NCBI GenBank assembly: GCA_030523725.1
Contig: JAUNHV010000001.1
Coordinates: 124,001-188,000 of the forward strand
Length of the DNA stretch: 64,000 bases
Origin: Synergistaceae bacterium
GTDB lineage: Bacteria > Synergistota > Synergistia > Synergistales > Synergistaceae
Direction of reading: 5' to 3'
The notes under the pieces are model-generated. The model saw only the letters and a program-made list of their open reading frames with translations, did no database searches and had not been told where the DNA came from. Positions 1 to 64,000 of the stretch are shown piece after piece; within the stretch, counting starts at the first letter, position 1; each line of letters begins with the position of its first letter. The position numbers and the translations under genes were made by a program.

Positions 1-371
1 ATATTCCTATGAACCTCACAGATTCAGTAGGGCACGGTATCTGTGGCTTGGCAATGGATGTTGGTGCAAAGGTTATAGCTGTTTGCACTGTTTCTGGTTT
101 TACTGCATATCTTATTTCATGTTTTTATTCTGATGTTTCGATTTTAGCTCTTACTACTACAAAAAAAAGTTGGTATCAACTTGCGTTAGGTTGGAACATT
201 TTGCCGCATCTTACGATGGAACATAGCTCTGTGGAGGAAATTATAAATTCTGCAAAGAGGGAGGCAAGTGATCTTTTTCATCTTGCAAAAGGAGATATAA
301 TTGTTACAACGTGTGGTTCTGTGACTGGAGTAGCTGGAACAACAAATTTATTGAAAATTGATCAGGTTTAG
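1..371 (+). CDS. pyk: Pyruvate kinase, C-terminal part (5' end outside window)
   Basis: Only the C-terminal allosteric domain of pyruvate kinase is present. The frame is open from the first bases, and the codons before the first ATG (position 9) already fit the family, so the gene starts upstream of the window. Seen here are 'MNLTDSVGHGICGLAMDVGA', then 'VSGFTA' (usual MSGHTA), 'ALTT', and the closing 'AGTTNLLKI', all in the order expected for the PK_C domain. The enzyme makes pyruvate and ATP from PEP in the cytosol. Together with ppdK and pckA further on, it puts three PEP-node enzymes within 19 kb. The gene ends just before a strong bidirectional terminator. Catalytic residues lie outside the window and cannot be checked. 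Confidence 0.9.
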   Translation, partial: IPMNLTDSVGHGICGLAMDVGAKVIAVCTVSGFTAYLISCFYSDVSILALTTTKKSWYQLALGWNILPHLTMEHSSVEEIINSAKREASDLFHLAKGDIIVTTCGSVTGVAGTTNLLKIDQV

Positions 372-396
372 AGAAGTTATAAAATGTATTAAAACA

Positions 397-438
397 AAAA
401 TGTCATGCAAGCGACAAGAAAGATTGCATGACATTTTT
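397..438. terminator. Bidirectional terminator between pyk and tRNA-Leu
   Basis: A 12-bp inverted repeat (AATGTCATGCAA with TTGCATGACATT) is flanked by an A-run on the left and a T-run on the right. It can therefore end pyk on the plus strand and the tRNA operon on the minus strand. Confidence 0.85.
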
Positions 439-455
439 AAATTCTTATATAAAAA

Positions 456-542
456 TGGTGCGAGAGAGGGGATTTGAACCCCTACACCGATGAAGGCACA
501 AGATCCTAAGTCTTGCATGTCTACCAATTCCATCACTCTCGC
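456..542 (-). tRNA. tRNA-Leu (anticodon UAG)
   Basis: Read on the minus strand, the 7-bp acceptor stem GCGAGAG/CTCTCGC, a long class II variable arm, the T arm GGTTCAAAT and an encoded CCA are all present. The anticodon stem CAAGA/TCTTG encloses CTTAGGA, giving anticodon TAG (leucine CUA codons). It is the third and last gene of the Tyr-Thr-Leu cluster. Confidence 0.95.
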
Positions 543-554
543 AACATAAATATT

Positions 555-580
555 GAAAAACGACCAAAAAATTTGGTCGT
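555..580 (-). terminator. Terminator-like hairpin between tRNA-Thr and tRNA-Leu
   Basis: On the minus strand ACGACCAAA pairs with TTTGGTCGT and is followed by TTTTTC. It sits inside the tRNA cluster, so it may terminate part of the transcripts after tRNA-Thr or act as a processing signal. The stem is AT-rich. Confidence 0.55.
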
Positions 581-590
581 GAATTTTTAA

Positions 591-666
591 TGGAGCCGAC
601 TTCCGGACTCGAACCGGAGACCCCATCCTTACCATGGATGTGCTCTACCTACTGGGCTAAGTCGGC
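591..666 (-). tRNA. tRNA-Thr (anticodon GGU)
   Basis: The acceptor stem GCCGACT/AGTCGGC, discriminator T and encoded CCA are visible on the minus strand. The anticodon stem CATCC/GGATG encloses ATGGTAA, giving GGT (threonine). Length is 76 nt with a normal T arm GGTTCGAGT. Confidence 0.95.
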
Positions 667-676
667 ATTTTATAAA

Positions 677-762
677 TGGTGCTAGCGGGTAGGTTCGAAC
701 TACCGTAGGCTCACGCCGACAGATTTACAGTCTGTTGCCTTTGACCACTCGGCCACACTAGC
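677..762 (-). tRNA. tRNA-Tyr (anticodon GUA)
   Basis: A class II tRNA on the minus strand with acceptor GCTAGTG/CGCTAGC (one G-U pair) and an encoded CCA. The anticodon stem ACAGA/TCTGT encloses CTGTAAA, giving GTA (tyrosine). It is the first gene of the cluster, directly downstream of a near-consensus promoter. Confidence 0.95.
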
Positions 763-790
763 ACGCAAGGCAAATACCCTACGAGTGGAG

Positions 791-819
791 ATTTTACAAG
801 AGAATAACATTTTTGTCAA
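791..819 (-). promoter_or_regulatory. Sigma-70 type promoter of the tRNA cluster
   Basis: On the minus strand TTGACA (814-819) and TAAAAT (791-796) are separated by 17 bp, about 30 bp upstream of tRNA-Tyr. This is a near-consensus vegetative promoter. Confidence 0.85.
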
Positions 820-918
820 GACGGTAATTCTCTCTAAACTGTAAAAATGACTGCTTATTGAAAAATAATTAACAGTATTGTAAAATTCGCTTGAACTTTG
901 ATGAAAGGACTGATTGTA

Positions 919-1542
919 ATGCTGAGTGAATTAATACAAAAGACAATAGAGGCTTTGAAGAATCACGGATTTGTTGCAGAATTTTTTGAAGAACGGGAAG
1001 ATCTCTGTGACAGAATTACGAAGATTGTAGGTTGCAATGCTTCCGTTGCCATTCCAGGTACTGTAACGGTGCGTGAATTAGGACTCAATACCTTATTGAA
1101 GAACAAAGGATGTAAAGTGATTGATAGATGGAACGGTGATGCGAAAACTCCAGAGGAAAAGAAAAAAGAAATTTTACAAACGCTTGATGCTGATTTTTTC
1201 CTCACAAGTGCGAATGCGGTTATTGCCACGGGAGAAATCTTTAATATTGATGGAGTGGGTAATCGTGTGGCTGGAATGTCTTGGAGCAATGGTGATATAA
1301 TTTATATTGTGGGTGTGAATAAAATTGTTCCAGCATTACAAGAGGCATTTGAACGATTGAAAAACATTGCTTGCCCTAAAAACGCAAAACGCCTCAATAT
1401 GCAAACTCCATGTGCTCTTACTGGTCATTGTGCTGATTGTAATTCACCGCAAAGGTTTTGCCGTGTTAGCCAGCTTATTCATAGGGCACCTATGGATAGG
1501 AAAGCATACGTTTTTATTATGAAGGAGGATTTAGGTTATTAA
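919..1542 (+). CDS. LUD-domain (lactate utilization-like, DUF162) protein
   Basis: A 207-residue protein of the LUD family. The family hallmark 'NAVIATGEIFNIDGVGNRVA' is centred near residue 105, preceded by 'SVAIPGTVTVRELG'. The C-terminal part has a cysteine cluster (C..CALTGHCADC...FC) that could hold an iron-sulfur cluster, as in several LUD proteins of anaerobes. The LutABC system oxidises lactate with LUD subunits LutB and LutC, but no lutA or lutB lies beside this gene, so its substrate is open. The start was set at the ATG at 919 because AAAGGA lies 10 bases upstream; the in-frame TTG at 898 and ATG at 901 lack a ribosome site. It stands alone between two divergent or independent promoters. 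Confidence 0.8.
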   Translation: MLSELIQKTIEALKNHGFVAEFFEEREDLCDRITKIVGCNASVAIPGTVTVRELGLNTLLKNKGCKVIDRWNGDAKTPEEKKKEILQTLDADFFLTSANAVIATGEIFNIDGVGNRVAGMSWSNGDIIYIVGVNKIVPALQEAFERLKNIACPKNAKRLNMQTPCALTGHCADCNSPQRFCRVSQLIHRAPMDRKAYVFIMKEDLGY

Positions 1543-1561
1543 TTAATTTAATCAATTCTAC

Positions 1562-1589
1562 TTGACAAAAAAATATTTTTTGTTAGAAT
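1562..1589 (+). promoter_or_regulatory. Promoter of the TrpB2 leader transcript
   Basis: TTGACA (1562-1567) and TAGAAT (1584-1589) are 16 bp apart. The start point would fall near 1596, leaving an untranslated leader of about 160 nt before the TrpB2 start. Confidence 0.8.
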
Positions 1590-1700
1590 ACGAATAAATA
1601 TTGGTGTTGTGCCTTGCGTAGGCGTTGCGCTATTTACAATTAGTTTATATTTAGGAAAGATAAGCCAACGAATAGCAAAGTTAATAAAGTGAATTCCTGG

Positions 1701-1735
1701 GACTTTGTCATTTTATGGTGGCAAGGTCTTTTTTT
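1701..1735 (+). terminator. Terminator hairpin inside the TrpB2 5' leader (attenuator candidate)
   Basis: GACTTTG (1701-1707) pairs with CAAGGTC (1722-1728) through one G-U pair and is followed by seven T. It lies after the promoter and only 20 nt before the TrpB2 start codon, with the ribosome site GGGAGG directly downstream. Placement suggests conditional termination. An upstream pairing of GCTATT (1629-1634) with AATAGC (1671-1676) is also possible. No T-box consensus was found. Confidence 0.6.
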
Positions 1736-1754
1736 ATTCAGGGAGGTTTTTAGA

Positions 1755-3125
1755 ATGGACACAAAAATTCCTTACAAAATTTATGTTAAAGAAAGTGAGA
1801 TGCCAAAATACTGGTATAACTTGCGTGCAGATATGGTGAATAAGCCAGCACCACTTTTGAATCCTGTTACTTTGAAGCCTATAACGGCGGAAGAGTTGAG
1901 TGCTATATTTTGTGACGAGTTGGTCCAGCAGGAGCTGGACGATACAACTGCTTATTTTGCAATTCCTGAGGATATTCGCAATTTCTACAAGATGTATCGT
2001 CCGTCGCCTCTTGTTCGTGCTTATAATTTGGAGGAAAGGTTACAAACCCCGGCGCATATTTACTACAAGTTTGAGGGAAACAATACTAGTGGTTCGCACA
2101 AATTAAATTCTGCTATTGCGCAGGTTTACTATGCCAAGAAACAGGGGTTCAAAGGTGTTACTACTGAGACTGGAGCTGGACAATGGGGAACAGCAGTTGC
2201 AATGGCTGCTGCATATTTGGGCATTAACTGCAAGGTCTTTATGGTTAAGGTTTCGTACGAACAAAAGCCATTTAGGCGTGAGGTTATGCGTGTTTACGGT
2301 GCAGGTGTGACGCCATCTCCTTCAATGGATACAGAAGTGGGTAAAAAAATACTAGCAAGGCACCCTGGCACAGGTGGTAGTTTGGGCTGCGCTGTTTCAG
2401 AAGCTGTTGAAGTTGCGAAAAATACTGACGGCTATTGTTATGTTTTGGGTAGTGTTTTGAATCAAGTTATGCTACATCAAACAATAATTGGGCTTGAAAC
2501 AAAGACAGCAATGGATAAATTTGATATCACTCCGGACATAATTATAGGTTGTGCTGGTGGTGGCTCGAACCTTGGCGGACTTATGGCTCCATTCATGAAA
2601 GAAAAAATACTTGGCCGCAGTAATTGCCGTTTTATTGCTGTTGAACCTTCTTCCTGCCCAAGTCTTACGAGAGGCAGGTATGTGTATGACTATTGTGATA
2701 CTGGTAATGTGTGTCCTTTGATAAAAATGTATACGCTTGGTAGCAATTTTATTCCGTCATCGAATCACGCTGGTGGCTTGCGTTATCATGGTATGAATCC
2801 AATTCTTTCTCAGCTGCGCGAAGATGGATTGCTTGAAGCTACATCTGTAAAGCAGACTGAGGTATTCAAGGCTGCTGAATATTTTGCACGTATTGAGGGA
2901 ACTCTTCCTGCGCCAGAAAGCTCTCACGCAATCAAGGTTGCAATTGACGAGGCATTACGTTGCAAAGAAACTGGAGAAGAAAAAACAATTCTTTTTGGGC
3001 TTACCGGTACTGGTTATTTTGATATGTATGCTTATGAAAAATTCCATGATGGTAAGATGGAAGATTATATTCCAACTGATGAAGAATTGAACGCATCTTT
3101 TGCAGATTTGCCAGAAATTAATTGA
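1755..3125 (+). CDS. trpB2: Tryptophan synthase beta-like PLP enzyme (TrpB2 type)
   Basis: A 456-residue TrpB2-type protein, longer than ordinary TrpB (about 400) and with the typical long N-terminal region. The PLP lysine is K116 in 'EGNNTSGSHKLNSA', the glycine-rich phosphate loop is 'GCAGGGSNLGG', and 'HAGGLRYHGM' is characteristic of the TrpB2 branch. TrpB converts indole and serine to tryptophan. Stand-alone TrpB2 enzymes can act on free indole or salvage it, and no trpA or other trp gene is present here. The start at 1755 is chosen because GGGAGG lies 8 bases upstream. The frame stays open back to a GTG at 1689, but that extension overlaps the leader terminator and has no ribosome site. 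Expression is probably controlled by the leader. Confidence 0.88.
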   Translation: MDTKIPYKIYVKESEMPKYWYNLRADMVNKPAPLLNPVTLKPITAEELSAIFCDELVQQELDDTTAYFAIPEDIRNFYKMYRPSPLVRAYNLEERLQTPAHIYYKFEGNNTSGSHKLNSAIAQVYYAKKQGFKGVTTETGAGQWGTAVAMAAAYLGINCKVFMVKVSYEQKPFRREVMRVYGAGVTPSPSMDTEVGKKILARHPGTGGSLGCAVSEAVEVAKNTDGYCYVLGSVLNQVMLHQTIIGLETKTAMDKFDITPDIIIGCAGGGSNLGGLMAPFMKEKILGRSNCRFIAVEPSSCPSLTRGRYVYDYCDTGNVCPLIKMYTLGSNFIPSSNHAGGLRYHGMNPILSQLREDGLLEATSVKQTEVFKAAEYFARIEGTLPAPESSHAIKVAIDEALRCKETGEEKTILFGLTGTGYFDMYAYEKFHDGKMEDYIPTDEELNASFADLPEIN

Positions 3126-3193
3126 ACAATTAAACGTTTGGTGAAAATTAACTAAAATGGTTGTTAGTTTTACCAATTCGTTGGAGGATTAAA

Positions 3194-4126
3194 ATGAAAT
3201 ATATTGATATGTTTTGTAATTTTATTACAAAACATATGACACTAATTTTTGGGGTAGCTTCTTGTATGGCTTTATTTTGGCCGTCGAGATTTTCTTGGAG
3301 TAAAAGTACTTGGATAGCTCCACTTTTGATGCTCATCATGCTAGGTATGGGACTCACTATGCAACTGAGCGATTTTAAGCTTGTCCTTACACGTCCACGA
3401 GATTTATTAGTAGGTTGTGTGGCACAGTTTACCATAATGCCTTTATTAGCATTTGGGCTTGGTAAGGTATTCAACCTTGATACAGCGTTACTTGTTGGAG
3501 TTGTTCTCGTGGGAACGTGTCCTGGTGGCACGGCAAGTAATGTAGTTACATATTTGGCTAATGGAGATGTGACACTTTCTGTGAGTATGACAAGTGTTAA
3601 TACACTATTAGCTCCAATTTTGACACCTCTGATAACATATTTACTTTTACGTGCTAACATTAAAGTGGATGTGTATTCATTATTTATATCAATTATGCAA
3701 ATTGTGATTTTGCCACTTGCTATAGGTTTTGTTTTAAATAAGGTTTTTCAACGAGTTGCTGAATTTCTTCGTGACATTTTACCTTCACTATCTGTTCTAG
3801 CGATCACTTTTATAATCATCATTGTCGTGTCACACAATAGTGATAAGGTTCTAGCAACAAGTGGGGTAGTGTTTATTGTTGTAGTCTTGCATAATCTATT
3901 AGGTATGGGCTGTGGTTTTGCGCTGGGTAAACTATTAAAATTTCCAATGAGTAAATTAAAAGCTCTAGCTGTAGAGGTTGGTATGCAAAATTCAGCCTTA
4001 GCTACATCACTTGCTGCTACTACATTCCCAAATTTGGCTATGGCGACGATTCCAGGAGCAGTTTTTTCAGTTTGGCATAACCTCTCCGGTGCAATTTTTG
4101 CGACACTATTCAGAAATAAAAATTGA
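3194..4126 (+). CDS. Bile acid:sodium symporter (BASS) family transporter
   Basis: A 310-residue integral membrane protein with about nine to ten hydrophobic helices. 'GMGLTMQLSDFK' near residue 55, 'VGTCPGGTASNVVTYLANGD' near 115 and 'EVGMQNSALA' near 265 are the conserved motifs of the BASS (SBF) family, including the crossover helices that bind Na+. Bacterial members take up organic anions such as pantoate, keto acids or bile salts with sodium; the substrate cannot be read from the sequence. The start has GGAGG seven bases upstream. Sodium dependence would fit the Na+-type V-ATPase and the GltS pair elsewhere in the window. A weak hairpin separates it from trpB2. Confidence 0.85.
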   Translation: MKYIDMFCNFITKHMTLIFGVASCMALFWPSRFSWSKSTWIAPLLMLIMLGMGLTMQLSDFKLVLTRPRDLLVGCVAQFTIMPLLAFGLGKVFNLDTALLVGVVLVGTCPGGTASNVVTYLANGDVTLSVSMTSVNTLLAPILTPLITYLLLRANIKVDVYSLFISIMQIVILPLAIGFVLNKVFQRVAEFLRDILPSLSVLAITFIIIIVVSHNSDKVLATSGVVFIVVVLHNLLGMGCGFALGKLLKFPMSKLKALAVEVGMQNSALATSLAATTFPNLAMATIPGAVFSVWHNLSGAIFATLFRNKN

Positions 4127-4199
4127 TTTATCTTAAAAACAAAATTTGAAATACTCTTAATTGCTTGATCGCTTAGCATTTTTTTTTGTAAACGAAAAA

Positions 4200-4312
4200 A
4201 CCGAACAACATCGGCTAACCTATGGCACCCACAAACTGCTTCTTATGGCTGCTTCCGTCAAGACCTGACCAGGTTCGGAGCGTTGTGCTGCATAGGACCG
4301 AATATTGCTCGG
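4200..4312 (-). ncRNA. ffs: Signal recognition particle RNA, small bacterial type (4.5S-like)
   Basis: On the minus strand the apical SRP motif is clear: GGTCAGG followed by GGAAGCAGCC around an asymmetric loop, which is the Ffh-binding hairpin. The outer stem pairs CCGAGCAATATTCGG with a sequence ending GTTGTTCGG, followed by TTTTTT as terminator. The RNA is about 113 nt, so it is the short form without an Alu domain. A near-consensus promoter lies just upstream. With Ffh it targets membrane and secreted proteins. Confidence 0.93.
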
Positions 4313-4321
4313 ATGCTGGAT

Positions 4322-4349
4322 AGTATATCAATTTTTATGATTTTGTCAA
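4322..4349 (-). promoter_or_regulatory. Promoter of SRP RNA
   Basis: On the minus strand TTGACA (4344-4349) and TATACT (4322-4327) are 16 bp apart, ending about 10 bp before the SRP RNA 5' end. The -35 box touches the probable ribosome site of the plus-strand gene that follows, so the two units face away from each other almost without spacer. Confidence 0.88.
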
Positions 4350-4365
4350 GGTGGTGGTTTGTGTT

Positions 4366-4809
4366 GTGGTTGTGACTCAGCAGGAATATTTAGAAAAACT
4401 TTGCAAAAGCTACTCTGCCTATTATGACATATCAATGGCAGAAAAAAATGCCTTTCCACTTTTGGCAGAGCTTGAAATGCACAAAACCGAAACTAAAACG
4501 GCCTTTCTTGGTGTTTTGACTCTTGCCGAAATCAAAACGAATCATTACATATATGTTTTTGGAACAGAGAATTTGACGGAAGATGTCCTTGATAGTTGCT
4601 GTGAAGTAGCAAGGAAAAAGGCTTTGAAAAAAATAAAACCGGATAGCACACATATGGAATCGTTAGTTACAGCACTTTTTTTGTATAACAAGACGGAAAA
4701 TTCCGTGCTGAAAAAAGCAAAAAAGAAAAAATTTACAAAGAGTTTTTTATTCTCTTTCCATGGTTGGATGAGATTTGAAACAAAAACAATAAATTTAAGT
4801 GCCATATAG
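4366..4809 (+). CDS. Conserved hypothetical protein, possibly DUF8052-like
   Basis: A soluble protein of about 147 residues with no membrane segment. The N-terminal 'YLEKLCKSYSAYYDIS' and the C-terminal 'HMESLVTALFLYN...KSFLFSFHGWMRFETKTINL' recall a conserved family of Firmicute proteins of unknown function (I believe DUF8052), but this is from memory. No catalytic motif is visible; the C-terminal third is rich in lysine. The start is uncertain: several GTG codons occur in a row between 4351 and 4372, and AAGGTGG at 4348 favours 4366 or 4372. It ends 12 bases before cstA, whose ribosome site overlaps its stop codon, so the two are probably cotranscribed. Confidence 0.55.
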   Translation: MVVTQQEYLEKLCKSYSAYYDISMAEKNAFPLLAELEMHKTETKTAFLGVLTLAEIKTNHYIYVFGTENLTEDVLDSCCEVARKKALKKIKPDSTHMESLVTALFLYNKTENSVLKKAKKKKFTKSFLFSFHGWMRFETKTINLSAI

Positions 4810-4821
4810 GAGGAATGTATT

Positions 4822-6549
4822 GTGAATCTCGGAGTTTTACTTGGAGTTAGTTTCATTGTTTTGTTGCTTGGCTATGTGTTTTATGGTCGTTATTTAGCTA
4901 AACAATGGGGGGTCAATCTGACGAAAGATGCAGAGCCAACTCCTGCACATGCTCAGCTTGACAATATTGATTTCGTTCCGGCAAAAGCGCCTGTTCTTTT
5001 GGGACATCACTTTTCTTCCATTGCAGGAGCAGGACCAATTAATGGACCAATTTTGGCAGCGTTTTTTGGTTGGTTACCTGTTACCATTTGGGTGTTAATA
5101 GGTGGAATTTTTGTTGGTGGTGTTCATGATTTCGGTGCACTTTTTGCTTCAATAAAAAATCGTGGGAATTCTATTGCAGCTATAATAGAAAACTCTATGG
5201 GATTAAAGGCTCGCAGATTGTTTGTAGCTTTTGCATACTTGACCTTGCTTTTTATATGTGCTGCTTTTTCTGCAATTGTTGCACATACCTTTGCTGCAGA
5301 TGTTACAAGATTTGGGAATGTCGTTTATAATGAAACTGCTGAAACAAATGCTATCACTGCTATGATTTCGATTTGGTTCATAGTTATAGCAGTAGTGTTT
5401 GGCTATTTGGTTTATGGACGCAAATTTCCACTCGGAATCACAACAGCTTTTGCACTGCTTGCACTTCTCTTTTTAATGTATTTTTCACTTTCATATCATC
5501 CACTTTATCTTTCATCAAAGACATGGCTTTTTATTATCGGTGCATATATTGCAGTTGCTTCTGTTGTCCCAGTTTGGCTTTTGCTCCAACCCAGAGACTA
5601 TTTATCTTCTTTCCTACTTTATGCAATGATGATAATTGCTGTGGTGGGAATATTTGGTTTACATCCAACTACTTCATTGCCAGCAATGACTGATAACAAT
5701 TTTATTGCAAAATATTCAGATTTCAATAGTTTATTTCCGGCTCTATTCATAGTTATTGCCTGCGGGGCGGTTTCTGGTTTTCATTCCCTCGTTTCATCAG
5801 GGACGAGTTCCAAACAGTTGAACAAAGAAAGTGATTCCCTGCTAATTGGATACGGAAGCATGTTGATAGAATCCTTCTTGGCTATAATTGCTTTGTGCAC
5901 TATAGCTTATGTCTGGGATAATGAAGTAGCAATTCTTGCATCTGGTGAAAAAATGTCCACACCAGTTGTCATTTTTGCTAAGGGGCTCTCTCGTATGGTT
6001 CAAGTGCTCTTTAATTCTTCAGAAACAGCTTACGATTTGCTTTATACATTCTTTGTGCTATCTGTGTCGGTGTTCTGCTTAACAAGTTTGGATTCTGCCA
6101 CACGAATTGCTCGTTATTTGTTTCAAGAATTTTGGCTTTCAGCAGATGAGACGCCTGAAAATACCCAAGGCTTTAAAAGAATCTTGGTAAATCCTTACGT
6201 TGCAACGTTTATTACTGTTGGACTCGCAATGGTATTAGGTTACAATGGATATGCAAATATTTGGCCATTGTTTGGTGCAACTAACCAGTTATTAGCTGCC
6301 CTAGCATTGCTTGGAGTTGCAGCTTGGCTTGATCATATTGGCAGAAATAATCATATGATTTATATTCCTATGTTTTTTATGCTTATTACTGCTTTATATT
6401 CTTTGGCTCAATCTGCAAAGTCTAATTATAGATTATTAGCATCTGGTGGCGACTTGTGGCCAGCTGTCCGTCTTGGTATCGTTATATTACTTCTAATTCT
6501 CGTGGCAGATCTTATAGTAAATGTCATATTTGAGAAGCTAAAAAGATAA
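4822..6549 (+). CDS. cstA: CstA-family carbon starvation / peptide or pyruvate transporter
   Basis: A 575-residue multi-span membrane protein. 'FSSIAGAGPINGPILAAFFGW' near residue 65, 'GGVHDFGALFASIKNRGNSI' near 98 and 'GATNQLLAALALL' near 488 are the conserved CstA blocks. E. coli CstA and YjiY/BtsT take up peptides or pyruvate; which applies here is not visible. Length is on the shorter side (E. coli about 700), like many anaerobe members. It starts with GTG preceded by GGAGG and follows a small conserved protein as a probable two-gene unit. A strong terminator follows. In enteric bacteria the family responds to carbon starvation through CRP, but no CRP site was recognised here. Confidence 0.9.
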   Translation: MNLGVLLGVSFIVLLLGYVFYGRYLAKQWGVNLTKDAEPTPAHAQLDNIDFVPAKAPVLLGHHFSSIAGAGPINGPILAAFFGWLPVTIWVLIGGIFVGGVHDFGALFASIKNRGNSIAAIIENSMGLKARRLFVAFAYLTLLFICAAFSAIVAHTFAADVTRFGNVVYNETAETNAITAMISIWFIVIAVVFGYLVYGRKFPLGITTAFALLALLFLMYFSLSYHPLYLSSKTWLFIIGAYIAVASVVPVWLLLQPRDYLSSFLLYAMMIIAVVGIFGLHPTTSLPAMTDNNFIAKYSDFNSLFPALFIVIACGAVSGFHSLVSSGTSSKQLNKESDSLLIGYGSMLIESFLAIIALCTIAYVWDNEVAILASGEKMSTPVVIFAKGLSRMVQVLFNSSETAYDLLYTFFVLSVSVFCLTSLDSATRIARYLFQEFWLSADETPENTQGFKRILVNPYVATFITVGLAMVLGYNGYANIWPLFGATNQLLAALALLGVAAWLDHIGRNNHMIYIPMFFMLITALYSLAQSAKSNYRLLASGGDLWPAVRLGIVILLLILVADLIVNVIFEKLKR

Positions 6550-6562
6550 TAGTGAAAACAAG

Positions 6563-6597
6563 AAAAGTGAAGATGTTTTTATCTTCACTTTTTTTTG
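6563..6597 (+). terminator. Terminator after cstA
   Basis: AAGTGAAGAT (6565-6574) pairs with ATCTTCACTT (6581-6590) around a GTTTTT loop and is followed by a T-run. Confidence 0.9.
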
Positions 6598-6627
6598 ACC
6601 TTTTTTGTCTTTTTTTACAAACAGCAC

Positions 6628-6655
6628 TTGCAATATAAAAAATTAGTGGTAAAAT
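6628..6655 (+). promoter_or_regulatory. Promoter of groESL
   Basis: TTGCAA (6628-6633) and TAAAAT (6650-6655) are 16 bp apart. The start point would fall just before the CIRCE element, the usual arrangement for HrcA-controlled operons. Confidence 0.75.
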
Positions 6656-6670
6656 ATCGTTGTTTTGATG

Positions 6671-6697
6671 TTAGCACTCTCCTATGAAGAGTGCTAA
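6671..6697 (+). promoter_or_regulatory. CIRCE operator (HrcA binding site)
   Basis: Perfect match to the CIRCE inverted repeat: TTAGCACTC (6671-6679), nine spacer bases, GAGTGCTAA (6689-6697). It lies in the 5' untranslated region of groESL. HrcA bound here represses the operon until GroEL is titrated by unfolded protein. The hrcA gene itself is not in the window. Confidence 0.97.
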
Positions 6698-6737
6698 TGA
6701 TATCTAAAATTGCAAATAAATTTATGGAGGTATAAAA

Positions 6738-7028
6738 ATGCAGTTAAAACCACTAGCTGATCGTCTTGTCATTAAGACGAGTGAAAGCGAGGAAATGACA
6801 AAAGGCGGACTTGTCCTGCCAGACACAGCAAAAGAAAAACCTGTTGAAGGTGAAGTGATTGCTGTTGGAGTTGGTAAGCTTTCTGATGATGGTAAGCGTA
6901 TTCCAATGGAAGTTAAGGTTGGAGATAAGGTTATCTTTAGCAAATACAGCGGAACAGAAGTTAAGCTTGACGGTGAAACATACTTAGTCATCGGAGAGAG
7001 AGACGTTTTAGCTGTAATTGAGAAATAG
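6738..7028 (+). CDS. groES: Co-chaperonin GroES (Hsp10)
   Basis: A 96-residue GroES of normal length. It opens with '[27 protein letters not shown]', written here in two overlapping family motifs: the beta-strand '[10 protein letters not shown]' and the mobile loop '[12 protein letters not shown]' that docks on GroEL. '[19 protein letters not shown]' follows near residue 58. Seven subunits cap the GroEL ring in the cytosol. The ribosome site GGAGG lies nine bases upstream. It is the first gene of the HrcA-regulated groES-groEL operon, and groEL begins 15 bases after its stop. Confidence 0.97.
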
Positions 7029-7031
7029 TAG

Positions 7032-8684
<1,653 letters not shown>

Positions 8685-8719
8685 TCCACATTACCTAAGA
8701 AAAATATAAAAACAACAAA

Positions 8720-8760
8720 GCGAGCAATTTGATTAACATCAAATTGCTCGCAAATTTTTT
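8720..8760 (+). terminator. Terminator of groESL
   Basis: A perfect 14-bp stem, GCGAGCAATTTGAT (8720-8733) with ATCAAATTGCTCGC (8738-8751), is followed by AAATTTTTT. Confidence 0.92.
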
Positions 8761-8781
8761 ATTTTAAGAAATTTGTGATGA

Positions 8782-8814
8782 AAATAGTGCAGGCGGAAAA
8801 AGCCTGCACTATTT
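8782..8814 (-). terminator. Terminator of ppdK (minus strand)
   Basis: A 13-bp stem, AAATAGTGCAGGC with GCCTGCACTATTT, lies 15 bases beyond the ppdK stop on the minus strand. The T tract after it is short (ATTTTC), so efficiency is uncertain. Confidence 0.7.
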
Positions 8815-8828
8815 AGTAAATTCTAGAA

Positions 8829-11462
8829 TTACTTTAATTCACCAATTGCTGCCAAAGCTGCGGAAAGTCTTGCGACTGGAACGCGGAATGGAGAGCAACT
8901 GACATATGTAAGACCAAGCTTGTTGCAGAATGCAATACTGGATGGGTTACCACCATGCTCACCGCAGATACCAAGCTGGATGTCTGGGCGAACTGGACGT
9001 GCCTTGCTAACTGCAATTTCCATCAAGCCACCAACACCATCACGGTCGAGCTGTTCAAATGGATTGACCTTGAAGACTCCCATTTCAACATACTGACGGA
9101 GGAATTTGCCCTCCGCGTCGTCACGTGAATAACCGAAGGTTGTCTGTGTAAGGTCATTTGTGCCGAAGCTGAAGAACTGTGCTGTATGCGCAAGCTGATC
9201 TGCGATAACTGCAGCGCGTGGAAGCTCAATCATTGTTCCGACGAGGTAATGGAGCTCAACACCAAATTCTTTGATTGTTTCGTCACCAACACGGCGAACG
9301 ATTTGCTCCATAGCCTTTAATTCCGCTTCTGTTCCAACAAGAGGAATCATAATGTCTGGTTTTACAGTGACACCATTCTTCACAAGTTTACAAGCTGCAT
9401 TGAAGATTGCGTGTGCCTGCATCTCATAAATTTCTGGGTAAATCATACCAAGACGGCATCCACGGAAGCCAAGCATCGGGTTCTGTTCGTGAAGCTCTCT
9501 TGCACGAACCATCGTTGCCTTGATTTTCTCTGCCTCAGGACTGTTTGGAGCAACATTTTCTAGTGCCTTGGTAAGCTCTGGAATCTTTGGCAAGAATTCG
9601 TGAAGTGGTGGGTCAAGCAACCGAACTGTAACTGGGAGTCCGTCCATTGCTTCAAAGATGCCGTAGAAGTCATCTTCTTGCATTTTTTCTAATTTATTGA
9701 GCTGTGCAACACGTGCTTCTTTTGTTGTAGCAACAACCATTTCCTGCATAACTGGGAGACGGTCAACTTGCATGAACATGTGCTCTGTGCGGCAGAGACC
9801 AACACCCTTTGCACCAAATTCTCTTGCTCTCTTTGCGTCTGTTGGTGTGTCTGCATTTGCCCAAACCTGAAGGTTTGCGAGCTTGTCTGCAACTGCCATA
9901 AGTTTTTTGAAATTATCATCAAACTTTGGATCTTCGAGTTCCATCTGACCGAGGATAACTTCACCAGTTGTTCCGTCAAGTGAGAGATAGTCATCTTTTT
10001 TAACTGTGACGCCATCAACTGTGAAGCAGTTGTTTGCGAGGTCAATAGAAACGTTTTCAGCACCAGAAACACATGGCTTACCAAGTCCACGTGCAACAAC
10101 TGCTGCGTGGCTTGTCATACCACCATGGCTTGTCAAGACACCCTGTGCTGCAAAAAGGCCGTGAATATCGTCTGGTGTAGTTTCTGGGCGAACAAGAATG
10201 ATTGCCTCACCCTTGCCACCTCTTTCTGCTGCTTCATCTGCGTCAAAGACTACCTTACCAACAGCTGCACCTGGGCTTGCTGGAAGTGCCTTTGCAATTA
10301 CAGTTCTCTTTGCCTTTGCATTGAACTGTGGGTGGAGAAGCATTTCTATTTGTTCTGGTGTTACACGGCTGACAGCTGTCTTTTCGTCAATGAGACCTTC
10401 CTCGAGCATTTCAACTGCCACGCGGACGGCGGAAGCTGCTGTGCGCTTTCCGTTTCTTGTCTGCAAGATGAAGAGACGTCCATGTTCAACGGTGAACTCA
10501 ATATCCTGTGCATCTGCATAGTGTTTCTCAAGCCCTTTTGCAATATCATAGAACTGCTTATAGATGTCTGGCATATCATTTGCAAGGGAAGCAATTGGGG
10601 CAGGGGTTCTGATACCAGCGACAACGTCTTCGCCTTGTGCATTGATAAGGTATTCGCCAAAAAGCTTATTTTCACCAGATGATGGGCTTCTTGTGAAGCA
10701 AACGCCAGTTCCGCAATCATCACCGAGGTTACCAAACACCATTGTAACAACATTGACGGCTGTGCCATAGTGTGCTGGGATTTTGTTAATTTCTCTATAT
10801 TTGATAGCACGTGGTGTATTCCAACTACGGAAAACTGCGTCGATTGCGAGACGCAATTGCTGCCATGGGTCTGTTGGGAATTCAAGTCCCTTTGAAGCAA
10901 CAATTCCCTTATATGTAACGACGAGTTTTTTCAAAGCATCTGCAGGAATCTGGTAGTCATATTCTGCATTGCAAGCTTTGCGTGTTTTTGCTAATTCTTC
11001 CTCAAATAGGGCAATATCCACGCCAAGAACAACGTCAGAGAACATCTGAATGAAACGACGATAGCTATCGTATGCAAAGCGCTCATTGCTGGAAGCCTTT
11101 GAAAGTGCTTCAACTGTTACATCATTCAAACCCAGGTTGAGGATTGTGTCCATCATTCCTGGCATTGAAACTGGAGCGCCGGATCTTACAGAAACGAGAA
11201 GGGGATTTACATCTCCACCAAACTGCTTGCCAGTTTGTTTTTCGACTCTTGCCACTGCTGACTTAACATCATCCCAAATGGTAGCGATGAAGTCATTTTC
11301 TTCCCAATACTTGTGGCATGCCTCTGTTGTGATGATAAATCCTGGAGGAACTGGAAGACCAAGCCTTGACATTTCTGCAAGGTTAGCACCCTTTCCACCC
11401 AAGAGTTCTCTCATTGTGGCGTTGCCTTCGGCAAAATCGTAGATATACTTCTTATCTGCCAT
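8829..11462 (-). CDS. ppdK: Pyruvate, phosphate dikinase
   Basis: An 877-residue PPDK of normal length. The domains run N-terminal ATP-grasp ('GGKGANLAEMSRLGLPVPPG' from residue 22), the swivelling phosphohistidine domain ('MTSHGGMTSHAAVVARG', catalytic His near 452), and a C-terminal PEP/pyruvate barrel with 'GFRGCRLGMIYPEI', 'FSFGTNDLTQTTFG' and 'GICGEHGG' holding the catalytic Cys. It interconverts pyruvate, ATP and Pi with PEP, AMP and PPi. In anaerobes it can run in either direction, and here pyk, ppdK and pckA all occur close together. The ribosome site AAGGAGGG precedes the start on the minus strand. It is monocistronic, convergent with groESL, and no PPDK regulatory-protein gene is adjacent. 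Confidence 0.97.
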   Translation of the reverse strand: MADKKYIYDFAEGNATMRELLGGKGANLAEMSRLGLPVPPGFIITTEACHKYWEENDFIATIWDDVKSAVARVEKQTGKQFGGDVNPLLVSVRSGAPVSMPGMMDTILNLGLNDVTVEALSKASSNERFAYDSYRRFIQMFSDVVLGVDIALFEEELAKTRKACNAEYDYQIPADALKKLVVTYKGIVASKGLEFPTDPWQQLRLAIDAVFRSWNTPRAIKYREINKIPAHYGTAVNVVTMVFGNLGDDCGTGVCFTRSPSSGENKLFGEYLINAQGEDVVAGIRTPAPIASLANDMPDIYKQFYDIAKGLEKHYADAQDIEFTVEHGRLFILQTRNGKRTAASAVRVAVEMLEEGLIDEKTAVSRVTPEQIEMLLHPQFNAKAKRTVIAKALPASPGAAVGKVVFDADEAAERGGKGEAIILVRPETTPDDIHGLFAAQGVLTSHGGMTSHAAVVARGLGKPCVSGAENVSIDLANNCFTVDGVTVKKDDYLSLDGTTGEVILGQMELEDPKFDDNFKKLMAVADKLANLQVWANADTPTDAKRAREFGAKGVGLCRTEHMFMQVDRLPVMQEMVVATTKEARVAQLNKLEKMQEDDFYGIFEAMDGLPVTVRLLDPPLHEFLPKIPELTKALENVAPNSPEAEKIKATMVRARELHEQNPMLGFRGCRLGMIYPEIYEMQAHAIFNAACKLVKNGVTVKPDIMIPLVGTEAELKAMEQIVRRVGDETIKEFGVELHYLVGTMIELPRAAVIADQLAHTAQFFSFGTNDLTQTTFGYSRDDAEGKFLRQYVEMGVFKVNPFEQLDRDGVGGLMEIAVSKARPVRPDIQLGICGEHGGNPSSIAFCNKLGLTYVSCSPFRVPVARLSAALAAIGELK

Positions 11463-11581
11463 AAAAAAACCCTCCTTAAAGGTTGTAAATTTGTAAGACC
11501 TAAGTCTTTATATGTTATTTAACACAACTTGGTATGATACCACAAAATGTAATTTCTGTCACATCAATTTTGTGAAAATTG

Positions 11582-11590
11582 TGTTATAAT
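11582..11590 (+). promoter_or_regulatory. Extended -10 promoter upstream of the M23 peptidase
   Basis: TGTTATAAT is a match to an extended -10 element; a -35 box about 17 bp upstream (around GTCACA) is weak. It lies 25 bp before the GTG start of the M23 gene and would drive the M23-ktrB-ktrA unit. Confidence 0.6.
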
Positions 11591-11615
11591 TCCACGACAG
11601 AGAGAGATAAAGGTT

Positions 11616-12488
11616 GTGAGTAAAGTGATTGAAAAAAAAATTAAAAATTTTTGTTTTATACTTATTTTCTTTATGTGTTTTACAGCTAAAGTTGCTTATG
11701 GTATTGTCAATTTTTCAGTTCCTGAGTCAGTGAAGCAAGGAGAACCATTTATAGTAAAAATATTTACAAATGAAACACTTGAAGACATTACACTACATTG
11801 GCTTAACAAATCTACTGTACTGCTAAACACGCCTGTGCATGGTAAAATAACAGCAATACTGGCTTCCAATGCGTTACAGAGACCAGGAAAACAAACAGTG
11901 ACTTTGAGATTTCGTATTGGAGCAGAGAATTATGAATTACAAAAGAGTGTTAATATAATTTCAAAAAATTATCCTAAGGAAGCTTTAAGAGTTAATCCCA
12001 ATAAAGTAAATTTTAGTTCTGATATTAAAAAGAGACTGGAGAAAGAAAAAAAAATATATGGCGATGTTACTGCAAGCTCATACAAGGGAGGAAATTTTAT
12101 ACTGCCATTTGCTAGACCATGCAAGGGACAATTTTCTTCAAGATATGGCAATGTACGTATATTTAATAATAAACCTTTTGGTTTTCACGGTGGTACTGAT
12201 TTTCGTGCATCCATGGGGACACCGATAAAGTCTGTGGCAGATGGAAGGGTTTGCCTTACTTCACATTTTTATCTCAGTGGTGGAATAATCATGATAGATC
12301 ATGGTGCGGGACTTTTTAGTTCATATTGTCATATGTCAAAGAAATTTGTAAAGGTTGGCGATATTGTTAAACGTGGTCAGGTGATTGGCTTGTCCGGGGC
12401 AAGTGGTAGAGTTACGGGACCACACTTGCATCTTGAAATGTGTTGGAACGGTATACGTTTTAATGCAACGTCGTTGTTAGAAAAATAG
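11616..12488 (+). CDS. Secreted M23-family (LytM-like) metallopeptidase
   Basis: A 290-residue exported protein. A basic start and a hydrophobic core 'FCFILIFFMCFTAKVAYG' form a signal peptide. A beta-rich region follows (about 30-110), and then the M23 domain: 'GFHGGTDFRASMGTPIKSVADG' carries the first zinc His and Asp, read as 'FHGGTDF' near residue 190, and 'GPHLHLEMCWNG' carries the HxH pair near 271. Such enzymes cut peptidoglycan cross-links, or act as inactive activators when zinc ligands are lost; here the ligands are present. The start is GTG with AAAGG upstream. It ends 16 bases before ktrB, so envelope remodelling and potassium uptake genes appear to be cotranscribed. Confidence 0.88.
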   Translation: MSKVIEKKIKNFCFILIFFMCFTAKVAYGIVNFSVPESVKQGEPFIVKIFTNETLEDITLHWLNKSTVLLNTPVHGKITAILASNALQRPGKQTVTLRFRIGAENYELQKSVNIISKNYPKEALRVNPNKVNFSSDIKKRLEKEKKIYGDVTASSYKGGNFILPFARPCKGQFSSRYGNVRIFNNKPFGFHGGTDFRASMGTPIKSVADGRVCLTSHFYLSGGIIMIDHGAGLFSSYCHMSKKFVKVGDIVKRGQVIGLSGASGRVTGPHLHLEMCWNGIRFNATSLLEK

Positions 12489-12504
12489 TAGTTTGAGGTG
12501 AAGA

Positions 12505-13818
12505 ATGAAAAAATTAACACCGGCTCAAATAATAGTTCTTGGCTTTGCAGGAATAATTTTGCTCGGAGCTTTTATTTTGATGCTTCCAATTTCCTCGACG
12601 TGCCGTGGTTGGACGCCTTTCAACGAAGCGCTTTTTACTTCTACTACTTCAGTTTGTGTTACTGGGCTAGTTGTTCAGGATACTGGGTCTTATTGGACTA
12701 GCTTCGGACATATGATTATAATGCTTTTAATACAGATTGGAGGGCTAGGTGTCGTTACTGTTGCTGCAAGTTTTGCTCTGTTTTCAGGGCGACGTATTTC
12801 CTTACACGCTAGGAATACTATTGTAGAGGCTACTTCATCCTCGACTCTTGATTCCGTCACACATTTGACTAAATATATAATAAGGGGAACATTACTAGTT
12901 GAGTGTCTTGGTGCGTTGGTTATGATGCCTGTTTTTTGTGCTGACTATGGTCTTAAAGGTATTTGGTATGCATTTTTTCACTCTGTGTCTGCATTTTGTA
13001 ATGCTGGGATAGACCTTTTAGGTTGGCCTGGGAATAAATTTCCGTCCTTAACTGGATATGTTTCTAATGCAACCATTAACATTACAATTATGTCCCTGAT
13101 AATTTTGGGAGGACTTGGATTTTTAACATGGGAAGATATGAGAGAAGAAAAATTTAGATTTTCGCGCTATAGATTACAAAGCAAGGTAATACTCGTATCA
13201 ACCTTATGTCTTATAACTTTGCCTGCTATTTATTTTTTCTTTTACGATTTTGCATCTTTACCTTTGAAATCCAGAATCCTTGCTTCGCTTTTTCAGTCTG
13301 TAACGCCAAGAACTGCTGGGTTTAATACTGTTGATCTTGCGAGTATGAGCTCTGCTAGTCAAGGAATTTCGATTATGCTTATGTTAATAGGAGCTTCGCC
13401 AGGTTCGACAGGTGGCGGTATGAAGAACACAACTTTTACAGTTCTTTTAATGACCTGCATAGCGGTATTTCGTAGAAAAAAAGATACGGAGATTTTTGGG
13501 CGGCGTATTGAAATTGACATAATAAAAAATGCTGCAACGATTGCTATGATGTATGTCGTATTTAGCTTATTGGGAGCAATAGCAATATCTACTATTGATG
13601 GTCTGCCCATTCCTTCCACTTGGTATGATACTGCCTCTGCAATTGGCACAGTTGGTTCATCTTTAGGAATTACGCCAAAATTGTCAATTCCCTCTCGTTA
13701 TATTTTAATTTGCCTGATGTTTTTTGGCAGGGTTGGTGGTTTGACAATCATATATGCTGCGTTTTTTAGCTCTCAAAGTACCTCAAGATTTCCTGAGGAA
13801 AGAATTACTGTCGGTTAA
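12505..13818 (+). CDS. ktrB: Ktr/Trk-type potassium uptake channel subunit
   Basis: A 437-residue membrane protein with the fourfold M1-P-M2 plan of TrkH/KtrB. All four selectivity-filter loops are visible: 'TTSVCVTGLV' near 46, 'SVSAFCNAGID' near 158, 'SVTPRTAGFNT' near 265 and 'AIGTVGSSLG' near 380, each with the conserved glycine. A gate-loop-like 'GASPGSTGGGMKNTT' precedes the last repeat. Length matches KtrB (about 440), shorter than TrkH. It imports K+, often with Na+ coupling, across the inner membrane. The start has GAGGTG six bases upstream. The regulatory subunit follows after 38 bases. Confidence 0.93.
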   Translation: MKKLTPAQIIVLGFAGIILLGAFILMLPISSTCRGWTPFNEALFTSTTSVCVTGLVVQDTGSYWTSFGHMIIMLLIQIGGLGVVTVAASFALFSGRRISLHARNTIVEATSSSTLDSVTHLTKYIIRGTLLVECLGALVMMPVFCADYGLKGIWYAFFHSVSAFCNAGIDLLGWPGNKFPSLTGYVSNATINITIMSLIILGGLGFLTWEDMREEKFRFSRYRLQSKVILVSTLCLITLPAIYFFFYDFASLPLKSRILASLFQSVTPRTAGFNTVDLASMSSASQGISIMLMLIGASPGSTGGGMKNTTFTVLLMTCIAVFRRKKDTEIFGRRIEIDIIKNAATIAMMYVVFSLLGAIAISTIDGLPIPSTWYDTASAIGTVGSSLGITPKLSIPSRYILICLMFFGRVGGLTIIYAAFFSSQSTSRFPEERITVG

Positions 13819-13856
13819 TTTAGAATTATTTTGAGATTTAGAAGGAGGATTTCAAC

Positions 13857-14504
13857 ATGAAAAATGTTTTACTCATTGGTTTAGGCAGATTTGGTCGTCA
13901 TGTTGCAAGGCAACTTGTTGAACTTGGACATGAAGTTTTGGCGGTTGATACAGATGAAGAAAGGGTAAACAACGTTCTTTCTGTTGTGAATGATGCTCAA
14001 ATAGGTGATGCGACTAATATGGCATTTCTACGTTCCATTGGAGTTGCAAATTTTGATGTATGCTTTGTAACTATTTCAGCAAATTTTCAAAATTCACTTG
14101 AAGTAACATCTCTTTTGAAGGATCTTGGAGCAAAAATGGTAGTCTCGCGTGCGGAGCGCGACGTACAGGAAAAGTTTCTTTTGAAAAATGGTGCTGATTA
14201 TGTTGTTTATCCGGAAAAACAATTAGCTCTCTGGGCTGCGTATAGATACAGTGCTGATAATTTACTAGATTATACCAAGTTGGATGATTCGCATTCAATT
14301 GTTGATGTTAGAATTCCTAAAGCATGGATTGGAAAAACAGTTTCAGAAGTTAATGTGAGAAAAAGATATTCTTTAAATATATTGGCAATTAAGAAAAATG
14401 GCACAGTTACAACTAACATTACTCCTGAAACAATATTTGAGGAAAATTCAAACATCCTTATTTTGGGAGGAGATAGAGCTTTGAAAGATTGTTTAGATAT
14501 TTAA
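13857..14504 (+). CDS. ktrA: Ktr/Trk potassium uptake regulatory subunit (RCK)
   Basis: A 215-residue cytosolic RCK protein. The Rossmann motif 'GLGRFGRHVARQL' begins at residue 8, and the acidic end of beta-2, 'VDTDEERV', is near 31, together forming the nucleotide (ATP/ADP or NAD) site. An RCK_C (TrkA-C) domain follows from about residue 135 ('SIVDVRIPKAWIGKTVSEV'). One RCK unit per chain is the KtrA plan, whereas TrkA has two. It forms an octameric ring under KtrB and gates it. AGGAGG precedes the start by eight bases. No terminator was recognised before the porin genes, which begin 142 bases on. Confidence 0.93.
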   Translation: MKNVLLIGLGRFGRHVARQLVELGHEVLAVDTDEERVNNVLSVVNDAQIGDATNMAFLRSIGVANFDVCFVTISANFQNSLEVTSLLKDLGAKMVVSRAERDVQEKFLLKNGADYVVYPEKQLALWAAYRYSADNLLDYTKLDDSHSIVDVRIPKAWIGKTVSEVNVRKRYSLNILAIKKNGTVTTNITPETIFEENSNILILGGDRALKDCLDI

Positions 14505-14646
14505 CTTTTTGACTTAGCTTATATCTCCTAAAGGTAATTTGAAACCATCTGGATAAATGCTTTTACTTTACCTTTTGTTTGTTATTGTCACAATAGAAAA
14601 ATGGAATATAAAATTATTACTGAAAATTAGGTTAGAAAGAGGGCTT

Positions 14647-15912
14647 ATGAAAAAAATTATTTTGTTACACTTACTATTACTAGTAGCTAACTTATTTGTG
14701 TCGACTGTGTCATATGCAGAAGGATTTGGTGTCTATGAGTGGAGTGCTGCTGGTGTTGCGATGGGCGAGAATTATATGTTTGCTGAGAATGATCCAGCCG
14801 TCTTGGCTTACAATCCTTCTCAAATAACAAAACTTCGCGGCAGTTATCTGCAGTTTGGGGCTACTTGGATTGATCCAACACTTGGTGTTGACTACCTAGA
14901 TAGATCAGGAAAAATATACAATTCAAGTAATAATTACAGTCCTGTGATTGCCCCTAGTTTGTTTTATGCACAAGATACTAAAGGTAACAATTTTTGGTGG
15001 GGAGTTGGCATTTTCCCACGTTTTGGAAATGAAATAGAGCACGGCAGAGCTTCATTAGGACGTTACGATACTGTATATTCACAAATGAAGGGGGTAACAA
15101 TTCAGCCAACAATTGCATTTAAGCCTCATAAAAAGTGGTCACTCGCCTTAGGACTGGATTTCAATTATACGGGCTTAAGGATGGATAGGGCAATTTGGGT
15201 TCCACTATATGGTGGTTTTGATGGTGGTTGCTTTAATTTGGAAGGGACATCTTTTAATGTTGGATATGTGGTTTCTGCTATGTATGATTTTAATGATAAA
15301 ACGAGTGCAGCAGTTACATATCGCTCTAAAATTCGTCAATCTATGGATGCAGATTTTGATGTAGATGATCGCCCAACATTGCTAGGTGGACCGTTACATA
15401 CAAGAGCACATGGTGTTGTTACTTTACCAGATTCAATTAGCTTTGGAATTGGGCATAAATTAAGTGCAAAAACTCGTGTAGAAGCAGACATAGTTTGGAC
15501 GAACTGGACAACCTATGATGCATTAAATATTTCGCTTGACGACGATATTCTGCCTGGTATAAAAAATGTGAATGCAACAAAAAACTGGAGTTCATCATGG
15601 AGATTAGGCATAGGCTTAGAGCATAAATTTAGTAAACATTGGGCTCTGCTCACAGGATATGTTTTTGATGAGAGTCCAGTTCCAGATGCTTACATTGATC
15701 TTACAGTCCCAACTGGTGATCGTCACAGATGGAGTGCAGGTTTCAAGTATACTCCCAATGATTATACAACATGGGCTTTTGCATATACAATGATTTGGAC
15801 AGCAAGCAGGACAATCCATGGAACAGCAATTAATCCCTCCTTTATAACCGCTACAACCAACAATGGTTTAACTCATGCAGTCTCACTTTCATTGACGTTT
15901 AAATTAAAATAA
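14647..15912 (+). CDS. OmpP1/FadL-type outer-membrane transporter, copy 1
   Basis: A 421-residue outer-membrane beta-barrel. A signal peptide of about 23 residues ends at 'VSYA', followed by 'EGFGVYEWSAAGVAMGENYM' and 'NDPAVLAYNPSQITKLRGSY', which is the FadL-family N-terminus (hatch/plug and first strand). Alternating aromatic strands run to a terminal 'SLTFKLK'. FadL proteins move long-chain fatty acids or other hydrophobic compounds across the outer membrane; the ligand here is unknown. The start at 14647 is chosen over an in-frame codon at 14557 because the signal peptide begins there and GAAAGAGG lies upstream. It is followed 39 bases later by a close paralogue, which marks a tandem duplication. 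Confidence 0.85.
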   Translation: MKKIILLHLLLLVANLFVSTVSYAEGFGVYEWSAAGVAMGENYMFAENDPAVLAYNPSQITKLRGSYLQFGATWIDPTLGVDYLDRSGKIYNSSNNYSPVIAPSLFYAQDTKGNNFWWGVGIFPRFGNEIEHGRASLGRYDTVYSQMKGVTIQPTIAFKPHKKWSLALGLDFNYTGLRMDRAIWVPLYGGFDGGCFNLEGTSFNVGYVVSAMYDFNDKTSAAVTYRSKIRQSMDADFDVDDRPTLLGGPLHTRAHGVVTLPDSISFGIGHKLSAKTRVEADIVWTNWTTYDALNISLDDDILPGIKNVNATKNWSSSWRLGIGLEHKFSKHWALLTGYVFDESPVPDAYIDLTVPTGDRHRWSAGFKYTPNDYTTWAFAYTMIWTASRTIHGTAINPSFITATTNNGLTHAVSLSLTFKLK

Positions 15913-15951
15913 ACTTTATTGAAATAAAATGTAAGATAAGGAACTTAAATT

Positions 15952-17202
15952 ATGAAAAAAATTATTTTGACATTTTTAATGACAATCTTGTTTGTGCCTA
16001 GTGTAGCATTTGCAGAAGGATTTGGACTTTACGATTGGAGCGCGGCTGGAAACGCTATGTCGCATAATTATATGTTTGGTGAAGATGATCCTTCTGTTCT
16101 TGCCTATAACCCAGCTCAAATTACAAAAATACGTGGTAGTTATTTACAGGCTGGTTTTACATTTATCAATCCATCCATTAGCTTAGATTTCCATGGAAGT
16201 TACTCCGACGGCACACATACCACAACAAATTATAACCCTGCAACTGTCCCCAGCCTCTTCTATGTACAGGATACAAGAGGTGGTGGTGTTTGGTGGGGCG
16301 TTGGTGTTTTTGCTCGTTTTGGCAATGCCATGGAGCTTGACAAAAATGGTTGGGGACGTTATGACACTATTTTTGCAGGAGTAAAGAGCATAACAGTTCA
16401 GCCAACAGTTGCCTTTAAACCACATAAAAAGTGGTCTCTTGCATTTGGACTTGATTTAAACTATGGTGGCTTGAAAAATAAAAAAGCAATTCCACCAGTT
16501 TCATTGGGAGGGGGCGAGTCATTTCTGCAGGTAGAAGGTGATTCAATTAATGTTGGATATCTTATTTCAGCTATGTATGATTTTGATGATGAGACAAGTG
16601 TAGCTCTTATGTATCGTTCACGGATTCACCACTCAGTCAACGAAGCTGATTTCGTTGCAGAAGGTGGAATTCCTCACTTTGCAAAAGCAGAAACAGACGT
16701 TACTTTGCCTGACTCACTTACTTTTGGTATTGGGCATAGGTTCAACGATAAAACTCGTGTAGAGGCAAACGTGACTTGGACACATTGGTCACTCTACGAC
16801 AAATTGAATATTACTCTTGATAAACCTTGGATATCACCAACTCTATCAATAGAGAATAACTGGAATTCATCTTGGAAGCTTGGGGTAGGGATTGAACACA
16901 AGCTAAATAAAGAATGGACACTTCTTGCTGGGTATACGTGGGATCAAAGTCCATTTCCTGGCAAATATGTCAATCTCAGTCTTCCAACTGGTAACCGACA
17001 TTATCTTAGTGCGGGTTGCAAATATTCTCCCAATGACGTAATGACACTTGCTTTAGCGTATTGTTACGTTATTATGGGGGATAGGGTGGTTCAATCTCAT
17101 GAACTGAAACCTGGGATAACAAATCCACTCTATGATACAGTAAATGCACATAATGAATATTCACACAATGTGTCTCTTTCTTTGACAGTTAAATGTAGAT
17201 GA
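15952..17202 (+). CDS. OmpP1/FadL-type outer-membrane transporter, copy 2
   Basis: A 416-residue paralogue of the preceding gene. The signal peptide ends at 'VAFA', then 'EGFGLYDWSAAGNAMSHNYM' and 'DDPSVLAYNPAQITKIRGSY' repeat the same N-terminal plan; 'VQPTVAFKPHKKWSLAFGLD' is nearly identical in both. The two differ most in stretches that should be extracellular loops (for example around residues 75-90 and 185-200), as expected if they take different ligands. The spacing of 39 bases and no terminator between them suggest a single transcript. A bidirectional terminator shared with pckA follows. It belongs in the outer membrane, so it supports a diderm envelope. Confidence 0.85.
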   Translation: MKKIILTFLMTILFVPSVAFAEGFGLYDWSAAGNAMSHNYMFGEDDPSVLAYNPAQITKIRGSYLQAGFTFINPSISLDFHGSYSDGTHTTTNYNPATVPSLFYVQDTRGGGVWWGVGVFARFGNAMELDKNGWGRYDTIFAGVKSITVQPTVAFKPHKKWSLAFGLDLNYGGLKNKKAIPPVSLGGGESFLQVEGDSINVGYLISAMYDFDDETSVALMYRSRIHHSVNEADFVAEGGIPHFAKAETDVTLPDSLTFGIGHRFNDKTRVEANVTWTHWSLYDKLNITLDKPWISPTLSIENNWNSSWKLGVGIEHKLNKEWTLLAGYTWDQSPFPGKYVNLSLPTGNRHYLSAGCKYSPNDVMTLALAYCYVIMGDRVVQSHELKPGITNPLYDTVNAHNEYSHNVSLSLTVKCR

Positions 17203-17237
17203 TTTTGCATGATAATGCATGATGAAAAATAAGAATA

Positions 17238-17276
17238 AAAAAGGCGTCGATTATCAAAAGATAGTCGACGCCTTTT
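17238..17276. terminator. Bidirectional terminator between fadL copy 2 and pckA
   Basis: AAAAGGCGTCGA pairs with TCGACGCCTTTT, extended by TATC/GATA after one mismatch. A-runs and T-runs on both sides let it serve both convergent genes. Confidence 0.92.
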
Positions 17277-17286
17277 GCGTTTCTAT

Positions 17287-18936
17287 TTACATGGCAGATA
17301 TAATTTCTTTTAGTGCATTTAGTGCATCGTCCGGTAAAACGTCTGCTCCATTTTTCTCTGTTTTCCTTGTCTCTACGAATTTAACTCTGTCTAGCATACG
17401 AGCTTTTAATTGTTCTTTATAAGACTGGTCTTCAAAGTTTGGTTCAAAGCCTTCTATTGGTAAGTAAGAAATATTTGGCAAGTTGCCAAAGGCTTTCCAT
17501 TCACTTTTATTCTCTACAATTTTTTCTAAGATGTCCAAGGTTACTTCTTTTGGAATTTTCTTATCGCCAAAGAAGCCAGTGTTTATGATATAGCAATCAA
17601 CTCCATCGTCAAAAAGTTGTTTGAAGCGTGAATAATCCATGCTAAGTGGGTAGGTGCGGAAAGGATTTGCGTAACTCTCTATTACTAGAGCATTTGGGTC
17701 AACTCCTGGTGCAAGACGTTCAGCTGTAGTTCTCTTTGTAGCCAAGGTACTGCCCATTACAGATGCTAAAGCTGAACCGGTAATTTTTACGACTGGTGGT
17801 AAGGTTGGGTCCTTCATCAACCATGCAATTGCGTTTAATGGTTCATCAATTCTATCAACTCTGTTTGGAGTCCAAAGACGAGACTTGACTGCTCTACCAT
17901 TTCCGTTCCTAATGTCTTCAGAAACGCATACAAGTTTACCATGCTCATCTTTTGTTACGCCACAATTTTGAAGTGTTAAAAGATATTTATTGTCAGGGCA
18001 ACCGATTGGATAATCTTGCATCTTGTCAAAATATGCTGGTTCCAACGCGATTGAATATTTATCTTGAACATTGATAACAAACGCATCATCGTGTAGAACC
18101 TTGATTTCGTATTTGCCATTATGTTTTGCGTGGGTAATCGTTGATTTACCGCTACCGGAGAGACCAAAGACAGCCAAAACAAATTTCTTTCCATCTTTTG
18201 TTTTGTAGCGTTTTAATCCACCGTGGCAGGAAGCATAACCGTTTCTTGCCGCAATTCCCCAAGCTAATGTTAATGTCCCCTTCTTGAGTTCACCGAAGTA
18301 TCTCATGCCTAAGACTGCTGCGACATTTTCTTCTGGTGAAAAACAAGCTAAACCAAGTGGAAAATCTGGGTGACTCCAGTATGGGTCTGCGTAAACAAAA
18401 ATATCTCCGTCATTTTCATATTTGCGTGATTTCTTGTATAGTCTTTCATATTCGCTATTGGAATATTGGAAGTTCAACATCCAGCTGAGTAAATTGTTTT
18501 CGTAGCCTTCTGGAAGCATTATGTGTGCCTTGACCATAAAATCCTCTTCCAAGCCTACGACTGCATCAGCTGTGTAAAAGGTTCTGTTTCTTGCATTGTG
18601 CATTGCTTCGCGTATAACGGTGCAAAGCTCTGCTGTGTTAATTCCTGCTTGGCCCAAAATTCTACGAGCAGCGGCACATCTACCAAAAACTGCACCATCA
18701 TTAAAAAGCAAAACATTTGATGCTGATGGAAGACCGATGCTCTCTGGCTTGTAAATTGGCATACCAGTCAACTCGACTGTTCCTGGTGATGCTTTTGCAA
18801 GTTTGTATGCTTCCTTCAAATCCTTTACAAATTTTACGTTATTTCCATAAAACGCACTTTCAACCGTCGTGCGTAGTGGCGTTTTGTTAATTGCAGCAAA
18901 GCTAGCTGCATTTTCAAAATTTCCAACAGTTGCCAT
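17287..18936 (-). CDS. pckA: Phosphoenolpyruvate carboxykinase (ATP)
   Basis: A 549-residue ATP-type PEPCK. The P-loop 'GLSGSGKST' near residue 252 matches the family GLSGTGKTT, and 'HDDAFVIN' after it is the metal-binding kinase-2 segment. 'GYASCHGG' and 'RTYPLSMDY' are further conserved stretches. The enzyme interconverts oxaloacetate, ATP and PEP, CO2, ADP. In succinate- or propionate-forming anaerobes it often fixes CO2. Compared with E. coli PckA the N-terminal part diverges, so it belongs to a distinct branch of the family. A near-consensus promoter and an AAAGAGGG ribosome site precede it on the minus strand. It is monocistronic. Confidence 0.92.
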   Translation of the reverse strand: MATVGNFENAASFAAINKTPLRTTVESAFYGNNVKFVKDLKEAYKLAKASPGTVELTGMPIYKPESIGLPSASNVLLFNDGAVFGRCAAARRILGQAGINTAELCTVIREAMHNARNRTFYTADAVVGLEEDFMVKAHIMLPEGYENNLLSWMLNFQYSNSEYERLYKKSRKYENDGDIFVYADPYWSHPDFPLGLACFSPEENVAAVLGMRYFGELKKGTLTLAWGIAARNGYASCHGGLKRYKTKDGKKFVLAVFGLSGSGKSTITHAKHNGKYEIKVLHDDAFVINVQDKYSIALEPAYFDKMQDYPIGCPDNKYLLTLQNCGVTKDEHGKLVCVSEDIRNGNGRAVKSRLWTPNRVDRIDEPLNAIAWLMKDPTLPPVVKITGSALASVMGSTLATKRTTAERLAPGVDPNALVIESYANPFRTYPLSMDYSRFKQLFDDGVDCYIINTGFFGDKKIPKEVTLDILEKIVENKSEWKAFGNLPNISYLPIEGFEPNFEDQSYKEQLKARMLDRVKFVETRKTEKNGADVLPDDALNALKEIISAM

Positions 18937-18974
18937 TAAATATTTTCCCTCTTTCCTAAAAATCTAACTTAGTA

Positions 18975-19002
18975 ATATTATCCTTTTTCCCCCTCTTGTC
19001 AA
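18975..19002 (-). promoter_or_regulatory. Promoter of pckA
   Basis: On the minus strand TTGACA (18997-19002) and TAATAT (18975-18980) are 16 bp apart, about 35 bp before the pckA start. Confidence 0.82.
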
Positions 19003-19023
19003 GAGTGCAAGCTATATAAAACT

Positions 19024-19091
19024 CCAATTTTTTGAAAAAATACACCGTCAAAAATTCAGAAAATACACGCATATTTTTCTCAAAAAATTGG
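19024..19091. repeat. 12-bp inverted repeat enclosing a short direct repeat
   Basis: CCAATTTTTTGA (19024-19035) is exactly repeated in inverse as TCAAAAAATTGG (19080-19091). Between them AAAATACAC occurs twice about 25 bp apart. It lies upstream of the pckA promoter and past the end of the ABC-F gene. It could be an operator region or a small degenerate mobile element; the arms are too far apart for a simple terminator. Confidence 0.5.
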
Positions 19092-19180
19092 GTGAATTTT
19101 ATGCGTTTTATGTTTGCAATTAGCGGATGTTTCAATTTGGCAATGTAACATTTACTTTACTTCATATTTTTGAATTATCC

Positions 19181-21100
19181 TCATTCGTATTTTAATAATT
19201 CGGCGTAGCATGCGTCAATTTTTAATGTTACGTCTTCAAGCTCTTTTTGAACCTTGTCTGATTTCTGAAAATCATTATATACTTCCGGCAAACATTGACT
19301 TAACGTAAGTTCTTCTTTTCTTGTTTCTAATTTCGAAATTTCGTTTTCAAGACTTGCTATTTTTTTATTTTTCTTTGCCTCAACTTGTGCGAGTTTCTTT
19401 TGTTCTTCTCGCAGACGGATTCTTTCTTCCTTTGTTTGTGGCATGGTAATTTTTTTGCCTTCTGTACTGGAAATTATAGAATTTTGTTCTGCGAGTTTTT
19501 CATTTCTTTTTTCTATGAAATAGCTGTAATTTCCATGGTAATCGTAAAATTTGCCATCTCGAATTTCAAATACTCTTGTTGAAAGTGCGTCGAGAAATTC
19601 TCTGTCATGTGAAACAATAATAATTGTTCCATCATATTCAAGCAACGCTTGGCAAAATAGTTCTTTTGTTTTTATGTCTAGGTGGTTTGTTGGTTCGTCC
19701 AGCACTAAAAAATTTGATGGTGAAAGCAGCATTTTGAGCATTGCAAGGCGACTTTTTTCTCCACCAGAAAGGACACGGACAGGTTTTTCTATTGCCTCAC
19801 CTGAAAACAGAAAGCAACCTAGCAAATTTCTCTTTTCCTGTGGTGATAAAAGTGAGCCGGTGTTATTTACTTCCTGCCAAATTGTGTGATCATAATTCAA
19901 ATTTTTTGCTGATTCTTGAGAAAAATACGCCATTCGGACATTATAACCAAGATTTGCTTCGCCACTTGTTGGCTCTTCAATTCCCTCCAACAAGCGTAGT
20001 AGGGTGGATTTGCCAGCGCCATTAACACCCACCAGTGCAATTTTTTCGCCCCGTTCAATTTCAAAAGAAATATTATTAAAAACTAAATTGTCGCAATAGC
20101 GTTTTGAAAGTTCTATGGCAGTTGCTACAATATGCCCACTTTTTTCACATTTCGGAAAGGAAAAACTTACGCTTTTTTCCCGTGGTGCGTCGTCCTCTAT
20201 CACGATGTGATCCAACTGCTTCAAACGACTTTGCACCATCTTGGCTTTTGTTGCCTTATAACGAAAACGATTTGCAAGAGCCATTATTTCGTCCCGTTTT
20301 TTTATGTTTGCTTCTCTTTCGCTTTCTTTCGCTTCAAGCCTGGTAATTCTCTCGGTTAAATATTGGTCATATCCACATGAATATGTGTCTAGCTTTGCGT
20401 TGGAAATTTCAAAAATTTTCTTTGCAATTTTATTCAAAAAATGTCTGTCGTGTGAGACAAAAATAATTATTCCACCGTAATTGGTGAGGTAGTCCTCAAG
20501 CCACTCCATACTTTCTGTGTCCAGATGATTTGTCGGCTCGTCGAGAAGTAATACGTATGGATGCTTTATGAGTAGCCCGGCAAGTGCAATTCTCATTTTC
20601 CAACCGCCAGAGAAAGATGCTGTGTTTTGTGTGGCGTCTTTTTCTGGTTTGAAACCAAGGCCATGAAGAATTTTTTTTGCGTTTATTTCAAAATCGAATC
20701 CATCCATTGCGTCAAATTCTGTTTGGAGTTTTTCGTATTTTGCAAGCAGTTTTTTTGTTTCTTCACCATTTGATTTTGCAAGAGCTTCTTCACAAAGTGC
20801 AAGCTCTTGTTTTTTTTCTGACACGCCGGCAGACTGTGCCAAGAAGTTCATCAAAGGCATTGCAGGAATTTCTGCCAAATCCTGGGGTAAAAATCCAATT
20901 TCATGTTCACGGCGTGAGCCAGAAACAGTTATGACACCTTCGTAGTCAATTTGTCCTGCAATTGAACGCAAAAAAGTGGTTTTTCCTGCTCCGTTTGCTC
21001 CAACCAATCCGATGGCACTTTTGTCATTTATCTGACAGGAAATATTATCAAGAACAGTGTGTTCCTTAAAAAATACCGTTAAATTTTTTATTTCAATCAT
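19181..21100 (-). CDS. ABC-F family ATPase (ribosome-associated type)
   Basis: A 639-residue soluble protein with two ABC ATPase domains and no membrane segment. Domain 1: Walker A 'GANGAGKTT', signature 'FSGGWKMR', Walker B 'YVLLLDEPTNHLD'. Domain 2: 'GVNGAGKST', 'LSGGEKSR', 'FLVLDEPTNHLD'. A linker of the kind that reaches the peptidyl-transferase centre joins them, and a C-terminal coiled coil of about 90 residues follows, as in Uup and YdiF. ABC-F proteins act on translating ribosomes, some giving antibiotic resistance; this one looks like a housekeeping type. The start was moved to the ATG at 21100 ('MIEIKNLTVFF'), which has GGGAG upstream, instead of an upstream in-frame start at 21181. 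Confidence 0.9.
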   Translation of the reverse strand: MIEIKNLTVFFKEHTVLDNISCQINDKSAIGLVGANGAGKTTFLRSIAGQIDYEGVITVSGSRREHEIGFLPQDLAEIPAMPLMNFLAQSAGVSEKKQELALCEEALAKSNGEETKKLLAKYEKLQTEFDAMDGFDFEINAKKILHGLGFKPEKDATQNTASFSGGWKMRIALAGLLIKHPYVLLLDEPTNHLDTESMEWLEDYLTNYGGIIIFVSHDRHFLNKIAKKIFEISNAKLDTYSCGYDQYLTERITRLEAKESEREANIKKRDEIMALANRFRYKATKAKMVQSRLKQLDHIVIEDDAPREKSVSFSFPKCEKSGHIVATAIELSKRYCDNLVFNNISFEIERGEKIALVGVNGAGKSTLLRLLEGIEEPTSGEANLGYNVRMAYFSQESAKNLNYDHTIWQEVNNTGSLLSPQEKRNLLGCFLFSGEAIEKPVRVLSGGEKSRLAMLKMLLSPSNFLVLDEPTNHLDIKTKELFCQALLEYDGTIIIVSHDREFLDALSTRVFEIRDGKFYDYHGNYSYFIEKRNEKLAEQNSIISSTEGKKITMPQTKEERIRLREEQKKLAQVEAKKNKKIASLENEISKLETRKEELTLSQCLPEVYNDFQKSDKVQKELEDVTLKIDACYAELLKYE

Positions 21101-21131
21101 TAGCTTGCTTCTCCCAGTAAAGCTGATTGTA

Positions 21132-21140
21132 ATTATAACA
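21132..21140 (-). promoter_or_regulatory. Extended -10 element upstream of the ABC-F gene
   Basis: On the minus strand TGTTATAAT fits an extended -10 box, 31 bp before the ABC-F start. No good -35 box is visible. Confidence 0.5.
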
Positions 21141-21381
21141 TGTGTAAAAGCTAAAAAAAAATTTACGACATCTTTAGACAAAAATTGTTTAGTAAATTGT
21201 TTTTTGTTTGTATAAGCTCTGCAAAATGGAAATATAATATAGATTACAATCTATTAGTTTTATGCTAAAATCAAGCGTAAGAGTGAAAGATGCAAGATAA
21301 AGATTAAATGCTATGGAAATTGTTTTTGAGATGTTTGATTACTTGAAAATTATTGCTTTTTGAGAAATTTAGGAGGTTATT

Positions 21382-21756
21382 ATGATTGTCAGTAGACATT
21401 CGATTTATGTAGGATTGACAGATTCTGATGAGGTTCGACAGAAAAATAGCACAAAAGAGTTAAAAGCCTTGATTGATAAAACTTGCCGCCAGTATCATGT
21501 TAACTACACAATGGCCAATACACAAGGCGGATTTTGGAAGACAGATGACTATTTTATGTCAGAAAACTCATTGGTAATCAATCTGATAGGTGCTGATGAT
21601 GCCATAATTGAAGAAATAGCAAGTGATGTCTGTGTATTCCTGAACCAAGAATTTGTTATGGTGGTTAAAGATGAGGTGGATTGTCATTTCATTGAAAATG
21701 ATATTAGAAAAAAAAGAAAACAGCTGTTGCGGAAGAAATCAACTCATGGTGAATAG
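21382..21756 (+). CDS. Small hypothetical protein
   Basis: A 124-residue soluble protein with a clear AGGAGG ribosome site six bases before its ATG. It reads as a short alpha-beta domain: 'SRHSIYVGLTD', a helix, 'GGFWKTDDYFMSENSLVINL', a second helix and 'EFVMVVKDEV', ending in a basic lysine-rich tail. The strand-helix layout with an aromatic tract after a double glycine loosely recalls DUF3574, but this is a weak impression and no function is assigned. It lies 32 bases before a cysteine-rich DUF2284-like gene and may be cotranscribed with it. Confidence 0.65.
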   Translation: MIVSRHSIYVGLTDSDEVRQKNSTKELKALIDKTCRQYHVNYTMANTQGGFWKTDDYFMSENSLVINLIGADDAIIEEIASDVCVFLNQEFVMVVKDEVDCHFIENDIRKKRKQLLRKKSTHGE

Positions 21757-21788
21757 TTTGATGTTTTTTTAAGAAATTGCTTAATACG

Positions 21789-22376
21789 ATGTGCATGAGA
21801 CAATTGACAATGTTTGACAAGGCATATAAAACAAAAATACATGTAAAAAATATAGCAGTGAAAGAGTTTTTGACCCCAAAATATTATAGGTCAAAGGAAA
21901 TTCGCACTGCTTGTTGTGCTTGCCCGTATTACGATAAGATTTGGTCTTGTCCACCTTCGTCTTCAGTTGCGTCAGATGTACTCTTTGGTAAAACAAATGG
22001 CTTTCTTGTGGCTGTTCAAGTATATTATGAGCCATACTTAATAAGGGTAACACAAAAATTAAACGAAAAGCAAAAAGACATTTTGCGTCTTGTCACATAC
22101 GGTCGTGTAAAACGTATCTTGAATAACACCTGCCTAGCTCTTGAGGGTGAATTTGATGGGGGAGTTTCCATTGCTGCTGGTGTGTGTGAAAATTGTGAGA
22201 TCTGTGCAAAGCAAGAAGAAAAAGCATGTCGTTTCCCGCAAAAGATGCGTTACTCCTTTTCTGGAATAGGGCTTGACCTTGTGAAATTATCAAGAGACTT
22301 TTTAGGACTTGAGATACTGTGGAGTAAAGATTCTTTTCCCGAATATGAAACGCTTGTAGCGGGAATATTTTATTAG
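21789..22376 (+). CDS. Cysteine-rich DUF2284-like metal-binding protein
   Basis: About 195 residues, soluble. Two cysteine groups fit the DUF2284 family: 'ACCACPYYDKIWSCPP' near residue 40 (family CxxCPxYGxxxxCPP) and 'CENCEICAKQEEKACRFP' near 140. Such spacing suggests an iron-sulfur or other metal centre. Family members in anaerobes are often near corrinoid or redox genes, but their role is unknown. The start is uncertain: a TTG at 21777 and ATGs at 21789 and 21810 are in frame, and none has a good ribosome site. The domain would be complete from any of them. It follows an unknown gene by 32 bases. Confidence 0.72.
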   Translation: MCMRQLTMFDKAYKTKIHVKNIAVKEFLTPKYYRSKEIRTACCACPYYDKIWSCPPSSSVASDVLFGKTNGFLVAVQVYYEPYLIRVTQKLNEKQKDILRLVTYGRVKRILNNTCLALEGEFDGGVSIAAGVCENCEICAKQEEKACRFPQKMRYSFSGIGLDLVKLSRDFLGLEILWSKDSFPEYETLVAGIFY

Positions 22377-22434
22377 GCTAAATAATTAAAATTTTTAGTG
22401 GAATTGATTTTGAATGTTATTTTTGTTTTTTATA

Positions 22435-22443
22435 TGCTATACT
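22435..22443 (+). promoter_or_regulatory. Extended -10 promoter of the ppaC operon
   Basis: TGCTATACT fits an extended -10 element, 35 bp before the GTG start of ppaC; the -35 region is T-rich without a clear hexamer. Confidence 0.5.
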
Positions 22444-22477
22444 ACTGCGATGTTTTTGAGAGATTGGAGGAGCATTT

Positions 22478-23518
22478 GTGTTTAGATTCAACAAAAAACT
22501 GAATATCTGGGTAAAAGAAGATGAAACATCTCCATTGCTTGAATCTCAAGACAAGTTATTTCCTTTAAGTGAGATAATAAATCCTGCTGGAAGTTACATA
22601 AAGGTTTTTGGACATCAGCACCCTGATCTTGATTCTATTGCGTCCTCGATTGCAGTTGCCTATCTTTTGAACTCTCGCGGTATGAATGTTAATGCTTGCA
22701 GGCTTGGAAAATATAATGCAGAAACGCTATTTGCCATGAAACATTTTTCTGTCGAAGTGGATTTGCAGTATATTGATGCAGTATCTGACAAAGACAAAGT
22801 AATTTTAGTAGATCATAATGAAGCTTCTCAAAGTGCAGTGAACATAGAAAATGCTGATATTATGATGGTTATTGACCATCATGGAATAAATAATTTTAGC
22901 AATGCGAACCCGATAGATTTTACGACTAAACCTTGGGGCTGCGCTTCTACCATAATTTATAAAATGTTAAAGGAAGCAAATATAAAGCCAAGAAGAGATG
23001 TTTGGGGCATGTTGCTTTCTGCTATTATTTCAGACACGTTGTTGCTGCGTAGTCCAACAACTACAGAAGAAGATAAAGGTGCTGCGAAAGAGCTTGCAAC
23101 CCAGCTAGGTGAAAATTTAGAAAAATATGGTATTGCACTTCTTTCTTCTGGAACAGATACGAGTAAAATGACGGCACGTGATATTTTGCTTGGAGACTCC
23201 AAATTGTACACACTTGGTAAACTGCGAATCAGAATTTCTGCAACGAGCTTTGTAAAACACGATTCAGTTTTAGACAGGCGCAAAGAAATTGAGCTGGAAA
23301 TGTTTGACATAATTTCCAATGAAAGTTTAGACCTATTCTTGGTGATGATTACGGACATTATAAACTGTGATTCCGATCTGCTAGTGCTTGGCAACAGGCG
23401 AGATATTGTCTGTCGTGCTTTTGGCATTATGTTGCGGAATAACACTGCCTTTGTTAAAGGGCTTGTTTCTCGTAAAAAACAGGTAGTACCTGTTCTTACA
23501 AAATTGTTAAAATCTTAA
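22478..23518 (+). CDS. ppaC: Manganese-dependent (family II) inorganic pyrophosphatase
   Basis: A 346-residue DHH-family protein. 'FGHQHPDLDSIASSIAVAYL' begins near residue 44, 'ILVDHNEASQSA' is near 109 and 'MMVIDHHGINNF' near 130; these supply the Mn-binding His and Asp residues. The C-terminal DHHA2 domain closes with 'SRKKQVVPVL', the substrate-binding SRKKQ motif. It splits pyrophosphate, which PPDK running toward PEP would produce. About 40 extra N-terminal residues precede the usual start; the GTG with GGAGGAG upstream fixes this start. It is first in a row with an aminotransferase, a cyclodeaminase and fhs, all spaced 10-30 bases. Confidence 0.9.
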   Translation: MFRFNKKLNIWVKEDETSPLLESQDKLFPLSEIINPAGSYIKVFGHQHPDLDSIASSIAVAYLLNSRGMNVNACRLGKYNAETLFAMKHFSVEVDLQYIDAVSDKDKVILVDHNEASQSAVNIENADIMMVIDHHGINNFSNANPIDFTTKPWGCASTIIYKMLKEANIKPRRDVWGMLLSAIISDTLLLRSPTTTEEDKGAAKELATQLGENLEKYGIALLSSGTDTSKMTARDILLGDSKLYTLGKLRIRISATSFVKHDSVLDRRKEIELEMFDIISNESLDLFLVMITDIINCDSDLLVLGNRRDIVCRAFGIMLRNNTAFVKGLVSRKKQVVPVLTKLLKS

Positions 23519-23536
23519 AAAAGGAGGTTAATAAAA

Positions 23537-24727
23537 ATGAGCGAAACCAAGCATGTTTTTCCAAATGAAAGAATGAAGCGCGTAAAAATGAGTGGTGGTA
23601 TCCGCGAAATTTTAAGCAAAGCGGAACAAATGGAAAGAGAGGGTAGATCAATTATCCACATGGAAATAGGTCGTCCGGACTTTGATTCACCACAATGTGC
23701 AAAAGACCGTGTTGTTTGGGCATTGAATAATGGACAGGTGCACTACACTGACATGGGCGGCACTCAGGAATTGCGCGAGGAAATTTCAAAGAAATATTGC
23801 CGTGAAAACAACATGAAGGTTGACCCTGTTAAAAATGTCGTCGTGACAGCAGGTGGAGCAATGGAAGCACTCAGTGCCACGATGCTCACTCTTTGTAATC
23901 CAGGAGACGAAGTGATTGTTCCTGTGCCATATTTTTCTGCCTACGCAGACGTTTTAGCAATTTGTGGTTTGAATATTGTTCCCGTTGAACCAAGGGAAGG
24001 TTCACTTGAACCATCAGCAAAAAATATTGAGCGTGCTATTACACAAAAAACTGCTGCAATTTTAATCAACACGCCCAATAACCCAAGTGGCACAGTTTTT
24101 TCAAAAAAATGCTTGGAAGAAATTGCAGAAGTAGCACAAAGACGTGATATTTGGGTAGTGTCTGACGAATGTTATGAAAAATTTCTTTATGATGGTGTGC
24201 ACATCAGCATAGCAAGTTTGCCAGGTATGGAAAACAGAACTGTCACAGTTGCTTCCGCATCAAAAACCTGGTCAATGACCGGTTGGCGTGTAGGCTGGAT
24301 AATTGCTCCTGAACAGATGAGGCCATTTGTAAATAAATGTCACCAAAACCTTGTAACCTGTGCAAATGCCTTTGCACAAGCTGGTGTTGCAGAAGCTTTT
24401 CGCAGTGCTGATGCTGATGTGAAAGAAATGGTGTCAGAATACAGACGTCGTCGTGATATGGTGTTAAATTATATAAAGAATACTGATGGGCTTTCGCTTG
24501 ACATACCACAAGGTGCTTTCTACGCTTTCCCCTTGGTAGATAAAATAAAGGATGGCACATTGACTGGCTTTGAATTTTGTGAAAAGTTACTGGAAGAAGC
24601 TGGTGTTTCTGCTGTGCCTGGTGATGTTTTTGGTATGCCAGGTCATATACGCCTAGCTTATTGCAGAGAGTATGAATACATTGAAGAGGGTATGAAAAGA
24701 GTTAAAAAATTTGTGGAGAGTTTGTAA
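23537..24727 (+). CDS. Class I/II PLP aminotransferase (aspartate aminotransferase-like)
   Basis: A 396-residue fold type I aminotransferase. 'NTPNNPSGTVFS' near residue 176 (substrate carboxylate and PLP contacts), 'VSDECYEKF' near 210 (Asp holding the pyridine nitrogen) and 'SASKTWSMTGWRVGWI' near 237 (PLP lysine) are intact, and a C-terminal 'HIRLAYC' carries the Arg for the substrate carboxylate. The group includes aspartate and aromatic aminotransferases; the amino donor cannot be told. It sits between ppaC and folate genes, with AAAGGAGG before the start. In an amino-acid fermenter it would feed 2-oxo acids and glutamate. No odd features were seen. Confidence 0.88.
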   Translation: MSETKHVFPNERMKRVKMSGGIREILSKAEQMEREGRSIIHMEIGRPDFDSPQCAKDRVVWALNNGQVHYTDMGGTQELREEISKKYCRENNMKVDPVKNVVVTAGGAMEALSATMLTLCNPGDEVIVPVPYFSAYADVLAICGLNIVPVEPREGSLEPSAKNIERAITQKTAAILINTPNNPSGTVFSKKCLEEIAEVAQRRDIWVVSDECYEKFLYDGVHISIASLPGMENRTVTVASASKTWSMTGWRVGWIIAPEQMRPFVNKCHQNLVTCANAFAQAGVAEAFRSADADVKEMVSEYRRRRDMVLNYIKNTDGLSLDIPQGAFYAFPLVDKIKDGTLTGFEFCEKLLEEAGVSAVPGDVFGMPGHIRLAYCREYEYIEEGMKRVKKFVESL

Positions 24728-24757
24728 AATTTACATCAATTTTGAGGGTTGAGTTTT

Positions 24758-25384
24758 ATGGATTTGAAAGAACAGAAGATTAACGATTTTTTAGAAACGC
24801 TTTCTTCTTCTTCGCCTACGCCGGGCGGTGGAAGTGTGTCTGCAATCATTGGGGCTGTGTCTTCTGCCCTTATTTCTATGGTGGCAAATCTTACAGTTGG
24901 TAAGGAAAAATATAAAGATTCTTGGGCAAAAATGGAAGATGTTTTGCAAGAAGTAACGTCCTTGCGCAGCGAATTTCTTGCACTTGCGGATAGTGACATT
25001 GAGGCATTTAACGGATTTATGGCAGCGCTCCGCTTGCCCAAAGAAACTGATTTAGAAAAAAAATTACGTGCTGAGGCAATGGAAGAAGCATCAAAAAAAG
25101 CAACTCTTGTGCCATTGCAGATTGTAGAAACATGTGAGAAGGTGTCAAGGCTATCTTTAGAGACAGCAAAATTTGGTAACAAAATGGCTGCCACAGATGC
25201 CGCAATTGGCGCAATACTTGCATATGCTGCAGCGAAATCTGCAAGCTACAATGTGTTGATAAATTTGCCAAACATAAAAGATGTAAGTTTTGTAGAGAAC
25301 GCTAAATGCAGGTTACAAACTGCACTAAAAAATGTGGAAATAATTTCTGCTCAAGCAGTAGAAAAGGTAAACGAAACATTATAG
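24758..25384 (+). CDS. fchA: Formiminotransferase-cyclodeaminase / methenyl-THF cyclohydrolase-like protein
   Basis: A 208-residue helical protein of the FTCD_C family. '[21 protein letters not shown]' near residue 20 is the family signature, read here as '[14 protein letters not shown]', and '[18 protein letters not shown]' near 150 is the second conserved helix. Family members convert formimino-THF to methenyl-THF plus ammonia, or methenyl-THF to formyl-THF (FchA). Placed directly before fhs, it most likely serves C1-folate flow, as in histidine or purine fermenters and acetogens. The start was placed at the ATG with GAGGG upstream instead of an in-frame TTG at 24749. It ends ten bases before fhs. 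Confidence 0.86.
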
Positions 25385-25394
25385 GAGGAACGAG

Positions 25395-27068
25395 ATGAAC
25401 TATCCAAGTGATATTGAAATAGCACAAGCAACAAAAATGGAGCCTATTGTAAAGGTTGCCGCAAAATTAGGTTTAACAGAAGACGATCTGGAGCTTTACG
25501 GCAAGTATAAAACAAAAGTCTCTCTTGAGCTCTGGGATAAAATCAAAGACCGCAAGAATGGCAAATTGATTTTGGTAACGGCGATTACTCCAACTCCTGC
25601 CGGTGAGGGCAAAACGACAACATCTGTGGGACTTGCACAGGCAATGGCTTTGCTTGATAAAAATGTGTGCCTTGCACTTCGTGAACCATCTTTAGGTCCA
25701 GTTTTTGGTATCAAGGGCGGAGCTGCCGGCGGTGGCTATAGCCAAGTTGTGCCAATGGAAGACATAAACGTTCATTTCACCGGCGACTTCCACGCAATTA
25801 CCAGTGCTCATAATCTTTTGTCTGCAATGCTTGACAATTCCTTGCAACAAGGTAACCCACTTGGAATTGATCCAAGAAAAATTACATGGAAACGTGTGCT
25901 TGATATGAACGACAGAGCTCTTCGCAACATTGTTGTAGGGCTTGGAGGAAAAACTGATGGTATTCCTCGTCAAGATGGTTTTGACATTACAGTTGCTTCA
26001 GAAATTATGGCAATACTTTGCCTTTCAAAGGATATAGATGATTTGAAGGAGCGTCTTGCAAACATAATAGTTGCTCAAACTTATGACGATAAACCTGTAA
26101 CCGCAAGAGACCTTGAAGCACATGGTGCAATGGCGATGCTCTTAAAAGATGCAATAAAGCCAAATCTTGTGCAGACACTTGAACACGTTCCTGCTTTTAT
26201 ACACGGTGGACCATTTGCTAATATTGCTCACGGTTGCAACTCCGTTACCGCTACAAAATATGGCTTAAAGTTAGCTGATTACCTCATAACGGAGGCAGGA
26301 TTTGCTGCTGACCTGGGGGCAGAAAAATTCCTTGACATTAAATGCCGTGTTGCAGGGCTTGCACCTGATGCAATCGTTATCGTTGCGACAATAAGGGCTC
26401 TTAAAATGCACGGTGGAATGGCAAAAGCCGAGCTCGCTAAGGTTGATATGGCAGCCCTTGAGGCAGGTATTCCAAACCTTGAAAAGCATGTTGAGAATAT
26501 GCAAAGCTACGGTGTGCCCGTTGTTGTTGCAGTTAATGCTTTCCCAACAGATACGAAAGAGGAGCTTGACTTTATCACAAAACGCCTTGCAACAATTGGT
26601 GTGCCTGTCGTTGAGTCTGATATTTGGGCAGAAGGTGGAAAAGGTGGCATAGAACTTGCAAAAGCAGTGCTTGATGCTTGTGAAAGACCATCTAACTTCC
26701 ATGTTTTGTATGATACTGCACTGTCTCCAAAGCAGAAAATTTTGCAAATAGCACAAAAAATCTATGGTGCAGATGATGTTGTTTACACGGATAAAGCGGA
26801 AAAAGATTTGAAGCGAATTCACGATCTTGGAAAAGACGATTTACTCATCTGTATGGCAAAAACACAGGCGTCTATCTCAGATGACCCAACAAAAATTGGT
26901 CGCCCGACAAACTTCAAGGTTACAGTTCGCGAAGTTCGACTTTCTGCCGGAGCTGGTTTTATAATTCCTGTAACTGGTACAATAATGACGATGCCAGGTC
27001 TTCCAAAACGCCCAGCAGCATGTAATATTGATGTTGATAATAATGGAAAGGTTAGTGGACTTTTTTAG
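25395..27068 (+). CDS. fhs: Formate-tetrahydrofolate ligase
   Basis: A 557-residue enzyme of normal length. '[20 protein letters not shown]' near residue 63 is the ATP-binding P-loop, followed by '[20 protein letters not shown]', both signature blocks of the family; '[14 protein letters not shown]' lies near 278. It makes 10-formyl-THF from formate, THF and ATP, entering C1 units for purines, fMet or fermentation. AGGAGG precedes the start by seven bases. It is last in the ppaC-aminotransferase-fchA-fhs row and ends at a strong bidirectional hairpin. The partner folD is not in the window. Confidence 0.96.
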
Positions 27069-27080
27069 AAATTTCCAAAT

Positions 27081-27119
27081 AATAAGAAGCCGAGAGGAAA
27101 ATCCTCTCGGCTTCTTATT
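27081..27119. terminator. Bidirectional terminator between fhs and gltS copy 2
   Basis: An 18-bp near-perfect stem, starting AATAAGAAGCCGAGAGGA and its complement, has a three-base loop and A/T flanks on both sides. It ends two convergent units. Confidence 0.93.
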
Positions 27120-27133
27120 TATTTCGTGACAAG

Positions 27134-28339
27134 CTAGAATGTTAGCTTAAAAAGCAAATATAGAAAATTTATATTTACAATGTTTATTAAAAAGGCTCCT
27201 ACCACGAAAGTTGCAAAGGCAATCTCAGGGTTAGGTTCATAAAGTTTAGACAAATTTTCAACATTAAGTAGTGCATTTTCTGCTATTCCAATGCCAAATC
27301 CAAGATGTCCTGCCATAGCGACGGCACCTTTATAATTGCCTCCCATTAATCTATATGTAACGAAATAGCACCAAGCAAAAGTAGTTAAAATTTGAGTGGT
27401 AAAAATAATAAATAAAGGAATTGATAAGCTATGAAGATGCTGTAAATCAATGCTCATTATTGAAAGTGCCAGCAAAAGCATAAGGTTAAAATCTGCAAAA
27501 AAGCGAAGCAGCCGTGGTGATACTTGGGCTTTAAAAATCTTGTCAAACAAGCCTCGAAGGCAAATTGCTAGGAACACTGCAATCAGTATAGATGGAACAT
27601 ATACATTACAAGCTTCAAGATAATTGCTTAATGTAATTGCGATGCCAGCGATAAAGCAGATTTGAAAGATGGTCATCAGAATATTTTCCAATGTGATTTT
27701 AGTGTGCGTTTCGTTTAAAAATAAATTTTTGATTATTCTGGTGTTTTGCGGCTTTGGATTTTTGGTGGAAAATAAATTTTTCTTTTCAATTATTTTTGTG
27801 CAAAATGGTGTTACAAATAATGAAGCAAATAAGACCCCAAGTGAAGAAAAAGCAATGCCAATCTCCATCAGCCCTTGGGTTTTTGTGTATGGTTCTAATG
27901 AGGAGGCAACTGCACTTGCTGTACCTGCCCCACCAGTCAGAGCGGCACTACCTGTCATAAAAGATATCAGAGGAGAAAGCCCTAGCGCTTTTCCAAGAAA
28001 AATTGCTAGAATATTTTGAACGATAAGAAGACCGGTTGCAGATAATAACAAGCGAAAAACCTCTGTTTTTGCTTGTTTTAGAAAATCAATTGTTATGCCA
28101 AAACCTATGATTGTGAAGAAAATTGTGCTACATATTTCAAAAAACGTAAAATCAAATTCAAAATTTATTTTTCCCTTAAGGATTATACGTGCAATGATAA
28201 AAATCGTTCCTCCTATTATTACAGGAGGAATGTTTATGTCTGATTCTAGGTGGAAATAATTGTATAGATATACCCCTAATGCAAAGAGAAAACATGCGAA
28301 CGCAACTGTCTGAACTAAATTGAATCTTAGTAATAACAT
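27134..28339 (-). CDS. gltS: GltS-family sodium/glutamate symporter, second of two
   Basis: A 401-residue membrane protein with two inverted halves of about five helices each. 'SAALTGGAGTASAVA' near residue 135 and 'AGHLGFGIGIAENAL' near 345 are the paired re-entrant-loop motifs of GltS, and 'PPVIIGGTIFI' near 38 opens the first half. GltS carries glutamate with Na+. The loop residues differ from the neighbouring copy (GGAGTAS against GGHGTGA), so substrate preference may differ. It follows the first copy by 12 bases on the minus strand, which points to one transcript. A terminator shared with fhs follows. Confidence 0.86.
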   Translation of the reverse strand: MLLLRFNLVQTVAFACFLFALGVYLYNYFHLESDINIPPVIIGGTIFIIARIILKGKINFEFDFTFFEICSTIFFTIIGFGITIDFLKQAKTEVFRLLLSATGLLIVQNILAIFLGKALGLSPLISFMTGSAALTGGAGTASAVASSLEPYTKTQGLMEIGIAFSSLGVLFASLFVTPFCTKIIEKKNLFSTKNPKPQNTRIIKNLFLNETHTKITLENILMTIFQICFIAGIAITLSNYLEACNVYVPSILIAVFLAICLRGLFDKIFKAQVSPRLLRFFADFNLMLLLALSIMSIDLQHLHSLSIPLFIIFTTQILTTFAWCYFVTYRLMGGNYKGAVAMAGHLGFGIGIAENALLNVENLSKLYEPNPEIAFATFVVGAFLINIVNINFLYLLFKLTF

Positions 28340-28351
28340 GTCAAGTCCCTC

Positions 28352-29554
28352 CTAACGAACGAAAGAAACAAAAGTCTGAATAATCATAGCATTGGTGATG
28401 TCAATGAAAAATGCACCAACGATTGATACAACAAAATATGCTCTTGGTGAGGGAACATACTGAGCAACAATTGCATCCATATTTGCAATTGCGTTTGGTG
28501 TTGCTCCTAGCCCGAACCCGCAGTGTCCACCTGAAATGACTGCCGCTGCATAATCATGTCCCATAATATTAAATGTGACAAAATAGGCAAAAATGTACAT
28601 TAAAATTGCTTGAGAAAGTAGTATCACTAGCATTGGACCTGCTAAGTTTGATAGTTGCCAAAGCTCAAGAGACATTAGTGAAAGTGTGAGAAAAATTGCA
28701 AGCGACACTTCACCCACCATAGAAACAATTCGTAAATGAATTTTGTAACGTCGTGCTCTGTCGCTTATTAAACGAATAAAAATTCCAACAAAGAGCGCGT
28801 ATAGATAAGTTGGTAGTGCTACTCCATGTGGTATCATTAGGTGCTCCACAAAATGTCCAAGCACCATAGCTAATGAAAATTGAAAAATAGTAGTTATTAT
28901 TGCAATTGATGTAACCTGTCCATCATTTAATTCCATGTCAACAGAAATCTCGTTGTTAATGGTTAAGGAAGATGTATTTGACACCTTGTTGAGTAGGTTG
29001 TGTTTTTTTATAAGTTTTCTTGCGAGTGGACCACCCATAATTGAACCACTAACAAGTCCGAAGGTCGCAGCGGCCATAGCCATTTCCATGCATCCTTTAT
29101 AGCCCATGTTGGTAAAAATTTTGGCATACAATGCACCAGTACCATGTCCACCCGTCATTGTGATGGAGCCAGCAATCATTGATAGAATCGGTGGTATACC
29201 AACTACGTAAGACAGTGACACTGATAATGCATCTTGCAACAATACGAGTAAAGAAGCCACAGCAAGGAATACAAAAACCTGTATGCCACCTTTTTTTAGC
29301 ATTGAGTAGCTAGCAGAAAGTCCCGTCGCGATAAAGAATGTAATCATAAGATGCTCTTGTAACGTCATATCAAATTGAAAGGTTACGTAGTTTCGCAGTG
29401 CCCATTTTAGCAAGGAAAATATGACACCGCCAACAACCGGGGCTGGGATGAGGTATTTTGAAAGAAAATTGACTTTTTTCTTTAATAGCTTCCCCAGACC
29501 ATAAATTGCCATTGCAAACGCTATAGTTTCTAGTAAATTTAATTTTAGTATCAC
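28352..29554 (-). CDS. gltS: GltS-family sodium/glutamate symporter, first of two
   Basis: A 400-residue protein of the GltS family. 'IPAPVVGGVIFSLL', 'ITMTGGHGTGALYA' (near 130) and 'SGGHCGFGLGATPNAIANM' (near 350) match the classic E. coli GltS motifs better than the second copy does. The start was moved to a GTG at 29554, which has GGGAGGTGG about ten bases upstream; the in-frame codon at 29572 lies before that ribosome site. A TATAAT box on the minus strand at 29580-29585 may be its promoter. Glutamate uptake by Na+ symport fits an amino-acid-using anaerobe with a sodium-type ATPase. Confidence 0.88.
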   Translation of the reverse strand: MILKLNLLETIAFAMAIYGLGKLLKKKVNFLSKYLIPAPVVGGVIFSLLKWALRNYVTFQFDMTLQEHLMITFFIATGLSASYSMLKKGGIQVFVFLAVASLLVLLQDALSVSLSYVVGIPPILSMIAGSITMTGGHGTGALYAKIFTNMGYKGCMEMAMAAATFGLVSGSIMGGPLARKLIKKHNLLNKVSNTSSLTINNEISVDMELNDGQVTSIAIITTIFQFSLAMVLGHFVEHLMIPHGVALPTYLYALFVGIFIRLISDRARRYKIHLRIVSMVGEVSLAIFLTLSLMSLELWQLSNLAGPMLVILLSQAILMYIFAYFVTFNIMGHDYAAAVISGGHCGFGLGATPNAIANMDAIVAQYVPSPRAYFVVSIVGAFFIDITNAMIIQTFVSFVR

Positions 29555-29744
29555 TAGATCCACCTCCCACAATAATTGTATTATACAACAAAAAAAATAA
29601 TTTTCAGATACTACTTGTAATTTAAGAAAAAACGTTTATAATTTGCTGCCAGTTGTATAGGTAATTTGGTAGGCGCTGAGTTAATTTCGATTATAGAACT
29701 GTTACACATCTTTTCTGTTGTTCCTATAATGTTTATGTTGTGGT

Positions 29745-29799
29745 GTAGGGGCACTGCTTGTAGTGCCAGAAAAGGCGGGTTCTACAAGTAGAACCCTAC
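29745..29799. repeat. REP-like intergenic element with two hairpins
   Basis: The element starts GTAGGGG and ends CCCTAC, so its ends are inverted. Inside are two hairpins: GGCACT/AGTGCC (29750-29767) and a perfect 9-bp stem GGGTTCTAC/GTAGAACCC with two loop bases (29777-29796); a further TGTAGAACC follows at 29801. Similar GTAGGGGC...-type palindromic elements are scattered in many bacterial genomes. It is the only notable content of the 370-base gap between gltS and the next gene; the rest of the gap is AT-rich with no ORF seen. Confidence 0.6.
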
Positions 29800-29927
29800 C
29801 TGTAGAACCTTTACGCTGCAAGTATTTCAGTTTTAGTAGAGACCTTACTTGTATGTTGTATATTGTTTGTTTATGTAATTAATCAGCGTTTCCTTACTTG
29901 AAGTCTATTTTGACGGAGGATGTATAA

Positions 29928-31103
29928 ATGAGTAGTTATTCTGACAGAATTTTAGCGACAAAGGCCTCGTTTATTCGTGAAATTTTGAAAGTAACGCAAG
30001 ATCCAAGTGTTATTTCTTTTGCTGGTGGTTTGCCAAATCCTATTTCCTTTCCACAGGAAGCGCTGAAACAATCCACAGTAAATGTAATTGACAAATTTGG
30101 TGACAAGGTTTTCCAGTATTCAACTACAGAAGGTTATTTACCCTTGCGGGAGCAAATAGCTGAGCGCTATAACAAAAATCAAGGTCTTCACCTTGAACCC
30201 AAAAACATTTTGATTACAACTGGTTCACAGCAGGCACTTGACCTTTTAGCAAAGGTGTACCTCAACAAGGGCGACAAAGTTGTTGTAGAGGAACCTGGAT
30301 ACCTTGGTGCAATTCAGACCTTTACTATGTTTGAAGTTAGTTTCTTGCCAGTTACGCTGGAAGACGATGGATTAAATTTGGAAGAATTGGAGCGTGCCTT
30401 GCAAGACCCAAAAATGAAATTTGCCTATACTGTTCCTAATTTCCAAAATCCTACTGGTCTTACCTATGGAGCAGAGAAGCGTAAAAAGATTGCAGAGCTT
30501 TTTGCAAAATACAACAAGACGCTCATAGAAGATGATCCTTATGGTGATCTCCGCTTTAAGGGCGAATTCCTGCCTTACATGGGCGCTGAAAAACTTGAGA
30601 GCAGTGTTTTACTTGGCTCCTTCTCAAAAACAGTTACACCTGGTATGAGAACAGGTTATCTTATTACGAAAAATGATGAGCTTATGCATCATCTTGTTAC
30701 AGCAAAACAGTCATCTGACTTGCATACAAACATTTTCTGCCAGTATATTTTGGCTGATTATTTTGCCAACAACGACTTTGCTTCTCATGTTTCAAAAATA
30801 CGTGCCCTTTATAAGGAACAGTCGGAAACGATGCTTTCTGCTATGAAGGAATATTTCCCCTCAGATGTCAAGTTTACTCAACCTGAGGGTGGTATGTTTA
30901 TTTGGGTAACCTTGCCAAAAGGAAAATCTGCTCTTGATCTTTTCAATAAATGTATGGCACAAAAGGTCGCCTTTGTTCCCGGTGATCCATTCTATACAAA
31001 TAAAACGAATGTTAATACACTTCGTTTGAATTACACCAATTCTTCAAAAGAAGTTATTGTTGATGGTATAAAGCGCCTTGCTCAAGCGTTGAAGGAAGAC
31101 TAA
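29928..31103 (+). CDS. PLP aminotransferase of the 2-aminoadipate/LysN type
   Basis: A 391-residue fold type I aminotransferase resembling LysN/2-aminoadipate transaminase and the aminotransferase part of MocR regulators, without their HTH domain. 'VISFAGGLPNPISFP' near residue 28 is the group signature. 'TTGSQQALDLLAKVY' near 88, 'PNFQNPTGLTYG' near 168, 'EDDPYGDLRF' near 202 and 'LGSFSKTVTPGMRTGY' near 230 (PLP Lys) are intact. Members act on branched-chain, aromatic or aminoadipate amino acids, so the substrate is open. GGAGG precedes the start by eight bases. It stands alone and ends at a long bidirectional terminator. Confidence 0.87.
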   Translation: MSSYSDRILATKASFIREILKVTQDPSVISFAGGLPNPISFPQEALKQSTVNVIDKFGDKVFQYSTTEGYLPLREQIAERYNKNQGLHLEPKNILITTGSQQALDLLAKVYLNKGDKVVVEEPGYLGAIQTFTMFEVSFLPVTLEDDGLNLEELERALQDPKMKFAYTVPNFQNPTGLTYGAEKRKKIAELFAKYNKTLIEDDPYGDLRFKGEFLPYMGAEKLESSVLLGSFSKTVTPGMRTGYLITKNDELMHHLVTAKQSSDLHTNIFCQYILADYFANNDFASHVSKIRALYKEQSETMLSAMKEYFPSDVKFTQPEGGMFIWVTLPKGKSALDLFNKCMAQKVAFVPGDPFYTNKTNVNTLRLNYTNSSKEVIVDGIKRLAQALKED

Positions 31104-31126
31104 GTTTTTATTAGATTTGTTAGCAT

Positions 31127-31177
31127 AAAAAATCGTGGTTATAGATGCACAAAATGCACTTGTAACCACGATTTTTG
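31127..31177. terminator. Bidirectional terminator between aminotransferase and mscS
   Basis: AAAAATCGTGGTTA pairs with TAACCACGATTTTT; a smaller TGCAC/... pairing sits in the loop. It closes two convergent genes. Confidence 0.9.
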
Positions 31178-31193
31178 TATATACGATGCTTTC

Positions 31194-33356
31194 TCAGCTG
31201 CCGGAAACCATCTGTATTACGGTATCTTGATCCCTTACTACAATGCCACGCTTACGGAATTCTGTGAAGACTTTTTCTCGTAACACTGCCTGAGAGTCTT
31301 TAGGCAAAAATTTTGTCACGTCAAAGAAATATGCAATTTCGAATTTTACAGAATCATTGCCAAGGTCAGCGACACGGATAAAGTATGGGCGAGATTTTAC
31401 TACAACAGTGTCGTCATTTGTAATGACATAGTCAATGACTGATTTTGTGTTTTCAACATCCTTTTCCCCAGACACCCAAAAATAAATAAGTGAGCGCATA
31501 TAATTATCTTTCCAAGTATGATTTTTAACGGATAAATCAAGTATCTTTGAGTTTGGAATTATGACGTGTTCACTTGCCAAGGCGCAGGATATAACAGTGT
31601 TCATCAGCGTAATTTCTTTTACCTTGCCCCATGTTCCATCAATGGTCAGGATATCACCTACACGGACACGTTTTTGCACAAGAATGATTATGCCTGCGAT
31701 TGCATTTCCAAGTATGCGTTGCATTCCAATACCTATAGCCAATGCACCATAGCCACCGATGAAAGCAAAAGCAGTGATGGGAATTCTAAGCTGCCATAGA
31801 ATTACGAGTAAGGTGAAAAACCAAATTATAATACTTGACAGCTTTTGCAAAGACGCCGAATTTTTATCAAGCCCATCATCAAAACGTTTTTTTATCCGTA
31901 AGGAAATGCGTTTAGATATTAAATGACCTAATAAGAGAAGCACCACTGCAATTAACAACTTTGCTATGGTGATTGGACGTTCTCCCAAGGTAAAAAGCTC
32001 TGTTGTTAGGAATGAACCGAGCTTTGTGCGCAGCAAACCAAAATAAAATACTTTTTTGTCGGATTTATTGACCAATTCTTCTGATGTATCATCTATGATC
32101 TGAGTTTGGTCTCCCATTTCCTTCAACTGAACAAGGTATTTATCTACTCTTTGTAGCATTCCCGTAATTTCTTTGTCAAAGTTTGTGATGGCAATTTTAT
32201 CGTCTTTTGTAAGTTTAGATAAATCTATGGAAGACACATTGTTTTGCAACGTTTTTAGCGTGCTTAACTGCATCATTGCGGTTTGGTTTGATTGCTGTAT
32301 GAAATTTTGTGCAAAGTCTGTGTATTTTTGAAGTTGAGCCGTGTAGGATATAGGCAGGACATTTTTCACTATGTCAAGCAAACAATACCAATTTCTGAGT
32401 AGATATGACCAGTTTTCTGCCAGTGAAAGAAGTAAAAGCGTGTCTGTATTAGCAAGAGCATCAAGTCTTGACTCTACAGCAATTAACGTTGGTGATGTCA
32501 GGTGTAATTTGCTTGTGCTGCTTCTTTTTTGAGCAACTTTTGTGTATTCACTCCAACACCAAGAAGTATTATCTTCGATATTGTGATCCAAGAAATTACT
32601 TTCTCCTACCAGTTTTGATGGATTAGCAATACATCTATTAGCAGCTATTTTTAAGTCTTCATATTGCACTTGAAATCCGCGCAGTAAATCTGTGACTAAA
32701 TTTGAATATAATTTACAGATAGCCATATTTGTGGATTGAGATTCTATTTCTGCTTTTAACTTGCTTAAGCGAAATTTATCTTTATCCCATGAGGAGTAGG
32801 CTTTGTTATCCACTGTTTCTGAAAGTTGCCTGTATTCTGTTTCTAGTCGTTCTAATGTTTCTTTTGCAGTTTTAAAGGCTTCTTGCCTTGAAGCAAGTTC
32901 TTGCTCATATCCTTGCACAGTTTTATGGCAAGCATATTTTGCCTTGAGGATTGTAACCATATCCTTCATCAAGAAGTTTTCACTTGATAATATCTTGGCA
33001 GCTTCTTTTGGTGTAAAGGTAACATTCTTTGATTTTTCATTTTCTGTCTTAATACTATCCAAAAGATAATATTCGGCTATTGCCTTTGTTATAGCAGCTT
33101 TGTGTTCATAGATATCAGACACAGCGATACCAAATCCACTTGCGAGTGTTTTTTCTGCTGAGTCTAGTTTTCTTACTTCGCCTTGTAGAGCAATAGCTCT
33201 TTTTATTGGAGTGTCTAAATAACTGTCTAACCGTGCATGTAAATTACGCAGACTTTCTTCTGCATCGGATGCCGAAGATAACAAAAAAGATAGCGAGCAA
33301 AGGAAAATGAAAGAAAAAAAGAAAAGTTTCTTTAGGATTTTTTTACTATGAAGCAT
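31194..33356 (-). CDS. Large MscS-family mechanosensitive channel with periplasmic domain
   Basis: A 720-residue protein. A signal peptide (hydrophobic 'LFFFSFIFLCSLSFLLSS') is followed by about 430 residues of predicted helical, coiled-coil-like periplasmic domain with many charged heptads. Several membrane helices come next (about 460-580), then the MscS core 'GGYGALAIGIGMQRILGNAI' (pore helix with the Gly/Ala pattern) and the cytosolic beta domain 'VRVGDILTIDGTWGKVKEI'. The plan resembles MscK/YbiO-type large channels that release solutes under hypo-osmotic stress. A big periplasmic domain again fits a diderm envelope. It is the last gene of a minus-strand stretch and ends at a shared terminator. 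Confidence 0.88.
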   Translation of the reverse strand: MLHSKKILKKLFFFSFIFLCSLSFLLSSASDAEESLRNLHARLDSYLDTPIKRAIALQGEVRKLDSAEKTLASGFGIAVSDIYEHKAAITKAIAEYYLLDSIKTENEKSKNVTFTPKEAAKILSSENFLMKDMVTILKAKYACHKTVQGYEQELASRQEAFKTAKETLERLETEYRQLSETVDNKAYSSWDKDKFRLSKLKAEIESQSTNMAICKLYSNLVTDLLRGFQVQYEDLKIAANRCIANPSKLVGESNFLDHNIEDNTSWCWSEYTKVAQKRSSTSKLHLTSPTLIAVESRLDALANTDTLLLLSLAENWSYLLRNWYCLLDIVKNVLPISYTAQLQKYTDFAQNFIQQSNQTAMMQLSTLKTLQNNVSSIDLSKLTKDDKIAITNFDKEITGMLQRVDKYLVQLKEMGDQTQIIDDTSEELVNKSDKKVFYFGLLRTKLGSFLTTELFTLGERPITIAKLLIAVVLLLLGHLISKRISLRIKKRFDDGLDKNSASLQKLSSIIIWFFTLLVILWQLRIPITAFAFIGGYGALAIGIGMQRILGNAIAGIIILVQKRVRVGDILTIDGTWGKVKEITLMNTVISCALASEHVIIPNSKILDLSVKNHTWKDNYMRSLIYFWVSGEKDVENTKSVIDYVITNDDTVVVKSRPYFIRVADLGNDSVKFEIAYFFDVTKFLPKDSQAVLREKVFTEFRKRGIVVRDQDTVIQMVSGS

Positions 33357-33382
33357 AGGGTTTCACCTCGTTTTTTATTGTA

Positions 33383-33412
33383 AAAAAAATGTCGTTCCAA
33401 AGAAGAACGACA
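33383..33412 (-). terminator. Terminator after the CAU tRNA
   Basis: On the minus strand TGTCGTTC pairs with GAACGACA and is followed by eight T. It separates the tRNA from mscS. Confidence 0.88.
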
Positions 33413-33426
33413 CTATATTGGTTAGT

Positions 33427-33503
33427 TGGTGGGCTTACGAGGAATCGAACCTCGAACCATCCGGTTATGAGCCGGAAGCTCTAGCCAATTGAGCTATAAG
33501 CCC
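33427..33503 (-). tRNA. tRNA with CAU anticodon (elongator Met or Ile2)
   Basis: On the minus strand the acceptor stem GGGCTTA/TAAGCCC is fully paired, with discriminator A and an encoded CCA. The anticodon stem CCGG/CCGG encloses CTCATAA, giving CAT. The paired first position argues against initiator tRNA. Elongator methionine and lysidine-modified isoleucine (AUA) cannot be told apart with confidence by eye. It begins two bases beyond the ferredoxin stop codon. Confidence 0.9.
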
Positions 33504-33504
33504 A

Positions 33505-33702
33505 TTAATCGTTTGCCGTTTTGGGCAAATCAATGGAAATAGCGTTCACTGGGCACGACTCTTCAGCTCTTTTTGCCGCATCTGTAACGATTTGAGACAA
33601 AACAACTGAAACGCCTCTTGCATCATCTAGACCGAAGGTGTTTGGTGCAACATGAGAACAGACTCCGCAACCAATGCAACGAAAATTGACTTTTATCGCC
33701 AC
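33505..33702 (-). CDS. Single-cluster [4Fe-4S] ferredoxin
   Basis: A 65-residue ferredoxin with one cluster: 'CIGCGVCSHVAP' supplies three cysteines near residues 11-17 and 'SCPVNAISI' the fourth near 51. This is the Thermotoga/Bacillus Fer-like one-cluster type. It carries low-potential electrons in the cytosol. The start was set at the GTG at 33702, which has AAAGGAAG about nine bases upstream; a longer frame from a TTG at 33723 includes that ribosome site and is unlikely. It lies 50 bases after hydF on the same strand, so it may serve hydrogenase maturation or hydrogenase itself, though that is inference from position. Confidence 0.88.
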   Translation of the reverse strand: MAIKVNFRCIGCGVCSHVAPNTFGLDDARGVSVVLSQIVTDAAKRAEESCPVNAISIDLPKTAND

Positions 33703-33752
33703 GCTTGAGCCACTTCCTTTCAACGGAGGAGATTTTACTACAAGATAAGGTA

Positions 33753-34976
33753 TTAGTCAAGGGTGTTAATGTGAAAAGGTTTGGTAGCCCTATCTAGAAT
33801 TCCTAAAATTTCTGCTATGGCTAACCCATAATTAGTTATTGAAACTGACGCTTCTTTTGCCTCACTAATGCGAGACATCAACTGACGTCTCGTAAACATA
33901 CAGCCACCGCAATGTATAATAAGGGCATAATCATTGAGGTTTTGAGGAAAAGTTAATCCTGTTGCGATATCAAATTTTATAATTCCAAGTTTGTTTTTTA
34001 GCATTCTTGGAATTTTTACTCTGCCAATATCTTCATCCAGTGGTGCATGTGTGCAAGCTTCTGCAATTAAAATTTTGTCGCTAGGTTTCAAGTTTGGTAT
34101 TGTTTTTGCTCCCTTGATGAATGTTTCAAAATCGCCTTTTGCGCGAGAAAAAATCACAGAAAATGATGTCAATGGCATATTCTTAGGTAAGATTTTTTCG
34201 CAAAAGTCAAACATTTGTGAATCTGTAATTACTAATTGTGGCTGTGTTTTTAGATTTGAGAGCAGAGATTCTAAATTTTCTGGTTTTGTTAAAAGTGGAG
34301 TGGCTCCGTTGTCTAAAATATCACGAATAACTTGAACCTGCGGCAGAATAAGTCTGCCTTTGGGAGCTTGAATATCCTGCGGCACAACTAGGACAACATA
34401 GTCACCAGAGGAATAAAGATCAGATGACAAAACCGAAGCTTCAAAATCTTGTGGGGCAATTTTTATTATCTCCTGCAAAAGCTTAATTTTGTTAAGCTTA
34501 TTGAGAGCTGATATCTTTACTACGACATTTCCTAAATTTCTTGTTAAAAATTCTATTGCCCTGTCTTCGCTATCGGTAGAGTGATAACACTTGTTAAGCA
34601 CCAGCAAATAGGGTATTTTTAATGTGTTAAACCTTTTTATCCACTCTTTTTCTATTGCAAGATTGTCTATATTTTCTGGAGAAACAACAAGAATTGCTAA
34701 ATCTGTTTTTTTTAGCAATTCTTTTGTTTTAGTAACTCGTAAATTTCCCAATTCTCCAGTATCGTCAAAACCTGCAGTATCAATAAGTGCTACAGGACCT
34801 AACGGGAAAATTTCCATACTTTTTATGACAGGGTCAGTTGTTGTCCCCGCTGTATTAGATACTAGTGCTGTGGGTTGATCTGTTAATAGGTTAATTAGGC
34901 TAGACTTTCCTACATTCATTCTGCCGTAAAAGGCAATGTGCAATCTGTTTGCTTGTGGTGTATCAGTCAATGCCAT
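33753..34976 (-). CDS. hydF: [FeFe]-hydrogenase maturation GTPase HydF
   Basis: A 407-residue HydF. The GTPase domain comes first: 'GRMNVGKSSLIN' near residue 18, the G2 Thr in 'AGTTTDPV', 'DTAGFDD' near 65 and 'LNKCYH' near 130. The C-terminal cluster-binding region has 'EACTHAP' near 310 and 'HCGGCMFTRRQL' near 357, matching the HydF pattern CxH...HCxxC that holds a [4Fe-4S] cluster and the 2Fe precursor. It delivers the 2Fe subcluster to HydA. HydE, HydG and HydA are not in the window, so the organism should carry them elsewhere. It overlaps plsC by 14 bases, with the ferredoxin gene following. Confidence 0.95.
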   Translation of the reverse strand: MALTDTPQANRLHIAFYGRMNVGKSSLINLLTDQPTALVSNTAGTTTDPVIKSMEIFPLGPVALIDTAGFDDTGELGNLRVTKTKELLKKTDLAILVVSPENIDNLAIEKEWIKRFNTLKIPYLLVLNKCYHSTDSEDRAIEFLTRNLGNVVVKISALNKLNKIKLLQEIIKIAPQDFEASVLSSDLYSSGDYVVLVVPQDIQAPKGRLILPQVQVIRDILDNGATPLLTKPENLESLLSNLKTQPQLVITDSQMFDFCEKILPKNMPLTSFSVIFSRAKGDFETFIKGAKTIPNLKPSDKILIAEACTHAPLDEDIGRVKIPRMLKNKLGIIKFDIATGLTFPQNLNDYALIIHCGGCMFTRRQLMSRISEAKEASVSITNYGLAIAEILGILDRATKPFHINTLD

Positions 34977-35610
34977 ATATTTTTTCCTGTTCTTTGTAAA
35001 AGCTTAGGAGTTGGTCTAGAATAAATTTACGTTTCTCTTTGTCAGTTAACTCGTTTGGTAAAGTTTTAGGGTCTATTGGCTCACCAAATATAACTCTTAA
35101 TTTGTATGGGCGAGGAAAAATTACATGGCGAGACATTGCACGATACGAACCGGCAATGTAGGTTGGAATGACAGGAGAACCGCTTTTTATACTCATGAGA
35201 GCTACGCCACCTTGCAAGGGACAAAGATGACCATTTGGTGTGCGTTGCCCTTCTGGGCAAACGAAAACATTTTTTCCCTCTTTTAGATACTTTGTCATGG
35301 TAACGATTAAACCCGCTGAGCTTGCCTTTGTGTCAACGCTGATTGGTAAAGCACCAGAAACGTGCAGCACCCAGGCTAACGGTGGAAATTTGAAAAGATA
35401 ATCAATAGCAATGTAATTTAAGCTATTAGGTAAGCATGCTATACCAATACAAGGCGGATCTAAAAAACTTGCATGGTTTGATGCAATTATTATGGATGTT
35501 TTTTTCGTGACAAATTCTTTGCCTAAAACTTCTAATCGGTGGTATAATTTGAAATAAATGTAGAGTATTGATGCAAAGAGCCAAAAAAATATCCTATCAA
35601 TGTATTTCAT
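34963..35610 (-). CDS. plsC: 1-acyl-sn-glycerol-3-phosphate acyltransferase (PlsC family)
   Basis: A 215-residue lysophospholipid acyltransferase. An N-terminal hydrophobic helix is followed by the catalytic 'ASNHASFLDPP' (HxxxxD) near residue 45 and 'FVCPEGQRTPNG' near 120, which is the substrate-phosphate block; 'GSPVIPTYIAGS' is the third motif. It makes phosphatidic acid at the inner membrane. The start is the ATG at 35610 with GGAG nine bases upstream, not the in-frame TTG at 35619. It precedes hydF with a 14-base overlap, a pairing with no obvious functional reason, so the unit may simply be compact. Confidence 0.9.
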   Translation of the reverse strand: MKYIDRIFFWLFASILYIYFKLYHRLEVLGKEFVTKKTSIIIASNHASFLDPPCIGIACLPNSLNYIAIDYLFKFPPLAWVLHVSGALPISVDTKASSAGLIVTMTKYLKEGKNVFVCPEGQRTPNGHLCPLQGGVALMSIKSGSPVIPTYIAGSYRAMSRHVIFPRPYKLRVIFGEPIDPKTLPNELTDKEKRKFILDQLLSFYKEQEKIYGID

Positions 35611-35731
35611 ATGAAACAACTCCTAATCTCTAGTGTTGGTGAAATATTACATTTTTTTTACTCATTTTTCAAGATGAAAATCTATTATCAATATAATATT
35701 TGTAGTACTAAAATTTCCAGGAGGATAGAAT

Positions 35732-36370
35732 ATGGAGTTTGAGAAAATTGTTATGCCTAGTGAATTAAGTGAAAAGGTCGATGAAACAAAGGCAGTACAG
35801 AAAAAAAATTTTATTTCTAAAGTAATACGAGATTTTGGGTTGGGTTGTGTCGCATTTACGCCCTTGGCGTTATTCGTTGTTTTGATTATCTATCTCGTTA
35901 GGTTTGGTAAGTCTTTTGGTAGTAAAATATATATTGCAACTCGTTCCGCTGAAATAACAATAGCAATACTGGTCGTTCTTTTCTTAGTTATAGTGTATAT
36001 AGGTGGAAAATTGAGGCGCAGTGAACAATCTCTTCTAAGCCTATTTGAAAAATATGTTATAGAAAAAATTCCTGTTGTTGGCGGTTGGTATGAAGCATTT
36101 AGTGATATGGTTAAAACTTTTACTGCAACAGGAGGTAAAGGGAAGTATCTCGGAACTGCAACAGTGCCAGTCTGCGGAGGGCACATGATAGGTTTCGTGA
36201 CCAATAGCTTTGTCAAAGAAGATGGCAAAAAGTATTTGTCTGTTTTTGTTCCAACAAGCCCAAATCCTACGACAGGTTTAGTGTTATTTTTGCCGGAGGA
36301 CGTTGTAACAATAATAGACAAAACACCGGAAGAAGCATTTTCCACTATAATTTCATTAGGCGTTAAGTAA
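35732..36370 (+). CDS. DUF502 family membrane protein
   Basis: A 212-residue protein with two membrane helices, about residues 36-55 ('LGCVAFTPLALFVVLIIYLV') and 70-91. After them comes the DUF502 core 'IPVVGGWYEAFSDMVKTF', 'VPVCGGHMIGFVTN', 'VFVPTSPNPTTGLVLFLPED'. The phrase P(T)SPNPTxG is the family hallmark. In plants DUF502 proteins are LIKE-COV membrane proteins; the bacterial function is unknown. AGGAGG precedes the start by eight bases. It lies 31 bases before the Ptb-like gene and is probably cotranscribed with it. Confidence 0.85.
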   Translation: MEFEKIVMPSELSEKVDETKAVQKKNFISKVIRDFGLGCVAFTPLALFVVLIIYLVRFGKSFGSKIYIATRSAEITIAILVVLFLVIVYIGGKLRRSEQSLLSLFEKYVIEKIPVVGGWYEAFSDMVKTFTATGGKGKYLGTATVPVCGGHMIGFVTNSFVKEDGKKYLSVFVPTSPNPTTGLVLFLPEDVVTIIDKTPEEAFSTIISLGVK

Positions 36371-36401
36371 ACGTAAAATATATTTTGGAGGTTTTTGTGC
36401 A

Positions 36402-37319
36402 ATGGAACAAATTAGGACAATGGCACAGTTAATGGCTGCAGCAAAACAAGGTGAAAAGAAAATTGTTAGCGTAGCAGTGCCTGAAGATGATGAGGTTATG
36501 GAAGCAGTCGAGGCTGCTAGAAAAGAGGGAATTATTTCTGCAATTCTTGTCGGTAATGGTGAAAAAATTAAAACTGTTGCAAACAAGTTAGGAATTGACC
36601 TTAGTAATTATGAAGTGGTTGATGAGCGTGGTGGAAATACTGCTGCGGCACTCAGAGCGGTAGAAATTGTTTCAAGCGGCAATGCAGATATATTCATGAA
36701 GGGTATGCTTCATTCAGCTGATTATCTCCGCGCTGTCTTGAACAAAGAAAAGGGACTTAGAACAGGCAGAGTTTTGTCTCATGCTTACATTCACGAAATT
36801 GAAGGTTATGATAGACTTTTCTTTGTTACAGATGGGGTTGTCAATCTTTATCCAGATTTGAAAACCAAAATTGATATCGTTAATAATTGTGCAGATATTT
36901 GTCATGCCTTTGGACTTGAATGCCCAAAGGTTGCCATTCTTGGTGCAGTTGAAGTTGTAAATGTTGCTATGCCTCCAACGCTCGATGCAGCAGCACTTGC
37001 TCAGATGAGCAACAGAAAGCAATTTAAAGGATGCATCGTGGATGGGCCACTTGCACTAGATAATGCTGTTTCTGAAGAGTCTGCACAACATAAGGGAATT
37101 GTTTCACCTGTTGCAGGCAAGGCTGATGTGTTATTTGTACCAAATATTGAAACGGGTAACATTTTAGCAAAATCAATGGTTTATTTTGCGCGTAACAAGA
37201 CTGCAGCTCTTGTTCTTGGCGCAAAAGCACCTGTTATCTTGACCAGTAGAGCGGATTCAGCGGAAACAAAGATGTATTCAATTGCTTCTGCTTGCCTCGT
37301 AGCTCAACATAAAGCATAA
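36402..37319 (+). CDS. ptb: Phosphate butyryltransferase-like (PTA_PTB family) enzyme
   Basis: A 305-residue protein of the phosphotransacetylase/phosphotransbutyrylase family; length matches Ptb (about 300). 'MKGMLHSADYLRAVLNKEKGLRTG' (read as 'FMKGMLHSADYLRAVL' near 103) and 'DGPLALDNAVSEESAQHKGI' near 212 are conserved blocks, and the end 'VPNIETGNILAKSMVYFA' is typical. It exchanges phosphate and CoA on short acyl groups. No butyrate kinase (buk) gene follows, unlike the clostridial ptb-buk operon, so its acyl substrate and physiological partner are unclear. GGAGG precedes the ATG. A hydrolase gene follows after 11 bases. Confidence 0.88.
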   Translation: MEQIRTMAQLMAAAKQGEKKIVSVAVPEDDEVMEAVEAARKEGIISAILVGNGEKIKTVANKLGIDLSNYEVVDERGGNTAAALRAVEIVSSGNADIFMKGMLHSADYLRAVLNKEKGLRTGRVLSHAYIHEIEGYDRLFFVTDGVVNLYPDLKTKIDIVNNCADICHAFGLECPKVAILGAVEVVNVAMPPTLDAAALAQMSNRKQFKGCIVDGPLALDNAVSEESAQHKGIVSPVAGKADVLFVPNIETGNILAKSMVYFARNKTAALVLGAKAPVILTSRADSAETKMYSIASACLVAQHKA

Positions 37320-37330
37320 AATTATGCACC

Positions 37331-38098
37331 ATGAAAGAAAACGTTTTATCCTTACCTGGTAGCTATGGTGACAAACAAGTTTTGCTGTCTAGTCTTGAAC
37401 CAGATGCGGCAAATGACACCTACATACTTTTCTTTCATGGTGTTCACTCTTCTGCAAATTTTTCTCATGGGAATAAATATCGCTGGTTAGCTAATTCATT
37501 TGCCAAATTAGGTTACACACCTTTTCTTTGCGAAACGAGCAGAAAAACTCGAGATATTGCGGCATTTGAAAATGATAGTTTATCTTGGATTATGTCTGCA
37601 TTTGAGGGAAAAACTTTTGCAGATGAGTTAGCTGATTGTAAAACAGCTTTTTATTATGTAGCCAATTTGGCACGTGAAAAGTTCAAAAAAATATGGCTCT
37701 GTGGTTTTTCACTTGGTGGCATAATTGCATATGTAATCTCTACCACCACTAATGAGATTGATCATTTGATACTCTGTGGAAGTGGAGCATTTGCTTTTCC
37801 ATCGGTTGAAAAAATACAAAGCAATTTGCCTATCACAAGAGATTTGCTTAATGTTGCGGATACATCTTTTATCACATCACGTCCAAATTTTGCTACAGCT
37901 TTGTGGGGTGAGTTTGACGATATATTTCCAAAATATGCTTGCGAAAAATTGTTTTCATTTGTAGAACCAAAGCATATGAAAAACTTTTTCATAATTAGTG
38001 GAGCTAACCATTCACTAAAATTAAGAAACGGAGTATTAGATAGGTCATTGACCAGAGAAATTACAGACAAAATTGTCTCTATTTCTAATTTAACGTGA
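37331..38098 (+). CDS. Alpha/beta hydrolase
   Basis: A 255-residue single-domain alpha/beta hydrolase. The oxyanion region is 'LFFHGVHSSANF' near residue 34, the nucleophile elbow is 'GFSLGG' near 125 (Ser), an acidic residue lies in 'GEFDDIFP' near 195, and the catalytic His is in 'SGANHSLKL' near 223. Esterases, thioesterases and acyl hydrolases share this plan, so the substrate cannot be read. It follows the Ptb-like gene by 11 bases without a clear ribosome site, which suggests cotranscription; an acyl-CoA or acyl-phosphate link is possible but unproven. Confidence 0.78.
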   Translation: MKENVLSLPGSYGDKQVLLSSLEPDAANDTYILFFHGVHSSANFSHGNKYRWLANSFAKLGYTPFLCETSRKTRDIAAFENDSLSWIMSAFEGKTFADELADCKTAFYYVANLAREKFKKIWLCGFSLGGIIAYVISTTTNEIDHLILCGSGAFAFPSVEKIQSNLPITRDLLNVADTSFITSRPNFATALWGEFDDIFPKYACEKLFSFVEPKHMKNFFIISGANHSLKLRNGVLDRSLTREITDKIVSISNLT

Positions 38099-38127
38099 TT
38101 TTTTAGATAATTTGTTAATAAAACGCC

Positions 38128-38156
38128 TTGACAGATGAGTATTTTTTACGTATAAT
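38128..38156 (+). promoter_or_regulatory. Promoter of rplU-rpmA
   Basis: TTGACA (38128-38133), 17 bp, TATAAT (38151-38156): a full consensus vegetative promoter. Confidence 0.95.
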
Positions 38157-38179
38157 CCCCTCTGTTCAAAAATTACGCT

Positions 38180-38232
38180 TGTTTTAGGTCTAAAATTTAC
38201 ACGTAAGTGTTTTACCTAACAGCAGCGGAGGA
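38180..38232 (+). promoter_or_regulatory. Structured 5' leader of rplU (possible L21 leader)
   Basis: The leader folds as TTAGGT (38184-38189) with ACCTAA (38214-38219), enclosing a small hairpin ACAC-GTAA-GTGT (38199-38210), ending right before the ribosome site. L21 autoregulatory leaders are known in Firmicutes; identity here is by position and structure only. Confidence 0.5.
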
Positions 38233-38241
38233 GGAAAAGAA

Positions 38242-38553
38242 ATGTATGCTATAATTGAACAAGGCGGTAAGCAATACCGTGTAGTAAAGGGAGACAAGTT
38301 TCGCGTGGAAAAACTCCAAGCGGAAGATGGCTCTGTTGTTGAACTTGGCAAGGTTATTCTCCTTGGCAAAGATGACGAGACAGTTATTGGAACTCCTTAT
38401 GTTGAAGGAGCCAAGGTAACGGCAAAAATTTTGGAGAGTGGCAAAGATGATAAGGTTATCGTCTTTAAGTACCGCAGGAAGAAAAATTATCGTAAATTCC
38501 GTGGTCACAGGCAGCAGTACACACTCATCGAAATTGTTTCTGTGGAAGCATAG
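38242..38553 (+). CDS. rplU: 50S ribosomal protein L21
   Basis: A 103-residue L21 of standard length, beginning 'MYAIIEQGGKQYRVVKGD' and containing the C-terminal RNA-binding 'KYRRKKNYRKFRGHRQQYT'. It binds 23S rRNA in the large subunit. GGAGGAGG lies about nine bases upstream. rpmA follows after 16 bases. In most Firmicutes a gene for the cysteine protease Prp (ysxB) sits between rplU and rpmA; the 16-base gap here leaves no room for it. Confidence 0.98.
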   Translation: MYAIIEQGGKQYRVVKGDKFRVEKLQAEDGSVVELGKVILLGKDDETVIGTPYVEGAKVTAKILESGKDDKVIVFKYRRKKNYRKFRGHRQQYTLIEIVSVEA

Positions 38554-38569
38554 GAAGGAGGATTAACTT

Positions 38570-38842
38570 ATGGCACATAAAAAAGGTCAAGGTAGTTCAA
38601 CTAATGGTCGTGATAGTCAACCTAAATATTTAGGTATTAAGCGCGGCAATGGTTCCTTTGTGAATGCTGGCACTATCATCTTAAGACAGAGAGGAACAAA
38701 AATTCGTCCGGGTGTTGGAACCGGCTTAGGTCGTGATTACACGATTTATGCAACTGTTCCTGGAACTGTTCGTTTCATCACTAAGGCTGACCGTAAGTAT
38801 GCAACGGTTGAAGAATTCACAATAGAAGATTGCGAAGCATAA
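38570..38842 (+). CDS. rpmA: 50S ribosomal protein L27
   Basis: A 90-residue L27: '[20 protein letters not shown]' at the N-terminus and 'IIRQRG'-like '[21 protein letters not shown]' in the middle. The N-terminal tail reaches the peptidyl-transferase centre. Many Firmicutes make L27 with a roughly nine-residue leader ending in F-F/A that Prp removes. Here the mature-type MAHKKG start is encoded directly, and an in-frame TAA six bases upstream of the ATG rules out a leader. GGAGG precedes the start. A terminator hairpin follows, before obgE. Confidence 0.98.
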
Positions 38843-38862
38843 TTACTGAGCAGAATTTTTAG

Positions 38863-38899
38863 AGAGGCTAAGGTCAAAATTTTGACTTTGCCTCTTTTG
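38863..38899 (+). terminator. Terminator after rpmA
   Basis: AGAGGC/GCCTCT extended by AAGGTCAAAA/TTTTGACTTT, followed by TTTTGTTTT. It separates rplU-rpmA from obgE, so obgE needs readthrough or its own promoter. Confidence 0.82.
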
Positions 38900-38922
38900 T
38901 TTTAGTAATATCGGAGTAGCGC

Positions 38923-40293
38923 ATGAAATTTGTAGATAAATTGAAAATAAAAATCGTTGCCGGGCATGGTGGAAACGGATGTATGAGTTTTTTGCGTGAG
39001 CGATTTAAACCAAATGGTGGTCCTGATGGTGGCAACGGAGGCCATGGGGGAAGTGTATGGTTTACTGCAACCAATAATTTACAAACACTTGCAGATCTTG
39101 AATACATACATCATATAAAAGGTAACAATGGAGATCATGGTGAAGGGGCACAACGAAATGGTGCCAAGGGGGAAGATATAAATATTCTTGTTCCTTGTGG
39201 AACTGTCATTTACGATGATCAAACAAATGAAGGGCTTGCGGATTTGACTGAACCTGGTGACTCATTTATGGCCGCACGTGGTGGTAAAGGCGGAAGAGGC
39301 AATCGTTATTTTGCTTCTAGTTGCAGAAAAACGCCACGTTTTTGTGAACAGGGGGGTCCTGGTGAGGAAATACATGTAAGGCTAGAGTTGAAGTTAATAG
39401 CTGATGTTGGGCTCATAGGACTTCCAAACGTCGGAAAATCCAGCATCTTGGCTTCTCTTTCTTCTGCACAGCCGAAAATTGCAAATTACCCTTTTACTAC
39501 ATTATCTCCAAATTTGGGTGTTTTGAACACGGATGATGAAAAAATCATTATTGCTGATATTCCTGGCTTGATAGAAGGAGCGCATATAAACAAAGGCCTT
39601 GGACTTGAATTTTTGCGTCATATAGATAGAACACGTCTTTTATTGCACGTTCTTTCGCTAGAAAGCAGCAATTTTGACGAAATAATAAAAAATTATGAGA
39701 TTGTTAATAGTGAACTTGCGGAATATGATGTTCGTCTCTCGGAGCGACCGACGCTTATTGTCTTAAATAAATCAGATGAAGTTGATGAAATTGAGTTACC
39801 TAAACTTATTGCAAAATTGACTGAATATTTTAAAACCAAGGGACTTACTGTTGTAGTTACAAGTGCTTTAACTGATGAAGGAATTGAGTTTTTGACAAAA
39901 GAATTGGTGAAGTTTACAAAAATTCATCCGCGCCCTCAAAGTCAGGTTAAACTTTTTGCTTGGGAAAATAGAGAGTACGAGAAAGACCCTGTTCGCAAAA
40001 GGACAAAAATTCAGGTTATTGCCTTGCACGGTGGAGGCTATCAAATTCTTCACAGTCAATTGGAAGATGCTGCTATCAAATATGATTTTAATCAAGAAGA
40101 AAATGTTGCACGTTTTACACGTTTACTGCGAAAATATAAGGTTGAAGAACTGTTAGAACGGGCTGGCGCTGTTGAAGGGGATACAATTCATATTGCCCAC
40201 AAGGAATTTGTTTTCTATCCTGATTTTTATCCAAGTGATCAGTTTAATACCGATGATTTAGATTCTGTTGGTTCAGATGCAAATGATAAATAA
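38923..40293 (+). CDS. obgE: GTPase Obg/CgtA with OCT domain
   Basis: A 456-residue Obg. The glycine-rich OBG fold covers about residues 1-157 ('GPDGGNGGHGGSVWF', 'ARGGKGGRGNRYFASS'). The G domain follows with 'GLPNVGKSSI' near 166, 'FTTLSPNLG', 'DIPGLIEGAH' near 212 and 'LNKSDEVDE' near 282, and then the C-terminal OCT domain, the Gram-positive/Firmicute form. It acts in 50S assembly and stringent control. GGAG precedes the start by eight bases. Its end overlaps the probable start of nadD. Confidence 0.97.
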   Translation: MKFVDKLKIKIVAGHGGNGCMSFLRERFKPNGGPDGGNGGHGGSVWFTATNNLQTLADLEYIHHIKGNNGDHGEGAQRNGAKGEDINILVPCGTVIYDDQTNEGLADLTEPGDSFMAARGGKGGRGNRYFASSCRKTPRFCEQGGPGEEIHVRLELKLIADVGLIGLPNVGKSSILASLSSAQPKIANYPFTTLSPNLGVLNTDDEKIIIADIPGLIEGAHINKGLGLEFLRHIDRTRLLLHVLSLESSNFDEIIKNYEIVNSELAEYDVRLSERPTLIVLNKSDEVDEIELPKLIAKLTEYFKTKGLTVVVTSALTDEGIEFLTKELVKFTKIHPRPQSQVKLFAWENREYEKDPVRKRTKIQVIALHGGGYQILHSQLEDAAIKYDFNQEENVARFTRLLRKYKVEELLERAGAVEGDTIHIAHKEFVFYPDFYPSDQFNTDDLDSVGSDANDK

Positions 40294-40912
40294 TTTTAAA
40301 AACTTTATTAAAAAGTTGGGAATTATGGGGGGAACATTTGACCCTATTCATTTAGGGCACCTTTTTGCGGCGGATACGGCATATCACAATTTGCAACTAG
40401 ATGAAGTATTATTTGTTCCAAGCGGAAATCCGCCTCACAAGTCCGGACATGTCGTGGTAGATGCAGAGCTCCGTTTGGAGATGGTATATCTTGCTACAAA
40501 AGATGTTCCATATTTTACTGTGTCTGATATAGAAGTAAAAAAAGAAGGAAAGAGTTATACTGTAGATACACTTCGCGCTATCAAAAAAATGCCTAAATAT
40601 GTGGCTTCCCAGTTGTTTTTTATTACTGGTCTTGATGCTGCGTGTGGTATAGCCACTTGGAGAGAACCTGAACAAATTCTCAGTATGTGTAACTTTGTTT
40701 CAATTACGAGGGCACATACAAGTTTAAAAAAATTCAATTCTCTACCTAAAAAATTAAGAGAAAAAGTAATTTTATTGAAGGAACCGGAATTAGAAATATC
40801 AAGTACAGATATAAAATATCGTATTCAAAATCATAAGAGTGTTCGTTTTATGTTTCCAACTGAAGTATTTGACTTTATAGTTTCGCATAGGTTGTATGAC
40901 TGGAAAGGATGA
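40283..40912 (+). CDS. nadD: Nicotinate-nucleotide adenylyltransferase
   Basis: About 209 residues. 'LGIMGGTFDPIHLGHLFAAD' near residue 12 carries the GxFxPxHxGH nucleotidyltransferase motif, and 'EISSTDIKYRIQNHKSVRFM' near 170 the C-terminal ISSTxIR motif; 'ITGLDAACGIATWREPEQIL' lies between. It adenylates nicotinate mononucleotide in NAD synthesis. The start is uncertain: ATGs at 40277 and 40283 and a TTG at 40313 are possible, none with a strong ribosome site; coupling to the overlapping obgE end is likely. The yqeK gene usual after nadD in Firmicutes is missing, and the LCP gene follows directly. Confidence 0.9.
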   Translation: MINNFKNFIKKLGIMGGTFDPIHLGHLFAADTAYHNLQLDEVLFVPSGNPPHKSGHVVVDAELRLEMVYLATKDVPYFTVSDIEVKKEGKSYTVDTLRAIKKMPKYVASQLFFITGLDAACGIATWREPEQILSMCNFVSITRAHTSLKKFNSLPKKLREKVILLKEPELEISSTDIKYRIQNHKSVRFMFPTEVFDFIVSHRLYDWKG

Positions 40913-40920
40913 AGTAGTGC

Positions 40921-42327
40921 ATGGGAAAGCATAAATTATTAATTATTCTGTTGTGTGGGATAATTGCATTTTCTGGGGGCATTTTTTTACGAATGCAAAA
41001 TATTTGGCATCCTACACAAGAAGGTGTGCTGAATTTTCTTATGGAAGATTCCCAGCGGAAAGAAGAAGATACGTATTCCCAGCTAATAAAAGAGCAGGGT
41101 CGCTTTAATATGCTTATTATTGGTGAGGACAATGTTGAAGAGTCAAAACGTAGTGATACAATTCTCCTAGTTTCTGTCGATGTCGATGATAAAAATATTA
41201 GAATTGTGTCGTTACCTCGTGATCTAAGGGTATCTATTCCGGGGCATGGAACGCAAAAGCTCAATCATGCCTATGCCTATGGTGGACAAGAATTATTAAA
41301 GACTACCATAGAAAATTATCTATCTGTTCCGATTCTTTATTGTGTCGTAGTTGATTATGACGGTTTTCCACCATTTGTTGATGCTTTAGGTGGTATTGAT
41401 ATAAATGTAGAGCGTAAGATGAAGTATCGTGACAAGGCTGGAAATTTAGATATAAACATTATGCCTGGTTTGCAACACATGGATGGTAAAACGGCGATGC
41501 ATTATGTTCGTTTTAGACATGATGCAATGGGAGATATTGGTCGTATACAACGCCAACAAAAGTTTCTTAAAAATGTTATTACAAAGGTATATGATCCTGC
41601 TTCATTGTCAAATATTCCGTCGTTAATACGAAGTGCAATGCATTTATTTAGGTCAGATATGTCCACTTCTTATGCTATTGGTTTGGCTAACTTTGTACAA
41701 AAAGAAATTCCACAAGAAAATATATTCTTCACAATGTGCCCTGGAGAACCTGCTACTGTAAACAAACGTAGCTATTGGATTGGCGATCCAGAGGCTGTTA
41801 ACCTATTCTTGACTGCGCCACTGAGCGTGCTTCATACAGGTAAACTGGTTAAGTTGGATTCTAGGAGAAGAGAAACGAAAATTCCTTTTTCTACTGTTAA
41901 ACGTGTAACAAATTTACCTGGGCAAGCTGTTGCTGGCGCTGAAAGCACTAATGAAAATCAAATTGATCCACAACTTTTAAAATCATTAGTTGAAGGTATT
42001 AATACAGATATTGCAGTCCTAAACGGAGACGGTCGTGCTGGAATATGTAAAGAGGTCGCACTAAGGCTTCAAAAGCTAGGGATAGATGTGAGAGAGACAG
42101 GAAATGCTAAACATTTCGATTATAATTTTTCAAATATTATTTATCCTCTAAATGCGTCGATAGGAATGAAAAATACAGCGAAAATGTTGGGAACATTTTT
42201 TGGTGTAGCGGATAATTTAATTAGAGCCTCTAATCAAGCCAATTGTGTCTCAATTGTTCTAGGACATGATTATAAAACAGCGGTACTTGATACCCTGAAT
42301 AACTACTTGCAGTACAAAAAGAGATAA
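40921..42327 (+). CDS. LytR-CpsA-Psr (LCP) family protein with LytR_C domain
   Basis: A 468-residue protein with an N-terminal membrane helix (about 5-24). The LCP domain follows: 'FNMLIIGED' near 61, 'SDTILLVSVD', 'IVSLPRDLRVSIPGHGTQKL' near 98, 'ALGGIDINVERKM' and 'MHYVRFRHDAMGDIGRIQRQ' near 195 with the phosphate-binding arginines. A LytR_C domain comes after residue 360 ('IAVLNGDGRAGICKEV'). LCP enzymes join teichoic acid or polysaccharide to peptidoglycan outside the membrane. In a diderm Firmicute the acceptor polymer is uncertain. It lies between nadD and rsfS, the usual Firmicute order. Confidence 0.92.
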   Translation: MGKHKLLIILLCGIIAFSGGIFLRMQNIWHPTQEGVLNFLMEDSQRKEEDTYSQLIKEQGRFNMLIIGEDNVEESKRSDTILLVSVDVDDKNIRIVSLPRDLRVSIPGHGTQKLNHAYAYGGQELLKTTIENYLSVPILYCVVVDYDGFPPFVDALGGIDINVERKMKYRDKAGNLDINIMPGLQHMDGKTAMHYVRFRHDAMGDIGRIQRQQKFLKNVITKVYDPASLSNIPSLIRSAMHLFRSDMSTSYAIGLANFVQKEIPQENIFFTMCPGEPATVNKRSYWIGDPEAVNLFLTAPLSVLHTGKLVKLDSRRRETKIPFSTVKRVTNLPGQAVAGAESTNENQIDPQLLKSLVEGINTDIAVLNGDGRAGICKEVALRLQKLGIDVRETGNAKHFDYNFSNIIYPLNASIGMKNTAKMLGTFFGVADNLIRASNQANCVSIVLGHDYKTAVLDTLNNYLQYKKR

Positions 42328-42342
42328 AATGTGGTGATAATT

Positions 42343-42699
42343 ATGGCTGAAGAGTTTTACAGAGAATATATGCCAATTATAAATGGATTACTTGATAAGC
42401 ATGCTATTGAGGTGTCAATATATGATCTTTCAGAAGCTTCTAGTTTTACAGAGATATTTATCGTTGCTATTGCACGTAGCAACATACACAGCCAAACATT
42501 AAAAGATCGCGCAGAAGAAATTCTTGATAGCATGGGATTAACATATACCACTGAAGGAGAGAATGGTTCGAAGTGGACATTGATGGATGGTGGGCATATT
42601 GTTATCAATATATTGACGAAAGATGGTCAGTCGTATTATAATCTCGACAGTCTTTGGGGAGATGTGCCCAACAAAAAGTTTTTTGATCTTGATGATTAA
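42343..42699 (+). CDS. rsfS: Ribosomal silencing factor RsfS (Iojap)
   Basis: A 118-residue protein of normal length. 'IYDLSEASSFTEIFIVAIA' near residue 27, 'HSQTLKDRAEEILD' and the end 'GQSYYNLDSLWGDVP' are the Iojap/RsfS signature (DLS...T..FVI, Y.LE.LW.D). It binds L14 and keeps 30S and 50S apart when nutrients fall. The start was taken at the ATG at 42343 with GGTGA upstream, not an in-frame GTG at 42331. It is the last gene before the cobalamin riboswitch. Confidence 0.93.
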   Translation: MAEEFYREYMPIINGLLDKHAIEVSIYDLSEASSFTEIFIVAIARSNIHSQTLKDRAEEILDSMGLTYTTEGENGSKWTLMDGGHIVINILTKDGQSYYNLDSLWGDVPNKKFFDLDD

Positions 42700-42727
42700 T
42701 TACTGCATATTATAGAGAGAATAAACA

Positions 42728-42888
42728 ATTTACGCCTAGGGGAACAAGGGAATTATCCTTGACGGACGAGCCACTGTGAGCGGTTTAGTAGAAACCGAAG
42801 TCAGAATACCTTGCGTAGATTTTGCTGTTTAATTTGCCCGTGGAATTAAATGGAAGGAAAAAAAGAACCCGCGGAGGGTTCTTTTTTT
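42728..42888 (+). promoter_or_regulatory. Cobalamin (B12) riboswitch with terminator
   Basis: The class I core is present: AGGGGAAC, then GACGGACGAGCCACTGTGAG (42761-42780), then GAAGTCAGAATACC (42797-42810), closed by ACGC/GCGT. A downstream hairpin TTTAATT/AATTAAA shows loop bases GTGG (42840-42843), which can kiss CCAC in the core. The platform is a terminator: AGAACCC (42864-42870) with GGGTTCT (42876-42882) and a T-run. B12 binding should switch off the btuFDC-exbBD-tonB genes that follow. Confidence 0.93.
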
Positions 42889-42907
42889 ATATTCATATGA
42901 TTATTAG

Positions 42908-43780
42908 ATGACGAAAAAAATTACTTTATTGATAATATTTTATTTTTGTATTTTTCGTAATTGCGCCTTTGCAACTCCGAAAAGAATAATGTCCCTTTCT
43001 CCTGTCGCGACAGAAATTCTTTTTGCACTTGACGAAGGAGAGCACGTTGTTGGTGTGACGAAATTCTGTGATTATCCAAAAGAAGCTTTAACAAAGCCTG
43101 TATTGTGCGATTTTGCTGAAATAAACTATGAAACGATATTACAGGCTAAAGTTGACCTTGTTGTGTTGCAAGATATGCACCAACAAGCGACCGAAGACCT
43201 AGATGCACTTGGCATAAAATATGTTGTCGTGCGACAGAATTGTATCAAGGATATTCTTGATGGTATTTTGACACTTGGGTGTATTTGTAACAAAGAAAAA
43301 CGCGCTAAAGCTATAGTGGATAAAATTCAAAGAGAAATTGTCACAATAAAGAAAAAAGTGCATAAAGGTAAAACAAAATCTGTTTTGCTTTGTGTTTCAC
43401 GTGATGTCAATGAAGAGACAATTTATAATTTTTATGCTGCTGGCAGTAATGTCTTCTATAATGAATTACTCGAAATTGTTGGTGGAAAAAATGCATTGTG
43501 TGAAGCACCTGTTCAATATCCCCTTATGACTATAGATGCTTTAATGGCGCTGAAGCCAGATGTAGTTTTTGATTTACTGGGTGAAGTTAAAACAGAAAAA
43601 AAATTTAATAACCAGGCAATGTTTAATCTAGAGCATATAAAAAAAATTTGGGGAAAAAGTATGATTAATAATAATATAAATATTAGAATTGTGCCGTTTC
43701 TCGGTACGAAATTTCTTCGGCCTGGTCCTAGAATTGTAGAAATTTTACGTGCTATGAATCAGGCGCTAGGTTCTAACTGA
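42908..43780 (+). CDS. btuF: Periplasmic B12-binding protein of an ABC importer
   Basis: A 290-residue substrate-binding protein. A signal peptide ends near 'CAFA' (residue 22); the cysteine before it is not in a lipobox, so the protein should be free in a periplasm. 'KRIMSLSPVATEILFAL', 'VVGVTKFCDYPKEA' and 'YETILQAKVDLVVLQD' are the BtuF/FepB-type N-lobe, and 'PLMTIDALMALKPDVVFDL' the C-lobe. The preceding cobalamin riboswitch makes corrinoid the likely ligand. No clear ribosome site lies before the ATG, which is 20 bases after the riboswitch terminator. The ATPase gene follows after 17 bases. Confidence 0.88.
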   Translation: MTKKITLLIIFYFCIFRNCAFATPKRIMSLSPVATEILFALDEGEHVVGVTKFCDYPKEALTKPVLCDFAEINYETILQAKVDLVVLQDMHQQATEDLDALGIKYVVVRQNCIKDILDGILTLGCICNKEKRAKAIVDKIQREIVTIKKKVHKGKTKSVLLCVSRDVNEETIYNFYAAGSNVFYNELLEIVGGKNALCEAPVQYPLMTIDALMALKPDVVFDLLGEVKTEKKFNNQAMFNLEHIKKIWGKSMINNNINIRIVPFLGTKFLRPGPRIVEILRAMNQALGSN

Positions 43781-43797
43781 GAAAAGAGTTTTTACGT

Positions 43798-44565
43798 ATG
43801 GATATTATTACAGTTAGAAATTTGAGTGCTCAAATTTCAGATAATAAGATTTTAGATGATATTTCGTTTAGTGTGGTACAAAGAGAAATTCTTGCAATTA
43901 TAGGTTCTAGTGGTGTGGGAAAAAGCACGTTATTGAAGTGTATAGGCGGGCTTTTACCATATACAGGTGATGTTAGGATTGATGGATATGACCTGCAAAA
44001 ATTGTCCTCTCGTGATATAGCGTTAAAAATTGCTTGGCTGCATCAAGTGCATACAGCAGAGTTACCCTATACTGCGTTAAATTTCGTTTCAATGTCACGC
44101 TTTGCAAAAAAAAAGTTTTTTGAAGGCACCACAAAAAAAGATATAGAAGCTGCATTGAATGCATTACGAATGACTGGAGTTGAACATCTTGCAGATAGGC
44201 TCATTGCGAGCCTTTCTGGGGGAGAAAAACAACGTGTTTATCTTGCAGCGACAATTGCACAAGGAAGCGACATTTTGTTTTTGGATGAACCAACAAGTTT
44301 TATGGATGTTCAAAATATACAGCAAGTATTCTCCTTGATTGCAAAAGCTAAAAGCCTAGGTAAAACGATAGTAGTTGTGACCCATGATATAAATTTTGCC
44401 TTGCGTATTGCGGATAGAATAGTTGCATTAAAGGATGGTAAGATTGAAAAAGTTGGTTTTGCTAAAAACTTTTTTGACCTTATACTCCTGAAAAATATAT
44501 TCAATGCTGAATTTGAGTTTGCAAAAACAGACAATGGTAAGACTATCTTGTCATTATGTTATTGA
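43798..44565 (+). CDS. btuD: ABC importer ATPase for B12/metallophore type
   Basis: A 255-residue ATPase. Walker A 'GSSGVGKSTLLKC' near residue 36, Q-loop 'LHQVHT' near 81 (family usually PQ), signature 'SLSGGEKQRVYLAA' near 139, Walker B 'ILFLDEPTSFMD' near 158 and the switch 'VVVTHDINFAL' near 192 are all intact. It belongs to the FecE/BtuD group that powers B12, heme and iron-chelate import. It forms the BtuCDF complex with its neighbours at the inner membrane. It ends eight bases before the btuC start. Confidence 0.93.
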   Translation: MDIITVRNLSAQISDNKILDDISFSVVQREILAIIGSSGVGKSTLLKCIGGLLPYTGDVRIDGYDLQKLSSRDIALKIAWLHQVHTAELPYTALNFVSMSRFAKKKFFEGTTKKDIEAALNALRMTGVEHLADRLIASLSGGEKQRVYLAATIAQGSDILFLDEPTSFMDVQNIQQVFSLIAKAKSLGKTIVVVTHDINFALRIADRIVALKDGKIEKVGFAKNFFDLILLKNIFNAEFEFAKTDNGKTILSLCY

Positions 44566-44573
44566 GGCTTACT

Positions 44574-45554
44574 ATGAAAAAAAATATTTTTATTTCAAGC
44601 TTGATAATTTTATTATCAATAGTTCTTATTATTTTCTGCCCTTTGTTTGGTGCAAATTTCATATCTCCATTTGCATTGCTCGCAAGAGATGAAGTTTTAC
44701 TCAAAATTTTTGTACTACTTAGACTTCCAAGAGTTTTGCTTGGTTTTTTTGTTGGTGGAATATTGTCATTGTGTGGTTTAGTTTTTCAAGCGCTATTTAG
44801 AAATTCTCTAGCGAGTCCTGATATGCTCGGAGTCTCCAGTGGTGCATCGTTCGGTGCAGTTACATATATTAAACTTAGTGCTGCCTTATCTTTTCTATAT
44901 GGCATAAAAAATGGTCTATCATATTTTGCATTTATTGGTGCAATTTTTGCTATTGTAATATTATTTTCAGCCGTTGCGGTTAAGAAGGAGGGGGCTTCTA
45001 CTGCCTTTTTGCTGCTGCTTGGCATCGTCCTAAATTTTATGTTTTCAGCTTTAACAATGATTGTGCAATATAGTGGTGGTTACATTGACACATTTCGAAT
45101 GATGCGTTGGACTATGGGAGGATTGCATGCTATAAAGTTTTCTCCAATTTTGTTAGTAATGATAACTGCATTTTTTTGTATATTTCTATGTCTGTTATTG
45201 GCACCAACGCTTGATTTGATTTTGTGTGGCGAAGAGTTAGCACAGACACGAGGGGTTAATGTAAAAAGCGTGAAAATTACTTTTTTATTAGTAGTCTCTG
45301 TCGCAATTGCTATTGTAGTTTCAATGGCTGGGCCAATAGGATTTGTTGGGCTTATGTGTCCGCATATTACAAAGTTAATTCTTCACACTAACCATAGAGG
45401 ATTGGCAATAAATTCTTTTTTTATTGGTGGCTCGTTTCTAGTTATTTGTGACACGTTAGCTCGTGTTGTTACTGCACCACAGGAGTTGCCTGTTGGAGTT
45501 GTAACTTCATGCTTAGGGTCACTATTTTTACTATTTCTTTTGCTTAGAAAATAA
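44574..45554 (+). CDS. btuC: ABC importer permease, FecCD/BtuC family
   Basis: A 326-residue permease with about nine to ten membrane helices. 'RLPRVLLGFFVGGILSLCGL' near residue 50 and 'FQALFRNSLASPDMLGVSSGA' near 80 (read in part as 'NSLASPDMLGVSSGA') are the FecCD signatures; 'GPIGFVGLMCPHITKL' near 262 is the coupling region to the ATPase. It carries the corrinoid across the inner membrane. The start was moved from an ATG at 44556, inside btuD, to 44574, where TGAGGC lies upstream. Only 25 bases separate it from exbB, which ties the importer to the TonB system. Confidence 0.92.
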   Translation: MKKNIFISSLIILLSIVLIIFCPLFGANFISPFALLARDEVLLKIFVLLRLPRVLLGFFVGGILSLCGLVFQALFRNSLASPDMLGVSSGASFGAVTYIKLSAALSFLYGIKNGLSYFAFIGAIFAIVILFSAVAVKKEGASTAFLLLLGIVLNFMFSALTMIVQYSGGYIDTFRMMRWTMGGLHAIKFSPILLVMITAFFCIFLCLLLAPTLDLILCGEELAQTRGVNVKSVKITFLLVVSVAIAIVVSMAGPIGFVGLMCPHITKLILHTNHRGLAINSFFIGGSFLVICDTLARVVTAPQELPVGVVTSCLGSLFLLFLLLRK

Positions 45555-45579
45555 ATTACTTGTTATGGGGGCTAAAAAA

Positions 45580-46197
45580 ATGTTTACGGTAATTCAACAA
45601 GGTGGTTTCATTATGTGGATTATATTTTCTCTTTCAATATTATCTTTGGCAGTTATTATTGAAAGACTAATATTTTTTACATCTTCAAAGTGCAATACAG
45701 GTAATTTAATAGAAAATTTTGGCAAAGAAATTTTTGCCAATAATAGAGAAAAAGCATGGACGATAATAAAAGAAAGAGACACTTGTTATCATAGAATATT
45801 TTGCGTAGCGTTAGCTCATTGGGAGATTACTACAGAGCAAATGCGTCTTTTAATGCATAGCGTTGTAAGGGAAGAAATATTCAAATTTCAAAAACATATA
45901 AATGTTTTGGATATAATTGCAAAAATTGCTCCTTTACTAGGTTTGCTCGGGACTGTACTCGGAATGGTAAAGATGTTTCAGTCATTGAATTTGACTGGTG
46001 CAATAAATGCTTCTGCTGTTACTGGTGGAATATACGAAGCACTGTTTACAACAGTAGCTGGGCTTATCGTCGCAATACCCGTAGTGTCAGTTACAGGCTT
46101 GTTGAATTCACATATTGATTCGGTAGAAGAAAAGATGCAGCAGATAGCTGACTATATTGTTAGAGAGCATCTCTCAATAAATTCAAATGGTAAGTAA
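45580..46197 (+). CDS. exbB: ExbB/TolQ-type proton channel subunit
   Basis: A 205-residue MotA/TolQ/ExbB protein with three membrane helices: residues about 11-30, 108-128 ('IAKIAPLLGLLGTVLGMVKM') and 150-172 ('EALFTTVAGLIVAIPVV'). The 'GLLGTVLGM' and 'ALFTTVAGLIVAIP' motifs carry the small and Thr residues that line the proton path. With ExbD it drives TonB. The start at 45580 is chosen because GGGG lies nine bases upstream; an ATG at 45565 would include that site. It follows btuC by 25 bases in the riboswitch-controlled unit. Confidence 0.92.
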   Translation: MFTVIQQGGFIMWIIFSLSILSLAVIIERLIFFTSSKCNTGNLIENFGKEIFANNREKAWTIIKERDTCYHRIFCVALAHWEITTEQMRLLMHSVVREEIFKFQKHINVLDIIAKIAPLLGLLGTVLGMVKMFQSLNLTGAINASAVTGGIYEALFTTVAGLIVAIPVVSVTGLLNSHIDSVEEKMQQIADYIVREHLSINSNGK

Positions 46198-46221
46198 AAA
46201 AATAGCATAAGGAAAAAACTA

Positions 46222-46605
46222 ATGAAACATAGACGTAAAATAGCCGAATTAGATATAACATCTTTGATAGATGTGCTATTTATGCTCATAATCTTTTTTG
46301 TGCTTACTGCGAGCTTTATTTCTACAAACGTGACTGTAGATTTGCCCAAAAGCTATAATAATTCAAGCAACTCTCTCGATGCATCTAATGTGATAACGCT
46401 TAACAAGGATGGAAGTGTGTTTTTGAATTCACAAAAAGTAAGCAAAGAAGATGTGTTTAAGAGATTAAATGCTGCTAAAGATAAAGGAATCTTACTTATT
46501 GCTGATAAAAGTTTGCACTATGGCACAGTTGTTGAATTTTTATCGTTGCTACAAAAGAACTGTACCGCTAGTGTAGGACTAGTTACGACTTTTGCTGAAG
46601 AATAA
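46222..46605 (+). CDS. exbD: ExbD/TolR-type energy-transducing protein
   Basis: A 127-residue protein with one membrane helix. 'ELDITSLIDVLFMLIIFFVL' (residues 9-28) holds the essential membrane aspartate, D17, that moves protons. 'VDLPKS' follows at the membrane exit, then a small periplasmic domain with 'ITLNKDGSVFLNSQKV' and 'LLIADKSLHYGTVVEFL', typical of ExbD. It works with ExbB and TonB to energise outer-membrane receptors. A weak AAGGAAA ribosome site lies upstream. tonB starts two bases after its stop. Confidence 0.93.
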   Translation: MKHRRKIAELDITSLIDVLFMLIIFFVLTASFISTNVTVDLPKSYNNSSNSLDASNVITLNKDGSVFLNSQKVSKEDVFKRLNAAKDKGILLIADKSLHYGTVVEFLSLLQKNCTASVGLVTTFAEE

Positions 46606-46607
46606 AT

Positions 46608-47303
46608 TTGAAAAAAATGTTTTCTAACATTACAAAAATACTAAAAAATAAAAATTTCTTAGCAATACTTATTTCCTTAATTTTTCATTGTTTGCTTTTT
46701 GCTTTTATTGGGAAATTGGTGGTTAATCATGAGAAATATACCACTGTTCCTGTTCAACTTGTAGCAGTGAAACTTCCTAAAAATATAAATGTATTTACTG
46801 CCCAACAAGGTAATAAATTTAATGCTCGTAAGTCAAGTGAGAGGAGTAAGGGCAAAACCTTGACAAGGAATAGGCTTGTCAACAAAGCTATTGAAAAAAA
46901 CTTGTCCAAAGCTGTTGAAATTGGTAGCGATACCACTAATTTGCAAAATTGCGGTAATGAGCCAGAAGAATTAGGAAATATCTTTGGTAATGAAGGGAAG
47001 AGTGAATCTGTTTTACAAGAGGGCAATGAAGAGCCCCATAAAGTGAGGGAATTAGATGCTGTAGTTGTTAAGCATAAAGAAATTCCTCGCTATCCAGTTT
47101 TTTCCAGAAAAATGCGAGAGGAAGGGACTGTGCTATTACTTCTCACTGTGAAAGATGGTACAGTGTGTAGCGTATCCATTGATAAGTCTTCCGGATTTTC
47201 GCGGTTAGACTCTGCTGCGCAAATTGCAGCGAAAAAATGGATATTTAGTAGTGATGGAAATTTTATGGTAAAAGTTCCATTTTCTTTTAAATTATCAAAT
47301 TAA
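46608..47303 (+). CDS. tonB: TonB family protein
   Basis: A 231-residue energy transducer. One N-terminal membrane helix ('FLAILISLIFHCLLFAFIG', about 18-36) with the SxxxH spacing seen in TonB (S..FH) is followed by a charged linker of about 110 residues that lacks the usual proline-rich repeats. The C-terminal TonB domain runs from 'EIPRYPVFSRKMREEGTVLL' near 162 to 'DSAAQIAAKKWIF'. It passes proton-motive energy to outer-membrane B12 receptors. The start is a TTG two bases after exbD, with an ATG nine bases later as alternative. No outer-membrane receptor gene is adjacent. Confidence 0.88.
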   Translation: MKKMFSNITKILKNKNFLAILISLIFHCLLFAFIGKLVVNHEKYTTVPVQLVAVKLPKNINVFTAQQGNKFNARKSSERSKGKTLTRNRLVNKAIEKNLSKAVEIGSDTTNLQNCGNEPEELGNIFGNEGKSESVLQEGNEEPHKVRELDAVVVKHKEIPRYPVFSRKMREEGTVLLLLTVKDGTVCSVSIDKSSGFSRLDSAAQIAAKKWIFSSDGNFMVKVPFSFKLSN

Positions 47304-47305
47304 CA

Positions 47306-47333
47306 CTTGCAAACAAAAATGTTTTGTATATAA
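47306..47333 (+). promoter_or_regulatory. Promoter of 6S RNA
   Basis: TTGCAA (47306-47311), 16 bp, TATAAT (47328-47333), directly after the tonB stop and about 17 bp before the 6S RNA. Confidence 0.82.
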
Positions 47334-47349
47334 TACAATGTAATTTAAT

Positions 47350-47538
47350 GATATATATCCCTGCGGGTTTCGTGCGTAGAGGGATGAGTCTTGAACCTAC
47401 AAAATATAAGACCCAGTTGGGTGGTCTATGAGGTGATGGTGGAGATGCTTGTTTCGTCGACCGATTCTGCTCATTCTGCCCTGAATTTTAGTTCAAACTG
47501 TGGTCAAGACCTCCCTTGTATCGGATCTGTGGGGATTT
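47350..47538 (+). ncRNA. ssrS: 6S RNA (RNA polymerase regulator)
   Basis: A long rod-like RNA of about 185 nt. The 5' part ATCCCTGCGG, then TTTCGTGCG, and the 3' part ending CTGTGGGGAT pair as closing stem, and TGAACCTAC on one side faces the central open bubble. This order of motifs matches bacterial 6S RNA. It mimics an open promoter and sequesters the housekeeping RNA polymerase in stationary phase. A T-run follows the closing stem. It is transcribed from its own promoter between tonB and the ATPase operon. Confidence 0.85.
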
Positions 47539-47564
47539 TTTTGTCAATAATGTTTGATACTTTA

Positions 47565-47593
47565 TTGACAACTTTCATTAAAAAAAATAAAAT
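47565..47593 (+). promoter_or_regulatory. Promoter of the V-type ATPase operon
   Basis: TTGACA (47565-47570), 17 bp, TAAAAT (47588-47593), about 43 bp before the first ATPase gene. TTGTCAATAA (47541-47550) and TTATTGACAA (47563-47572) form an inverted repeat across the -35 box, which could be an operator or the end hairpin of the 6S unit. Confidence 0.8.
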
Positions 47594-47635
47594 GTAACTG
47601 TTTCGCATAAATTGGTTGAGAGGAGGTGCTCCCTT

Positions 47636-47968
47636 ATGGGCGAAACAAACAAAAACATGGTGGAAAAAATTAAAGACGCTGAGGAACTTGCTCAAAAAAT
47701 TGTTTTAGACGCAAAAAATTCTGCAACGTCTTTGATTGAAGATGCTAGAATTAAGGCAAATAATCTAGTAAAAACTACTAGACAAACTTGTTTTAATGAG
47801 TGGCGTGAAAAAGTTCACGACACAGAAGTGCAGGCTGGAAATCAAGTTGCAAAGTTAATTGATGATGCAACAAAAGATAAAAACTTGTTTTTTGAGAGTG
47901 GACAAAAAACAGTAACGGATGTTGCAAATTGGTTAGCAAACGAGGTGATAATCTCATATGGCAATTAG
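47636..47968 (+). CDS. V/A-type ATPase subunit H (G-type peripheral stalk)
   Basis: A 110-residue, almost entirely helical and highly charged protein ('EKIKDAEELAQKIVLDAKNS', 'SLIEDARIKANNLVKTTRQT'), as expected of the coiled-coil stalk subunit H/G that pairs with subunit E and links to subunit I. Its place as the first gene of the operon fits the A/V-ATPase order. The start at 47636 follows GAGGAGG by nine bases; an in-frame TTG at 47612 lies before that site. Its last bases overlap the start of subunit I by 11 bases. Confidence 0.85.
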   Translation: MGETNKNMVEKIKDAEELAQKIVLDAKNSATSLIEDARIKANNLVKTTRQTCFNEWREKVHDTEVQAGNQVAKLIDDATKDKNLFFESGQKTVTDVANWLANEVIISYGN

Positions 47969-49943
47969 TAAGATGTCACGTGCGCGAATTGCAGTGCACA
48001 AATCTGTTGCTACTAACCTTACCAGTGAGTTGCAAAAATTAGCTGTATGTGAATTTATTAAAAGTTCCTATGAAAATTCTAGTGAGTCAACAGTTGATCT
48101 TGTAAACATAAAAGATAAGCTTCAAAAATTAAAGTCTATATTTAAAATATTGGAGCCCTACGAGACAACTAAACCTGATTCGTTTGCAATGATGATGGGA
48201 GAAATTCCGCAAGAAACGTTAGCTCATCTAAAAGTTTTATCTGCAGAACTAGATTTCGATGGTATCTACTCTGATACACTACAAGCTGATAGGAATCTAA
48301 AAGCATCTTATGCTGAACTACTAAACTTGCAGACTATGGAGCAGCAACTTTTAAAATTCATAAATATTCCTTATCCATTAGAAATTTTTATTTCTGGAAC
48401 TGGATTGACTAAAGGTTTTATCTATGAGGTTTCAAAAATTAGATCTCAAGAATTTGTAGCAGCTGTTCAAACTGGACTGGACAAATTATGTGAATGCACC
48501 TTGATTAACGGTGATAAAAAATCTTCCACTGATATGCTTGTGGTTATTGCTCCTATTACAAAGGAAGGTATTCTTCGCGATACAGCAAATAATTTTTCTG
48601 CGTTTACAGTTGGTGTAGAATCATGGATGAGAGAATCCGCCTCTGATGAATTAACTAAACTGAAGCGTAAAATAATATCCGTTGAGAGAGAAATACACAG
48701 TATTGAAGGTACCGTTGTACTTTTAGCAGATAATAATTTACCCAAGTTGCGCAAGGTTTTTGACTACTACAGCATCTTGCATGAGAGAGAAAGTGTAAGA
48801 GAAGCTGCTCAGCCTACAGAGAAAGTTCTTGTGTGGGATCTTTGGATATTATCTTCAGCACTTGACAAGGTTAACAAAATTGTTCGTAATTTTGGTGACA
48901 AGGTTGCGTTACAGATTGTTGAGCCTGAGGAAGGGGAGTTACCGCCTACATTTTTATCAAATCCTAATTGGTCCAACTGCATGGAACCGCTCACTATGAT
49001 GTATGGTGCACCTACATATGGCACGCCCGATCCTTGCTCGGTAATGGCTCCCTTTTTCTTTTTAATTCTTGGAATTTGTTTTGGAGATGCAGGGTACGGT
49101 CTATTGCTTTCTGGTGTTGTAGGATATTTCTTAATACGTCATAATATGCCGCCATTGCTACGTAAATTTTTTATAATACTTCTAGTCGGTTTGTTTTCAT
49201 CCTTTGTTGTTGGTCTTGTTACGGGAACATTTTTTGGTGATGCTCTTACTGCATTTAGCTTTTTAGCACCTGTCACAGCTCACCTACAAAAGATTCAACT
49301 ACTTGACCCAATGAATGATCCAATGACGTTCCTTGGCATTTCGCTTGCAATTGGTGTTCTTCAGATTGTTGCGGGACTTGCTATTGCAATGGTTCATGCC
49401 TGGAAAAACGGTGAGAAGTTTTCTGCCATATTTGATCAAGGTGCATGGATTACATTCCTTCTTGGGCTTGTCGGTCTTGGTGTTTTTAGTGGATTAGTTA
49501 ATTTGCCACTTTACGCTACAGTTTGTAAATATGTTGCAATAGCTTCTGCTGTAGCTTTGGTGTTAACACAAGGACGAGAAAAGAAGAACATCTTTGTAAA
49601 ATTATTTAGCGGTATTCTCAGTCTTTATAACATTACCGGTTATTTTGGTGATGTTCTAAGTTACAGTAGATTATTGGCTTTGGGACTTTCAGGAGCCGCA
49701 GTTGGAATGGTTATTAACCTGTTGGTTAATATGGTGCTACCAATAAAATATGTAGGTTGGCTACTAGCAATATTAATATTTGTGTTAGGGCATGGTTTTA
49801 GTATTGCAGTTAATATACTTGGTGCATTTGTTCACGATCTACGTTTGCAATTTGTGGAATTTTTTGGAAAGTTTTATGAAGCTGGGGGCAGGGAATTTAT
49901 GCCACTTAGCATAAAAACAAAATTTTTAAAGATAAAAGCCTAA
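47958..49943 (+). CDS. ntpI: V/A-type ATPase subunit I (a-subunit, ion channel)
   Basis: A 661-residue subunit I. About 340 soluble N-terminal residues form the stalk-binding arm. Seven to eight membrane helices follow from 'PFFFLILGICFGDAGYGLLL' near 357, with 'NITGYFGDVLSYSRLLALGL' near 555 carrying the arginine that faces the K ring (in SYSRLLALGL). 'LGHGFSIAVNILGAFVHDLR' completes the channel helices. It forms the ion half-channels against the membrane ring. It overlaps subunit H by 11 bases and precedes the proteolipid by 52 bases. Confidence 0.95.
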   Translation: MAISKMSRARIAVHKSVATNLTSELQKLAVCEFIKSSYENSSESTVDLVNIKDKLQKLKSIFKILEPYETTKPDSFAMMMGEIPQETLAHLKVLSAELDFDGIYSDTLQADRNLKASYAELLNLQTMEQQLLKFINIPYPLEIFISGTGLTKGFIYEVSKIRSQEFVAAVQTGLDKLCECTLINGDKKSSTDMLVVIAPITKEGILRDTANNFSAFTVGVESWMRESASDELTKLKRKIISVEREIHSIEGTVVLLADNNLPKLRKVFDYYSILHERESVREAAQPTEKVLVWDLWILSSALDKVNKIVRNFGDKVALQIVEPEEGELPPTFLSNPNWSNCMEPLTMMYGAPTYGTPDPCSVMAPFFFLILGICFGDAGYGLLLSGVVGYFLIRHNMPPLLRKFFIILLVGLFSSFVVGLVTGTFFGDALTAFSFLAPVTAHLQKIQLLDPMNDPMTFLGISLAIGVLQIVAGLAIAMVHAWKNGEKFSAIFDQGAWITFLLGLVGLGVFSGLVNLPLYATVCKYVAIASAVALVLTQGREKKNIFVKLFSGILSLYNITGYFGDVLSYSRLLALGLSGAAVGMVINLLVNMVLPIKYVGWLLAILIFVLGHGFSIAVNILGAFVHDLRLQFVEFFGKFYEAGGREFMPLSIKTKFLKIKA

Positions 49944-49995
49944 TCGGCTATTATTAAATTAGTAAAACAAAATTAATATTTGGGAGGAAACAGTT

Positions 49996-50478
49996 ATGGA
50001 ACAATTATTAGGTTCAATTATGGTGCTCATAGGAGCAGGTTTAGCGGTTGCAGTGGCAGGAACTGGCTCTGCTAGAGGTATTGCTTCAGCAAATGAAGCT
50101 GCAGCAGGAGTTATGACAGAAGATCCAAGTAAATTTGGTTATTGCCTTGTTCTTCTTGCTCTTCCTGGAACACAAGGTATATATGGGCTTTTAATTGCTG
50201 TTTTGGCATTACAGAAAGTTGGTCTTATAGGTGGAGCATTGAGTACAGCCTTAACGCTTTGGAAGGGGATTCAGATAGCCGCTGCATGCTTGCCGATTGC
50301 CTTTGCCGGTTACACTTCGGCCGTGATGCAGGGTAAATCAAGTGCTGCGTCAATCCTTATAATTAGCAAGCATCCTGAGCAGATTGGTAAAGCAGTTATT
50401 CTACCAGCAATGGTTGAGACTTACGCAGTTTTCGGTCTTCTTGTTAGCATACTTATGCTTAACGGGATTACACTATAA
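49996..50478 (+). CDS. ntpK: V/A-type ATPase subunit K (proteolipid rotor), Na+-type ligand set
   Basis: A 160-residue, four-helix proteolipid made of two fused hairpins. Helix 2 has 'LLALPGTQGIYG' (L56, T59, Q60), helix 3 'SAVMQGK' (Q112) and helix 4 'AMVETYAVFGLL' (E141). These correspond one to one with the Na+ ligands L61, T64, Q65, Q110 and E139 of Enterococcus hirae NtpK. Only one acidic residue occurs per four helices, the V-type pattern. Motif identity suggests Na+ coupling, though it is not proof. GGGAGG precedes the start. Its stop overlaps the start of subunit E (TAATG). Confidence 0.96.
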   Translation: MEQLLGSIMVLIGAGLAVAVAGTGSARGIASANEAAAGVMTEDPSKFGYCLVLLALPGTQGIYGLLIAVLALQKVGLIGGALSTALTLWKGIQIAAACLPIAFAGYTSAVMQGKSSAASILIISKHPEQIGKAVILPAMVETYAVFGLLVSILMLNGITL

Positions 50479-51068
50479 TGGCACTGGAACAGATTACAAA
50501 TAGAATCCTTGACGATGCAAAGCAAGAGGCAGAAACAATCTTAAAGGAAGCTAAAGATAGAGTTGCTGCTATTGAGGCAGAGGCTCATGCTGAATGTGAA
50601 AAAATTAAGAGTGATTTTGTCGTTCGTTTTAAGGATAAAGAAACAGAAATTTATAAAACATCTGCAATTGTCGGAAAGTTAGATGTAGCCAAAATCCAAT
50701 TGCAAGGCAAGCGAGATTTAATAGCAGCGACCAATGCACTTACTTTGCAAAAGTTGCAATCACTTAAAAAAAATGAATATCTTGAATTTATGACTAAATT
50801 ACTTGATAAGATTGATGCTGATGGTGTCATGATGTTAGGTAATGAAGAGAAATACATTACAAAAAAGTGGTTAGCTGACTATTGTAAGCAAAAAGGCAAA
50901 GAAATTTCTATATCCGAAAAGCAAAGCAACTTTGTAGGTGGTTTCATCTTTTACACGGAAAATAAAACCTATGATTTATCCTTTGAAATGCTTTTGAAGA
51001 ATTATAACGAGAAATGTGAATCGACAGTTGTAAAACATCTTTTGGATAGTTTACAAACTGCAAAATAG
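50478..51068 (+). CDS. ntpE: V/A-type ATPase subunit E (peripheral stalk)
   Basis: A 196-residue protein. The N-terminal half is a charged helix ('RILDDAKQEAETILKEAKDR', 'AHAECEKIKSDF') that pairs with subunit H, and the C-terminal half ('FVGGFIFYTENKTYDLSFEM') is the globular domain that binds subunit B; the phrase GGFI(F/L)...I..S.. is typical. It belongs to the stator. Start and preceding stop share one base, so translation is coupled to subunit K. Subunit C follows after 15 bases. Confidence 0.92.
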   Translation: MALEQITNRILDDAKQEAETILKEAKDRVAAIEAEAHAECEKIKSDFVVRFKDKETEIYKTSAIVGKLDVAKIQLQGKRDLIAATNALTLQKLQSLKKNEYLEFMTKLLDKIDADGVMMLGNEEKYITKKWLADYCKQKGKEISISEKQSNFVGGFIFYTENKTYDLSFEMLLKNYNEKCESTVVKHLLDSLQTAK

Positions 51069-51083
51069 AGAGGAGGCGATTTT

Positions 51084-52097
51084 ATGTCCAGTGGGGTGTC
51101 ATACGGTTATGCTGTGGCACGATGTCGGACAATGGAGTTGCGCCTGCTAGACGCACAAGCCTTTTCGAGATTGTTGGACGCATATGACATTACTTCTTTC
51201 TTTAAAATTCTGAGTGAAACTTCCTATGGCAAATATATCGCTAGTAAAGATGATTGCAATATTGATGCAGTGTTAGAACAAGTTTTGCAGGACACATATA
51301 ATGAATTTGATTCTTTTCTTCCTGACGAAAATCTCACTGCTATTTTAAAGTTGCCCTATGATTTTCATAACATTAAGGTTATTTTGAAGAGCATACTTGC
51401 TGCACAGACGGCTTCGGAAAAACGTTGGGGACTCTTGACATATCTTGGAAGCGTAGCACCAGAGGCTTTTGTTGAAGCTTTTGAAACGGAACGTTTTACA
51501 GATTTGCCTAAATTTTTTGCCAAATTGTGTGAAGAGATTTGGCAGCCTCTTCAAGATTTGAAAGTAGATATGTTAGAACTTGAGCAGAAACTTGATAAAG
51601 CAATGTATGCTCAAATGCTAACGTTAGCAGAAGAGTTGAAATCAAATGAAATTGTTGAATGGGTAAAGTTAAAGATTGATGTAGAAAATCTCCGTTCACT
51701 CCTTCGCCTAAAACGTTTCGCATTTTCAAAGAAAAAAGCTCTGCCATTCCTTTGTGATGGCGGTAATGTGCCAGTCCGAAACCTTATTCATTTGCTTGAC
51801 GAAGATGTGTTGTTATGGGAGTCATATCTTGAATATGAAAAGATTGGACGAGTCTTTGAAAAGGTAAAATTATTAGGCAATTTTAGCAAAGACATTATTG
51901 CGTTAGAATGTGCAATAGATAATTTTTTACTAGAAACTATTAAACAATCTCGTTATTCTGCCGATAGTCCAGCCAATGTATTAGCGTTTCTTTGGGGTAA
52001 GGAGATTGAAGTAAAGAATATCCGTGTGATTTATGTTTCAAAATCACTTGCCCAAAGCAAAGAAGAAGTAAGGGGGCTTTTGAGAGATGGATTCTAG
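51084..52097 (+). CDS. ntpC: V/A-type ATPase subunit C (d-type, rotor socket)
   Basis: A 337-residue helical protein of the V-ATPase C/d (AC39) family, the socket between the central stalk and the K ring. 'YGYAVARCRTMELRLLDAQA' near residue 6 and 'YDFHNIKVILKSILAAQ' near 92 are conserved; 'NIRVIYVSKSLAQSKEEVRG' closes the chain. Length is normal. GAGGAGG precedes the start by eight bases, and its end overlaps subunit F by 11 bases. No membrane segment is present, as expected. Confidence 0.92.
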   Translation: MSSGVSYGYAVARCRTMELRLLDAQAFSRLLDAYDITSFFKILSETSYGKYIASKDDCNIDAVLEQVLQDTYNEFDSFLPDENLTAILKLPYDFHNIKVILKSILAAQTASEKRWGLLTYLGSVAPEAFVEAFETERFTDLPKFFAKLCEEIWQPLQDLKVDMLELEQKLDKAMYAQMLTLAEELKSNEIVEWVKLKIDVENLRSLLRLKRFAFSKKKALPFLCDGGNVPVRNLIHLLDEDVLLWESYLEYEKIGRVFEKVKLLGNFSKDIIALECAIDNFLLETIKQSRYSADSPANVLAFLWGKEIEVKNIRVIYVSKSLAQSKEEVRGLLRDGF

Positions 52098-52425
52098 TAA
52101 AAAGCTAATTGCCGTTGGTAATTATGAGAGTGTGCTACCATTCAAGGCACTTGGTCTTGATGTTTTTGTTGTTACTGAGACCAATTTAGACGATTTAGGT
52201 GCAAAAATTTCACAGCTTTCCACGAAAAATTATGCCGCACTGTTTCTAACGGAAGATCTTTGCAAAAGGTTTGCCGATGTAGTGCAGGAGGTTAATACAA
52301 CCGAAGCTATCAGCATCATTCCAATTCCGTCGCAAGGTGTGTCAACAAATTATGGTTTGCGTGGCATAAGAAGTATAGTTGAGCGTGCAGTTGGAATGGA
52401 TATATTCAAGCAAGAAGAAGATTAG
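52087..52425 (+). CDS. V/A-type ATPase subunit F
   Basis: A 112-residue protein with a CheY-like alpha-beta fold: 'KLIAVGNYESVLPFKALGLD' at the start, 'AALFLTEDLCKRF' in the middle and 'IIPIPSQGVSTNYGLRGIRS' near 82, the conserved (P)IP motif and GLR of subunit F. It ends in the helix 'SIVERAVGMDIF' that inserts along subunit D. It belongs to the central rotor and can regulate ATP hydrolysis. It overlaps subunit C by 11 bases. Confidence 0.92.
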   Translation: MDSSKKLIAVGNYESVLPFKALGLDVFVVTETNLDDLGAKISQLSTKNYAALFLTEDLCKRFADVVQEVNTTEAISIIPIPSQGVSTNYGLRGIRSIVERAVGMDIFKQEED

Positions 52426-52470
52426 TTTGTTTTCTTTTTCTAAAATTACAAAGAATTGAGGCGAATAATT

Positions 52471-54252
52471 TTGCAAAGAGAACTGGTTACAGGCTATATA
52501 GAAAAAATTTCTGGTCCGCTAGTAATTGCTGGCGGAATGGCTGGTGCAAGTATGTCCGACGTTTGTCAAGTCGGGCGTGCAAAGCTAGTTGGAGAAATAA
52601 TAGAATTAAAGGATGATAAAGCATCTGTCCAAGTTTATGAGGAAACATCTGGCCTTATGCCAGGTGAACCTGTTGTTTCAACTGGACAGCCTTTGAGTGT
52701 TGAATTAGCTCCAGGCATGATTCAGAATTTCTATGATGGAATTCAGAGACCACTTGAAGCAATTGAGGCAGCTGCTAAAAGCCCATACATTTTGCGTGGT
52801 ATTACTGTTCCTGCAGTGGACAGAGCAAAAAAATGGTCATTTATTCCTCTAGTTAAGGCTGGAGACAAAGTGGCACAGGGAGATTTCTTGGGACACGTTC
52901 AAGAAACTGACCTTGTTGACCACAAAATAATGGTGCCTTACGGTTTAAGTGGAGTAGTGAAATCCATTAATAACGGTGACTTTACTGTGGAAGAAGTTGT
53001 TGCTGTCATTACTGATAACAATGGGCAAGACAGAGAAATTACAATGCTCCAAAAATGGCCGGTCAGACGTCAGAGACCTGTATTGAAACGTTTGCCACCG
53101 GAAGTGCCACTTGTTACAGGGCAAAGAGTAGTTGACACATTTTTCCCGATTGCACGTGGTGGCACAGCTTGTGTTCCAGGACCATTTGGAAGCGGAAAAA
53201 CTGTTATTCAGCACCAGTTAGCAAAGTGGGCTGATGCAGAAATTGTTGTATATATTGGTTGTGGCGAGCGTGGAAATGAAATGACAGACGTTCTTCGTGA
53301 ATTCCCTGAGTTGGAAGACCCACGTAGCGGTAAATCACTTATGCAACGCACATTGTTGATTGCAAACACTTCAAATATGCCTGTTGCAGCACGTGAAGCA
53401 TCTGTTTACACTGGAATAACGATAGCGGAGTATTTTAGAGACATGGGCTATTCCGTTGCACTTATGGCAGACTCAACATCAAGATGGGCGGAAGCATTGC
53501 GTGAAATGTCTGGTCGTTTGGAAGAAATGCCAGGTGAAGAAGGATATCCTGCATATTTGGGAACAAGACTTGCTTCGTTCTATGAAAGGGCAGGACGTGC
53601 AATTTGTTTTGGCAATGGCGGCAGAGAAGGTGCTGTTTCTGTTATTGGTGCTGTTTCTCCTCCAGGTGGTGACTTGTCAGAACCAGTTACACAAAACACG
53701 CTTCGTGTTGCAAAAGTTTTCTGGGGGCTTGATTCAAGCCTTGCCTATCAGAGACACTTCCCTGCGATAAATTGGCTTAACAGTTATTCCCTATACGCAC
53801 AGAAATTGGGCGAATATTGGGACGGAATTTATGATGGCGAATGGTCAAAGACTCGTGTGCAGGCAATGTCACTTTTGGAAGATGAAGACAAATTGAAGGA
53901 AATTGTTCGTCTTGTCGGTATTGATGCTTTGTCAAAGGATGAAAGAATGATTTTAGAAACGTCTAAATCAATCAGAGAAGATTTCTTGCACCAGAATTCA
54001 TTCCACGAGATAGATACATACGCTTCTATGGATAAGCAGTTCAAAATGTTACGTAACATTTGTCTTTTCCATAACATGGCAATGCAGGCACTACGTTCTG
54101 GTCAGCCTCTAAAAGCAATTACCTCTCTTCCTATTAGAGGAGAAATTACTCGTATGAGGTATACAGCTGAGACTGAATTAAACAAGCTTGATGAGCTGGA
54201 AGAGAAGATAAAGATTACTTTAGGAAAATATATTTCTGGGAGGGAAAACTAA
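52471..54252 (+). CDS. ntpA: V/A-type ATPase catalytic subunit A
   Basis: A 593-residue catalytic subunit. The extra non-homologous region typical of V/A-type A chains spans about 115-190. The P-loop '[13 protein letters not shown]' is near residue 232, 'ECGERGNEM' type '[13 protein letters not shown]' near 258 (catalytic Glu in GER), and '[20 protein letters not shown]' near 328. It hydrolyses or makes ATP at the A-B interfaces. The start is a TTG at 52471 with GAGGCG nine bases upstream; an in-frame TTG at 52456 lies before that site. It shares one base with the subunit B start. Confidence 0.97.
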
Positions 54253-55649
54253 TGAAATTGCCAGAGGTATATAGCACAATTAGTAATATTTCTGGACCTT
54301 TGATGGTTGTAAACAAGGTTAATGATGTCGCTTATGATGAATTAGCTGAGATTTCACTTCCAAACGGTGAGAAACGTCGTGGAAAGGTTTTAGAAATTTA
54401 TAACGACAGAGCACTAGTCCAAGTGTTCGAGGGTACAACGGGAATTGATGTTAAATCGACAAATGTTCGTTTCCTTGGAGATGTGTTAAAACTTCCTGTT
54501 TCACGTGATATGCTTGGGCGTGTGTTTAATGGTAGGGGAGAGCCAATTGATGGTGGTGCTCCGATAATTGCAGACAAAGAACTCGATGTTAATGGTAACC
54601 CAATGAATCCTTACAGTCGCAACTATCCATCAGAATTTATCCAGACAGGAATTTCTACTATTGATGGCATGAATCCACTTGTTCGTGGGCAAAAGTTGCC
54701 GATTTTCTCTGGTTCTGGTATGCCTCACAACAGAATGGCAGCACAAATTGCACGTCAAGCGACAGTTATCTCTGGTCACAGTGACTTTGCTGTTGTATTT
54801 GCCGCGATGGGTATTACGTTTGAAGAAGCTACATTCTTTATGGAAGACTTTAGAAAAACTGGTGCATTGGAGCGTACAGTTATGTATGTCAACCTTGCAG
54901 ATGACCCCGCAATTGAGCGTATTTCAACTCCACGTCTTGCTCTGACAGCAGCGGAATATCTTGCGTTTGAGTGTGGTATGCATGTATTGGTTATTTTGAC
55001 AGACCTTACAAACTATGCAGAAGCTTTGCGTGAAATTTCTGCAGCTCGTAAAGAGGTTCCAGGTCGTCGTGGTTACCCTGGCTATCTCTACACAGACCTT
55101 GCTACTATGTATGAAAGAGCCGGTCGTTTGCGTGGAAGAGATGGTTCTATAACACAGATTCCTATTCTTACGATGCCAGAAGATGACAAAACCCACCCAA
55201 TTCCAGACCTCACCGGCTATATAACAGAGGGACAAATTATCCTTGCCCGTTCACTACACAGAAAGGGCATTTATCCGCCTGTTGACGTTATGCCATCCTT
55301 GAGCCGTTTGAAGGATAAAGGAATTGGTAAAAATAAAACAAGAGAAGACCATGCAGACCTTATGAACCAGCTTTTTGCTGCTTACTCAAGAGGTAAAGAA
55401 GCAAAAGAACTTGCGGTAATCTTAGGAGATGGAGCTTTGTCGGAAGAAGACAAGGCTTTTGCAAAGTTTGCAGATAAATTTGAAGATACTTATGTCCGCC
55501 AGGATGAATATAAAAACAGAACGATAGAAGAGACGCTGCAAATAGGTTGGAATTTGCTGACCTTAGTTCCAATAGAGGAATTGAAGCGTGTGCGTGACGA
55601 ATATTTGGAGAAGTATCTCAAGCCTCTCTTGGAAAATAAAAGCGAGTAA
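54252..55649 (+). CDS. ntpB: V/A-type ATPase regulatory subunit B
   Basis: A 465-residue non-catalytic subunit. The P-loop is absent; in its place is '[20 protein letters not shown]' near residue 152, the B-subunit mark. '[16 protein letters not shown]', '[20 protein letters not shown]' near 222 and '[20 protein letters not shown]' near 263 are conserved, including the arginine that reaches the catalytic site. Length is normal. The start overlaps the subunit A stop (TAATG), giving coupled translation and near-equal amounts of A and B. Subunit D follows after 13 bases. Confidence 0.97.
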
Positions 55650-55662
55650 GGGGTGAGCTGGC

Positions 55663-56289
55663 TTGGCTCGTGCATTGAATGTAAACCCTAATAGAATGGA
55701 ATTATCGCGTTTGAAGCGGCTGCTTGCGGTTGCCAAGCGCGGTCACAAACTCTTAAAAGATAAACAAGACGCACTTGTAAAAGAATTCTTGGAAAAAGCC
55801 AAAAAAACTTATGAACTTCGTAATGAAGTTGAAAGTGAACTGTCAAGTTGCTATGGTGGATTTATGACAGCAAGAGCGATGGTTTTGCCAAAAGTTTTGG
55901 AACAAACCTTACTTACGTCAAGTGGCGAAATGAAGGTCGATGTTTCATACAAAAATGTTATGAGCGTTAACATTCCTTCCTTTGCATGTGAGACACTGAA
56001 CCCTCAGCTTAATTATGGGCTTGCCTCTTCACCAGGCAGCCTTGACGTTGCGTTGGAAAAATTTTTAAACCTTTTGCCAAAGCTTTTGAAGCTTTCCGCA
56101 GAAGAAAAAGCAATTTTCTTGATGGGGCAGGAGATTGAGCGAACAAGGCGAAGAGTTAATGCTCTCGAGCATGTTATGATTCCGTCCTACACTGATTCAA
56201 TCAAGATGATTTCCATGAAGCTTGATGAAATGGAGAGAGCAACCCTTAGTCGCTTGATGGTTATAAAAGAAATTGTTAGAAATCACTAA
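55663..56289 (+). CDS. ntpD: V/A-type ATPase subunit D (central shaft)
   Basis: A 208-residue subunit D: two long helices at the ends ('NPNRMELSRLKRLLAVAKRG', 'LKDKQDALVKEFLE' near 37 and 'RRRVNALEHVMIPSYTDSIK' near 168, read as 'RTRRRVNALEHVMIP') form the coiled shaft that turns inside the A3B3 head. The motif RRVNALE..(I/M)IP is the family signature. It starts with TTG, with AAGGGGTGAG upstream. It is the last gene of the nine-gene operon and ends at a strong hairpin. Confidence 0.95.
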   Translation: MARALNVNPNRMELSRLKRLLAVAKRGHKLLKDKQDALVKEFLEKAKKTYELRNEVESELSSCYGGFMTARAMVLPKVLEQTLLTSSGEMKVDVSYKNVMSVNIPSFACETLNPQLNYGLASSPGSLDVALEKFLNLLPKLLKLSAEEKAIFLMGQEIERTRRRVNALEHVMIPSYTDSIKMISMKLDEMERATLSRLMVIKEIVRNH

Positions 56290-56293
56290 AAAT

Positions 56294-56343
56294 ACAAGGC
56301 AATTAGCACATTGATTTGTGTTAATTGCCTTGTTGTATTTTTG
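56294..56343 (+). terminator. Terminator of the ATPase operon
   Basis: ACAAGGCAATTA pairs with TTAATTGCCTTGT, extended by CACA/TGTG, and is followed by TGTATTTTTG. It is close behind the subunit D stop. Confidence 0.88.
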
Positions 56344-56410
56344 TATCCAATTTAATCTTTTAGTGCAGTAATAGGGACGACTCATTGAACGATCTGTGAC
56401 ATTATATCAA

Positions 56411-56490
56411 ATTGAGCAATATTTTGCAATTTTATTGAGCAAGATTTCATAATTTTATTGAGCAATATTTTGATAATATATTGAGCAACT
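56411..56490. repeat. 23-bp direct tandem repeat, 3.5 units
   Basis: Units start at 56411, 56434, 56457 and 56480, each opening ATTGAGCAA and continuing AT-rich to exactly 23 bp; the last is partial. A degenerate relative, ATTGAACGAT, precedes them at about 56384, followed by TGTGACA. There are no unique spacers, so this is not a CRISPR array. It could be a protein-binding array (for the XRE gene downstream) or the transposase-binding end of a lost element. Confidence 0.85.
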
Positions 56491-56589
56491 TTTAGCAACA
56501 AAGTTCTTAAATGGTGAAATAAAAAAAGTGGTGTGGATTTCTCAAATTTTTTAGCATTTTTTGCGCCTTTTAGCTATGACATTACTGTA

Positions 56590-56618
56590 TTGTAAAAAGT
56601 TGCTATGTGATATATACT
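56590..56618 (+). promoter_or_regulatory. Promoter of the XRE-family gene
   Basis: TTGTAA (56590-56595), 17 bp, TATACT (56613-56618), 37 bp before the ATG of the XRE gene and 100 bp after the tandem repeat. Confidence 0.75.
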
Positions 56619-56654
56619 TCACACGGCGACTTTTTATATTGAGGAAAAATACTA

Positions 56655-56894
56655 ATGAGGCTTTATGAAAATACAAATTTGACTGAGTTATTGAAAACAG
56701 CAAGACTTGAGTCTGAATTGTCTCAGGAGCAATTGGCAAAAAAAATTGGTTGCACAAGAGAAACGGTTTGCAAAATTGAAAATGGACGAGATGAACCGAA
56801 ATATAGAATTTTCTACCGTTGGCTTAATGCGTGCGGTAAACAATTGATTGTGCGCTCGTATAAAACTGTGGAAATTGATATTGACGTCAAATAG
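56655..56894 (+). CDS. XRE-family HTH transcriptional regulator (antitoxin-like)
   Basis: A 79-residue DNA-binding protein. The Cro/C1-type HTH covers residues about 9-60: 'LLKTARLESELSQEQLAKKI', with recognition-helix region 'CTRETVCKIENGRDEPK'. Size and layout are like HipB- or HigA-type antitoxins and phage repressors. GAGGAAAA lies upstream of the ATG. No partner toxin (HipA, HigB) is next to it; the neighbours downstream are gene fragments. The strong promoter and a 23-bp repeat array upstream make self-regulation possible. Confidence 0.85.
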   Translation: MRLYENTNLTELLKTARLESELSQEQLAKKIGCTRETVCKIENGRDEPKYRIFYRWLNACGKQLIVRSYKTVEIDIDVK

Positions 56895-56926
56895 AAGTGA
56901 TTTTGTGTAGTTTGCATTGTTGCACA

Positions 56927-56968
56927 AAAAGCCCCGTGTTAAATTATTGTTTTCAACTCGGGACTTTT
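56927..56968 (+). terminator. Terminator after the XRE gene
   Basis: AAAAG-C-CCCG pairs with CGGG-A-CTTTT (single mismatches) across a loop of about 20 bases and runs into TTTTA. It is imperfect but well placed. Confidence 0.6.
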
Positions 56969-57265
56969 ATCTTGCTGAATTTTTGTTTACAATGGCTTTT
57001 TAGATACACTTGACTTTATATGATGTGATATGAGTGTTGCTTGCATTTAATAAAAGTGCCGCAAACGGCAAAAAAATTAAATGTGATAGCTATAAAAGGA
57101 AACAACTTGGAAGTCTAATGGAAAATTTATATCATTTTAGGCTGTAATGAGGATGGAATAGTTCTTGTGGCAGAACAGTTTTTTGCACTGGTTTGCACTG
57201 TGCTTTTGTGCAACTAAAATCAAAATTATGCTATAATACTCTCATCTTAGGGGGCGAGAATTTAA
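56969..57265. other. Non-coding stretch with a promoter-like element
   Basis: No ORF with coding character was seen in these 297 bases. It holds an extended -10 box TGCTATAAT (57229-57237), a short direct repeat TTTGCACTG (57183 and 57192), and AGGGGGCGAG (57248-57257), which looks like a ribosome site but has no start codon in the expected place. It reads as the remnant of a promoter and gene start. Confidence 0.45.
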
Positions 57266-57559
57266 GAAGCAAAAATTTTCGTAAAATCAAAATTACACTA
57301 TAAGAAATTCGAAGCAATTTTTGATACAATCAACGATCTAGATAACGCATATAAACATAGTCTTTTTATGCATCAAGCACATTTACAAATGTCAGCAGAT
57401 GATGGTGTTGCATTGTTTGCATATTATCCCCCAAAAAATAGCATAACAAAAATGGATTATTTGAGCCACAATTTAATGCACATAATAATAGGATTTTCAG
57501 ATTTTCTTTTAGAATTTTGTGATGTGGAGGAGTGTAAAAGAAAGCCGAAAGTAGTTTAA
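57266..57559 (+). pseudogene. N-terminally truncated ORF of unknown family
   Basis: The frame is open from 57266 and reads like protein all along ('KKFEAIFDTINDLDNAYKH', 'MHQAHLQMSADDGVALFAYY', 'DYLSHNLMHIIIGFSDFLLE'), but no ATG, GTG or TTG occurs before the ATG at 57368, in the middle of it. A promoter-like TGCTATAAT and AGGGGG lie upstream. I infer that the natural start has been lost. The family was not recognised; a charged first half is followed by a hydrophobic helix near the end. If translated from 57368 it would give 63 residues. Confidence 0.5.
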
Positions 57560-57626
57560 CATTTTCCAACCGAATTCATTAAAATATCAGTGAAAATTAC
57601 AAGCAAACGGCATAACAAAATCCAGC

Positions 57627-57655
57627 TTGACAAGCAGAAAAAATAATTTTAAACT
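57627..57655 (+). promoter_or_regulatory. Promoter-like element before the UPF0175 gene
   Basis: TTGACA (57627-57632), 17 bp, TAAACT (57650-57655), 25 bp before the TTG start. Confidence 0.55.
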
Positions 57656-57679
57656 TCCTTAAGGATCAGTAGTGATAGG

Positions 57680-57889
57680 TTGCAAAAATATGATGCTTTA
57701 CCCATACATAAAAAAAGGACAATGTCTCACGGAAAGGCAGCAGAGATTTTAGGAATTTCAAAATTGAAACTCTCAGATTTGTATGGAGATTGCGGACTTC
57801 CTTATTTTGATATTGAAAGGTCTGAAATAGAAAAAGAGATACAAACATACTATGCCCTAAAGGATAAAAAATATGATAGTTGTATCTGA
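57680..57889 (+). CDS. UPF0175-like protein (antitoxin-type)
   Basis: A 69-residue protein. 'TMSHGKAAEILGISKLKLSDL' (read as 'SHGKAAEILGISKLKLSDL') followed by 'YGDCGLPYFDIERSEIEKEI' matches the UPF0175 plan: SxGKAAEL(L)G(I/M)S, GxxGIPYFDxxxxELxxEL. UPF0175 genes are often paired with PIN-domain (DUF3368) genes, probably as antitoxin and toxin. The start is a TTG after AGGATCAGTAGTGATAGG; part of the usual N-terminus may be missing. Its stop overlaps, by 17 bases, a reading frame that begins exactly like a DUF3368 toxin but stops after 11 codons. Confidence 0.72.
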   Translation: MQKYDALPIHKKRTMSHGKAAEILGISKLKLSDLYGDCGLPYFDIERSEIEKEIQTYYALKDKKYDSCI

Positions 57890-57908
57890 TTCATTAGAGA
57901 AGAAGTAG
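57873..57908 (+). pseudogene. Remnant of a PIN-domain (DUF3368-like) toxin, 11 codons
   Basis: The frame reads MIVVSDS and then LEKK and stop. DUF3368/PIN proteins paired with UPF0175 begin M-I-V-V-S-(D/N)-(T/S)-(S)-P, and this one overlaps the upstream gene in the typical coupled way. The rest of the toxin (about 150 residues) is absent from the bases that follow. I infer a deletion after codon 7. Confidence 0.55.
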
Positions 57909-57952
57909 AAGGGATACTTACGTATGAGCCAAAAAGAACTCTAAAACATCAT

Positions 57953-57980
57953 TTGAAAAACCATGTTTTTCAAATATAAT
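57953..57980 (+). promoter_or_regulatory. Promoter overlapping a perfect palindrome
   Basis: TTGAAA (57953-57958), 16 bp, TATAAT (57975-57980). The palindrome TTGAAAAAC / GTTTTTCAA around CAT (57953-57973) covers the -35 box and spacer, as a repressor operator would. It lies 28 bp before the 51-codon gene. Confidence 0.7.
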
Positions 57981-58007
57981 TGACCTATAAGAGAGGAGAT
58001 GCTAAAT

Positions 58008-58163
58008 ATGCGTAATGCTTTTTTAGATGGTGCAGCGACATTGTTCACTTTTGCAGCTGATGATTGGTATAAAATGCCAAGTGACGAAGAAGCAATAAGG
58101 CAGGATTGGGAAATTGTAGGTAGCTATATCAGAGGTGCTATGAGTGAAACAGCAGCAAATTAA
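58008..58163 (+). CDS. Small protein of 51 residues, DUF2335-neighbour type
   Basis: A short but convincing gene: GAGAGGAGA lies eight bases before the ATG, and a promoter with a palindrome lies 28 bases upstream. The product is acidic and soluble, with 'NAFLDGAATLFTFAADD' followed by 'SDEEAIRQDWEIVGSYIRGA'. The pattern S-D-x-E-A-x-x-x-D-W-x-x-(V)-G is one I recall from small ORFs near DUF2335 genes, but no function is known. Its last 20 bases overlap a GTG start of a DUF2335-like frame, so the pair was translationally coupled before the second gene decayed. Confidence 0.7.
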   Translation: MRNAFLDGAATLFTFAADDWYKMPSDEEAIRQDWEIVGSYIRGAMSETAAN

Positions 58164-58412
58164 ACCTGTCGCACAACAAATTACTACTTCATATCAAGGC
58201 CCCATTCCACCAGCTATTGAAATGGAGCGATACGCCACAATTAATCCCGATTTTCCTAGTAGAATTTTAGCTATGGCAGAACAGCAACTGTTGGCGGTGT
58301 GATGTGTGTATTGCGTGGCTACAATATACAGGGACTTGTTTTGATACTTACACAGTTAGTGGGGATGTGTGGTGTTTTTATTTATGCAGAAAAATATACA
58401 AAAAAGAACTGA
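58144..58412 (+). pseudogene. Broken DUF2335-like membrane protein gene
   Basis: Two pieces in different frames. The first (58144-58302, GTG start) reads 'YQGPIPPAIEMERYATINPD' and 'FPSRILAMAEQQLLAV' and stops; this is the DUF2335 N-terminal motif (GPLPPP..L..Y....PG...RI..MAE.Q). The second (58314-58412) reads 'RGYNIQGLVLILTQLVGMCG' and 'VFIYAEKYTKKN' and stops, which fits the membrane-helix end of the same family. The middle segment, usually rich in charged residues around HR...E, is missing. The gene has therefore lost an internal stretch and shifted frame. Family function is unknown. Confidence 0.65.
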
Positions 58413-58417
58413 TTTTA

Positions 58418-58440
58418 AGCGTGCTATGCACGCTTTTTTT
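58418..58440 (+). terminator. Terminator after the DUF2335 remnant
   Basis: AGCGTGC pairs with GCACGCT around TAT, followed by a run of T. A compact intrinsic terminator, still intact although the gene before it is broken. Confidence 0.85.
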
Positions 58441-58463
58441 GTTGGAGAGTGACGTGTGTGTGA

Positions 58464-58547
58464 TATACGCTCGTGGCACACGGAATTTCCCTCAATGGCT
58501 TTGTAGAAAATTCTATTGAAAAGGCACTTGTTGATTACAATCACTAA
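58464..58547 (+). pseudogene. C-terminal fragment of a HicB-family antitoxin
   Basis: After an in-frame stop the frame reads 'HGISLNGFVENSIEKAL' and ends DYNH. The phrase G-x-SLN-x-(F/W)-(V/I)-x-x-(A/S)-I-E-x-x-L is the ribbon-helix-helix tail of HicB antitoxins. The preceding HicB body and any hicA toxin are absent. A terminator-like hairpin follows directly. It is identified from a short motif only. Confidence 0.45.
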
Positions 58548-58549
58548 AA

Positions 58550-58593
58550 AAATCCCCAATAATAGCTAAATTGCTACTATTGGGGAATTTTTA
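58550..58593. terminator. Hairpin terminator closing the accessory region
   Basis: AATCCCCAATA pairs with TATTGGGGAATT, extended by TAGC/GCTA, with A- and T-runs outside. It can act in both directions. Confidence 0.8.
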
Positions 58594-58659
58594 GTAATAA
58601 TCTGGCAAGAAAATCTTTGTAAATTTTACAAAAATATAGGTAAAAATTTTGCATAGAAA

Positions 58660-58688
58660 TTGCCAAAGTGCATCTAGTGTGTTAGAAT
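58660..58688 (+). promoter_or_regulatory. Promoter of the yebC-ruvCAB operon
   Basis: TTGCCA (58660-58665), 17 bp, TAGAAT (58683-58688). A leader hairpin CGGGA/TCCCG lies between it and the yebC start. Confidence 0.78.
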
Positions 58689-58760
58689 ACACCTCGTGTT
58701 TTCGGGATGAGATAATTCCCGTGGTTTTGTTTGCAAATTTTTTTCAAGGAGAGATAGATT

Positions 58761-59504
58761 ATGTCAGGACATTCACATTGGGCAGGAATTAAACACCGCA
58801 AGGCTGCACAGGACGCAAAAAAAGGTGTAGCGTTCCAAAAGTTGGTTAAAGACATCATTGCAGCTGCAAAAGCCGGTGGTGGAGATCCAAATGCAAATTT
58901 TAGATTGAAAGTTGCTATTGATAGAGCAAAGGCAGGAAATGTTCCTGTTGATAACATTGAGCGTGGTATCAAAAGAGGAACTGGCGAGCTTGGCGGACCG
59001 ATGGAGGATATCTACTATGAGGGATATGGTCCATGTGGTGTTGCCGTTATGGTTCACGTTATGACAGACAACAGAAACAGAACTGCACCAGCAATGAGGT
59101 CACTTTTTACAAAGACAGGTGGTTCAATTGGTGAAATGGGTTGCGTTGCTTGGAACTTTGAAAGAAAAGGTGTTATTCAAGTTACTGGCAGTGGTATCAA
59201 TGAGGATGAAATTATGATGGTTGCTCTTGATGCCGGTGCAGATGACGTCGAAGCAAATGAAGAAGGATTTGAAATTGATTGTGAGCCAACAAGCCTATCT
59301 GATGTTGGCGAAGCTTTAAAGAATGCTGGCTACAACGTTGAGTCAATGGAAGTTAGTATGCTTCCAAAAAATACTATTTCTATCACCAAAAAGGAGGACG
59401 CACAAAAGATGCTCTCCATGGTGGAGCGTTTTGAGGATGACGATGACGTTGAAGCAGTTTATGCAAACTTTGACATTCCAGAGGAAATCCTTGCACAACT
59501 TTAA
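58761..59504 (+). CDS. yebC: YebC/PmpR/TACO1-family protein
   Basis: A 247-residue YebC of normal length. 'MSGHSHWAGIKHRKAAQDAK' is the invariant start (usually SGHSKWANIKHRK); 'NFRLKVAIDRAKAGNVPVDN' near 46 and 'YEGYGPCGVAVMVHVMTDNR' near 96 are the next blocks, and the end 'VEAVYANFDIPEEIL' is typical. The family acts on transcription and on translation of difficult proline stretches. AAGGAGAG precedes the start. It leads the ruvCAB operon, and its last 14 bases overlap ruvC. Confidence 0.97.
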   Translation: MSGHSHWAGIKHRKAAQDAKKGVAFQKLVKDIIAAAKAGGGDPNANFRLKVAIDRAKAGNVPVDNIERGIKRGTGELGGPMEDIYYEGYGPCGVAVMVHVMTDNRNRTAPAMRSLFTKTGGSIGEMGCVAWNFERKGVIQVTGSGINEDEIMMVALDAGADDVEANEEGFEIDCEPTSLSDVGEALKNAGYNVESMEVSMLPKNTISITKKEDAQKMLSMVERFEDDDDVEAVYANFDIPEEILAQL

Positions 59505-60015
59505 TGGTAATTCATATATTACATCGTTAGGAATAGACCCCGGGCTAGGGACACTTGGCTACGGGGTCGTTTTGCAGAGTGGCTCCTCACTTTTTTGTGA
59601 AAGGTATGGCGTGATAAAAACGCCTACGACTCTGCAAATTTCAGAGAGATTATTGTGCCTTCATAATGATCTTGTTAAGATTTTTGATGCAGTCAAGCCT
59701 GATATTGTTGCTATTGAAAAATTGTTTTTTGGCAGAAACGTTACAACAGCAGAAATGGTGTGGCAAGCTAGAGGAATTGTCATGCTGCTTTGTGCCGAGC
59801 GAGGCATTACTCCATATGAATTGACACCTGGACAGGCAAAGGAATCTGTTTGTGGCAATTTTAAAGCAGAAAAGGGACAGGTGCAACGTGTTGTGGCACA
59901 AATATTGTCACTTGAAAAAAATCCTACACCAGATGATGCAGCAGACGCACTTGCCATTGCTATCACGGGGCTTTCTTTGCATTGTTACAATAAAGACACG
60001 GAGTGTTTGAAATGA
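59491..60015 (+). CDS. ruvC: Holliday junction resolvase RuvC
   Basis: A 174-residue RuvC. Catalytic acids: D in 'LGIDPGLGTLGYGV' near residue 15, E in 'IVAIEKLFF' near 73, and the DD pair in 'PDDAADALAIAI' near 148. It cuts Holliday junctions delivered by RuvAB. The start is a TTG at 59491 inside yebC, with AGAGGA six bases upstream; the longer open frame further into yebC is only a shadow. It overlaps yebC by 14 bases and ruvA by 4 (ATGA), so the operon is tightly coupled. Confidence 0.95.
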   Translation: MHNFNGNSYITSLGIDPGLGTLGYGVVLQSGSSLFCERYGVIKTPTTLQISERLLCLHNDLVKIFDAVKPDIVAIEKLFFGRNVTTAEMVWQARGIVMLLCAERGITPYELTPGQAKESVCGNFKAEKGQVQRVVAQILSLEKNPTPDDAADALAIAITGLSLHCYNKDTECLK

Positions 60016-60617
60016 TAAATTCATTAAAAGGTATTGTGCAAGATATAACGAAAGACAGCATAATAATTGAGGTTGCAGGCTTTGGGGTAGAGGTTTTCCC
60101 AACAAAAAGCTTGTTGCAAAGTGTTGAGCTTTCAAAGGAAATATTTTGTATTACATATTTGAAATTTAGTGATGCTGGTCCTACGATGTTTGGCTTTTCG
60201 AACGATGAGGAGCGTTCATTTTTTATGGAGTTAATCAAGGTCAATTCCGTTGGGGGCAAGGTTGCAATTACACTAATGCAATATCTTGACGTTGCGCAGA
60301 TTGTTGCTGCAATACAGGCTGGAAATGTTAATGCCCTAAAAGCACCTGGAATAGGCTTGAAAACTGCGGATAAGATTTGCTATGACATGAAAAAAGTTGT
60401 GGCAAATAAATTTATGAATTTTACAACTACTGCTGTAGAAGATACAAAATTTGGTCTTGAAATGACAGTTACGGATGCCTTGACTGGGCTTGGCTTTACT
60501 CAAGCTGATGCAAGACGAGCTCTTGCTTTTTGCTATGCACAGAGTGACGATAGCACAAATTGGACTGAGGAAACGCTGTTAAAGTCTGCTCTATCTGTGT
60601 TACAGCGAGCTAAATGA
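60012..60617 (+). CDS. ruvA: Holliday junction DNA helicase subunit RuvA
   Basis: A 201-residue RuvA. Domain I is the OB fold ('LKGIVQDITKDSIIIEVAGF'), domain II has the paired HhH motifs ('VNSVGGKVAITLMQ' near 78 and 'APGIGLKTADKICYDM' near 116), and domain III ('AVTDALTGLGFTQADARRAL' type, here 'TDALTGLGFTQADARRAL' near 157) binds RuvB. A tetramer holds the junction. The start overlaps the ruvC stop (ATGA). ruvB follows after nine bases. Confidence 0.96.
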   Translation: MINSLKGIVQDITKDSIIIEVAGFGVEVFPTKSLLQSVELSKEIFCITYLKFSDAGPTMFGFSNDEERSFFMELIKVNSVGGKVAITLMQYLDVAQIVAAIQAGNVNALKAPGIGLKTADKICYDMKKVVANKFMNFTTTAVEDTKFGLEMTVTDALTGLGFTQADARRALAFCYAQSDDSTNWTEETLLKSALSVLQRAK

Positions 60618-60626
60618 GGTTGAGTG

Positions 60627-61703
60627 ATGATAGAAGAAGTTAAAAATCAGAGCTTTAAATTATCCGAAACCTTGAAGCAAGAAAGTCAAGATAATGACTC
60701 TGAAGTAAAGTCGTTACGTCCAGAAGCTTTGAGTGATTTTATCGGTCAAACTGCTTTAAAAGATAAATTATCCATTTATATGAAGGCTGCATTGTCACGT
60801 GGTGAGCCGATGGATCACACATTATTTTACGGGCCACCTGGGCTTGGAAAAACGACGCTTGCTGGAATAATTGCTCGTGAAATGAAAGGCAATTTACGTG
60901 TAACAACAGGACCTGCTTTGGAAAAAACTGGAGATTTAGCAGCCTTGTTGTCGAACATTCAGGCTAACGATGTACTCTTTATAGATGAAATACACAGGCT
61001 TCCAGTAGCAGTTGAGGAAATTTTATATTCTGCTATGGAGGATTTTTCCCTTTCTATTGTTGTAGGCAAGGGTCCGTTAGCAAGAAGCATAAAACTTTCC
61101 TTGCCACGCTTTACATTGGTAGGCGCAACAACACGTTTGGGACTCTTGACTTCACCTTTACGAGCAAGATTTGGTATAGTTGAGCAACTTAACCTATACA
61201 CGAAGGATGAGTTAAAGGCAATTGTTGAACGTGGATCACGGATTTTAGATGTAAAGCTTACAGATGAGTCTGCAGAAATGATAGGTATGAGAAGTCGCGG
61301 AACACCTCGTGTAGCCTTGCGACTTTTAAAGAGAGTGCGTGATGTGGCTTGTGTAAAAGGTGTTGCTATTGTCGAACCAGATTTGGTTAACTATGCATTT
61401 GATATGTTGGGAATTGACTCACTTGGGCTTGACCAAGGTGACAGGAAATTTTTGAATGCACTTACTGAGTTGTTTGGAGGAGGTCCTGTTGGACTTTCAA
61501 CCTTGTCTGCGGCACTGAATGAGGATGCACAAACAATAGAAGATATCTACGAACCTTATTTAATTCAAAATGGTTTGCTTGAACGCACCCCGAGGGGACG
61601 CAAAGCGACGAGAGCAACATGGGAATACCTTAATTTGCCTGTACCGACATCATTTCTTTTGCAGGCAGAACAGGCTCAACAGAGTTTGTTTGATGAGGAG
61701 TAA
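60627..61703 (+). CDS. ruvB: Holliday junction DNA helicase ATPase RuvB
   Basis: A 358-residue AAA+ motor. 'LRPEALSDFIGQTALKDKLS' near 30, Walker A 'GPPGLGKTTLA' near 66, Walker B 'LFIDEIHRL' near 115, sensor 1 'LVGATTRLGLL' near 165 and the arginine finger in 'SPLRARFG' are intact; the winged-helix C-terminus has 'RTPRGRKAT'. It drives branch migration with RuvA. An in-frame GTG at 60624 is an alternative start. spoIID follows after 13 bases, as in other Firmicutes. Confidence 0.97.
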   Translation: MIEEVKNQSFKLSETLKQESQDNDSEVKSLRPEALSDFIGQTALKDKLSIYMKAALSRGEPMDHTLFYGPPGLGKTTLAGIIAREMKGNLRVTTGPALEKTGDLAALLSNIQANDVLFIDEIHRLPVAVEEILYSAMEDFSLSIVVGKGPLARSIKLSLPRFTLVGATTRLGLLTSPLRARFGIVEQLNLYTKDELKAIVERGSRILDVKLTDESAEMIGMRSRGTPRVALRLLKRVRDVACVKGVAIVEPDLVNYAFDMLGIDSLGLDQGDRKFLNALTELFGGGPVGLSTLSAALNEDAQTIEDIYEPYLIQNGLLERTPRGRKATRATWEYLNLPVPTSFLLQAEQAQQSLFDEE

Positions 61704-61716
61704 ATAAAAATTTCTT

Positions 61717-63168
61717 ATGAAAAAATTAAAGGTTACAGTATTTGTTTTAATAATATTGTTTTCTTTTTTATTGCCCGGTAAATCCTTTGCAAATGTTGTT
61801 TCTGTATTATTATCTGATAATGCGAACGCTGTTCAAATTTCGGGGACAGATTTCGTCCTAACTACTGGTGACTCAATGTGTACCCCTGAATTTAGTGGTT
61901 CTTTTGTTTTAAACTATCGAGCTGGTGAGGTTTATTGTGGTGACGTACAATACATTTTGCCTGTTACTTTAACATCGAACAATCCAATTAGCATAAATGG
62001 ACTGAACTACAAAGGCTCAATAACTTTGGAAGAAAAGGACGGAAAACTTTGTTTAGTAAACTATGTTGATGTGGAAGATTATTTGACTGGCGTGTTAGCT
62101 TGTGAAATGTCTCCTAAATGGCCATTGGAAGCTTTAAAAGCACAAGCCGTTTTGGCACGAACATATTTACAAAATCAAGGACAAAAACATGGTAAATATA
62201 CAATATGCAACTCAGAGCATTGTCAAGTATACAAGGGAATTCCTAAACATTGCGACACTATAACCAAGGCTTTAGCAGAGACACAAGGTACGTTGTTATA
62301 CTATAATAACGTACCGGCTCAAGTGTTTTACTTTGCAGATTCTGGAGGAGTAACGGCATCTTCAAAGGATGTTTGGGGGAGGGAGGTTATTCCATATTTG
62401 ATTTCCAAACCTGACCCTGATGTCATTTCTCAAAAGTTTTTGACATGGAAATTTAGATGTAATACGGCACTTTTGCGGGAAAAATTGCTCTCAAAAGGAA
62501 TTGATGTTGGAACAATTTTATCAATAACTCCGACTGTGGTGGATGAAAGTGGGCGTGTAAAACAACTAGAAGTAAGGGGAGAAAGCGGAACGAGAAATAT
62601 CCCTGTTTCTCTTTTTCGCTCAATATTTGGAATAAACAAAATAAAAAGTACCCTCTTTAAGATTGAAACGCAAGGTTCAATGGATAATGATATGCAACAG
62701 GCTAGTTCTCCTCTGAAAACACAACAAGAAACACAGCAAGTAGTTAATGTAAAAAAAGCTATCAAACGTACTAATCAGAAATTTAATTCCAAGGTGGATG
62801 AATTGACGTGGCTTTCTGAACAAGGAGCCTACACTACACAGGAGCTTTATGCAATATTGGGCGATTTTGACAACTACGATTCATACATTAAGAATGGATA
62901 TGAAATATTAAAAACTGGAAAAAAGCCACCAACAAAGGCACCAGACACCTTTGTTACAAATCCAAAAGAGTCAGAGCCAGTTCAAAGCTATACTGTAAAT
63001 GGAGCTGTAGTAGGTGAAGAATTTGTGATAACGGGTTATGGGTATGGTCATGGTGTTGGTATGCCACAAAATCAGTGTAAATATCTAGCTCAAGCAGGAT
63101 GGACGTATGACCAAATCCTTGCATATTATTTTCCAGGAACTGTATTAACTAAGGGAGATGCAAAATAA
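61717..63168 (+). CDS. SpoIID/LytB-domain protein with an internal insertion
   Basis: A 483-residue exported protein with a signal peptide ending near 'SFA' (residue 26). The SpoIID domain runs from 'VNYVDVEDYLTGVLACEMSP' near 112 through 'KAQAVLARTYLQNQ' (catalytic Glu in CEMSP region) to 'QVFYFADSGGVTASSKDVWG' near 205. The final conserved block 'GYGYGHGVGMPQNQCKYLAQ' comes only near 440, because about 110 residues, Gln-, Lys- and Thr-rich, are inserted from about 320. SpoIID cuts glycan strands lacking stem peptides. In sporulators it acts in engulfment; in non-sporulators it acts in wall turnover. No other spo gene is present here, so sporulation cannot be claimed. Confidence 0.88.
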   Translation: MKKLKVTVFVLIILFSFLLPGKSFANVVSVLLSDNANAVQISGTDFVLTTGDSMCTPEFSGSFVLNYRAGEVYCGDVQYILPVTLTSNNPISINGLNYKGSITLEEKDGKLCLVNYVDVEDYLTGVLACEMSPKWPLEALKAQAVLARTYLQNQGQKHGKYTICNSEHCQVYKGIPKHCDTITKALAETQGTLLYYNNVPAQVFYFADSGGVTASSKDVWGREVIPYLISKPDPDVISQKFLTWKFRCNTALLREKLLSKGIDVGTILSITPTVVDESGRVKQLEVRGESGTRNIPVSLFRSIFGINKIKSTLFKIETQGSMDNDMQQASSPLKTQQETQQVVNVKKAIKRTNQKFNSKVDELTWLSEQGAYTTQELYAILGDFDNYDSYIKNGYEILKTGKKPPTKAPDTFVTNPKESEPVQSYTVNGAVVGEEFVITGYGYGHGVGMPQNQCKYLAQAGWTYDQILAYYFPGTVLTKGDAK

Positions 63169-63170
63169 AT

Positions 63171-64000
63171 ATGATTCGCACAATAAAAATGGATGCTAAT
63201 GGCAATGACTTTGTTATGCTTAACAATTTTCATCTGCAGTATGATGAGAAAAAATTTTCGTCCTTTGCTAAAAAAGTTTGTCGCAGGGACAATGAGTTCG
63301 GTGGGGCAGATGGTCTTTTAATTGTAGAGCCAAGCAAAAAGTGTGATTTCAAGATGAGACTATTCAATGCAGATGGTTCAGAAGCTGAAATGTGCGGAAA
63401 CGGTTCAAGGTGTATTGCTAGTTTTGCAAGAAAAATTGGCATTGTTTCGAAGAATGATATAAATTTTGAAACGCTGGCTGGCGTAATACAAGCACATTTT
63501 AATGGAGACGAAATCGCTATAGAGCTTTCTCCCGTTTTAAAACAACAAATTGTTCTTTACGGTAAAGACAATGTTGATGGTGTCTCTTTTGATTATGCAT
63601 TTTTGAATACTGGTGTACCTCACGTCGTTGTATTTGAGGAAGTACACTCAAAAAAATTTGAAGATTATGAAGAAATAGGTAGAAAGATAAGAAATCGCTT
63701 AGACCTCTTTCCAGAAGGAGCTAATGTTAACTTTTTAGCTCCAACGATTAACAAAAACGAACTTGATGTTTATACATACGAGCGTGGTGTCGAGGCTATG
63801 ACCCTGTCATGTGGAACTGGTTCTACAGCAAGTGTCTTGTCGGCATATTTACGTGGAATGATTAAAAGCAAAGAAATAACCGTTATTAATAAAGGTGGAA
63901 TAAATAAAGTAAAAATATTGCGCGTTACAGATGAATTTATATATCCAATGCTTTGTGGCAAGGTAAATTTTGGTGAAGAAATTACGATAAAGGAGAACAT
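63171..64000 (+). CDS. dapF: Diaminopimelate epimerase (3' end outside window)
   Basis: The frame is open to the window edge, giving 276 residues, nearly the full family length (about 275). 'MDANGNDFVMLNN' at residue 7 is the conserved start, 'MCGNGSRCIASFA' near 73 holds the first catalytic cysteine and 'SCGTGSTASVL' near 217 the second; 'NTGVPHVVVF' lies between. It turns LL- into meso-diaminopimelate for lysine and peptidoglycan synthesis. It starts two bases after the spoIID stop, without a clear ribosome site of its own, so it is probably read through. The stop codon lies beyond the window. Confidence 0.95.
   Translation, partial: MIRTIKMDANGNDFVMLNNFHLQYDEKKFSSFAKKVCRRDNEFGGADGLLIVEPSKKCDFKMRLFNADGSEAEMCGNGSRCIASFARKIGIVSKNDINFETLAGVIQAHFNGDEIAIELSPVLKQQIVLYGKDNVDGVSFDYAFLNTGVPHVVVFEEVHSKKFEDYEEIGRKIRNRLDLFPEGANVNFLAPTINKNELDVYTYERGVEAMTLSCGTGSTASVLSAYLRGMIKSKEITVINKGGINKVKILRVTDEFIYPMLCGKVNFGEEITIKEN

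Follow-up and report, generated by a model that had tools for sequence, protein, structure and literature searches.

The 51-aa protein encoded in the window (the whole 64,000-nt stretch of DNA analyzed here) is probably, at an estimated likelihood of about 80%, the cytosolic component of a membrane complex of two subunits, the other being the DUF2335 protein. Computational analysis of the gene pair revealed (i) near-obligate adjacency with overlap, (ii) a shared phase of the overlaps, and (iii) co-evolution of an Asp residue of the small protein with an Arg residue of DUF2335. We infer with high confidence that the C-terminal helix of the small protein packs in an antiparallel orientation on the juxtamembrane helix of DUF2335, with the Asp and Arg forming a salt bridge.

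The small gene and the broken DUF2335 gene of the window

The features of the transcription unit are collected in Table 1. As the first-pass annotation had stated, an untouched frame with a good ribosome-binding site precedes the remains of a DUF2335 gene and overlaps its start (GTG 58144) by 20 bases. A second ATG, located upstream at position 57999, leaves no room for a ribosome-binding site. The near-invariant residues of the family correspond to D33, W34 and G38 of the window protein. The palindrome reported at the promoter is also present, although its arms are longer (11 bp) than the 9 bp originally given. Arms of at least 11 bp are rare, having been found in just 3 of 160 slices of 110 nt sampled from the window. 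The genome has a single exact copy of the palindrome; the closest other sites carry 2–3 mismatches, and such near-matches are not commoner than those of a reversed-pattern control. Promoter-like sites show no excess across the region (4 versus 4.4 in shuffled sequences).

Table 1. Features of the small gene and the DUF2335 remnant in the window
Feature	Position	Strand	Remarks
Inverted repeat ATTTGAAAAAC-CAT-GTTTTTCAAAT, perfect 11-bp arms, 3-nt spacer, operator-like, overlaps promoter	57951..57975	.	
Sigma-70-type promoter TTGAAA-16-TATAAT	57953..57980	+	11/12 consensus positions; TTGAAA 57953-57958, TATAAT 57975-57980, spacer 16 nt
Ribosome-binding site AGAGAGGAG	57990..57998	+	9 nt 5′ of ATG 58008
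Small gene, 51 aa, intact, DUF2335-partner family	58008..58163	+	recognized by a model without the window sequence; ATG 58008 and stop TAA 58161-58163 read from the sequence
DUF2335 remnant, N-terminal piece (GPIPP...RILAMAEQQ), shares 20 bp with small gene	58144..58302	+	model positions 28-70 in frame 58144-58299, E 8e-13
DUF2335 remnant, C-terminal piece, other frame, second transmembrane helix	58263..58412	+	model positions 101-142 in frame 58263-58409, E 3.5e-7
Intrinsic terminator 58417-58435, closes the unit	58417..58440	+	

The downstream gene is a member of DUF2335 (PF10097; phrog_3996, "membrane protein", moron class). The loss of its middle and of its frame, noted at first reading, was borne out by the profile model: about 30 codons and the reading frame are missing at a deletion junction lying at approx. 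58281–58291, and what is left is not an intact domain with two transmembrane helices in one frame. The deletion begins just past the MAEQQ motif (DUF column 47) and ends within the first transmembrane helix, and the Arg and the stalk are gone. Because the gene is cut, its PF10097 score (21.7 bits) falls under the cut-off of 25, while phrog_3996 matches both pieces (E 5.4e-10 and 0.0027). The 1.55-Mb genome to which the window belongs contains only this one DUF2335 match and the small protein therefore has no other known partner; with a membrane subunit that lacks the Arg-bearing segment and the first transmembrane helix, it is an orphan. Apart from the deletion, the two pieces showed no lesion, which makes a recent break probable.

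The module is located in a gene-poor stretch between a frame ending at 56289, which we take to be V-ATPase-subunit-D-like, and a gene starting at 58761, which is presumably YebC-like. Just upstream of the module lies a truncated UPF0175 gene (PF03683, E 1.9e-5; 57680-57889, + strand); UPF0175 is often seen in toxin-antitoxin operons. The same island contains a gene for a small helix-turn-helix protein (56655-56894, + strand; HTH_3, E 1e-11), for which HipB-like NCBIfam matches remain below the cut-off. The island as a whole gives the impression of an accumulation of decayed mobile or toxin-antitoxin genes.

Association of the small gene with DUF2335

A search with the 51-aa sequence alone revealed no homolog in 59 relatives, genome contigs, viral contigs, phages or plasmids, because the small protein belongs to a fast-diverging family; without DUF2335 as bait, the window gene would therefore have looked like an orphan gene. 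A DUF2335 search of 185 genomes of the phylum gave matches in 20, and the small frames located upstream at these loci share the motif D-W-x-x-V-G-x-x-I; most either extend into DUF2335 or end close to its start. In phages and plasmids a small frame occupies the same place at 25 of 25 DUF2335 loci (25 of the 41 records found), three of which (L028, L037 and L040) have frames that escape the later small-protein model. A model built from 50 members without the window sequence finds the window gene at E 3.6e-10, as the sole significant frame of 1,778. Four PF10097 matches (L016, L017, L019 and L021), which we take to be elongation-factor-G-like frames, were dropped, as was L332, whose candidate small gene is a fragment of a 268-aa frame.

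Homologs of the 51-residue frame adjoining DUF2335 in other genomes, whose absence the first-pass annotation had named as refuting its reading, were clearly found, and the claimed two-gene module is strongly supported. Four DUF2335 alignments used as bait yielded at least 272 loci (at least 80, at least 80, at least 80, and 32). Among the matches listed, 320 loci were pooled, 315 of them with DUF2335 as judged by our own model, and 243 were distinct. At 202 of these 243 listed loci a small-protein model made from 15 seeds matched directly upstream of DUF2335 (187 of 228 listed loci after removal of the seed loci), and an iterated model raised the number to 218 of the 243 listed. Elsewhere, among 30,392 frames, the two models matched only 1 and 2 frames, respectively. 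Inspection by eye of the 25 loci missed by the iterated model revealed that 7 have no upstream DNA, one (L244) is a fusion by deletion, and the rest mostly have a diverged ORF in the right place.

In the reverse approach, with the small gene as bait in surveys of three phyla (185, 348 and 247 genomes; after removal of one false frame, and with a gene broken into two pieces counted as one locus), DUF2335 was present next to 23 of 27 small-gene loci, and is broken at 2 of these 23; 2 of the 27 loci lie in genomes chosen as survey centers for having DUF2335. The small genes without DUF2335 are those of L329, L331 (in which the small gene is broken too), L372 and L378, and the small protein can thus be kept without DUF2335, for some time at least. 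When whole genomes were picked for DUF2335, 38 of 39 carried the small gene (39 copies, one genome having two), and DUF2335 follows in all 30 copies fetched from whole genomes. Two variants of the pair occur in Escherichia coli, in 69 and 209 of 5,426 genomes; for one variant, the two halves were detected in 206 and 208 of the 5,426, and 208 genomes contain no less than 80% of the entire variant.

Some loci depart from the common arrangement. At the same module site of two related genomes, one (L328/L011, G154) contains both genes and the other (L329, G152) only the small gene, DUF2335 having been lost. The single frame of L244, in which the small gene and DUF2335 are fused by an apparent deletion, is either an artefact or a natural fusion. 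In three loci of one genus (L010, L012 and L014) the small protein encoded ahead of a diverged DUF2335 differs in sequence and possibly represents a second partner family. Several enterobacterial phages (L025, L026, L043 and L437) have a third small gene of about 53 codons after DUF2335, annotated as "transmembrane anchored protein" or hypothetical.

Of 194 pairs in which a script called the two starts, 157 overlap (median 20 bp), and 137 of 142 overlaps of at least 7 bp are in the phase seen in the window. The small gene is under purifying selection across the family; outside the overlap, the pN/pS value pooled over 8 pairs, two of them without any small-gene difference, was 0.25.

The distribution of the module is sporadic, with the small gene present in 13 of 185, 3 of 348 and 11 of 247 genomes of the three surveys. 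Judged by record titles, most of which are of MAGs, it occurs in Bacillota, Actinomycetota, Chloroflexota, Planctomycetota, Acidobacteria, Verrucomicrobia, Patescibacteria, Zixibacteria and others, and further carriers are Leptospira and proteobacterial phages and plasmids. Family-wide, the module is cargo of temperate phages, placed apart from their core genes; the window copy is not in a recognizable prophage.

Upstream regions of the module reach a palindrome score of at least 7 in 57 of 184 cases, versus 16.6% of 873 upstream regions of other genes and 10.7% of shuffled sequences; at a score of at least 10 there is no excess over the other upstream regions. Palindromes are a tendency only, and a common regulator of the module was rejected, because they share no common sequence.

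Co-variation and predicted structure of the two proteins

Mean-field direct coupling analysis was performed on 245 distinct pairs of small protein and DUF2335 (effective number 202). Couplings within DUF2335 dominate, as expected, but the second strongest coupling overall, and the strongest between the proteins, links alignment column 37 of the small protein with column 51 of DUF2335 (z 9.6). Column 37 is the Asp of the DW motif (D33 in the window) and column 51 the Arg of the HR motif. The mean of the top 10 inter-protein couplings was 5.44, versus 2.0–2.8 (at most 3.04) in three kinds of re-paired controls with 12 shuffles each, and the Asp-Arg pair ranked first in 8 of 8 random half data sets.

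The two residues also change together in evolution. On a tree built without the Asp and Arg columns, both change on 9 branches, the small-protein residue alone on 4 and that of DUF2335 alone on 2. When the commonest residue was set against the rest, there were 14 and 10 changes, 9 of them shared (p 5e-15), and by shared branch changes Asp-Arg is the best of 6,664 column pairs (the next having 1e-5). At the tips, 218 of 242 pairs combine an acidic with a basic residue, 6 have the basic residue without the acidic one and none the acidic without the basic; the remaining 18 have neither, and these were counted against the proposed complex.

Further inter-protein couplings (small protein–DUF2335 columns) are 37-47, 44-51, 30-51, 42-40, 42-43, 38-43, 17-70 and 17-73. 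Along these couplings, column numbers increase in one protein while decreasing in the other, a pattern that we read as one of putative antiparallel helix packing; a few couplings, e.g. 2-121, do not fit. The positions of DUF2335 that co-vary with the DW..VG helix of the small protein are held by the segment modeled in PF10097. Short of experiment, this co-variation is strong evidence that the two proteins probably bind each other directly.

Structure prediction gave helices at residues 2-14 and 26-50 of the window small protein (mean pLDDT 79.6), and at residues 35-44, 48-101 (54 residues) and 105-141 of DUF2335 (query from L129; pLDDT 91.2). Membrane-like hydropathy (19-residue mean of at least 1.6) is a property of 189 of 194 DUF2335 proteins and of 12 of 198 small proteins. 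The fold models appear to have no solved structural relative within these searches: a PDB sequence search gave nothing below E 0.1, Foldseek against the PDB gave no match at E 0.001, and the best hit of the VIA fold search (Z 7.5, on long helices) is within the noise stated for that tool. Two unnamed viral proteins were matched in BFVD (E 1.9e-7 and 2.0e-4).

Pfam, NCBIfam and PADLOC revealed no meaningful family for the small protein, and no DNA-binding domain was recognized in it. In PADLOC-DB, 8 of 10 proteins had no match and two matched at only E 0.026 and 0.0084; weak matches to LeoBC of PADLOC were obtained for 10 of 83 (best E 2.9e-4). Isolated weak matches to Sau3AI (E 0.051) and REase_II (E 0.0084), a lanthipeptide leader match of one of 51 small proteins (E 0.00013) and WXG100-like matches of four of the 51 (best E 0.005) were all rejected as chance.

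In the proposed complex, the C-terminal helix of the small protein (DxxALxxDWxxVGxDlRxA) would pack, in antiparallel fashion, against the long juxtamembrane helix (AeRIlxMAExQxxHRQ) of DUF2335, the predicted Asp-Arg salt bridge would lock both helices, and the N-terminal hydrophobic helix of the small protein would be placed close to where the first transmembrane helix of DUF2335 begins. The gene overlap may keep both proteins in step via coupled translation.

Possible functions and comparison with known systems

Could the small frame be a mere leader, whose translation controls DUF2335 and whose product has no role? The frame is short, overlapping and upstream, and has a strong ribosome site of its own, but purifying selection outside the overlap, the near-invariance of D, W and G across phyla and the residue-level co-variation with DUF2335 render this highly improbable. 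Such family-wide selection is distinct from the continuing selection that had been claimed for the window gene after its partner broke, and which our data do not support: since the break is probably recent, an intact small neighbor is expected anyway. That the gene is intact merely because the deletion is recent, and not through selection, seems fairly probable, as both DUF2335 pieces still match the model well (Table 1) and there are parallel cases of an intact small gene with a DUF2335 gene that is split by an insert (L321), gone (L329) or interrupted by an internal stop codon (L015). Against it, damage to the small gene next to an intact DUF2335 is very seldom seen (at 236 loci with upstream sequence, inspected by eye, L244 is fused and L288 doubtful), and such a bias toward intact small genes is what a toxin-antitoxin pair would give. 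Decay on the DUF2335 side in 4 of 4 cases is not significant, because DUF2335, as the longer gene, is more easily hit. We dropped the idea of DUF2335 decaying ahead of the small gene beyond length expectation, which had no statistical support from so few cases. No close relatives of the window small gene were found in the collections searched.

The cargo position, overlap, palindromes, sporadic distribution and purifying selection fit either a toxin-antitoxin or abortive-infection device of temperate phages or an exclusion system. The module may act like the former, DUF2335 being a Gly-rich two-helix membrane effector held back by the small protein encoded upstream, a suggestion we make with low confidence. 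More specifically, and tentatively, it could be a widespread phage-borne two-subunit membrane machine, in which the small protein would clamp the DUF2335 stalk via the salt bridge and the antiparallel helix, and release, e.g. on phage infection, would open or kill the membrane; if true, this would be a new anti-phage or toxin-antitoxin type in a dozen or more phyla, with DUF2335 as the effector. It is also conceivable, if somewhat doubtful, that the two subunits form a superinfection-exclusion or lysogenic-conversion complex that jointly alters the envelope or blocks entry of the DNA of other phages, neither being toxic. The position as temperate-phage cargo beside an integrase, lysin or att site in many annotated records, exemplified by the E. 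coli copy between potC and a prophage integrase, accords with exclusion, as do the moron class of DUF2335 in PHROGs and an obligate pairing that fits a stable complex; the module is, however, also widespread on contigs not recognizably phage, and some phage copies have structural or replication genes as neighbors.

Neither Pfam nor NCBIfam has a model for the small family, which is scattered over four unconnected phage families without function, PHROGs 27385, 26284, 10654 and 23666, matched by 17, 10, 2 and 2 of 51 small proteins, respectively. The window protein matches none of the four at E 0.01, and 26284 at E 0.1. The literature searched, which includes few subscription journals and preprints, and some papers only in part, contains no paper describing the small protein–DUF2335 pair, no description of an obligate upstream partner of DUF2335 and no mention of the four PHROGs, and mentions DUF2335 in two papers, there only in passing. 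In the records examined the partner of DUF2335 is labeled "hypothetical protein" or is unannotated. A phospholipase label for DUF2335 was set aside, because we presume it to be a misprint for DUF2235, of a kind that could mislead text searches. The label stands in a list of secreted effector domains, as "DUF2335 (phospholipase)" (Table 1 of PMC6267618). In Dickeya zeae, deletion of a DUF2335 gene, one of 13 screen hits, lowers potato maceration, and the portion of that report consulted is silent on the mechanism (PMC8809351).

As DUF2335 is annotated by itself, experiments on it alone would miss a constant partner. The predicted Asp-Arg contact would allow the complex to be tested through two residues, and pairs amenable to work in laboratory strains are available from E. 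coli prophages.

The module resembles type II toxin-antitoxin operons in having the small gene first, overlapping frames (157 of 194 pairs), a promoter palindrome, a mobile and sporadic distribution and predicted protein-protein binding, and differs from them in that the partner is a two-helix membrane protein, that the small protein has no recognized DNA-binding domain and that NCBIfam offers no meaningful match. In the RexA-RexB system of phage lambda, two genes expressed from the prophage likewise encode one cytosolic and one membrane protein; to our knowledge, both Rex proteins are larger than, and unrelated to, the small protein and DUF2335. A phage-borne two-gene pair is a known class of object, and the small family, as an obligate DUF2335 pair with a predicted contact, appears to be a new member of it as far as our searches go.
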